A stretch of 32,600 bases of DNA from Deltaproteobacteria bacterium. Lineage in GTDB: Bacteria > Desulfobacterota > Desulfomonilia > UBA1062. Shown here piece after piece: positions 1-32,600 of this stretch. A program made the position numbers and the translations under genes. The stretch is from positions 1-32,600 of the forward strand of contig JAKQBR010000113.1 of the NCBI GenBank assembly GCA_029574005.1, given 5' to 3'. A model generated the notes under the pieces. The model did not search any database, had not been told where the DNA came from, and saw only the letters and a program-made list of their open reading frames with translations. Position 1 is the first letter of the stretch. The number at the start of each line of letters is the position of its first letter.

Positions 1-1501
1 TGCGGTCCAGGCTGGAATAGGCCACGCCGAAGGTGAACGCGCCCGTGGGGTTCTCCTCCACGCCCACCAAGAGCGAGGTCTGGTTGTCCTGCCCCGGGAT
101 CTGGTTGATGTCCACCTGCTTGAAGTACCCCAGCCGGTTGAGCTTGTCCTTGCTCTGCTTCAGGGCCGTGGAAGAGTAGAGCTGGCCTTCCTGGATCTTG
201 AGCTCGCGGCGGATCACCTTGTCGCGCGTCTTGGTGTTGCCCCTGATGCGGATCTCGTCGATGTAGACCGGGTCGCCCTTCTTGATCTGCAGGGTGAGGT
301 GGATGACGGTGCCCTCTTCGCGGGTCAGGGGGGTGATGTCGACATTGGCGTAGCCCTTGTCCATGTAGATGTCGCGGACCTTTTCCATGCCGGCGTGGAC
401 CTTGAGCTTGCTCATCACGTCGCCGGTTTTGACCCCGAAGGCCTCCAGGATCTCGGATTTGAGCACGATCAGGTCGCCCTCGGCGTCGACCTGGCCCACG
501 TGGTAGAGCTGGCCTTCCTCGACCGGGATGGTCAGGTAGATGCCCTTGCCGGGCTTGATGTCCACGATGGGCCGGCCGACCTTGGCATTGATGTAGCCCT
601 GGTCGCCGTAGTACTGCTCGAGGCGCAGCAGGTCCGTATCGATGTCCGTCTCCGTGTAGGCGCCCCGGTCCGAGATGTAGTCGAGCGGGTTCCACCAGCG
701 CCGGGCGCCGGTCTTGATGGCCTTCTTGAGCTTGCCGGCCTTGACGGCATGGTTGCCGTCGAAGGTGATGCCCCGCACGAAGAGCTTTTCCTTCTCGTCG
801 ACGTCAAAGGCCAGGATGATGCCGCCTTCGGTTGGCTTGGTGGACGAGGTCACCTCCACGTCGTAGTAGCCCTTCTCGCGGTAGACCCCTTTGATGCGGT
901 CGATGCCGGACTTCAGGGTGCGGGTGTTGAGGATATCGAACTTCTTGATGCCCAGCGTCTCGAGCATCTTCTTCTCGTCCACGGCCTTGTTGCCCTTGAA
1001 CTCGAAACCGATCACCACCGGGTATTCGCGCACGTGAAACGTGAGCACGCCTTTCTCATCCGAGGCGTCGCAGCTCTCGAAGTAGCCCATGGCATAGATC
1101 TCTTCGATGTCCTTCTTGATGACGAGCTTGTGCACGATGTCGCCGGGCGCGGTCTTGATCCGGAAGCGGATGGCGTCGCTGGAGATCCGCTTGGCGCCTT
1201 CGATGGCGATCGATTTGATGACGCAGACATCCTTGTTCCGCAGGTAGCCGTTCAGGGCCTCCTCGACGCCTGCGGCCCGGTAGCTGACGCCTTCGGAGTC
1301 CTTGACGGTCACGAGTTCCTCGGCCTTCTCCAGGGACAGGCTGAGCCCGGAGTCGGGCTTGACGGTCACGCACGGGACATCGGCAAGCAGGCTGGCAAGC
1401 TCCTTGTCCGGCACGGCGACGGTGATGTTCATGGCCATGAGGCTCAGGGGCGAGAGCGTCAGGGCCAGGCACAGGAGCAGTCTAGACACGATACGGTTCA
1501 A
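1..1501 (-). CDS. bamA: BamA, outer-membrane beta-barrel assembly factor (partial, C-terminus outside window)
   Basis: BamA is the core of the BAM complex: its periplasmic POTRA domains receive unfolded porins and its barrel inserts them into the outer membrane. About 500 codons are present. They comprise a signal peptide (roughly residues 1-23), an unusual 70-residue leader, then five POTRA repeats starting near residue 93. These show the recurring pattern of a hydrophobic strand, 'GN/GAK', helix and 'Y.ekGY.d/n' (for example VYREKGYYDVEV, YMDKGYANVDI). The barrel begins at 'ENPTGAFTFGVAYSS' and leaves the window. I chose a TTG start at 1501 because GGAGGG lies about 6 bases upstream and it gives a basic N-terminus (MNRIVSRLLL). 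A GTG four codons in has no such site. The gene overlaps the end of lolD and is the last visible gene of the lysS operon. skp or lpx genes often follow, but that cannot be seen here. Confidence 0.95.
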   Translation of the reverse strand, partial: MNRIVSRLLLCLALTLSPLSLMAMNITVAVPDKELASLLADVPCVTVKPDSGLSLSLEKAEELVTVKDSEGVSYRAAGVEEALNGYLRNKDVCVIKSIAIEGAKRISSDAIRFRIKTAPGDIVHKLVIKKDIEEIYAMGYFESCDASDEKGVLTFHVREYPVVIGFEFKGNKAVDEKKMLETLGIKKFDILNTRTLKSGIDRIKGVYREKGYYDVEVTSSTKPTEGGIILAFDVDEKEKLFVRGITFDGNHAVKAGKLKKAIKTGARRWWNPLDYISDRGAYTETDIDTDLLRLEQYYGDQGYINAKVGRPIVDIKPGKGIYLTIPVEEGQLYHVGQVDAEGDLIVLKSEILEAFGVKTGDVMSKLKVHAGMEKVRDIYMDKGYANVDITPLTREEGTVIHLTLQIKKGDPVYIDEIRIRGNTKTRDKVIRRELKIQEGQLYSSTALKQSKDKLNRLGYFKQVDINQIPGQDNQTSLLVGVEENPTGAFTFGVAYSSLDR

Positions 1502-2171
1502 GCACGCCCTCCTTCAGCTCCAACACCCGGTCCATGGCATGCGCCAGGTCGTGGTTATGGGTGGCGATGATCATGGTCACCTTCAGCGTTGTTTTCAACT
1601 GTACCAGAAGCTCTTGCATCAGTCCCCCCGTGTGTGGGTCGAGGTCTCCGGTGGGTTCGTCGGCCAGGATGACCGTGGGGGACATCATGAGCGCGCGCGC
1701 CAGGGCCACGCGCTGCTGCTCGCCGCCGGAGAGCTCGCCGGGCTTGTGCTCCACGCGGGCGCTCAGGCCCACCGTGTCGAGCAGGGTCAGGGCCCGCGAG
1801 CGGGCCTGGGGCCGGTTCCATGCGCCGACCAGGGCCGGGATCATGACGTTTTCCAGGGCCGTGAACTCGGGCAGCAGGAAGTGGAACTGGAACACGAAAC
1901 CCAGCTTGCGGTTGCGCAAATCCGCCAGGGGGCCTTCGCGCATGCCGCAGATATCGGTGTCGTCGTAGAAGATGCGGCCCTCATCCGGCCGCTCCAGGCC
2001 GCCTAAGAGGTGCAGCAGCGTGCTCTTGCCCGTCCCCGAGGCCCCGATCACGGCCACGCCTTCACCGGCGCCGACCTCCAGTTCCAGGCCTTTGAGCACA
2101 TGGATGACCTCGGGTCCGCGCCGGAAGGACTTGTGCAGTCCTTGAACCCTGATCACGGTCTCAGCCCTCAT
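1482..2171 (-). CDS. lolD: LolD, ATPase of the lipoprotein-releasing ABC transporter
   Basis: This cytoplasmic ATPase powers extraction of outer-membrane lipoproteins from the inner membrane, with LolC/LolE, for handover to LolA. The 229-residue length is typical of the family. All ABC motifs are present: Walker A GASGTGKST (43-51), Q-loop Gln95 in FQF, signature LSGGEQQ (147-153), Walker B VILADE (167-172) with the D-loop after it, and switch His205 in ATHNH. The ATG start overlaps the lolC stop by 11 bases and the stop lies inside bamA, so translation is probably coupled. Close relatives such as MacB or FtsE have the same motifs; the lolC neighbour decides in favour of LolD. Confidence 0.95.
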   Translation of the reverse strand: MRAETVIRVQGLHKSFRRGPEVIHVLKGLELEVGAGEGVAVIGASGTGKSTLLHLLGGLERPDEGRIFYDDTDICGMREGPLADLRNRKLGFVFQFHFLLPEFTALENVMIPALVGAWNRPQARSRALTLLDTVGLSARVEHKPGELSGGEQQRVALARALMMSPTVILADEPTGDLDPHTGGLMQELLVQLKTTLKVTMIIATHNHDLAHAMDRVLELKEGVLEPYRV

Positions 2172-3392
2172 AGCGCAGCACCTCGACCGGGTCCTGCCGC
2201 GCGGCCTGGCGGGCAGGGTAGATGGTGGCCAAGAACGACAGCAGCAACGCCGCCAGGGCTATGCCGGCCACCTCGGCAGGGTACACCTTGGTGGGCAGGC
2301 CCGTGATGTAGTAGACGTCGGAGGGCATGACCTGGACGCCGAAGAGCCATTCCACGGCATGCACCACCGGGTTGAGGTTGTAGGAGAGCAGGAGCCCCAA
2401 GCCGAGCCCCAGGAGGGTCCCGCTGACGCCGATCACCATGCCCATGGTCATGAAGATCCCCAGGATCTTGGAGGAGGGCGAGCCCATGGATTTCAAGATG
2501 GCGATGTCCTTGCGCTTTTCCATGACCAGCATGATGAGCGTGCTGACGATCGAGAACACCGCCACCAGGATGATGAACAGGAGGATGATGTACATCACGG
2601 TCTTTTCCATCTTCAAGGCCGAGAAGAGGCTGCGGTTCATCTCCATCCAGGTCTGGGTCCAGAAACCGGGGCCTAGGAGGCCCTGCAGGCGTTTGGCCAC
2701 CGCGTCGGCCCGGTAGATATCCCTGAGCTTGATCTCGATGCCCGTGGGGTAGGGCTGCGTGCCGAGCCTCTTGGCCGCATCCAGGCTGATGTAGACCATG
2801 GTGCTGTCGTACTCGTACATGCCCGTGGAGAAGAAGCCCTTGACCGTAAAGGGCATGGACCTGGGGATGAGCCCCAGGGGCGTGATCGTGCCGCTGGGCG
2901 CGATCAGCGTGGCCGTATCGCCGATGGAAAGGCCGTTCTTGGCGGCCAGCTCGGAGCCCATGAGGATGCCGCCCGAGCCAAGCCCGTCATACGACCCCGC
3001 GGTCATGACCTCCTTCAGGCGGATCACCCTGGTGGCGCTCGCCGGTTCGATGCCGCGGATCACCACGCCCTTGACGCCGCCCGCGGTGGACAGCAGGCCC
3101 TCGGAGAGGATGAAGGGCGTGGCGCCCACCACCTCGGGGTCCTGCATGATCTTTTCCGCCACGGCCTCAGGATCGGCCAGGCCGTCGGTGTAGCTGGCCA
3201 CCACGAGATGCGATTGCGTGCCCAGGAGCTTTTCCTTGATGTCCTCCTCAAACCCGTTCATGACCGAGATGACCACGATCAGGGCCATCACGCCGATGGC
3301 GATGCCGAACACGGACAGCCCCGAGGTAAAGCTGATAAACCCCTGGCTCTTCTTGGATTGCAGGTATCGCCTGGCGACAAAGAACTGGAATC

Positions 3393-3396
<4 letters not shown>
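2161..3396 (-). CDS. lolC: LolC/LolE-family lipoprotein-releasing permease (CTG start)
   Basis: Inner-membrane permease of the LolCDE exporter, FtsX-like with a MacB-type periplasmic domain. The product is about 411 residues: TM1 near residues 20-46, a large periplasmic domain, then three C-terminal helices. Typical family text includes [18 protein letters not shown] and the C-terminal [18 protein letters not shown]. The first ATG/GTG/TTG-type start (GTG at 3312) would remove half of TM1. The family N-terminus ([19 protein letters not shown]) is encoded upstream in the same frame with no ATG, GTG or TTG. It begins at a CTG that overlaps the lysS stop and sits 7 bases after AGGAG. Only one permease gene is visible, so it may form a homodimer as in LolF-type systems; I cannot separate LolC from LolE. 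Confidence 0.92.
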
Positions 3397-4874
<1,478 letters not shown>

Positions 4875-4905
4875 AGCTGTAACCCCCCCCAGGAAAATTG
4901 ATGTC

Positions 4906-4934
4906 TCTATAGAAGATATACTCCAAGGTGTCAA
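4906..4934 (-). promoter_or_regulatory. Sigma-70-type promoter of lysS-lolC-lolD-bamA
   Basis: On the minus strand TTGACA (4929-4934) is followed after exactly 17 bases by TATAGA (4906-4911), one base away from the consensus pair. Transcription would start near 4899, about 25 bases before the TTG start of lysS. This leaves room only for the downstream TTG and rules out the upstream ATG of the same frame. Confidence 0.75.
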
Positions 4935-5033
4935 CATAAAGGGGGTAACGGTGCTATGCTGCGGCTGCTCCGGCGCGCCAGAACGTTACATACCTTTGGC
5001 TCAAGCCATCCGTGGCTTTCAGCGACCCACTGC

Positions 5034-5043
5034 GGGGTACCCC
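5034..5043. repeat. GGGGTACCCC palindrome
   Basis: A perfect 10-base palindrome in the gene-free stretch upstream of lysS (4935-5463). The same GGGGTACCC core recurs inside the larger hairpin at 5247-5291, which suggests related repeat units. Confidence 0.5.
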
Positions 5044-5061
5044 GGGGCGCACGCAGGGTGA

Positions 5062-5089
5062 GTCCAATTCGTCTGTCCTGGCGAATTGT
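5062..5089. repeat. REP-like hairpin repeat, copy 1
   Basis: A 28-base unit that starts GTCCAATTC, carries TGTCCTG in the middle and ends AATTGT. CAATTCG (5065-5071) and CGAATTG (5082-5088) form a perfect 7-bp stem. A second copy lies 67 bases on. The pair lies beside a decayed REP-associated transposase gene, so it may be a remnant of the REP family that the enzyme mobilised. That link is inference. Confidence 0.55.
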
Positions 5090-5128
5090 GATTTAGGCCG
5101 TCCTGGCTTAAGGGCGCAGGTGAACTAT

Positions 5129-5156
5129 GTCCAATTCCGCTGTCCTGCGAAATTGT
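5129..5156. repeat. REP-like hairpin repeat, copy 2
   Basis: Same ends and same central TGTCCTG as copy 1 (23 of 28 positions equal). The stem differs: CAATT/AATTG plus CGC/GCG around the loop TGTCCT. Some of the changes fall on both sides of the stem, so a hairpin is kept although the sequence has changed. Confidence 0.55.
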
Positions 5157-5246
5157 CTCGCTCCGCGGTGTTGTGCCTCACGGTCTCATTTGTTCTGGCA
5201 TGCCGTAGCGAATGACGCATAGCAACCTCGTGCTGGACGTTCCCTC

Positions 5247-5291
5247 GTCCCCTCCCCGGGGTACCCGCGAGCGGGTCGGAGGGGGAGGGAC
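5247..5291. repeat. Large GC-rich inverted repeat with nested hairpin
   Basis: The outer arms GTCCCCTCCCC (5247-5257) and GGGGGAGGGAC (5281-5291) pair with one bulge. They enclose a perfect inner hairpin ACCCGC-GA-GCGGGT (5263-5276). A perfect 12-base palindrome GCATTGCAATGC follows at 5303-5314. No coding function is seen in 4935-5463; the stretch is best described as a cluster of palindromic repeats. Confidence 0.55.
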
Positions 5292-5463
5292 AGGGAGAGG
5301 GGGCATTGCAATGCTCAGCCCTGTTTGCGAAATTCAAGAATCAAGCTTTGCCTTGGGTGTTTTCGATTGCCTCTTAGAATTCTATTTTTCTTGCCCATCA
5401 AAACAGCGTTCAAAGCCATGAAAAGACCCTTTAAATGATGGATATGCCATTAATATCAATTAG

Positions 5464-6242
5464 TTAACTCGGTTCGACCCGGAATATTTGATCCAGGTGT
5501 ATGCCACGCGATTTCAGAGCACACTGCCGCTCAACCTTTTCATCGGCCTCGGCCAATACGCTTTCAACAAAACCACTGTCACCCAATATCCGCTCATCAC
5601 TTTTCTGAAATATCCCATCTTTGCGAAGAGACAATACATTTTCCCAGCCGTTTGCGCTTCGTATCAGCCCCCCTCCGATCAAATCAGGACGCCGACCCAG
5701 AGCTCTGCCTGACGTCATATACCGATAATATGTCTGTCGAGCCCGGATTGGTCTATCGCCAAAAGAGGCAAGGACCGCTTCAATGGATTGCCAGTCATTC
5801 TTATTCTTGCCCATAAGAGCGTTATGGCCGGAGTACGGGTAGGTACCCAATGCATCTGACCGGCCCGCAATGGATTCAGGTGGATATAGCGGACCAGCTC
5901 CTTCAGGTATAGATCTTCCTGGCATAAAAGGGACTTGTATCGATTCTGGAAGACGTGCCCGCTCCGTCCATGATGCCGGTTATATGCTTAGGCATAGCCC
6001 GTCAACAACCGCCTCATGACCGTAGCGATGGGAACCCGGCCTGTTTTGAGCAGCAGATGGAAATGATTGGGAATCAATGCCCAGGCATGGCACTTGGTTT
6101 CAGTCTCCAGCACCAGGCCCCTCAGTCTACGCAGAAAATCATCGCGATCCGTATCGTCGCGAAAAATCTTACCGCGCTCAATCCCCCTCGCTATGACATG
6201 GTGCAAGGCATCGGGAGCATCTATTCGAGATTGCCGGGGCAT
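5464..6242 (-). pseudogene. Broken REP-associated tyrosine transposase (Y1/HUH family, RAYT)
   Basis: The N-terminal part (6242 down to 5988) reads MPRQSRIDAPDALHHVIARG and contains the HUH motif as IPNHFHLLL, then RRLLTGYA and a TAA stop. Reading continues in the same frame with AYNRHHGRSGHVFQNRYKS and VRYIHLNPLRAG, the standard family middle. After that the frame is lost. The C-terminal part (YPYSGHNALMGK, GRRPDLIGGGLIRS, SDERILGDSGFVE) is in another frame. There is thus one in-frame stop, in the segment that normally holds the catalytic tyrosine, and one frameshift with a small deletion. The C-terminus also looks short, ending soon after GIHLDQIF. Such enzymes are single-strand nucleases that handle REP hairpins; hairpin repeats lie just beyond its 3' end. 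The gene is dead unless the stop and frameshift are sequencing errors. Confidence 0.85.
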
Positions 6243-6301
6243 GCACTCTTTTTTGTCATCCCAAGCATATCGTGTAATATAAGGGCGTTCCCTTTGTTTT
6301 C

Positions 6302-7966
6302 TTAGTTTCCTTGCCTCCTGTTCACCAGGGCCATGTATTTCGGACCGGCATAGAAATCCCGCGCGAGCCTTTCGATGCCGGGCAGCTGGTTTTGTAGGTC
6401 ACGCCAATCGCGCTGTTTGATGATGAGGTAGGTCAATGTCGGTTGAGCCAGCAGGCGCGGTATGCGAGAGATATCGTTCGAGACATACTCGTCCAGGACC
6501 TGGCGCGCGGCCGTGTCTTCAAAGCGCAGGTTGCGGTCGTGCGGGATCTGGATGACGCGGATGCCGGTATAGAAGGTGATGGAGGGCAGGCGCTCCTCAT
6601 AGGCGATGATCCGGCACGGCGCGGCCCCCCGGTCGCGCGCGATGGCGGCGGCCATGGCCTCAAAGCCGTTGATATGCTCCTGCAGGGCCGGGGCGACACT
6701 GACCGCGGCCAAAAAGAGCAGGATGTTCAACCCCGCGAACCCCAGGCGTTTCACGGCGGGCCATTTGCGCCACCCTGCCAGCATGCCAAGCCACAGGATG
6801 AGGCTGAGGACGGCGAAGGCTTCCCAGCGCCACATCGGTATCTGGATAGCATGCAGGGGGAGCCATGGCAGAGCGATCTCCCCGCCGACCAGGACGCCCG
6901 CCAGCACGAGATTGATGCGGTCCGCCCACCGCATGGCCGGCTGGGATGCGTACACGTGGAGCCAGTGGGCGATCAGGACCGCGTAGAAGGGCAGCGCGGG
7001 GAGGAGGTAGGGCGCCAGCTTGCTGCGGTTGAGGGAGAAGAAGATCAGGGGGATGAGCGTGAAGAGCAGCAGCAGATTCTCAGTGCGGTTCTCCCGGCGC
7101 GCGAGCGTTCGCGGCAGACGCGCCAGGAAGTAGGTGAACCAGAACAGCATGCCCCCGCACAAGACCAGCAGGTGGAAATAGACCGGCTCGCTGCGGTGAT
7201 GCATGTTGGTGGCGATCCGGCCATAGGTCTGGTCATGGACGAAGAATCGCAAGAGCTGCGGATTCTCACGGAGCACGGCCAAGAACCACGGCAGGAAAAG
7301 CAGGAGCGGAACGAGCATGAACACGCAGATGTCCAGGACCTTTATGGGCCGTGCCTGGCGGTGACTGAACGCCGCCGGCAGCCAGGGGAGCAGGAAAAAG
7401 ACCAGGATGACATGGCCCTTGGTGAGCAGCCCCAGCCCCAGGAAGAGCGCCGAAAGCAGGGCATCCCGGGTTTGCCGGTCATGATAGAACCAGCGGAAGA
7501 GATAGGAGACGGCCCCGGCGGTGGAGAGCGCCAGATAGAGGTCGGTGGTCAGCGAGCGGGACAGGGCCAGAAACAGCAGGGAGCTGAACAGGACCGTGAC
7601 GCTCAAGGCGGCCGTGGGCCGTTCCTCCGGGAAGAGCAGGCGGGCCAGCCGCCAGGTGAACCATAGGATGCCTAGGGCCGCGATCACCAGGGGCAGCCGC
7701 CCGCTGAAGTCATTGAGGCCCAGGAGTTTGAAGGCCGCGGCCGTTACCCAGTAGGTCAGCGGCGGCTTGTCGAAGTGCTTGATGAAGGTCAGACGCGGCG
7801 TGACCCAATCGCCGCTCACGGCCATCTCGCGGGCGATCTCGGCGTAGCGCGCCTCGCTGGTTTCGAGGTAGGGCAGATTGCCCAGGCCGTACAAGAGGAC
7901 ACCCGCCATGCCGGCCACGATGAGGAGCCGAACGAGAGGCCGGCCGAGGGCCGAAGTCCCATCCAT
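6302..7966 (-). CDS. ArnT/PMT-like membrane glycosyltransferase
   Basis: A 554-residue integral membrane glycosyltransferase of the GT83/GT39 (ArnT/PMT) fold, which moves a sugar from a polyprenyl-phosphate carrier to a periplasmic acceptor such as lipid A or protein. The first loop carries the family signature ETSEARYAEIAREM followed by SGDWVTPRL and HFDKPPLTYW, where the acidic residue before ARY is the expected catalytic region. About eleven to thirteen hydrophobic segments follow, then a soluble C-terminal domain of about 130 residues. The start ATG at 7966 overlaps the stop of the LAB_N gene (TAATG). The long open frame upstream of it is only a shadow of that gene. Last of a three-gene operon; the donor sugar is unknown. 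Confidence 0.88.
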   Translation of the reverse strand: MDGTSALGRPLVRLLIVAGMAGVLLYGLGNLPYLETSEARYAEIAREMAVSGDWVTPRLTFIKHFDKPPLTYWVTAAAFKLLGLNDFSGRLPLVIAALGILWFTWRLARLLFPEERPTAALSVTVLFSSLLFLALSRSLTTDLYLALSTAGAVSYLFRWFYHDRQTRDALLSALFLGLGLLTKGHVILVFFLLPWLPAAFSHRQARPIKVLDICVFMLVPLLLFLPWFLAVLRENPQLLRFFVHDQTYGRIATNMHHRSEPVYFHLLVLCGGMLFWFTYFLARLPRTLARRENRTENLLLLFTLIPLIFFSLNRSKLAPYLLPALPFYAVLIAHWLHVYASQPAMRWADRINLVLAGVLVGGEIALPWLPLHAIQIPMWRWEAFAVLSLILWLGMLAGWRKWPAVKRLGFAGLNILLFLAAVSVAPALQEHINGFEAMAAAIARDRGAAPCRIIAYEERLPSITFYTGIRVIQIPHDRNLRFEDTAARQVLDEYVSNDISRIPRLLAQPTLTYLIIKQRDWRDLQNQLPGIERLARDFYAGPKYMALVNRRQGN

Positions 7967-8601
7967 TACGCCGGTTGCCTCAAGAGCTTGATGTTGCGGA
8001 TGTAGACGATGAACCCGAAGGACTGGCCGATGATGAAGACCACATCCATGCGGAAGATGGCATAGCTCAGGAGCATGACGCTGCCGACCATGCTCAGGTA
8101 CCAGAAGACCGGTGGCACCGCCGACTCTCCGCGCGCCTCCGAATAGAGCCACTGGAGGGGAAAGCGCAGGTTGAAGCAGGCCTGTCCCGCCAGACCCCAG
8201 AGGTACCACAGCAGCAGGCGCTCATGCGTACGGACCATCGCGGCCTTCGGTCCGAACACGGCATAGGCGCCCACCCCGGCCAGGAGCGTGGCGGCGATCA
8301 GCCAGAACCGCCGCTGCTGGGTGCGCGAACGGGAGCGGTATACGAGGTCGAGGTTGCGCAGGTAGATCAGGAAGTTGATGACAAACCCGATGATGAAGAC
8401 CGGATCGAGACGATAGATGGAATATAAGAGCAGAATCCAGCCGGCGGCAACACTGATATACCAGAAGGACAGCGGGATAACCGAGCGGCGGGCCTTTTCG
8501 CTGTGATACCACTGGACCAGAAACCGCAGGGCGAAAAGCGACTGGCCGATCAGGCCGCTGATCTTCCAGAACGGCTCCCAGGCATTATCTATCGGAGGCA
8601 T
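7966..8601 (-). CDS. Membrane protein with two tandem LAB_N domains
   Basis: The 211-residue protein has two copies of the LAB_N (lipid-A-biosynthesis N-terminal) domain, about residues 12-85 and 132-206. Each has the order GQ..F..RF..QW..SE, then PLSFWY or PPVFWY, a membrane helix, DPVFIIG or DVVFIIG and a closing YLRNL or YIRNI. The two halves align with each other, so the gene is an internal duplication. The domain resembles small three-helix PQ-loop/SemiSWEET bundles. The biochemical role of LAB_N is not settled. Lying between a polyprenyl-phosphate glycosyltransferase and an ArnT-like transferase, a carrier-flipping or partner role is attractive but unproven. GGAGAAAGCA precedes the ATG; it overlaps the upstream GT2 gene by 17 bases. 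Confidence 0.85.
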   Translation of the reverse strand: MPPIDNAWEPFWKISGLIGQSLFALRFLVQWYHSEKARRSVIPLSFWYISVAAGWILLLYSIYRLDPVFIIGFVINFLIYLRNLDLVYRSRSRTQQRRFWLIAATLLAGVGAYAVFGPKAAMVRTHERLLLWYLWGLAGQACFNLRFPLQWLYSEARGESAVPPVFWYLSMVGSVMLLSYAIFRMDVVFIIGQSFGFIVYIRNIKLLRQPA

Positions 8602-9307
8602 TGCTTTCTCCGATCTCGTAGCGGATAAAGCGGTCCTTCATCCAGCGCACCGCCAGCAGGTCCCGCAGCCCGCCGAAGGCCCGCTCCCAGGTGCCATACT
8701 TGGTCACACCGGCGATGCGCGGCCGGTGCGAGACCGGGACCTCGATCACCCGCGCGCCCTCCAACTTCATGAGGGTCGGCAGGAAGCGGTGCATGCCCTT
8801 GAACATCTTGATGCGCTTGAGATACGTGGCGCGCATGATCTTGAGCCCGCAGCCGGTGTCCTTGATGGTCTCCTGAGAAAAATAGTTGCGCACGCCGTTG
8901 GCGAACCAGGAGGAAAACCGCTTGATCAGGTTGTCGTTGCGCTCCACCCGCCAGCCCGTCACCATGTCGTACTGCTCCAGATAGGTCAGCAGTTGGGGGA
9001 TGTCGGCGGGGTCGTTCTGCCGGTCGCTGTCGAGTGTGATGATGTACTCGCCGCGCGCCGTCTGAAACCCGGCCGCCAGGGCCGCCGATTGACCGGTGTT
9101 CTGTTTGAAATGGAGATAATGGACCTGGGGGAAGCGCGCGGCGTAATCCCTGATGAGGGCCAGGCTGTTATCCGTACTGCCGTCATCAACGCACACCAGC
9201 TCCCATGGGGCGCCTATCCGGGCCATGACAGCCTCGATCTCGGAGAAGAGCGGTCTGAGGTTCCCGGCTTCGTTATAAATAGGAAGAACCACAGAATATC
9301 GCAACAT
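8585..9307 (-). CDS. Polyprenyl-phosphate glycosyltransferase, GT2 (DPM1/ArnC-like)
   Basis: A 240-residue cytoplasmic GT-A enzyme. The N-terminus YSVVLPIYNEAGNL, the nucleotide site CVDDGSTDNS (about 40-49) and the metal-binding DSDRQNDP (near 93) are standard for family 2. The late motif HRPRIAGVTKYG is typical of dolichyl/undecaprenyl-phosphate sugar synthases. Unlike ArnC or GtrB it has no C-terminal transmembrane helices, so it resembles the soluble DPM1 type. It should charge a polyprenyl phosphate with a sugar that the ArnT-like protein later transfers. It is the first gene of the operon, with a strong ribosome-binding site (GAGGAGG) before ATG and a promoter upstream. The sugar cannot be told from the sequence. 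Confidence 0.9.
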   Translation of the reverse strand: MLRYSVVLPIYNEAGNLRPLFSEIEAVMARIGAPWELVCVDDGSTDNSLALIRDYAARFPQVHYLHFKQNTGQSAALAAGFQTARGEYIITLDSDRQNDPADIPQLLTYLEQYDMVTGWRVERNDNLIKRFSSWFANGVRNYFSQETIKDTGCGLKIMRATYLKRIKMFKGMHRFLPTLMKLEGARVIEVPVSHRPRIAGVTKYGTWERAFGGLRDLLAVRWMKDRFIRYEIGESNASDR

Positions 9308-9328
9308 GCATCCCCCTCCTCAGAAATA

Positions 9329-9356
9329 ATAATATTCCTTAACCTCGAATTATCAA
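9329..9356 (-). promoter_or_regulatory. Sigma-70-like promoter of the GT2/LAB_N/ArnT operon
   Basis: On the minus strand TTGATA (9351-9356) is followed after 16 bases by TATTAT (9329-9334). The spot lies between the upstream ArnT-like gene and the GT2 start, in a locally AT-rich patch. It lets the three-gene cassette be transcribed on its own. Confidence 0.55.
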
Positions 9357-9428
9357 GAACTGATTAGGTGATGTAACAGATCTTGTGCCAGGGGAGGAGA
9401 AGGGGGTACCCTGGTCAGGCGGACCGGT

Positions 9429-11147
9429 TCAATAATCACGGACCTCCCCTTTCCGGTCTTGGTCGGCACTCAACTGGAGGAGATAATACGTATCATTCGT
9501 CCAGAGGGTCCGCACATCCAGGCGTGCCTTTCTCAGCAAATCGATTTTGTCTTTGTCATCCGCGAGGCAATAAGGCGCAATGCGGCCATCCCGAATCTGT
9601 TGGATAAATTCCCGAGAATACGGGAAATACCGAATCCTTGAGGCCGGATTGAGCTTCCGTATGCCATAGTTCAGTTCACCAAAATCATCCACGATGATGG
9701 TGCGTTTGCCCGTATAGAAATCAAACCCGTATGAGCACATCTTGAATTGATATATCTCGGCGTTGCCGGGCACATACTGGCGGATGGCACGCACCACGGG
9801 CAGAGCCGAACGTATCGGGGTCATGATTTTCTCAGCGGGGAAGACACTGCTGGCGAGGAAGATAGCCGCGAGCAGATAGATCGTGGCAAACCAACCTTGT
9901 TTTAAGGAACTCCTCACCAGACCGGGTAAGAACGTGAGCAGAATGAGCGGGATCATGGGCCAAACGAGCAGTGGCCAGGATGACTGGGGAAAAGCCTTGT
10001 CTTTCATCAGCGTCAATGGTGATGTAATCCCGATAATGAGGATCAGCGATTGCAGGATAGGGGACACGTACATGAACCACCTTTGTCCCGACGCACCTTG
10101 TTCGTACGCGTCATATTCCCGGAAAACAAAGGACAGCATCACGGCCAGTGGCGGGAACAGCGGGGCGATATAAGGGATCAACTTGGATGAAGAGCACGAA
10201 AAGAAGAGCAGGATGAATCCAACCCAGATGGAAAGAAACAGGAATTCGTTTTTGCCTTTGTCGATCGATCCTCCCGCTCCGTTTTTTCTATTCCCAAGCC
10301 GAGCCTCGGGCAGGAACCCCAGCCATGGCACGATACCGCCGATGACAATGGGGATAAAGTAGAGGAATGGTTTATAGCGGCCATGGATGGTGGTGGTATA
10401 GCGCAGGAAATGTTCGTGCACGAAGAAAAACCAGAAAAAATCGGGGTTAGCCCGCTGCACGAGTATGAGCCACGGAAGACTGACCGCCAGCATGAGAGCG
10501 ATGCCCACCGGCGATATGAGCCGCACGATATCCCTCCAGCGCCTCGAAAAGGCGAGCCACAGGAACAGGATGCCGAAGGGAAATACGATGCCGATCAGTC
10601 CCTTGGTGAGAAAGGCCAGGGCACTTGCCAGATAGAGTAGGTACAGCCAGCGTTTCCGGACAGGACTTTCCGTGAAATACACATATCCGGACCAGACAGC
10701 CACGCATACAAAAAAGGCTAGGGGCATATCCAGGACATGGATATGGCCTATGGAAAAATGGAAGATACAGGTACTGAGGATGGCCGCGGCATACAGACCG
10801 GTTTCCCGGTCACGCAGCCGGGAAGCCATCCAAAAGGCCAGAAGAATCAGCCCCCAGGCCGAAAGGCCCGCGGACAGCCGCGAGGCAAAGGCGTTCTGGC
10901 CGAATATCCGGAAGGCCAAGGCCGTGGCCCAGTAATCCAGGACCGGTTTTTCGAAATAGTCCACGCCTTTCAGATGCGGGGAAATATAATCTGAGCTGGC
11001 GATCATTTCGCTGGGAATGGCGCTGTAGCGTCCCTCGTCCGGCTCCATGAGCGGCATGACCGGCAGCAGCACGATATACAGGATCAAAGGCACGACCAGC
11101 AGGACCGTATACGGATGCAAAATCAGGCGCGGCAGTTTCTTGATCAT
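9429..11147 (-). CDS. Second ArnT/PMT-like membrane glycosyltransferase
   Basis: A 572-residue paralogue of the gene at 6302-7966, with the clearer ArnT signature: PLMEPDEGRYSAIPSEM (the DE..RY pair), SSDYISPHL and YFEKPVLDYW in the first periplasmic loop, and H-I-H-V-L-D-M-P near residue 145. Many hydrophobic helices are followed by a soluble C-terminal part with DFYTGKRTIIVDD. It should transfer a sugar from a polyprenyl-phosphate donor outside the inner membrane. Start: the ATG at 11147 (MIKKLPRLILH) is preferred. A TTG 42 bases upstream is possible but has no ribosome-binding site; the ATG itself has only a distant GGAGG, so the start is uncertain. It stands alone, upstream of the GT2 cassette promoter. 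Confidence 0.87.
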   Translation of the reverse strand: MIKKLPRLILHPYTVLLVVPLILYIVLLPVMPLMEPDEGRYSAIPSEMIASSDYISPHLKGVDYFEKPVLDYWATALAFRIFGQNAFASRLSAGLSAWGLILLAFWMASRLRDRETGLYAAAILSTCIFHFSIGHIHVLDMPLAFFVCVAVWSGYVYFTESPVRKRWLYLLYLASALAFLTKGLIGIVFPFGILFLWLAFSRRWRDIVRLISPVGIALMLAVSLPWLILVQRANPDFFWFFFVHEHFLRYTTTIHGRYKPFLYFIPIVIGGIVPWLGFLPEARLGNRKNGAGGSIDKGKNEFLFLSIWVGFILLFFSCSSSKLIPYIAPLFPPLAVMLSFVFREYDAYEQGASGQRWFMYVSPILQSLILIIGITSPLTLMKDKAFPQSSWPLLVWPMIPLILLTFLPGLVRSSLKQGWFATIYLLAAIFLASSVFPAEKIMTPIRSALPVVRAIRQYVPGNAEIYQFKMCSYGFDFYTGKRTIIVDDFGELNYGIRKLNPASRIRYFPYSREFIQQIRDGRIAPYCLADDKDKIDLLRKARLDVRTLWTNDTYYLLQLSADQDRKGEVRDY

Positions 11148-11217
11148 GCGTATTGTTTTCCCAGCCTCCCGCGTTTTGTCAAGTGACAAAGCGGTAATGC
11201 CGGCTCACACCCCGCCT

Positions 11218-11500
11218 TTACCGCGGCACCGCCAGCCTGGAGGTGGCATCCTTCCGAAACTGCTGATCGTCCCCCTTTTCGAGGTACAGATGCGTGTCGC
11301 GCTGGCGGATGTAGAAGCCGGAACTGCTCGCGGATTCGAAGGATGTCCATTTTTTGTCCGCCAGGCCGGAAACCATGCGGAAGGTGGCGTTTTTGGAATC
11401 CGTCATCCTGTGCCCGCGCCGGCACGGGTAGGTTGTCTCGGACGCACAGATAATGACCGAGGTGCTTCACGGATTCGAATGAGCTTCGGGTGCCATAGGG
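11218..11500 (-). pseudogene. Remnant of an AbfB (arabinose-binding, CBM42-like) domain
   Basis: Two frames on the minus strand together encode about 90 residues of AbfB beta-trefoil repeats. The upstream frame reads TRSSFESVKHLGHYLCVRD. The other, from 11406, reads NATFRMVSGLADKKWTSFES, then SSGFYIRQRDTHLYLEKGDD, QQFRKDATSRLAVPR and a stop. The repeated SFES...G.Y.R pattern and ATFR..SGLAD are hallmarks of the family. A frameshift lies near 11410 between AQDD and the second frame. No rest of a carbohydrate-active enzyme is found upstream, so this is the tail of a lost gene. Confidence 0.7.
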
Positions 11501-12070
11501 GACACCCTTTATATAGTTACATTTCATATGAGTGGACAATTTAAATAGTGAGATGAAGAGTAAGTCCCCATCGTTTCCCGCCTATGGGTAGCTCCCCTAT
11601 TACCGCTTGCCATTACAACGAGCGCCTCCCTTGTCCTGTTCGGTCGCGTGCCTGTCTATTCAGCATCATAGATCTCAGGCGATGAACGCCAACAGCTTGC
11701 CGTGGGTGCTTCGTGTCTTCAGGCGGTGGTTTTCGATGTTCCTGCCTGCACTTTATCTATGCGAAATTATTATGGTCCAAGGACGCGGATCTGTCAACAC
11801 CCCCATCACTCCAGGGATCTGTGTGGGGAAGAGAGCCTATTTCTTCCCCCCTTGACTTTCCTTATCATGGAGGCTCATGGTGGTGAAACAGGTTTTAACA
11901 CCCCTTGCACTCTGCCGCCGCTGTCCTCACCAGTCGGCTGCGTATGGCGATGGACTCCGCCGAGCGGCCCTCTTTCATGGACCATCGTTCAATCTCTTCA
12001 ACACTATCTGATGCGAATAGTCCTGATTCAAGATATTACCCTTTGATTTTTTCCTTTCTTATAATGTCCC
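11501..12070. other. Gene-free stretch, nothing recognised
   Basis: Between the AbfB remnant and the SGNH hydrolase I see no convincing reading frame on either strand and no strong terminator. The short frames have no ribosome-binding site and no protein-like composition. The stretch may hold decayed upstream parts of the AbfB gene that are no longer recognisable. Confidence 0.5.
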
Positions 12071-13402
12071 TTATCGGGAATCACCATCCACACGCAACGA
12101 CTTGTCCTGGAGATGGCGTGTATAGAAGGTCCAAGCCATGGCCATGGGGGTCCAGTCCTGTACCGTGCGGGGATCGACCGGATCCTGGCAGATCGAGTCC
12201 TGTTTCCAGACCGCCACCTCGTCCACCATGGGGATGGTCGTACCATAAAAATCATTGATGCCCCTGATGATGACATTGGCAAGGCAGGCATAGCCGGTGC
12301 TGGAGGGGTGCATGCCGTCCAGGCTGAAGAGCCCTCCGGTGGCGTAATCGGCGCGCACCGTGATATCGCTTAGGGTCCCGTCGGCATACTGGAGGCGTCG
12401 GCCGGTCTTGTGGATGTCGCTGAAAAGGGCATGCATATCGATAAGGGCCCAGCCTTGTTCCTTGGCGGTGCGGGCGATTTTTTCATTGAGCTGGACGATG
12501 ACGGATCTGATCTTTTCGATCTCGGCCGGCGTGAGCGCCTCTTCGTCGCTCCGGGTCTCCTTGATAAAGAACGGAACCAGGCTGCCCGGCGTGACCGGTC
12601 CGGTCACCCTGTTAAAGGGATTGCCCACGGGCTGGAAGAAAGGGGCGACCGTTACATCAGGGATATTGATCAGGACCACCCCCTTGACCGAAGGGGTGGC
12701 CTTGATCTGTTCCACCATCCGGTCGAAGGTCGCGCACCAGAAATCAACCGGCACCACGAGCTTGCTGGTGCCCGAAACCGCCGAAATGAAGACGTCGTTA
12801 TTTCCGATCCATATGGTCAGGAAGGTGGGATTGCGCTTCAGGGCTTGATAGACCTCGGGCTCGAAGCGTTTTCTCACATGGCCGCCCAGGGTGGCGGTCA
12901 TATAGGGGCTGAAGAATTCCATGCATTTGATGAGCAGGCTCTCGGGCGACCTATACACCGCCAGGTTCCAGTCCAAGATCTGGCTCATGGTGGCCCCGGA
13001 TATGCCGAAATTGTTGATATTGTCCTGTCTGCTGTCCACCCGCCGCGGGAACATGAGCCCCTGGACATAAGAAAACATATTGATGCGCTTATCCTTGATG
13101 GCGTCCTCGATATTGGGAAAACCGCATCCCGGGAACTTCATGAGGGGCTGGTTGAATCCGGTCCCCATCTGCCGGGCGATCTGGGCCGGGAAGCTCCAGT
13201 ACTGCCGGCTTTCCTCAACGTTCAAGGCCTGGCAACCCTGGGTGAGGCTGTCGCCAATAGCGCAATAGGTCTGAAAGAGCGCCTGTTGCTGTTCTTTGGT
13301 CAAGATTTGGACGTCTGGGCGGGCGGGGTTTTCCACGGCCGGCAAGGTGAGCGGAAGTATGCAGAGAATGCTAATGCCAATAAAAATACGACGCATCGTC
13401 AT
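12071..13402 (-). CDS. Secreted SGNH/GDSL-family hydrolase
   Basis: A 443-residue exported esterase/lipase-like protein. A signal peptide (MTMRRIFIGISILCILPLTL) is followed by block I CAIGDSLTQG with the nucleophile Ser, block II FGISGATM with the oxyanion Gly, block III WIGNND with the oxyanion Asn, and block V LDGMHPSSTGY with the catalytic Asp and His. All four S-G-N-H positions are therefore kept. It is longer than simple GDSL esterases because of large inserts between blocks. Substrate unknown. Start: ATG at 13402 lies 6 bases after AGGAGG; an in-frame ATG further upstream lacks such a site. It stands alone behind its own promoter. Confidence 0.85.
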   Translation of the reverse strand: MTMRRIFIGISILCILPLTLPAVENPARPDVQILTKEQQQALFQTYCAIGDSLTQGCQALNVEESRQYWSFPAQIARQMGTGFNQPLMKFPGCGFPNIEDAIKDKRINMFSYVQGLMFPRRVDSRQDNINNFGISGATMSQILDWNLAVYRSPESLLIKCMEFFSPYMTATLGGHVRKRFEPEVYQALKRNPTFLTIWIGNNDVFISAVSGTSKLVVPVDFWCATFDRMVEQIKATPSVKGVVLINIPDVTVAPFFQPVGNPFNRVTGPVTPGSLVPFFIKETRSDEEALTPAEIEKIRSVIVQLNEKIARTAKEQGWALIDMHALFSDIHKTGRRLQYADGTLSDITVRADYATGGLFSLDGMHPSSTGYACLANVIIRGINDFYGTTIPMVDEVAVWKQDSICQDPVDPRTVQDWTPMAMAWTFYTRHLQDKSLRVDGDSR

Positions 13403-13460
13403 AAAAGACCTCCTCATGAAGTTGCCATCTGTCATGGGCAATCCTTTTTATTGAGTCATG

Positions 13461-13490
13461 ATTATACTCCGAGGATACTTGAAGAACCAA
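13461..13490 (-). promoter_or_regulatory. Promoter of the SGNH hydrolase gene
   Basis: A perfect -10 box TATAAT (13461-13466, minus strand) lies 18 bases downstream of TTGGTT (13485-13490), in an AT-rich patch about 60 bases upstream of the ATG. Confidence 0.6.
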
Positions 13491-13780
13491 TAGAAAATTG
13501 ATAAAAAGACATATTTAGTTAATAAATACATATGTTGAGGAAGATTAAAAACGAGGTTGGCCGCTAAAGGCTCGTGCGCTGTGCAGGCGATTATAAGATG
13601 AGCAGAAAAATGGAATCGGCAATAATGAACATGATGTCAGAGTCAGAAGCGAACGCAAAAGAGGAAAGGGGCCGGATGGGGACGGGAATGAAAAAACCGT
13701 AATTGACGGATCGAACAGCCCCTCAACCGTTTTGCCGGAATAAGACCGGAGCAATGAAGAAGCATGAAAGGAAAACCCCG

Positions 13781-13806
13781 CCTCCCCCATTCAAAGGGGG
13801 GCGAGG
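13781..13806. repeat. GC-rich hairpin element in a gene-free spacer
   Basis: CCTCCCCC and GGGGGGCGAGG face each other around ATTCAAA. Hairpins of this composition are common dispersed intergenic repeats in related genomes. The flanking spacer 13491-13854 holds no other recognisable gene. Lying just past the 3' end of the START-domain gene, it might also end transcription, but no T-run follows. Confidence 0.45.
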
Positions 13807-13854
13807 TCAGGTTTCCCCGCGCAGGGGGAATCATAGGCGGATCAGGGGCGTAAC

Positions 13855-14631
13855 CTATTTGGCTTTCGCGGAAGCGAGCAGTTTCTGTACCTCGGGCAGT
13901 TTCAAGGCGTCTTCCATGTAGTAGCGCAGCTCGGAGGGCCACTGCGTCTGGGTGATATAGCCCTTGGAGTGCTTGTACTTGTCCTCTTTGGCCAGCTTGC
14001 GGATATTCTTGAAGGTCATGCTGCCATAGTTCCGCATGCCCCAGTTGATGACCGGCTTGGGTATGTTGTTGCCGATGGCGCCGCCCGGGAGCATCATCAT
14101 CTGGTAGAAGACCAGGCAGCGGTTCTCGTCGATGGGCTTGATCATCCACTCCATTTCACAGAACGGAAGACGCACGATGCCGGGGGTCTCGGGCATGTCG
14201 TTCTTGTCCACCTCGACCTTGACCAACGTTTCGCCGGTCTTCTTTTCGATGAAGAACCTCAGCGTGCCGTAGCCGTCGCGGTCTCCAACCGGCCAGGGGG
14301 CGCCCTGCAGCAGGTAGGCGCAGTAGACATCCGGGGAAGGCGTGCAGAAACTGCCGCTGGCCGGTTGCGCCTTCTTCGACAGGAAGAGGACCTTCAGGTA
14401 GGCGTCCCACGTGCGCATCATGTTCTCGATGTTCTGGGCCGAGGAGTCGATGATCCCTACGCACAGGCCTTCCTTCAAGACGACGCGCGAATTGTCGCGC
14501 ACGTAACCGACCATGCGGTCGCCCTCGTCGAACTTGACCCAGGGGCCGACCTTGGCCGGTTCAGCGGCGCACAGCGATGTGGCGAAAAAGACCAGGGCCA
14601 AAACCATACCGATCGTTCTACTTCTTCTCAT
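13855..14631 (-). CDS. Secreted START-domain protein (lipid-binding fold)
   Basis: A 258-residue protein with a signal peptide (MRRSRTIGMVLALVFFATSLCAAE, cleavage near residue 24) and one START-like helix-grip domain over nearly all the rest. Family marks are VYCAYLLQGAPWPVGDRDGY, the strand VKVEVDK, then PGIVRLPFCEMEWMIKPID, and the C-terminal LPGGAIGNNIPKPVINWG before a long helix. START domains bind lipids or hydrophobic ligands in a deep pocket; an exported version could carry lipids in the periplasm, but no ligand can be named. The ATG at 14631 is preceded by AAGGAGA at good spacing; the frame upstream is shadow. Single gene. Confidence 0.8.
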   Translation of the reverse strand: MRRSRTIGMVLALVFFATSLCAAEPAKVGPWVKFDEGDRMVGYVRDNSRVVLKEGLCVGIIDSSAQNIENMMRTWDAYLKVLFLSKKAQPASGSFCTPSPDVYCAYLLQGAPWPVGDRDGYGTLRFFIEKKTGETLVKVEVDKNDMPETPGIVRLPFCEMEWMIKPIDENRCLVFYQMMMLPGGAIGNNIPKPVINWGMRNYGSMTFKNIRKLAKEDKYKHSKGYITQTQWPSELRYYMEDALKLPEVQKLLASAKAK

Positions 14632-15018
14632 ACCAGTTCTCCTTTTATCTCGATGTCTTTGTTTTCGCGTCTCCAGAGGCATCGCGCGCGGAGCTCCACG
14701 CAAACGTATCACTATGACGTGATGTCCCCGATCTGTAGCAACTCACTGTCGCCCGCGAATACCCTCTTTAACTAAGAAGTATCTAAGTTATTAGCATGGG
14801 TCTAACGCATTTATTATGGATGGTCAATGGATTTCATAAAATTTTCACAGCCCCGGGTATATCATACGAGAAAACAAATGATTATGCGCAGAGATGCCGT
14901 CTCGTCCGTGTCATGGCGGGAACAGGTGATGGATTGCGGTGTCTGCCTCTGAACCGAGGAGGTAGTGCAAGAGAAAACGGGCGACCGGGGTGTAGGTATC
15001 TTGGCGGCCGGGGCTAAG

Positions 15019-15078
15019 GGGGCCAGGGATCACTTTTTGCCTTTATCGGTGATCGTGCAAGAAGCTGAACCTGGCCCC
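15019..15078. repeat. Nested inverted repeat
   Basis: GGGGCCAGG (15019-15027) and CCTGGCCCC (15070-15078) are perfect 9-bp arms. Inside them GATCAC (15028-15033) and GTGATC (15049-15054) form a second hairpin. The element starts less than 20 bases past the YchJ stop and could act as its terminator, though no T-run follows. The rest of 14632-15018 holds no recognisable gene. Confidence 0.5.
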
Positions 15079-15095
15079 ACAAGAAATCGACAGAG

Positions 15096-15587
15096 CTAAT
15101 CCACCCCGCAGCACTTCTTGAACTTCTTGCCGCTGCCGCAGGGGCAGGGCTCGTTGCGTCCTGTCTTGGGGGTGTCGCGTCTGACGGTTTGGGGTTTCAC
15201 ACGTGTGCCGTCCTTGAAATACCAGCGGCCTTCGTGTTTCTCGAAGAGGGCGCGTTCATGGTGGGCGAACCTGCGGCCCTTGGCATCGGCGTAATGGGCA
15301 ATGAACTCGACCTCGCCCGTGTCGTCATCCTGGCCGCCGGCACGGGTTTCGAGGATCTCGAGGCGGTCCCAGACCGAGCGCTCGGCCCAGGCCCGTGTGG
15401 TGTCGGCGTCATAATCCGCGCGATGATCGGGGTGGGTGGTTTCCAAGAGGTAATCAAGCTCCATCTTCGCATAGGCCGAATAGCGCGCCCGCATCACCTG
15501 CTCGGCGCAGAGCGTCTGGGCGCCCTTGTGCAGCGGCTCGCAGCACTCGGCATACGGTCTTGTCGATCCGCACGGACATTCGCTCAT
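15096..15587 (-). CDS. ychJ: YchJ-family (UPF0225) SEC-C motif protein
   Basis: A 163-residue protein with a Cys-rich zinc-binding SEC-C motif at each end: [17 protein letters not shown] at residues 4-20 and [17 protein letters not shown] at the C-terminus. Between them lies the NTF2-like YchJ domain ([20 protein letters not shown]). This is the usual YchJ layout. Function is not settled; SEC-C motifs bind zinc and often contact SecB or ribosomes. The ATG at 15587 follows AAGGAG. The longer frame upstream runs back over the neighbouring divergent gene and is not coding. Confidence 0.87.
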
Positions 15588-15723
15588 GGTGTGCTCCTTG
15601 TCTTCAGTAATTGTCTGCAGAGTTCTTAACCCGATTTGATGGGCCCTCACAAGGTTTTTTTCTTTGCATAGCGTGAGCTTATACCGTAGATCGGTGAACA
15701 TTACGCCAGGAAAGGATGCGCAC

Positions 15724-16272
15724 ATGGAAACAGGCATACCGCTGCCGGCAATCGGCGATCTTTCCCCTGATCTCCAGGGCGTGGTCAAGGGCTTCCCCTT
15801 GAACGTGATCCTCATGATGGCCAATGCGCCGGCCAGCACCAAGGCCCTGGTGGGTTTCGCGAATACCATCCTGTTTCAGAGCCGGCTCGATGCCCGGCAG
15901 CGCGAGATCGCCGTGCTGCGCGTGGCCCATGTAACCCGGTCCCCTTATGAATGGGCGCAGCACGTCAACCTGGCCACGGCCGTGGGCGTCAGCGCGCGGG
16001 AGATGGAGATCATCCGCTCTGAGGAGCCCGTGGCCTCGCTGGACGATGACGGCAACCTCCTGTGCCGCGTGGCCGACGAGATCAGCCGGGACGTGCGGCT
16101 GAGCGACGAGGGCCTGCGCCTGATCCTGGCACGCTACGGGGTGCGGGAGGCCACGGAGCTGATCCTGTGCGTGAGCTACTTCAACATGATCAGCCGCTTC
16201 CTGGAATCCACGCGCGTGCCGCTCGAGGACCAGCCCGTCCTTGACTGGCTCAAGGGCAACCCTAGCGGTTAG
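15724..16272 (+). CDS. Carboxymuconolactone decarboxylase-like protein
   Basis: A 182-residue, mainly helical protein of the AhpD/CMD superfamily. The core [30 protein letters not shown] contains the conserved Arg-Glu pair and the YEW..H motif. The CxxC pair that makes AhpD a peroxidase partner is absent (VTRSP instead), so a thiol-peroxidase role is unlikely. The subgroup is widely annotated but has no settled reaction. AGGAAAGG lies before the ATG; an in-frame ATG 60 bases upstream is less likely. It is divergent from ychJ. Confidence 0.8.
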
Positions 16273-16310
16273 ATAGTTATAATTTGTTTCTCAGGTTCAA
16301 GAACTTAGGT

Positions 16311-16331
16311 TATAATGAATTCACAATTCAT
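16311..16331 (+). promoter_or_regulatory. -10 box overlapped by a perfect palindrome (candidate operator)
   Basis: TATAAT (16311-16316) is joined to the perfect inverted repeat ATGAATT-CAC-AATTCAT (16315-16331), which would cover the transcription start of the carboxylesterase gene. The -35 region is weak (TTTCTC at 18 bases), as expected for a regulated promoter. The regulator is unknown. Confidence 0.45.
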
Positions 16332-16354
16332 GTCATCGTGAAAGGGGAGTGGGG

Positions 16355-18115
16355 ATGAAGAGACGGTGTGTCGTTATTCTCGTCTGTTTTCTGGTGGTTG
16401 CGGTGTTCGGGTGCAACTCGAGCGACAAGGACGAGGCTCGCTCCGGTTCGAGCGCAGCCGTCACTTCCTCCGAAGGAAAATCCGGGGCAGACGATGCCGA
16501 CAGTCTGGTCGTAGCCACCCGGTACGGCCTTTTGGAGGGCATGCGCGAAGACAATGTCGTGGTCTTCAAGGGTATCCCGTATGCCAAACCGCCGGTGGGG
16601 GAACTCCGTTTTCACTCCCCCGAGGAACCGGATGCCTGGCAGGGCGTGCGCCCGGCCAAGACATACGGGGCGGGCTGCGCGCAGATGCCCCTCATCAGCG
16701 CGGTCGGTGACATCGCCCTGGGCGACACTGAAGGCGAGTGCGAGGACTGCCTGTTCCTGAACGTCTGGACCCCGTCTTTGGAGCACAAGAAACGTCCGGT
16801 CATGGTCTGGATCCACGGCGGCGCCGCCTTTTACGGCAGCGGATCGCAGCCCTTTTACCGGGGCAGCCTCCTGTGCGAAAAGGGCGATGTCGTGGTGGTC
16901 TCGTTCAATTATCGCCTGGGGGTCTTCGGCAACCTGACCCATCCCGGCTTGAAGGATGAGTACGGTCATGTCGGCAATTGGGGGCTCTTGGATATGATCG
17001 CGGCCCTGAAATGGGTCAGGTCCAATATCGAGGCCTTCGGCGGCGATCCGGACAACGTGACCATCTTCGGCGAGTCCGCCGGCGCCTGGGCCGTCTGCGT
17101 GCTGCTCATATCGCCCGAGACCTGGAACACGGACGACGGCACGCGTCTGTTCAAACGGGCCATAGCCGAAAGTCCGGCCATCGAGCTGCGCACCCTGGAG
17201 GAGGCCGTAATCGACGCGAACCGGTTTGCATGGCGGGCCGGGTGCGCCGACAGCGACTTCGAATGCCTGAGGAGCCGCACCTTCAACCAGATCAGGTTGG
17301 CGGATGATATGTTTGCCGAGATCCTGTCGCCGATCCTCATGCCGCTCTTCTACGGCAACGCGGAGCTGAGGAGGTTCCTGGACTGGAACGTGCTGCCCGC
17401 CATCGACGGGGTGGTGATCCCCAAGACGCCCACCCAGGCCATCCAGGCCGGATGGACCAGGGATGTTCAATTGATCATCGGGACGAACGAGGAGGAGGCG
17501 GATGTGCTGGGCTGGATGCTGGAGGCCGTCCTGCCGCACTACAAGATCATGGATTATATCGCGGCCATGGTGCCCGGAGAGCAGCCCGACGGCACACCGA
17601 AGGCCCAGGTGATGTATGATGCCTACCTCCAGGACATCCGCGACGACGATCTGTCGTATCCGGGCTTGCGGGTCTTCGGGAATATCCTGTCCGACTATAT
17701 CTTCAGGATCAAGGCCATCAAGTACGCCCAGATGCACAAGGCCGCCGGCGGCGATACGTACATGTACCAGTTCGTGTTCCCGCTCTTTGGCGATCAGACC
17801 TTCCATGTCACGGAGGTGCCGTATGTCTTCGGCCAGTTGAAATTCCCGGGGCTGGCCGGAGAGGTCTTCGACTACAACGCCTATCCGGCCGCGGTGCGCC
17901 TCAGGGACGCCGTACAGGATGCCTGGCTGAACTTCGCGCGCACGGGCGTCCCCGCTATCGATACCGCGGACATGAACGTGGCCTGGCCGCAATACGACGC
18001 GACCGATCGCAGGACCATGATCCTGAGTAAGGAGCCGGAGATTGAGGCAGCGCCGAAAGAGTCCCGTAGAGCGGTTTGGGACGAGGTGCAGGCCTACTTC
18101 TACGGATTCGAGTGA
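16355..18115 (+). CDS. Lipoprotein type-B carboxylesterase
   Basis: A 586-residue alpha/beta-hydrolase of the carboxylesterase/cholinesterase type. The start is a lipoprotein signal (MKRRCVVILVCFLVVAVFGC) with the lipobox Cys at about residue 20, followed by a Ser/Gly/Asp-rich linker. Domain marks: VFKGIPYAKPPVGELRF, EDCLFLNVW, the oxyanion HGGAAF, nucleophile Ser241 in FGESAGAW, an acidic member in GTNEEEAD (about 379-381), and His484 in TFHVTEVPYVFG. It should hydrolyse carboxylic esters while anchored in the cell envelope. The ATG at 16355 has AGGGGAG upstream. It is preceded by a likely regulated promoter and followed by a hairpin. The physiological substrate is unknown. Confidence 0.9.
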   Translation: MKRRCVVILVCFLVVAVFGCNSSDKDEARSGSSAAVTSSEGKSGADDADSLVVATRYGLLEGMREDNVVVFKGIPYAKPPVGELRFHSPEEPDAWQGVRPAKTYGAGCAQMPLISAVGDIALGDTEGECEDCLFLNVWTPSLEHKKRPVMVWIHGGAAFYGSGSQPFYRGSLLCEKGDVVVVSFNYRLGVFGNLTHPGLKDEYGHVGNWGLLDMIAALKWVRSNIEAFGGDPDNVTIFGESAGAWAVCVLLISPETWNTDDGTRLFKRAIAESPAIELRTLEEAVIDANRFAWRAGCADSDFECLRSRTFNQIRLADDMFAEILSPILMPLFYGNAELRRFLDWNVLPAIDGVVIPKTPTQAIQAGWTRDVQLIIGTNEEEADVLGWMLEAVLPHYKIMDYIAAMVPGEQPDGTPKAQVMYDAYLQDIRDDDLSYPGLRVFGNILSDYIFRIKAIKYAQMHKAAGGDTYMYQFVFPLFGDQTFHVTEVPYVFGQLKFPGLAGEVFDYNAYPAAVRLRDAVQDAWLNFARTGVPAIDTADMNVAWPQYDATDRRTMILSKEPEIEAAPKESRRAVWDEVQAYFYGFE

Positions 18116-18163
18116 TGCGCGGGGATTAGAAAAACACTTCGCCGTGCGACGCCTGATTCAAGG

Positions 18164-18209
18164 GCCTGCCCCCCCTGCCCGGAGCCGGGGATGCAGGCAC
18201 TTTTGCTTT
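18164..18209 (+). terminator. Possible terminator after the carboxylesterase gene
   Basis: GCCTGC (18164-18169) and GCAGGC (18193-18198) pair around an inner CCCGG-AG-CCGGG hairpin, followed by a T-rich run (ACTTTTGCTTT). The stem has unpaired bases, so the call is moderate. The rest of 18116-18445 shows no convincing gene. Confidence 0.4.
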
Positions 18210-18445
18210 GGTTGCGGGCGAAGATCGAGGGATGGCGGAGGGGGGTGTCGCCAGGTCTTTCTTTGATGCCCTTCGTGGAGGCATCTTGAAATCGGTGGAT
18301 GATGATGTATTATGGATAAACGTTACCAGTGGAGAAGTATGCGTGAAGGGTGGAGCTTTGCTCATGACCTGCAATCCGTATAGGCGCGGGTTTACAGACC
18401 CGTGCGTGCGTTTATGGGTTGAAGACGGCTCGATGTGAAGGTGTT

Positions 18446-18865
18446 ATGGAACGGGTGATGGCGAAAGTCGAGAAGGCGGTGCTGTACATTCTCATGGCCC
18501 TCATGGCTGTTGTCCTGGTCCTCGCCACAATCGACCTCATCTGGACCATCGCCATGGCCATCGCGACGCCGCCTTTTCTCATCGTCACTCTCGAGAATCT
18601 CCTCGATATCTTCGGCATGTTCCTCCTGGTTCTGGTCGGGCTCGAACTGCTCGACACCATCACCGCCTACATCCGGGAGCATGTGGTGCATGCCGAAATC
18701 GTGTTGCTTGCTGCGATGATCGCCGTCTCCAGGAAGGCGATTACCCTTGACTTCAAGCAGACCGACCCGATCGTTGCCTTCGGCATCGCCGCTCTCCTCC
18801 TTGCGCTGGCTACAGCATACTTTTTGCTGAAGCGGGTAGGCGTCTGTACAGAAGAGGACGGTTAA
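18446..18865 (+). CDS. PsiE-like membrane protein
   Basis: A 139-residue inner-membrane protein of the phosphate-starvation-inducible E family. Four hydrophobic helices are visible: about residues 9-35, 45-67, 78-97 and 108-128. Between helices 2 and 3 lies the family motif ELLDTITAYIREHVVHAE, and helix 3 carries the conserved basic SRKAI. Function of the family is unknown; in Escherichia coli it responds to phosphate and cAMP. The ATG at 18446 with AGGT just upstream is chosen; an in-frame ATG 27 bases upstream is also possible. No Pho box was recognised. Confidence 0.82.
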   Translation: MERVMAKVEKAVLYILMALMAVVLVLATIDLIWTIAMAIATPPFLIVTLENLLDIFGMFLLVLVGLELLDTITAYIREHVVHAEIVLLAAMIAVSRKAITLDFKQTDPIVAFGIAALLLALATAYFLLKRVGVCTEEDG

Positions 18866-18908
18866 GCGGAATTTCCTCGGGCTCTCTTCGCCATCGCCGA
18901 TGGAGGCT

Positions 18909-19163
18909 TTATCCCCTATACCCTTCCACCGCATGCCCTTCAGGTACGGTGAAGCGCGCCTCGGAGGGCCTGAGCATCGGCAGGAAGACCGTGCGCCTGT
19001 TCTCTATCAGCTCCACCCCTGACTGTGCGCATTGATGCACGCATTTCTCATCACGGACGCGCGCCCAAAAAGGGCCCAGAGAGCTTTGCCTTGACGGGCC
19101 GTGGCCAAAAAGGCTTTCCCCAACAAACATGGATCTCAGACTCCGGCATATCATTCCAAACAA
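18909..19163 (-). CDS. Doubtful short reading frame downstream of the DUF3783 gene
   Basis: An 84-codon frame starting with TTG directly after the DUF3783 stop. The last 40 residues (GVELIENRRTVFLPMLRP, SEARFTVPEGHAVEG) look protein-like, the first half does not. No domain is recognised and there is no clear ribosome-binding site. It may be a gene remnant or a chance frame. Otherwise 18866-19163 holds nothing recognisable. Confidence 0.2.
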   Translation of the reverse strand: MFGMICRSLRSMFVGESLFGHGPSRQSSLGPFWARVRDEKCVHQCAQSGVELIENRRTVFLPMLRPSEARFTVPEGHAVEGYRG

Positions 19164-19625
19164 TTACATCCGTTTCATATCCGGGTTTTCGTTGGGGTCA
19201 TGGGTTTTCATGTATTCGTGTTCGCTCCCCAGATGTCTGATATATTCCTCAAACGTCCAGGTCCTGGCCATGTCGGTTATCACGGCGAAGATCATGTCCT
19301 GAGGGTCGGGCAGCACCGCCTTGAAGCCCCTCATCACCTGCAGGAGCTGCTCTCGGCCAGGCGCGTGCATGATGACGACCCGGTATGCAAAGCCCTCCAG
19401 GGGGAGCGCATGTCCGTGGGCCTGCGGATCATGGACGCAAAACGGACCAGCACCGGCCAGCACGTTGTCCAGCGTGGTGCCTACATTCGCCCCCAGCAGG
19501 GTTGGGGTGACGGCAATCACCTCCAGTGTGTGCATGCCCTGGTTCAATGCCCCGAACGACGATGTGCCTCTTGCTATGTCCTCTTCAGACAGCCACAATG
19601 CAAAACAGATGATCCTCTCTTTCAT
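19164..19625 (-). CDS. DUF3783-domain protein
   Basis: A 153-residue cytoplasmic protein. The C-terminal half matches DUF3783: a strand (VVIMHAPGREQLLQVMRGF), then AVLPDPQDMIFAVITD and the closing WTFEEYIRHLGSEHEYM, the conserved W...E.I..L..EH pattern. The N-terminal half (MKERIICFALWLSEEDIARG) carries no recognised domain. Function unknown. GGAGGG lies 9 bases before the ATG at 19625; the longer upstream frame has no site. It is downstream of the enoyl-CoA hydratase gene on the same strand, with about 290 bases between. Confidence 0.65.
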   Translation of the reverse strand: MKERIICFALWLSEEDIARGTSSFGALNQGMHTLEVIAVTPTLLGANVGTTLDNVLAGAGPFCVHDPQAHGHALPLEGFAYRVVIMHAPGREQLLQVMRGFKAVLPDPQDMIFAVITDMARTWTFEEYIRHLGSEHEYMKTHDPNENPDMKRM

Positions 19626-19681
19626 GCGAAACAGCCCTCCTGTGGTGATGCAATAGCGCCATTGCGGTGAAAAAGCAGCCG

Positions 19682-19909
19682 CTATCCGGTATCCTGAACG
19701 CCGAGCCATTCGTGAGCCCTTTTCTTATCGCTGAAAAACTCGAGCGGAAAACCGGTGCCCCCTTCGGTCCATTTACCGGATTTGTATCGAGGATTCAAAA
19801 CCGTCAATGATGTCGTGCATAGTAACACTGTGCCTGGCTTGCCTGGGCTTCTCTTGATCGTGCGAGGAGAAACCGGATAGTCGCGGCGCATGTATGTCCC
19901 GAATGTCAT
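19682..19909 (-). CDS. Possible 75-residue protein, end of a STAS-like fold
   Basis: The frame opens 4 bases after the enoyl-CoA hydratase stop. Its C-terminus, PLEFFSDKKRAHEWLG, resembles the final strand and helix of SpoIIAA/STAS-like domains (F.d...A..WL). The N-terminal part does not resemble that fold, and there is no good ribosome-binding site. It could be a truncated relic or a translationally coupled small gene. No function is proposed. Confidence 0.3.
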   Translation of the reverse strand: MTFGTYMRRDYPVSPRTIKRSPGKPGTVLLCTTSLTVLNPRYKSGKWTEGGTGFPLEFFSDKKRAHEWLGVQDTG

Positions 19910-19913
19910 GCAG

Positions 19914-20756
19914 CTATTCGGGACCGGTCGTCAGCCGGTCGTCCGAAGGGATGTCCGGAAACACTGGCTCCTGCTTGGCGAGGAAGGCCGTGATGCCGTG
20001 CAGGCATTCGCCGGAGCAGATGAGCTCCACGGCCTGGCTGCGCTCAAGCTCCAGGGCCTCACGCATGGGCAGCTCGCGCACGCGGCGGATTACTGCCAGG
20101 GCGTGCCGCACGGCGCGCGGACCGTTCTTCGCAATCGCGGCCGCCAGGTCGATGGCCTCTTCCAATGCCTGTCCCGGCGCGCTCACCCGGTTGACGAGCC
20201 CCAGGCGCAGGGCCTCGTCGGCCCCGACCCGGCGGCCGGTCAGGATCAGGTCGGCGGCCGCGGATGCGCCGATCAGCTTGGTCAAGCCCGGCCCGCCGCC
20301 CCAGTCGGGCATGAGGCCCAGGCGCGCCTCGGAAAAGCAGATGCGAGCGGCCGGGTCCATCACGCGCAGGTCGCAGCGCGAGGCCAGCTCGGCCCCGCCG
20401 CCGAAGGCATCGCCGTTGATGGCGGCAATAACCGGCACCGGCAGGCTTACCAGTCCGTCCACGGCCGCCTGCAGCCTGTTGATCAGGGCCTCCACCGGGG
20501 GGCGATGCCTTTTTTCGACCGCGCCGATCAGGCCGGAGACTTGCGGGTTGTCGGGGTTGACATCGAACCCGGCGCAGAAGGCCTTGCCGGCACCGGTCAC
20601 CACGATAGCGCGCGGCAGGCTTTGCGCCAGCTGGGCGGTGACACGCTCCATATCGCTCCACATGGTCTCATCAAAGGCATTGCGACGTTCCGGACGGTCG
20701 AGGATGACAACCGCAACCTTGTCGTGATGCTCCAGACGAAAGCCGTACACGCTCAT
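19914..20756 (-). CDS. Enoyl-CoA hydratase/isomerase family protein
   Basis: A 280-residue crotonase-fold enzyme. The CoA/oxyanion segment AFCAGFD (59-65) and the second oxyanion loop INGDAFGGGAELASRCD (113-129) are present. Both acidic residues used by true hydratases are found at the expected places: Glu123 in GGAELA and Glu143 in FSEARLG. Hydration of a trans-2-enoyl-CoA is therefore plausible, in fatty-acid or aromatic-acid breakdown. Isomerase or other crotonase chemistry cannot be excluded, as no other beta-oxidation genes lie nearby. GGGAGGG precedes the ATG. It is divergent from the ferredoxin gene at 20949. Confidence 0.85.
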   Translation of the reverse strand: MSVYGFRLEHHDKVAVVILDRPERRNAFDETMWSDMERVTAQLAQSLPRAIVVTGAGKAFCAGFDVNPDNPQVSGLIGAVEKRHRPPVEALINRLQAAVDGLVSLPVPVIAAINGDAFGGGAELASRCDLRVMDPAARICFSEARLGLMPDWGGGPGLTKLIGASAAADLILTGRRVGADEALRLGLVNRVSAPGQALEEAIDLAAAIAKNGPRAVRHALAVIRRVRELPMREALELERSQAVELICSGECLHGITAFLAKQEPVFPDIPSDDRLTTGPE

Positions 20757-20948
20757 GGTATACCCTCCCGTGAACAGTATAGCGTTTTGGGCGCAGAGGG
20801 GAAAGCAGGAAAAGGAAGAAAGAACGGGAGACTTAAATTCAGAAGCCGGGGGCCGGAATGAAGGCGCCGATGCACGGGTGGATTTTTAGTCAAGAACGGA
20901 GTAGTGTATGAATTCCATGGAATCCACCATTGCACGGGGAGGTGAGGA

Positions 20949-22004
20949 ATGGAGGACACTGTTTTTGCCCGGCTCGCCAGACACCTGGACACGCTGCCGG
21001 TCGGGTATCCGGCCACCCAATCCGGGGTGGAGGTCAGGATCCTCGAGCGTTGGTTCAGCACGCGCGAGGCCGAGATCGCCCTGGCCATGAGCGGGGTGCC
21101 CACCGGTACTATCGAGCTGGCGCGGCGATTGGATACCGCGCCTGAGCTGCTGGAAAAGGAGCTCGACGTCATGGTGGACAAGGGGCTGATCTTCCGCCTG
21201 ATCCTGCCCGATAAACGCCTGTACAACCTGGTGCCCCTGGCCGAGGGCATGTGGGAGTTCCACATCAACAACAGCACGCCCGAGGATGTCAAACTCCTGC
21301 GCGAATACCTGGACACCTTCATGCAGAAAGGCTGGTACGGCACCCCCACGACCCAGCACCGCATCGTGCCCATCAGCGAAAGCCTAGAGCCCGGGATGGA
21401 GGTCATGCCCTATGACAGGGCCGAGGAGATCATCCGATCCCAGTCCAAGATCGCGTTGGTGACCTGCATCTGCCGCAAGGAGAGCCGCGAGCTGGGAAAG
21501 GGCTGCGGCCATTTGAAGGAGGCCTGCATGGCCTTTGGGTCAGGGGCTCACTTTTACCTCCAGACCGGCCGCGGCCGCGAGATCACCCGGGAAGAGGCCC
21601 TGGCGGTTTTGAAGGCCGCCATGGCCGAGGGCCTGGTCATTCAGCCGGGAAACGGCCAGAAGGTCTGGAATCTCTGCCTGTGCTGCCCCTGCTGCTGCGC
21701 GCTCTTGGGGGCGCTGAAGAAAATGGACAAGCCCGCCCTGGTGGCGCATTCAAGCTTCTATGCCGTGCTCGATAGCGCCGCCTGCACCGGCTGTGGAACC
21801 TGCGAGGAGAAATGCCCAATGGGTGCCATCACTTTAGGAGAGAGCGCTCAGGTCAACCGGGATCGCTGCATCGGCTGCGGCGTATGCGTGGGGGCCTGCG
21901 CCTTTGAGGCCGTCAGGCTCAGGCAGAAAGACGACCCGTATGTCCCCCCGCGCGACATGGTTGCCATGCAGCTTAAGATTGCCGCGGAGCGCGGCCTGAT
22001 CTGA
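20949..22004 (+). CDS. Winged-helix protein with two [4Fe-4S] ferredoxin clusters and extra Cys motifs
   Basis: A 351-residue cytoplasmic protein in three parts. Residues about 45-105 form a winged-helix-like unit (LERWFSTREAEIALAM, TIELARRLD, LEKELDVMVDKGLIF). A middle part has cysteines at 173, 175, 186 and 193 (CICRKE...GC...AC) and the cluster CLCCPCCC from 243. The C-terminus is a 2[4Fe-4S] ferredoxin with C279TGCGTCEEKCP and C307IGCGVCVGACAFEA. Such modular iron-sulphur proteins are common in anaerobes; the wHTH suggests either DNA binding or a protein interaction. No reaction can be assigned. GGGGAGGTGAGGA is a strong ribosome-binding site. The next gene starts 35 bases on, so they probably form one operon. 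Confidence 0.78.
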   Translation: MEDTVFARLARHLDTLPVGYPATQSGVEVRILERWFSTREAEIALAMSGVPTGTIELARRLDTAPELLEKELDVMVDKGLIFRLILPDKRLYNLVPLAEGMWEFHINNSTPEDVKLLREYLDTFMQKGWYGTPTTQHRIVPISESLEPGMEVMPYDRAEEIIRSQSKIALVTCICRKESRELGKGCGHLKEACMAFGSGAHFYLQTGRGREITREEALAVLKAAMAEGLVIQPGNGQKVWNLCLCCPCCCALLGALKKMDKPALVAHSSFYAVLDSAACTGCGTCEEKCPMGAITLGESAQVNRDRCIGCGVCVGACAFEAVRLRQKDDPYVPPRDMVAMQLKIAAERGLI

Positions 22005-22038
22005 CGGATCGGTCTCCCTGGGATCGCGAGGATGCAGC

Positions 22039-22557
22039 ATGAAGTCAAGAGCGGCCACTTCCGACCTTGATCGCTTCATGGCCCGGGCCCGCAAGCTCGG
22101 AGCTGACGATGCGCATCTGATCGATGCCGCCAGCATCGTTACCGCCGCCTGGGTGAGGATGAAATGCCAGTTCGGCTGCGACGGTTATGGCGCCGGCTAC
22201 TGCTGCCCGCCGCATACGCCCACGCACAGCCAGACTCAGGCGATGATCGATTGCTACCGGCGGGGCATCCTGATCCACTGCACGCAGCCGGGACAGCTCA
22301 CCCCCATCGTGACCCAGCTCGAGCGCGAGATCTTCCTGGCAGGCTTTTACAAGGCATTCGGTTTTGGCGCCGGACCCTGCAGCCTCTGCAGCGAGTGCCC
22401 GCCCGAGGGATGCCGGCACCGCGACCGGGCGCGGCCTTCCATGGAGGCCTGCGGCATTGATGTCTATGCCACGGCGCATGCCAACGGCCTGCCCATCGAG
22501 GTAGTCAGAGACCGCGCCTGCCCTCAGAATTACTATGGCCTCATCCTGATCGACTGA
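22039..22557 (+). CDS. DUF2284 predicted metal-binding protein
   Basis: A 172-residue protein with the DUF2284 cysteine pattern: KCQFGCDGYGAGYCCPP near residue 43, then GPCSLCSECPPEGCRHRD near 113 and PSMEACGIDVYATA near 134. The invariant RPSMEA.GIDV follows the second Cys group, as in the family. The domain is thought to bind metal or an iron-sulphur cluster; its role is unknown. GAGGAT lies before the ATG. The position directly after a ferredoxin-type gene points to a shared redox function. Confidence 0.85.
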   Translation: MKSRAATSDLDRFMARARKLGADDAHLIDAASIVTAAWVRMKCQFGCDGYGAGYCCPPHTPTHSQTQAMIDCYRRGILIHCTQPGQLTPIVTQLEREIFLAGFYKAFGFGAGPCSLCSECPPEGCRHRDRARPSMEACGIDVYATAHANGLPIEVVRDRACPQNYYGLILID

Positions 22558-22591
22558 AGATGTCATCCTGTGGCGCGCTGAGATCCGCCTG

Positions 22592-24076
22592 TCATCCCGA
22601 GGTCTTGAACATGCTGACGGCATCGAGCAGCTCGTCGGCCGAGGCGTGCAAGGAGGTCGCGTTGCCGGAAAGCTCCTCGACCACGGCCGCATTGGTCTGG
22701 GTGGTTGCATCGACCTGGGTTACGGCCCGGTTCAGCTCGTCGATGCCCGTCGACTGCTCACTGGCCGCCTCGGCGATCTCTTCCATTGACTGGGCCAGGG
22801 CCGCGGTTGTCTCATGAATGGCCTCCATGGCCGAGGCCACCTTGCTTACCAGATCGTTGCCGGCATCGACCTTGCTCACCGTGGTTTCGATCAGGTCCCT
22901 GATCTCGCGCGATGCATCGGCGCTGCGCTGAGCCAGTGCCCGCACCTCCTGGGCCACCACCGCGAAGCCCTTGCCGTGCTCTCCGGCGCGCGCCGCCTCC
23001 ACGGCCGCGTTCAAGGCCAGCAGGTTGGTCTGGAAGGCCACCTGGTTTACCGTGTCCGTGATCTCGCGGATGAGCGCGGCGGCCTTGGTGATCTCATCCA
23101 TGGCCTGCGCCATCTGGCGGGACAGGACAACGTTTTCATTCACCAGGGCAATGGCCGCCGTTGCCTTGCGGCGGCCTTCGTCCGCGGTATGGGCCGAGGC
23201 CTTGATCGTTGACGACATCTCCTCGATCGTGGCCGCGATCTCCTCAATGCTGGCGGCCTGCTGCGTCGCGCTCTGCGCCACCTGCTCCGCTCCGCCCTGC
23301 ACCTCACGGGCGCCGGTGGCCACCTCATCCGCGCTGGCGCGCACCCGCCGCACGACCTGATTCAGGTTCTCCACCATCTGGATCAGCGACCTGGACATCT
23401 TCCCGATCTCATCCTGCTTTCTGATATCGATCCGCGCCGTGAGGTCACCTGTTGCCACGGCCGAGGAGAAATCCACGCACTTGTACATGTCGAGGGCAAC
23501 CGCCCGCGCCACCAGAATCCCGATTATCAGGCCGAGCATGAGGACCAGGAAGTTGATGGAGAACACCACGGTCTTGATCTTGTTGAAGATACCGAAAAGC
23601 TCTCTGGGGTGCTCGGTGCGGACGTACTCGCCGAACTTGAGGAGCTCGTCGCTCTTGGCGATATAGGCCCGGTAAAGCTCGGGCTGGGCTGCCTCGTCGC
23701 CGCCGGAGGCTATGAAGCGCCTGGCCAGGTCGGTTGAAAGGTCCATGAGCTCGTCGGCCTTTTTCAAGTCGCTGCGGCTGGATTTCATCTTGAGCTTCTT
23801 CATGAGAGAGTCGGAGTTGCGGTGAAAGTCCTTCCACGCCGCCTCGATCCGGTTGAGGGTGCCGGCGTCCTTGCTGAGCTGATACTGCAGCACGGCGATC
23901 CTGACTTCTTTCACGTCCAGCATGAGCGTGTCGTTCTCGCCGATGGCCACGGCCGCCAACTGAGACATGTTGACCAGCGCAAAGACCAGACCTGATAAGA
24001 GCAGGGCCAGCACGAGCGTCACCCCGAACACACCGCCGATCTTAATCCGAATGCTCAAGTTCTTAAACCAGTTCAT
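22592..24076 (-). CDS. Methyl-accepting chemotaxis protein
   Basis: A 494-residue transmembrane chemoreceptor. TM1 spans about residues 12-37, a helical periplasmic domain of about 130 residues follows, TM2 lies near 165-190, then a HAMP linker (about 195-250) and a long coiled-coil signalling domain. The hairpin tip [20 protein letters not shown] and the following [15 protein letters not shown] are canonical for contact with CheA and CheW. There is no C-terminal CheR-tethering pentapeptide. The ligand of the periplasmic domain is unknown. The ATG at 24076 follows GGAGGAGAAA; the start lies 16 bases after the SDR stop, so both are probably on one transcript. Flagellar genes occur 5 kb away. 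Confidence 0.93.
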
Positions 24077-24092
24077 GTCTTTCTCCTCCGCG

Positions 24093-24863
24093 CTAAAACC
24101 CCGCACTTTTCTTCAGCAGAGACCGCACCAGGGAGTAGGGCAGCATGAGCCGTGCGATACCGTAGGAGAGCTTGTAGATCGGACGATCGATCAGCCAGTG
24201 GATGCGCCTGCGGCCGAGCGCCTTCCAGACCACCCTGGCCACGTCGTCGGGTGTGAAGGCCACCCCGCTGTTGACGATGAGCCTGCCCGGGTTCTGCTCC
24301 ACCATCGCGGTTTTCACAAAGTTCGGCATGACGTCGCATACGTGGATGCCGTGGCGTTCCCACTCCATGTTCAAGGCCTCGGTGAAGCCCCTGACCCAGA
24401 ATTTTGATGCCGCATAGGTGACTTCGCTGGGGGCGGCAAAGAGCGAGGCCACGGATGCCATGGAGATCACGCAGGCTCTGCCGGCCGCCTTGAGATAGGG
24501 GAAGGCATGGTAGGTGCAGTTGAGGACCCCTTTGGCGTTGATGTCCAGGATTGCCTGGTGGTCGCTTAAGGGGATGTCTTCAAAGGCATTGATGCGCAGG
24601 ATCCCGGCGCAATTGAAGAGGACGTCGATCTTTCCACCGGCGCCTCGCGCGAAGGCGGCCAGCACCGCGGCGACCTCCTCGGCATCCCTCACATCCAGGC
24701 GCTCGGCGAAACCGATCTTTCCCGGCATGGCCTCCTTGAGTTCATCGAGCCCGGCGGTATTGATATCCGTGATGCCGACATACCAGCCTTTCTCGGCGAA
24801 CAGGATGGCGGTCGCCCTTCCGATCCCGGAGGAGGCCCCGGTGATGAATATGCTTCTGGGCAT
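24093..24863 (-). CDS. Short-chain dehydrogenase/reductase (SDR)
   Basis: A 256-residue classical SDR with a Rossmann fold. The NAD(P) site is TGASSGIG (8-15), the NNAG-type motif is NCAG (84-87), and the catalytic set is Asn109, Ser137, Tyr150 and Lys154 (YAASK). Asp33 at the end of the second strand (GITDIN) suggests NAD preference. The C-terminus [17 protein letters not shown] is hydrophobic and basic, as in SDRs that touch membranes and act on lipids. Substrate unknown. The ATG at 24863 follows GAGGGGATACG. It lies directly upstream of the chemoreceptor gene. Confidence 0.87.
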
Positions 24864-24983
24864 GCACGTATCCCCTCGACGTATCATCATAAGCCGTAAC
24901 CGTGTTTCCTTAGTATCGTCGTTTGATGGAAAAAGCTTGATCCCCTGCACCGCGGGACTGATATGGCAGCCGCGGCGGTTTTT

Positions 24984-25015
24984 CTCGCCGAGCGGGCGCC
25001 CGCTCTCTTGGCGAG
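24984..25015. repeat. Long palindrome between divergent genes
   Basis: The perfect 16-base palindrome GAGCGGGCGCCCGCTC (24990-25005) is flanked by outer arms CTCGCC (24984-24989) and GGCGAG (25010-25015), with four unpaired bases on one side. It lies between the SDR gene and AMMECR1. No T-run follows on either strand, so it looks more like a cruciform or operator than a terminator. Confidence 0.5.
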
Positions 25016-25033
25016 AGCAGGCCTGATTTCCCA

Positions 25034-25062
25034 TTGCCTTGAGGTCCCGCCGTGATTATATA
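25034..25062 (+). promoter_or_regulatory. Sigma-70-like promoter of the AMMECR1 gene
   Basis: TTGCCT (25034-25039) and TATATA (25057-25062) are separated by 17 bases. Transcription would begin about 14 bases before the ATG, giving a very short leader that still includes the ribosome-binding site. Confidence 0.4.
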
Positions 25063-25081
25063 GGGCTATAAGGGGGTGACC

Positions 25082-25657
25082 ATGACACTTTCCAGGGCTG
25101 AAAAAAAGCTGCTCCTCGATCTGGCGCGCACCACCATCCGCACCGTCCTTGACGGCGGCAGTCATGAACACGTCACCGTGGACGAGGGCAAGCTCACGCC
25201 CGCTCTGCGGGAGCAGCGGGGTGTGTTCGTGACCCTGCACAAGGACCATGACCTGAGGGGCTGCATCGGCTACATCCTGCCCATGCTGCCGCTGTGGCGG
25301 GCGGTGGTGGAGAACGCCCGCAACGCTGCCTTCGGAGACCCGCGTTTTGCGCCGCTCAAACCCGACGAGTTCGAGCGCATCGACATCGAGATCTCGGTGC
25401 TGACCGTGCCGGATACGATCAAGGACATCTCCGAGTTCCGTGTGGGTATCGACGGGATCATCCTCAAGAAGGGGTTCCACCAGGCTGTTTTTCTGCCGCA
25501 GGTGGCGCCCGAGCAGGGCTGGGACGCACAGACCACGCTCAAGTACCTGAGCATGAAGGCCGGGCTGCCGCCGAACGGTTGGGCCAGCGGGGCGGTCTTC
25601 GAAACCTTCCAGGCCGAGGTGTTCGGTGAGGCTGATCTGGAAGGGGTGTCCGCCTGA
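25082..25657 (+). CDS. AMMECR1-domain protein (AmmeMemoRadiSam protein A family)
   Basis: A 191-residue protein of the AMMECR1 family. The signature LRGCIGYILPM (about 58-68) is intact, and GVFVTLHKDHDLRGCIG, NAAFGDPRFAPL and IDIEISVLT follow the family pattern. In many anaerobes it is fused or linked to MEMO and a radical-SAM enzyme; neither partner is visible here. Biochemical role unknown. A run of GGGGGTGA precedes the ATG at 25082; a GTG two codons upstream is an alternative start. Confidence 0.88.
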   Translation: MTLSRAEKKLLLDLARTTIRTVLDGGSHEHVTVDEGKLTPALREQRGVFVTLHKDHDLRGCIGYILPMLPLWRAVVENARNAAFGDPRFAPLKPDEFERIDIEISVLTVPDTIKDISEFRVGIDGIILKKGFHQAVFLPQVAPEQGWDAQTTLKYLSMKAGLPPNGWASGAVFETFQAEVFGEADLEGVSA

Positions 25658-25683
25658 GGCAGCGGCCGGATCGGCCGCTCAGC
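25657..25683. terminator. Bidirectional hairpin between convergent genes
   Basis: AGCGGCCG-GAT-CGGCCGCT (25661-25679) is a perfect 8-bp stem with a 3-base loop, extended by TGAG/CTCA with a 2-base bulge. It fills the short gap between the AMMECR1 and HAD genes, which face each other. No T-run is present, so termination efficiency is uncertain. Confidence 0.5.
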
Positions 25684-25685
25684 CG

Positions 25686-26429
25686 CTACCTGATCTGATC
25701 GAGCGACTCGATGACCACGTCCGTGTGGGCGGCCAGCTCAGAGCGCGATAGCGTGCCGCTCAAGCCTATATTGACCATGACGCGGGCGTTGCGCCCCATC
25801 TGGGCGTCCATCAGGGTGTCGCCGACCATGGCCGCCTGATGCGGTGACAGGCCGAAACGCTCGCAGATGAGGAGGATCATATCCGGGGCCGGCTTGGTCC
25901 TGCGCACCGAGTCGGCGCCCACGACCAGGTCGAGCAGGGGCAGCGCCCCGATGGCCTGCATGTCACCCTGGGCATCGGCCTGATTGTCGTTGGTGGCTAG
26001 CGCCGTGCGGATGCCGCGCGCCTTGAGGCGTTCGAGCAGTTCGATGCCGCCTTTGGCAGGGCAGAGGTTGCGCGAGCGGATCGGGCCTTTGAGGACTTCC
26101 TGCTCGGCGTTCTTGACAACGGCCTGGGCCTTGTCCCAGCGCAGGCCTTCATGGTAGAGGCAGCCGGCCAGGACGGTGTTCACCTCTTCGGCCGTGCCCA
26201 TGGCAAAAGGTCCGCCGCCGTCGATCGCGCGCTCGTCGATGAATACCCCCAGGGCTTTCTGGAGACCGTAGGAGAGCGTTTCCGACGGGTGCACGCGCCG
26301 CATGATGGCTGATATGAGCTCGCGGATGATGCCCAGCCAGGTGGCCTTGAAATCGAGCAGGGTACCGTCCTTGTCAAAGATCACCACCCCGGGGTCGTAG
26401 TGTTTCCCGAAGATCTCTATATGCGCCAA
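25686..26429 (-). CDS. HAD-family phosphatase (phosphoglycolate-phosphatase-like)
   Basis: A 247-residue haloacid-dehalogenase-type hydrolase. Motif I is FDKDGTLLDF with nucleophile Asp19 and Asp21, motif II is the Thr in ALATNDN, motif III is the Lys in RRTKPAPD, and motif IV is MVGDTLMDAQMG. A helical cap between motifs I and II (about 30-120) selects the substrate, as in Gph/PGP-type phosphatases; the true substrate is unknown. Start: the TTG at 26429 has AGGAGG 7 bases upstream, whereas the longest frame's ATG at 26570 overlaps the divergent gene region and has no site. Confidence 0.82.
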   Translation of the reverse strand: MAHIEIFGKHYDPGVVIFDKDGTLLDFKATWLGIIRELISAIMRRVHPSETLSYGLQKALGVFIDERAIDGGGPFAMGTAEEVNTVLAGCLYHEGLRWDKAQAVVKNAEQEVLKGPIRSRNLCPAKGGIELLERLKARGIRTALATNDNQADAQGDMQAIGALPLLDLVVGADSVRRTKPAPDMILLICERFGLSPHQAAMVGDTLMDAQMGRNARVMVNIGLSGTLSRSELAAHTDVVIESLDQIR

Positions 26430-26584
26430 AGATAAGCCTCCTGTCGTCAAGGAGCCCTTGCATAGCATAAAATCGTCGTGCCTTCCAGTGGCGAGCTGCA
26501 AAAAAAGACCGTTTTCGCGGCATGTGCGGCATGCCTGCAAAAACAGCTTGGAAAATGAACGATTATCCATTAGAAAGGGGATCC

Positions 26585-27754
26585 ATGCAAAACATACCCG
26601 CTGGAGACCGAGGCGCCCGTGTTCTCCTGATCTTGCTGATCGTCATGGGCCTGGCCTGCGCGCTGTGGGCCGCACCGGGGACCTCTCCGGCCGAAAGGCC
26701 CCCAATCGTGATCGGCGTCTGTCTGCCGCTTTCCGACCGGGATGGGTCGGGCCAGGTGCAGTCCCGGGCCCTGCGGATCGCGCAGCGCATCAGGCCCCTG
26801 GCCGGGGATAGCCGGGTGGAGTTGATCGTCAAGGATACGCTGGCGAGCGCCGAGGGGACCCGCAAGGCCCTGCAGTCGATGCTGGCGGAACATGATGTCG
26901 CGGCGCTCATCGGCGGCGATACCCCCGATGAGGCCGCGGCGATGCTCGATGTCGTCAGCAGAGACCGGCGGCTCAAGGCGCATCCCGTCCCGGTGGTGAT
27001 CACCACCGCCGGCGAGCCGCTGACCGACGCCCCGCACAAACCCTGGCGCGTCAGCACACCGCTGGCGGGGAAGGCGCGAGCCGCCGCGGGGTTTGCCGTC
27101 GGCAAGCTGAAGGCCAAACGCGTCGGCATCCTGCTCGATCCGGCGGATGCGGGAGGCGTCAGGCTGGCCAGCTTGTTCTCTTCCGCCCTGATCGCGCAGG
27201 GAGGCGTGGTGGCCGAGATCGCCTATCTCGGGAAGACGGAATGGTCCCGCCGGACCGCCCTGGCGGCCTTGACCAGGAAAAGGGTGGAGGTCATCTTCCT
27301 GCCCGACGCGCTCAACGCCCCGCAGGTGATCGTATACGCCCGCGACCAGGGCATTAAGACCCCCTTCCTGCTGGCCGATGTCAGGCGGGAATGGGGATTT
27401 GTCAAGGCCGTGGGGGCTTCGAAAGACGTGTATGTGGTGATGGATTTCCATCCCGCTTTCGCCCTGGGAGAGAACGCCAAACGGTTTCTGGAGATCTACC
27501 GCCGGGAACACGGCGAGCCGGAGACGATCGCCGCGCTGACGGCCGATGCCTATTTCCTTCTGTGCGATGCCCTGCCCCAGCGGCGCGCGGGCAAGGGGCG
27601 GTATCAGGCCCAAACGCCCATGCCTGCATCGAAGGATACAGGGTATCTTTCGGGAAGGATCGATATGTCGACGGCAGGGGCGATCGTGCGGGATGTCTAT
27701 ATCTGCGAGATCCACGCCTCAAGGCTGAGATGCCTTGAGACGGTCAGGCCCTGA
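26585..27754 (+). CDS. Periplasmic binding protein, Leu/Ile/Val-type (PBP1 fold)
   Basis: A 389-residue exported protein. A positively charged N-terminus and hydrophobic stretch (VLLILLIVMGLACALWA) form the signal peptide. The rest follows the type-1 periplasmic-binding-protein order: IVIGVCLPLSDRDGSG, DVAALIGGDTPDEA, an interlobe region VPVVITTAG, KAKRVGILLDPAD, and ADVRREWGF. It would bind a small ligand such as an amino acid. No ABC permease or ATPase genes are near, so it may serve a distant transporter or a sensor. AAAGGGGAT precedes the ATG. It converges on flgM with 3 bases between the stops. Confidence 0.8.
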   Translation: MQNIPAGDRGARVLLILLIVMGLACALWAAPGTSPAERPPIVIGVCLPLSDRDGSGQVQSRALRIAQRIRPLAGDSRVELIVKDTLASAEGTRKALQSMLAEHDVAALIGGDTPDEAAAMLDVVSRDRRLKAHPVPVVITTAGEPLTDAPHKPWRVSTPLAGKARAAAGFAVGKLKAKRVGILLDPADAGGVRLASLFSSALIAQGGVVAEIAYLGKTEWSRRTALAALTRKRVEVIFLPDALNAPQVIVYARDQGIKTPFLLADVRREWGFVKAVGASKDVYVVMDFHPAFALGENAKRFLEIYRREHGEPETIAALTADAYFLLCDALPQRRAGKGRYQAQTPMPASKDTGYLSGRIDMSTAGAIVRDVYICEIHASRLRCLETVRP

Positions 27755-27757
27755 GGA

Positions 27758-28069
27758 TCAGAACCTGGCGCTGAGATCGGGGCTCAGGAGCTTATCGGCG
27801 ATGATGCCGTAGTCGGCCTGGTAGGTGCCGGTCTTCAGTTTCTGCTCAACCTCGGCAATCTTATCGGCCCGGACATCCGGGGATGCCTCGACCGCCTGAT
27901 CGATCTCTCTCATCTGCTGCACCTTGTTCGAGATGTTGACCTTGTCCAGGAGCCCGGTTGCCGCGCCCTGCTGCCGGCGCACGGTCTCGTTCTTGGAAAG
28001 TGCTTGTTCGGCGGCGTTGGCATTGTAGGCCTTATAGACCTCGGCGCTGTTGAGATGGTTAACCTTCAT
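27758..28069 (-). CDS. flgM: FlgM, anti-sigma-28 factor
   Basis: The 103-residue size and plan of FlgM are clear: a flexible N-terminus with KVNHLNSAEVYKAY, a middle DKVNISNKVQQMREIDQAV, and the C-terminal sigma-binding part DVRADKIAEVEQKLKTGTYQ, YGIIADKLL. The protein holds FliA (sigma-28) inactive until it is exported through the finished hook-basal body. GAGGAG stands 5 bases before the ATG at 28069. The start overlaps the stop of a 64-residue gene by 11 bases, so translation is coupled. Both follow a sigma-28-type promoter, which makes a feedback loop. Confidence 0.9.
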   Translation of the reverse strand: MKVNHLNSAEVYKAYNANAAEQALSKNETVRRQQGAATGLLDKVNISNKVQQMREIDQAVEASPDVRADKIAEVEQKLKTGTYQADYGIIADKLLSPDLSARF

Positions 28070-28253
28070 TGATCTCCTCATCGGTCAATGACTTTTTGAT
28101 CGTGTTGGCCATGACCTCATCGAACAGACGCTTGCTCGCTTGGGGCGATATCGAGAGCTTGTCGGCAATCTGCTCCTTCGGACTTTTGATCTGCGCTGTC
28201 AGTTTCTCGTACGTCTTCATGATGTTGGCAACGTAGATGCTCTTGACTTCCAT
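28059..28253 (-). CDS. Small uncharacterised protein coupled to FlgM
   Basis: 64 residues, soluble and charged. MEVKSIYVANIMKTYEKL and IADKLSISPQASKRLFDEV recall the N-terminal half of FlgM-type proteins (a VNxLxxxY element, then DKxxIS). It lacks the C-terminal sigma-binding helices. AAAGGAGCCAGGG precedes the ATG. The gene is first after the sigma-28 promoter and overlaps flgM. It may be a short FlgM paralogue, an export or chaperone factor, or a fragment of a duplication. No function is known to me. Confidence 0.7.
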   Translation of the reverse strand: MEVKSIYVANIMKTYEKLTAQIKSPKEQIADKLSISPQASKRLFDEVMANTIKKSLTDEEINEG

Positions 28254-28286
28254 CCCTGGCTCCTTTGTTCATTCCTGATAGATCTT

Positions 28287-28313
28287 CTATCGGACATTTC
28301 ATCGAAAGCTTTA
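28287..28313 (-). promoter_or_regulatory. Sigma-28 (FliA) promoter of the small gene and flgM
   Basis: On the minus strand TAAAGCTT (28306-28313), then exactly 11 bases, then TCCGATAG (28287-28294). The FliA consensus is TAAAGTTT-N11-GCCGATAA, so 13 of 16 positions agree and the spacing is exact. The start codon lies about 33 bases downstream of the -10 element. Confidence 0.8.
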
Positions 28314-28421
28314 ACCACGAACAGTTTTCCCGTCGGCATGTGAAAAAATTAACGATTTGCCGCCATAATGCTTCCTTCTCAAGATAACGACAATTACCGG
28401 AATCCATAGGGATGAACGGTA

Positions 28422-28448
28422 TTGACAGCCTTGCAAAAGAAATATATG
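28422..28448 (+). promoter_or_regulatory. Tentative sigma-70 promoter of rex
   Basis: A perfect TTGACA (28422-28427) is followed after 15 bases by TATATG (28443-28448), or after 17 by TATGCG. The -35 box is strong but the spacing or the -10 box is not ideal. A Rex-type operator was not found. Confidence 0.35.
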
Positions 28449-28488
28449 CGAATAAATTGTCAAAGAATAAACTTTTTATGGTGATAAC

Positions 28489-29109
28489 GTGGCAAAAATC
28501 CCGATTCCGGTAGCGTTGCGGCTACCTCTGTATCACGAATATGTTGCGCGTATGGAGGCCCAGGGCTGCCGCTGGATTTCATCGAACATGATTGCCGGCT
28601 ACCTCGACCTGACCCCCTCCACCATCCGCCAGGATATCAAGTATCTGGGCCGTATCGACAGCTCTTCTTTCGGGTACAATGCCGGAAGCTTCCGTCTGGT
28701 CCTGGAAAAGACCCTGGGCATCTCCAGCGGCGCCAACCTGGCCCTGGTCGGTATCGGCAGCATCGGATCGGCCTTGATCCACTACAAGGGCTTCCGAGAA
28801 AAGAACTTCTGCATCAAGGCCCTGTTCGATAAGCGCGAGGAGCTGATCGGCACACAGATCGAGGGCATCGGCGTCTTTCCCGTGGGGCGGATGGCCGAGG
28901 TGATCAAGCGCGAGCGCATCACCATCGGCGTCATCGCCACCCCGGCGGAATCGGCCCAGTCCGTCGCCGATCTCCTCGTGGCGGCCAATATCAAGGGTAT
29001 CTGGAACTTCGCCCCCATCAACCTGAGGGTCCCGCCCCAGGTCATTATCGAGAACGTCAACCTGCTGCCCTCGCTCTTTACCCTGGCGTTCAAGATCAAG
29101 AACGCCTGA
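28489..29109 (+). CDS. rex: Rex, NADH/NAD+-sensing transcriptional repressor
   Basis: A 206-residue Rex. The N-terminal winged helix begins with LRLPLYHEYVARMEAQG and carries LTPSTIRQDIKYLG as recognition helix. The C-terminal Rossmann domain has the dinucleotide motif ALVGIGSIGSALI and the late helix LLPSLFTLAFKIKN that swaps between subunits. Rex lets go of DNA when NADH is high, so it normally controls fermentation and respiration genes. The usual R-K-D of the recognition helix reads R-Q-D, and the usual G-V-GYDV stretch reads SSFGYNAG, so DNA contacts may differ. The start is GTG with a weak GGTGAT site. It stands between flgM and flgF. Confidence 0.88.
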   Translation: MAKIPIPVALRLPLYHEYVARMEAQGCRWISSNMIAGYLDLTPSTIRQDIKYLGRIDSSSFGYNAGSFRLVLEKTLGISSGANLALVGIGSIGSALIHYKGFREKNFCIKALFDKREELIGTQIEGIGVFPVGRMAEVIKRERITIGVIATPAESAQSVADLLVAANIKGIWNFAPINLRVPPQVIIENVNLLPSLFTLAFKIKNA

Positions 29110-29197
29110 GAAGCCCCGGGCATAAGTGACCCTCGGATTGGAAAAAATTGCCGGGGCCGTGCCTGGAAAGATGGCTTCAATAGAAGATCTGAGGCTG

Positions 29198-29213
29198 TGG
29201 CACCGTAATTGCT
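29198..29213 (+). promoter_or_regulatory. Sigma-54 promoter of the flgF-flgG-flgA-flgH-flgI operon
   Basis: TGGCAC (29198-29203) and TTGCT (29209-29213) have the exact -24/-12 layout TGGCAC-N5-TTGC of RpoN promoters. The start of flgF is about 30 bases downstream. An enhancer-binding activator such as FlrC/FlgR would be needed; its sites were not recognised. Confidence 0.8.
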
Positions 29214-29241
29214 CCCTTACCCCCAGCAAGGAGGGCAAGGT

Positions 29242-29976
29242 ATGGATCAAGGTGTTTACACGGCTGCGTCAGGGGCCATGGCCATGGAGCTCAGGCTGGC
29301 GGTCATTGCCAATAATCTGGCCAATGTCGACACGGTGGGGTTCAAGAAGGACCATGTCAATTTCGAGAAGTACGTCAAGCAGCTGGAAACGCTCCCCCTT
29401 GCCGAAGGCGAATATCAGCGGATCGCCGAGGACGTCATCACCAAGGAATATTACATCGACACCACCCAGGGCTCTTCGCGGCTCACCGGCAACCCGCTCG
29501 ATGTCGCGCTGATCGGCGACGGTTATTTCGCGGTGAGCGCCGAGGGCAAGGAGCGCTACACCCGCGCCGGGTCTTTCCAGCGCTCGATGGACGGGCTTCT
29601 GGTCGATCAGCAGGGCAACCCCATACAAGGCGAGGGCGGTGATATTCAGCTCGGCAACGGCGAGGTGATCATCGACTCCGACGGAACCGTGACGGTAGGC
29701 GGCCAGGTCGTGGACAGGCTCAAGGTGGTCGATATCCCGGAGGATAAGCTACTGAAGATCGGCCGCAACCTCTTCGATGTCCCGGAAGGATATGCCCCGG
29801 TTGAGCTCGATCATCCCCAGATACAGCAGGGGGCGCTGGAGATGTCCAACGTCAATGCCATCCAGGAAATGCTGGGACTGGTCGAGACCCAGCGGGCCTA
29901 CGAGATGTTTCAGAAGATGATGCGAACGCTGAACGACGCTTACGGACAGTCGATCCGCAACGTCGGGACGGTATGA
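29242..29976 (+). CDS. flgF: FlgF, flagellar basal-body rod protein
   Basis: Proximal rod protein, 244 residues. The N-terminal rod motif VYTAASGAMAMELRLAVIANNLANVDTVGFK and the C-terminal SNVNAIQEMLGLVETQRAYE with the final helix LNDAYGQSIRNVG are the conserved coiled-coil ends. The middle domain IGDGYFAVSAEGKERYTRAG is the usual FlgF/FlgG fold. It is exported by the flagellar type III system and has no cleaved signal peptide. GGAGGGCAAGGT lies before the ATG at 29242; an in-frame upstream ATG is not used because it falls near the sigma-54 start site. First gene of the operon. Confidence 0.95.
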   Translation: MDQGVYTAASGAMAMELRLAVIANNLANVDTVGFKKDHVNFEKYVKQLETLPLAEGEYQRIAEDVITKEYYIDTTQGSSRLTGNPLDVALIGDGYFAVSAEGKERYTRAGSFQRSMDGLLVDQQGNPIQGEGGDIQLGNGEVIIDSDGTVTVGGQVVDRLKVVDIPEDKLLKIGRNLFDVPEGYAPVELDHPQIQQGALEMSNVNAIQEMLGLVETQRAYEMFQKMMRTLNDAYGQSIRNVGTV

Positions 29977-29991
29977 TAAAGGAGGCAAGAG

Positions 29992-30774
29992 ATGATACGC
30001 GCAATGTGGTCGGCGGCATCGGGCATGAACGCCCAGCAGATGCTCATCGATGTCATGGCCAACAACCTGGCCAACGTCAGTTCGACGGGGTTCAAGAAGA
30101 GCCGCACCGAGTTCGAGGACCTGTTCTACCAGATCTATAAGGAAAAGGGCGCCCCCACGACGGCCGGCAGCACCGTACCGGTCGGCATCGAGGTCGGTAT
30201 GGGCACGCGGCCCGTGTCCACGCAGAAGATCTTCACCCAGGGCGATATCGTCCAGACCAACAACAATATGGATATCGCCATCGAGGGCGACGGGTTCTTC
30301 CAGATCATCCAGGATGACGTCGAGGTCTACACCCGTGACGGCGGCTTCAAGATCGACGCCGACGGCTATATCGTCAATGCCCGCGGCGACCGGCTGCAGC
30401 CGGATTTTGCCGTCCCCTCCACGACCACGGACGTGATCATTGGGAAGAACGGCACGATCACCTGTCTGGACAGCGGCGGAAACACCGTGGCCTCGGCCGA
30501 GATCCCGATCTATACCTTCGCCAATCCGGCCGGGTTGAAGTCCATCGGCGGCAACTGCTATACCCCGACGCCGTCCTCCGGCGACCCGGTCCAGGGCGTG
30601 CCCGGGACCGACAACTGCGGTACCCTGTCCCAGGGCTATCTGGAGATGTCGAACGTGGACGCCATCGAGGAGATGATCAACATGATCATGGGGCAGAGGG
30701 CCTATGAGATGAATTCCAAGACCATCCGTACGGCGGACTCCATGCTCCAGACCGCCGCGAACATCGTCAGGTAA
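29992..30774 (+). CDS. flgG: FlgG, flagellar distal rod protein
   Basis: 260 residues, the standard length. The N-terminus MIRAMWSAASGMNAQQ and NLANVSSTGFKKSR, the FlgG-specific segment GAPTTAGSTVPVGIEVGMGT, IEGDGFFQI and the C-terminal GYLEMSNVDAIEEM with the last helix are all present. It forms the distal rod that passes through the P- and L-rings. AGGAGG stands close before the ATG, 16 bases after flgF. An extra two-Cys insert (GGNCYTP...GTDNCG) near residues 184-204 is unusual for a rod protein. Confidence 0.96.
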   Translation: MIRAMWSAASGMNAQQMLIDVMANNLANVSSTGFKKSRTEFEDLFYQIYKEKGAPTTAGSTVPVGIEVGMGTRPVSTQKIFTQGDIVQTNNNMDIAIEGDGFFQIIQDDVEVYTRDGGFKIDADGYIVNARGDRLQPDFAVPSTTTDVIIGKNGTITCLDSGGNTVASAEIPIYTFANPAGLKSIGGNCYTPTPSSGDPVQGVPGTDNCGTLSQGYLEMSNVDAIEEMINMIMGQRAYEMNSKTIRTADSMLQTAANIVR

Positions 30775-30777
30775 GTC

Positions 30778-31494
30778 ATGACGCGCACGATCCATATCGC
30801 CTGGCTGTTCATTTTTTTGACGCCGATCGTCGCCGCGGCCGCGCCCGCGGCGGCTCGTCAGACCATCGCTCCCGAACGGCTCGCCGGGATGTATCGCGAG
30901 GCTGTACTGGCGCACAGCCCCTGGAAAGGCAGGGGCGAGATCGTCATCGAGTCCGTCAAGGCCCCGGACAGCTTCCAGACCACATCGGAACGGATGGGTG
31001 CGGTACAGGCAAAATTTGCCCCCCGGGAGGACTTCCTGGGCTTGACCAGCGTCACCTTCGTCTTCGGTCCCGGGGGCGGCGACAAGGTCACGGTGACCGG
31101 CAGGATAAGCGTCCAGGCTTTGGTGCCCGTGCCCAGGCAGACGATCCGCCGCGGGGAGGTGCTTCAGGAGTCCGATCTGGAGATGCGGCGCATCGACATC
31201 GGCCGCTTTCCGGCCTGCGCCATGGACATCAAATCCTGCGCCGGGATGCGCGCCAAGTCCTTTCTCCGCAAGGGTTCTCCCATCCTGCTGAACGCTATCG
31301 ACGTGCCGCCGCTGGTCTCCAGGGGCGCTCCGGTCATGATCGAGGCCGGCAATGACGGCCTGGTCGTGGCCGACAAGGGGGTGGCCCTCATGGACGGCCG
31401 CGCCGACGAGGCCATCTCGGTCAAGAACCTGAGCTCCGGCCGGCAGATCGTTGGCATCGTTATTGCTCCTTCCAGGGTACGAGTGGACTTTTAA
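30778..31494 (+). CDS. flgA: FlgA, P-ring assembly chaperone
   Basis: 238 residues. A signal peptide (TIHIAWLFIFLTPIVAAAAPA) is followed by an N-terminal domain and, from about residue 118, the SAF-type domain VPVPRQTIRRGEVLQESDLE, then LRKGSPILLNAIDVPPLV and the closing ISVKNLSSGRQIVGIV. FlgA helps FlgI subunits assemble the P-ring in the periplasm. It starts 3 bases after the flgG stop. The flgG-flgA-flgH-flgI order is common in this group. Confidence 0.92.
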   Translation: MTRTIHIAWLFIFLTPIVAAAAPAAARQTIAPERLAGMYREAVLAHSPWKGRGEIVIESVKAPDSFQTTSERMGAVQAKFAPREDFLGLTSVTFVFGPGGGDKVTVTGRISVQALVPVPRQTIRRGEVLQESDLEMRRIDIGRFPACAMDIKSCAGMRAKSFLRKGSPILLNAIDVPPLVSRGAPVMIEAGNDGLVVADKGVALMDGRADEAISVKNLSSGRQIVGIVIAPSRVRVDF

Positions 31495-31504
31495 GGAGGA
31501 GAGC

Positions 31505-32191
31505 ATGAATACACGGCATCATCTGATCACCATCCTGGCGCTGCTGGCACTTTCTGCCTGTGCCCATACCCCGCCGGAGATGGATATCGATACCTTCGCG
31601 ACCCCGGTCGAGGAGCCCCATGAGGTGGTTTCGGCGCCGGGATCGCTGTGGCAGCCGGATGCCAGGTTCGCCGACCTCTTTGCCGATGCGCGTGCCAGAC
31701 GCGTGGGCGACATCGTCATGGTGGTGATCTCGGAAAGCTCTTCGGCCGAGAAAGAGGCCGAGACCGAGGCGGACCGCACCAACAAGATCGACAGCTCCAT
31801 CACCAATCTGATGGGGATCCCGCTCGAACACTCGGTGCTCGGGACCACGATAAGCCCTTCGGTTGCGGCCTCGTCGTCAAGCTCCTTCGAGGGCACGGGC
31901 AAGACCTCGCGCAAGGGTGATATCACCGGCAGCGTCTCGGCGCGCGTGATGAGGGTGCTGCCCAACGGCGATCTGATGATCAACGGCAAGAAACAGATCC
32001 GGGTCAACGGCGAGATACAGTACCTGATCCTGTCGGGGATCATCCGTCCCGAGGATATCAATGCCAGCAACAGCATCATGTCGACGGCCGTTGCGGACAT
32101 GCGCCTGGATTATTACGGCAGGGGCATCATGGGCGACCAGATGGATCGCGGTCTCATTTCCAAGGTCCTGGACAAGGTGTGGCCATTTTAA
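31505..32191 (+). CDS. flgH: FlgH, L-ring lipoprotein
   Basis: 228 residues. A lipoprotein signal with lipobox LSAC (Cys at about residue 19) is followed by SLWQPDARFADLFADARARR, then VGDIVMVVISES and the Ser-rich segment, the conserved LPNGDLMINGKKQIRVNGE and IIRPEDINASNSI. FlgH forms the outer-membrane L-ring around the rod. AGGAGGAGAGC lies directly before the ATG; the frame upstream belongs to flgA sequence. Confidence 0.95.
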   Translation: MNTRHHLITILALLALSACAHTPPEMDIDTFATPVEEPHEVVSAPGSLWQPDARFADLFADARARRVGDIVMVVISESSSAEKEAETEADRTNKIDSSITNLMGIPLEHSVLGTTISPSVAASSSSSFEGTGKTSRKGDITGSVSARVMRVLPNGDLMINGKKQIRVNGEIQYLILSGIIRPEDINASNSIMSTAVADMRLDYYGRGIMGDQMDRGLISKVLDKVWPF

Positions 32192-32201
32192 GGGGTAGGA
32201 T

Positions 32202-32600
32202 ATGAGAAAGGTCATCTTCCTTCTGATTGCGGGTATGCTTCTCGGCCAGCCGGCGTTCGCCGTGCGGGTCAAGGACCTGGTATCCATCCAGGGTGTGCGC
32301 GAGAATGCCCTGACCGGCTACGGACTGGTGGTGGGCTTGAACGGCACCGGCGACAAGGCGAGTTCCATGTTCACGATCACCTCGCTGGCCAACATGTTGC
32401 GCAACCTGGGCATCGCGGTCAACCCGAACCTGTTGAAGCCCAAGAACGTGGCGGCCGTCATGATCACCGCCAATCTGCCGCCCTTTGCGCGCAGCGGCCA
32501 GCAGGTCGACTGCACGCTCTCGTCCATCGGCGACGCCTCGGCCCTGGTGGGCGGGACGCTCATCTCCGCCCCGCTGTACGGCCCCGACGGCAAGGTCTAC
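32202..32600 (+). CDS. flgI: FlgI, P-ring protein (partial, C-terminus outside window)
   Basis: 133 codons of FlgI are present. A signal peptide ends near residue 20 (QPAFA), followed by [20 protein letters not shown], then [20 protein letters not shown] and [39 protein letters not shown]. These are invariant in the family. FlgI forms the periplasmic P-ring. GGGGTAGGAT precedes the ATG 11 bases after flgH. The frame is open to the last base of the window. Confidence 0.95.

Follow-up and report, generated by a model that had tools for sequence, protein, structure and literature searches.

How polyprenyl-phosphate monosaccharides pass over the bacterial inner membrane has been only partly answered. 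The locus described here raises this question for a LAB_N protein, a member of a family on which we found no functional study in the open-access literature searched. In the window, i.e. the whole stretch of 32,600 nucleotides that was analysed, its gene lies between those of a GT2 and an ArnT-like GT-C (Table 1). In agreement with the initial annotation, which read the trio as a cassette to make, flip and transfer a lipid-linked sugar, the three reading frames are intact and overlapping, by 17 nt between the GT2 and LAB_N genes and by a single nucleotide (TAATG) between the LAB_N and GT-C genes. A promoter had also been claimed, and a sigma-70-like site is indeed present upstream of the GT2 gene; as a candidate it is plausible yet unproven, since the 6-kb region holds seven sites with at least 9/12 matches, compared to 3.2 expected from shuffles. 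A second ArnT-like GT-C gene, absent from the initial annotation, lies 121 nt upstream of the trio and possibly belongs to the same cluster; its ArnT-model score is the best among the GT-Cs scored in this genome, the others reaching 88-149 bits.

Table 1. Coordinates of the features discussed, as positions in the window.
Feature	Position	Strand	Description
GT-C (P0003)	6302..7966	-	554 aa; ORF intact
LAB_N protein (P0002)	7966..8601	-	211 aa; ORF intact
LAB_N half 2	7978..8211	-	residues 131-208; G136 R146 Q150 P163 W167 R202 N203 kept
Linker with extra TM helix 4	8212..8331	-	residues 91-130; helix 95-123 (AlphaFold2); hydropathy 1.83
LAB_N half 1	8332..8571	-	residues 11-90; invariant G16 R26 Q30 P43 W47 R82 N83 kept
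GT2 (P0001)	8585..9307	-	240 aa; ORF intact
Sigma-70-like site, TTGATA-16-TATTAT	9329..9356	-	10/12 matches, consensus match only; 21 nt upstream of GT2 start
Second ArnT-like GT-C	9429..11189	-	586 aa; ArnT model 236 bits, Arnt_C partial

The GT2 carries a Glycos_transf_2 domain (PF00535, 114 bits) and matches ArnC (4e-29), GtrB sll0501 (2e-23) and the DPMS of P. furiosus (1e-15) in the PDB. It comprises the GT-A catalytic domain of ArnC/GtrB/DPMS-like enzymes without C-terminal TM helices, and its initial description as soluble was right, as it contains no hydrophobic helix. In the same manner, TM helices are absent from 92 of 96 LAB_N-linked GT2s, whereas they are present in all 11 GtrA-linked ones (Fisher p 4e-12). 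The GT-C matches PMT_2/PMT (66/47 bits) as well as the ArnT crystal structure (5ezm/5f15, 4e-28); a serine aligns with the aspartate of the ArnT DEGRYA motif. We propose, from sequence similarity, that the GT2 is a polyprenyl-phosphate sugar synthase and the GT-C, of the PMT_2 superfamily, a periplasmic transferase. Neither belongs to the Arn system by equivalog score, with 117 bits for the GT2 against the ArnC cut-off of 529 and 149 bits for the GT-C against the ArnT cut-off of 567. Nonetheless, the GT2 would provide the polyprenyl-phosphate glycosyltransferase expected of a three-component periplasmic glycosylation system, and the GT-C of such a system is present in the same operon.

The protein encoded in-between contains PF07578 twice (185 bits, curated cut-off 26.7), the second half being 45% identical to the first. 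Each LAB_N domain has about a dozen near-invariant residues, including an arginine and a glutamine in the first helix, and of the family-invariant residues, derived from 160 distinct domains, R, Q, P, W and N are kept in both halves. The protein does not consist of two LAB_N domains only, as initially described, but has an extra TM helix between them; a hydrophobic stretch is found in the linker of all 19 duplicated LAB_N proteins, yielding a SWEET-like 3-1-3 layout. Structure prediction, called for by the initial annotation, returned seven helices (9-37, 44-64, 67-88, 95-123, 127-157, 164-183 and 187-208; AlphaFold2, pLDDT 82.7, pTM 0.77) from an alignment of just 7 sequences, with single-domain relatives left out owing to misregistration by MAFFT. 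The charge pattern predicts an N-out/C-in topology, and in the model, with helices in 3-1-3 order, helix 4 would hold both halves parallel. The additional linker helix and the charge pattern, by which the two halves point the same way, led us to reject an EmrE-like antiparallel arrangement. No gene of the locus encodes the LpxB catalytic domain, and the LpxB model is matched by the LAB_N part alone (87 versus 1033 bits). As a family, LAB_N is widespread, and its name misleads.

The idea that LAB_N domains are half-transporters, raised previously, is borne out to the extent that 38 of 50 LAB_N relatives match the SWEET Pfam model MtN3_slv (PF03083) weakly (best 1.6e-5), the sole other Pfam family matched by most of these members. 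SemiSWEETs were the only matches of a LAB_N profile search of the PDB, and the LAB_N protein of the locus matches SemiSWEET 4qnd at E=0.009. The two groups have in common the three-helix unit and the N-out/C-in charges, and the model, with its seven helices arranged 3-1-3 and its halves parallel, would follow the SWEET layout. They differ in gene context; moreover, P0002 itself has no match to PF03083, falling below the SWEET curated cut-off, and a Foldseek search of its seven-sequence model against the PDB gave nothing significant, the top match being SWEET 5ctg (E 0.52, TM 0.27). Sequence comparison points, weakly, to kinship of the LAB_N family with SWEET sugar transporters.

A GT2 gene abuts LAB_N upstream in 73 of 107 testable loci, compared to 21 of 1274 other genes (1.6%) in the same loci. 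This order, about 40-fold over background, recurs across many phyla, and the proposed linkage of LAB_N to glycosyltransferases lies far above chance. A GT-C gene follows LAB_N or is fused to it in 48 of the 107 loci, and 40 hold the full trio. The initial annotation would have been undermined by LAB_N duplicates occurring mostly without glycosyltransferase neighbours; this is not so, as 97 of the 107 LAB_N loci have at least one GT2 or GT-C neighbour and 10 have neither. Two Hydrogenedentota duplicates and some beta-proteobacterial single LAB_N genes lack any such neighbour. These patterns make it very improbable that LAB_N proteins are ordinary SemiSWEETs for free sugars with incidental glycosyltransferase neighbours, as might be read from the sequence kinship; in addition, GT2s of this type use intracellular nucleotide sugars, as established for ArnC/GtrB, and LAB_N also occurs fused to a lipid-phosphate-sugar transferase.

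Such fusions join a double LAB_N to a GT-C in three loci; one is from Cecembia rubra, one from a MAG of the Bacteroidales and the third from another Bacteroidota genome. The C-terminal part of the fusion model matches undecaprenyl phosphate-bound ArnT (5f15; E 5.5e-16, TM 0.79 to target). Cecembia rubra is a cultured isolate. No LAB_N-GT2 fusion was present among 129 distinct sequences. Duplicated LAB_N is rare in Desulfobacterota (2 of 78 genomes over the cut-off) and standard in Bacteroidota, where all 11 genomes with strong matches have it. In two Dyella loci tandem separate LAB_N genes precede the GT-C gene. A single ancient duplication giving rise to all duplicates was rejected, as starred branches in the tree of LAB_N halves indicate at least two origins, although the halves from L111, L112 and L115 each group as a clade. 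LAB_N was also found in records of WWE3 and other Patescibacteria (L183, L185 and L186).

We see about even chances that the trio works like GtrA-GtrB-Gtr or ArnC-ArnEF-ArnT, as a three-component system for periplasmic glycosylation, and that a SWEET-superfamily protein here takes the place of the flippase. By homology, the soluble GT2 would use a nucleotide sugar to load undecaprenyl phosphate on the cytoplasmic side of the membrane. The polyprenyl-phosphate sugar would then cross the inner membrane via the LAB_N protein, built of two parallel three-helix bundles and one joining helix, with the invariant intramembrane arginine and glutamine of each bundle as candidate phosphate or sugar contacts; single LAB_N genes would act as dimers. 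Finally, the ArnT-like GT-C would pass the sugar to an acceptor in the periplasm. Somewhat more tentatively, and at slightly less than even odds, LAB_N may constitute a new class of polyprenyl-phosphate-monosaccharide flippases of SWEET/PQ-loop architecture, associated with soluble GT2s across many phyla, and the equivalent of MPDU1 in bacteria; duplicated and GT-C-fused proteins would then be single-chain versions that hand the donor straight to the transferase. A precedent for a translocator is Any1, a PQ-loop protein that is a phospholipid scramblase (PMC11893163).

Against a flippase stands the closer tracking of the GT2 than of the GT-C (73 versus 48 loci), a synthase-partner pattern, and LAB_N may simply supply membrane attachment for the GT2, given that the TM hairpin seen in GtrA-linked GT2s is missing from nearly all those linked to LAB_N. 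Even in known three-component systems, the flippases are proposals for which direct proof has yet to be given (PMC11127046). LpxB works at the cytoplasmic face, and by analogy the chlamydial fusion of LAB_N to this enzyme may likewise speak against flipping; the Chlamydiaceae protein shares its LAB_N domain with the present locus, from which the LpxB domain is absent. Accommodating these observations, LAB_N could be a GacJ- or DPM2/DPM3-like membrane partner that recruits the soluble GT2 and presents polyprenyl phosphate, with another protein flipping. The initial annotation did not raise this role, which we regard as a serious though less probable rival. The overlap of the GT2 gene with its LAB_N neighbour, the chlamydial fusion as a membrane-docking module (PMC3937554) and the precedent of GacI/GacJ (PMC8035078) would suit such a partner. 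However, LAB_N is fused to GT-Cs and not to GT2s, its near-invariant residues exceed the needs of a plain anchor, most members of the SWEET superfamily are transporters, and a GT-C gene adjoins LAB_N without an abutting GT2 in 8 of the 107 loci and in Dyella.

As a putative flippase system, the trio can be compared to several known ones. The GtrA-GtrB-Gtr(type) O-antigen modification and GtcA-CsbB-YfhO systems likewise combine a polyprenyl-phosphate-sugar GT2, a small multi-helix membrane protein, whose flippase role is likewise a proposal, and a GT-C, but have GtrA in the place of LAB_N and the TM hairpin in all 11 GT2s checked. In the ArnC-ArnEF-ArnT system of lipid A aminoarabinose, ArnC is nearest to our GT2 by PDB match and ArnT to our GT-C; in contrast, the trio scores far below the equivalog cut-offs, and the genome has no match to ArnE/ArnF. 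The GacI-GacJ-GacK-GacL system of S. pyogenes resembles the trio by layout, in that its GT2 and GT-C go together with a small membrane protein of three helices encoded apart from them, but GacJ is thought to aid synthesis, flipping being ascribed to a protein of the Wzx type. By analogy, the eukaryotic DPM1, MPDU1 and PMT or ALG mannosyltransferases would offer a similar set of a soluble synthase, a seven-helix protein and a GT-C, though with other acceptors; the comparison draws on clan membership and the literature, from which the kinship of MPDU1 to the PQ-loop/SWEET superfamily is taken (PMC3281891). This resemblance, together with the fusion of double LAB_N to a GT-C, would also fit an MPDU1-like coupling factor that enables the GT-C to use the lipid-linked sugar without translocation, e.g. 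by holding the donor or assembling a GT2/GT-C complex. We consider this unlikely, as none of our results ties LAB_N to MPDU1 over SWEETs at large and Pfam PQ-loop is absent among the matches listed.

A known flippase linked to the pathway would have spoken against LAB_N in this role, but a screen of this 87%-complete genome for GtrA, ArnE and ArnF gave no match. One truncated EmrE-like SMR is located on a contig without glycosyltransferase genes. In the trio itself, LAB_N takes the slot in which one of the established flippases, be it GtrA, SMR/ArnEF or Wzx/MATE, would be expected. A separate arnBCAD cluster exists, whose own two-helix ArnC-like GT2 scores 391 bits. Of the initial interpretation, the make-move-transfer scheme and the GT2/GT-C linkage are supported, whereas two further elements are not: LAB_N and GtrA are not anticorrelated at the genome level (19 genomes with both, 17.6 expected), and a special link to lipid A is unsupported, considering the Patescibacteria records and the arnBCAD cluster. 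In locus G316:C68, LAB_N and GtrA lie within about 2.2 kb.

In conclusion, the conserved GT2-LAB_N-GT-C order and the Cecembia rubra fusion turn a vaguely defined domain into a directly testable protein. Loss of MPDU1 causes a human glycosylation disorder, and LAB_N could help to explain what this protein does.

As the most likely mechanism, held with about even confidence, we propose that the soluble GT2 (P0001) would produce Und-P-sugar, the double LAB_N membrane protein (P0002) would move it and the ArnT-like GT-C (P0003) would use it. Known three-component systems contain GtrA, SMR or Wzx/MATE proteins (PMC11127046, PMC8035078), and our literature search found no paper that assigns LAB_N (PF07578) a function. 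Lipid A as the acceptor of the trio's sugar is only a guess.

The three overlapping genes reported in the initial annotation were confirmed on the minus strand, with overlaps of 17 nt (P0001/P0002) and 1 nt (P0002/P0003) and a promoter-like site immediately 5' of P0001. The closest PDB entries are ArnC (4e-29), GtrB sll0501 (2e-23) and P. furiosus DPMS (1e-15) for P0001, and ArnT (4e-28) for P0003; both proteins score far under the equivalog cut-offs of ArnC and ArnT. Upstream of P0001, at a distance of 121 nt and in the same orientation, is P0004, another ArnT-like gene, which scores closer to ArnT than P0003 and keeps the PDEGRY motif, in place of which P0003 has TSEARY. The short ORF directly 3' of the cassette is perhaps a transposase remnant.

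Features of the trio, its surroundings and related clusters elsewhere in the genome (G000)
Feature	Position	Strand	Match or remark
P0001, GT2	9307-8585	-	Glycos_transf_2
P0002, LAB_N twice	8601-7966	-	LAB_N x2, 185 bits
P0003, ArnT-like GT-C	7966-6302	-	PMT_2/PMT
P0004, second ArnT-like GT-C	9429-11189	-	ArnT model, 236 bits
Short ORF	5988-6242	-	REP-type transposase-like N-terminus, identified by eye only
arnB, arnC, arnA-formyltransferase, arnA-dehydrogenase, arnD cluster	G000:C258 (L227 106-5856)		other contig than trio
Three ArnT-like GT-Cs	G000:C167 (L229 1-6804)		interleaved with LpxL/HtrB-like acyltransferase-type ORFs
One of the three GT-Cs of G000:C167	4610-4984 / 5021-6235		split by a stop codon

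LAB_N was found in 79 of 395 sampled genomes of the window's phylum (78 above the family cut-off), almost always as a single domain, the duplicate occurring only in the window's genome and one other. The 60 loci collected from this phylum and 80 from GTDB genomes held 129 distinct LAB_N sequences, of which the 107 with at least 1.5 kb on each side were used for neighbour counts; since the sample was partly picked by similarity to a duplicated LAB_N, percentages are valid for this sample only. The neighbourhood recurs: a GT2 abuts LAB_N upstream in 73 loci, a GT-C follows or is fused to it in 48, both occur in 40, and 10 have neither anywhere in the locus. An abutting upstream GT2 is present for 21 of 1274 other genes of these loci, so that the LAB_N-GT2 linkage is not due to chance. 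Five loci from Rhodocyclaceae and kin (L122, L133, L136, L139, L140) carry a single LAB_N and no GT2 or GT-C match, in L122 near rimP/nusA-like housekeeping genes. LAB_N also occurs in WWE3 and another Patescibacteria record (L183, L185, L186), groups usually considered to be without lipid A, which makes the family name misleading.

No TM helix is present in 92 of 96 GT2s adjoining LAB_N, whereas all 11 GtrA-linked GT2s, i.e. those recognised by the LAB_N-linked GT2 profile at 20 GtrA loci of the same phylum, have two or more. The difference can be read in two ways: soluble DPM1-like synthases may work with a different flippase in LAB_N systems, or LAB_N may itself supply the synthase's membrane portion, a role that GacJ may have for GacI (PMC8035078). 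The main rival to a mover, that LAB_N is the membrane partner of the GT2, is in our view less likely but serious; the closer tie of LAB_N to GT2 than to GT-C and the chlamydial LAB_N-LpxB fusion (PMC3937554) weaken the mover reading, while fusion of LAB_N to GT-C, not to GT2, favours it.

Three genomes carry such fusions, the double LAB_N being the N-terminus of the GT-C: Cecembia rubra, a Bacteroidales MAG and a third one (L236). Duplicated LAB_N is part of the same trio in a Gammaproteobacteria MAG (L110) and stands with a GT2 and a divergent GT-C in G142 (L112). It is present in 11/11 Bacteroidota genomes with strong LAB_N matches; among 11 further loci from ten of these, GT2 is directly upstream in nine and GT-C downstream or fused in nine. 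At both Dyella loci (G426; L242, L243), two separate tandem LAB_N genes directly precede a GT-C, with no recognisable GT2 in the locus; this is a split form of the double protein. Two Hydrogenedentota loci (L113, L114) have the duplicate without GT neighbours; in these and L244, also Hydrogenedentota, it is divergent, the locus has no GT2 or GT-C match, and the first, near-invariant Gln (Q20 position) is lost from half 1. In L111, L112 and L115 the first halves make up one clade and the second halves another, indicating one duplication common to these three; overall at least two are needed, and the tree gives the window's own branches no firm position. The Bacteroidota genomes also contain many ORFs of 86-139 aa whose LAB_N scores of 20-34 bits straddle the cut-off; these may be SemiSWEETs that link both families.

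P0002 had been described as only two LAB_N domains; both matches stand, and the linker holds an additional hydrophobic stretch, as do the 40-50-residue linkers of all 19 duplicates. The structure prediction initially suggested, run for P0002 on a 7-row alignment, gave seven helices (pLDDT 82.7, pTM 0.77), with K+R mostly in loops predicted cytoplasmic. The predicted layout is the 3-1-3 parallel repeat of SWEETs. MtN3_slv (PF03083) is matched by 38 of 50 LAB_N members (best 1.6e-5), and SemiSWEETs were the sole matches in a PDB profile search (E 0.004-0.16). The top Foldseek match of the same model, a SWEET, is below significance (E 0.52, TM 0.27), and the SWEET claim thus rests on sequence and helix order. 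Saudek put PQ-loop proteins, including MPDU1, SWEET and KDELR, into a single group and regarded InterPro labels like that referring to lipid A as misleading (PMC3281891). A comparison of 160 LAB_N domains shows invariant G, R, Q, P, W and N positions; among them, R26/R146 and Q30/Q150 fall within helix 1 of the respective half. SWEET kinship, these intramembrane polar residues and the precedent of Any1, a PQ-loop protein that scrambles lipids (PMC11893163), favour the mover reading; an MPDU1-like coupling factor (PMC4281381) appears quite improbable.

A known flippase linked to the trio, initially named as counter-evidence, was not encountered in a search covering GtrA, ArnE, ArnF and SMR proteins: the first three had no match in the window's 87%-complete genome, and one truncated EmrE-type SMR lies on a contig without GT genes. 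The arn cluster, whose arnC product has two helices, has no arnT, arnE or arnF beside it; the trio is thus distinct from the Arn pathway of this genome. By sequence score, P0004 is the best ArnT candidate among the GT-Cs scored in the genome, and one candidate for moving either donor, the trio's or that of Arn, is LAB_N.
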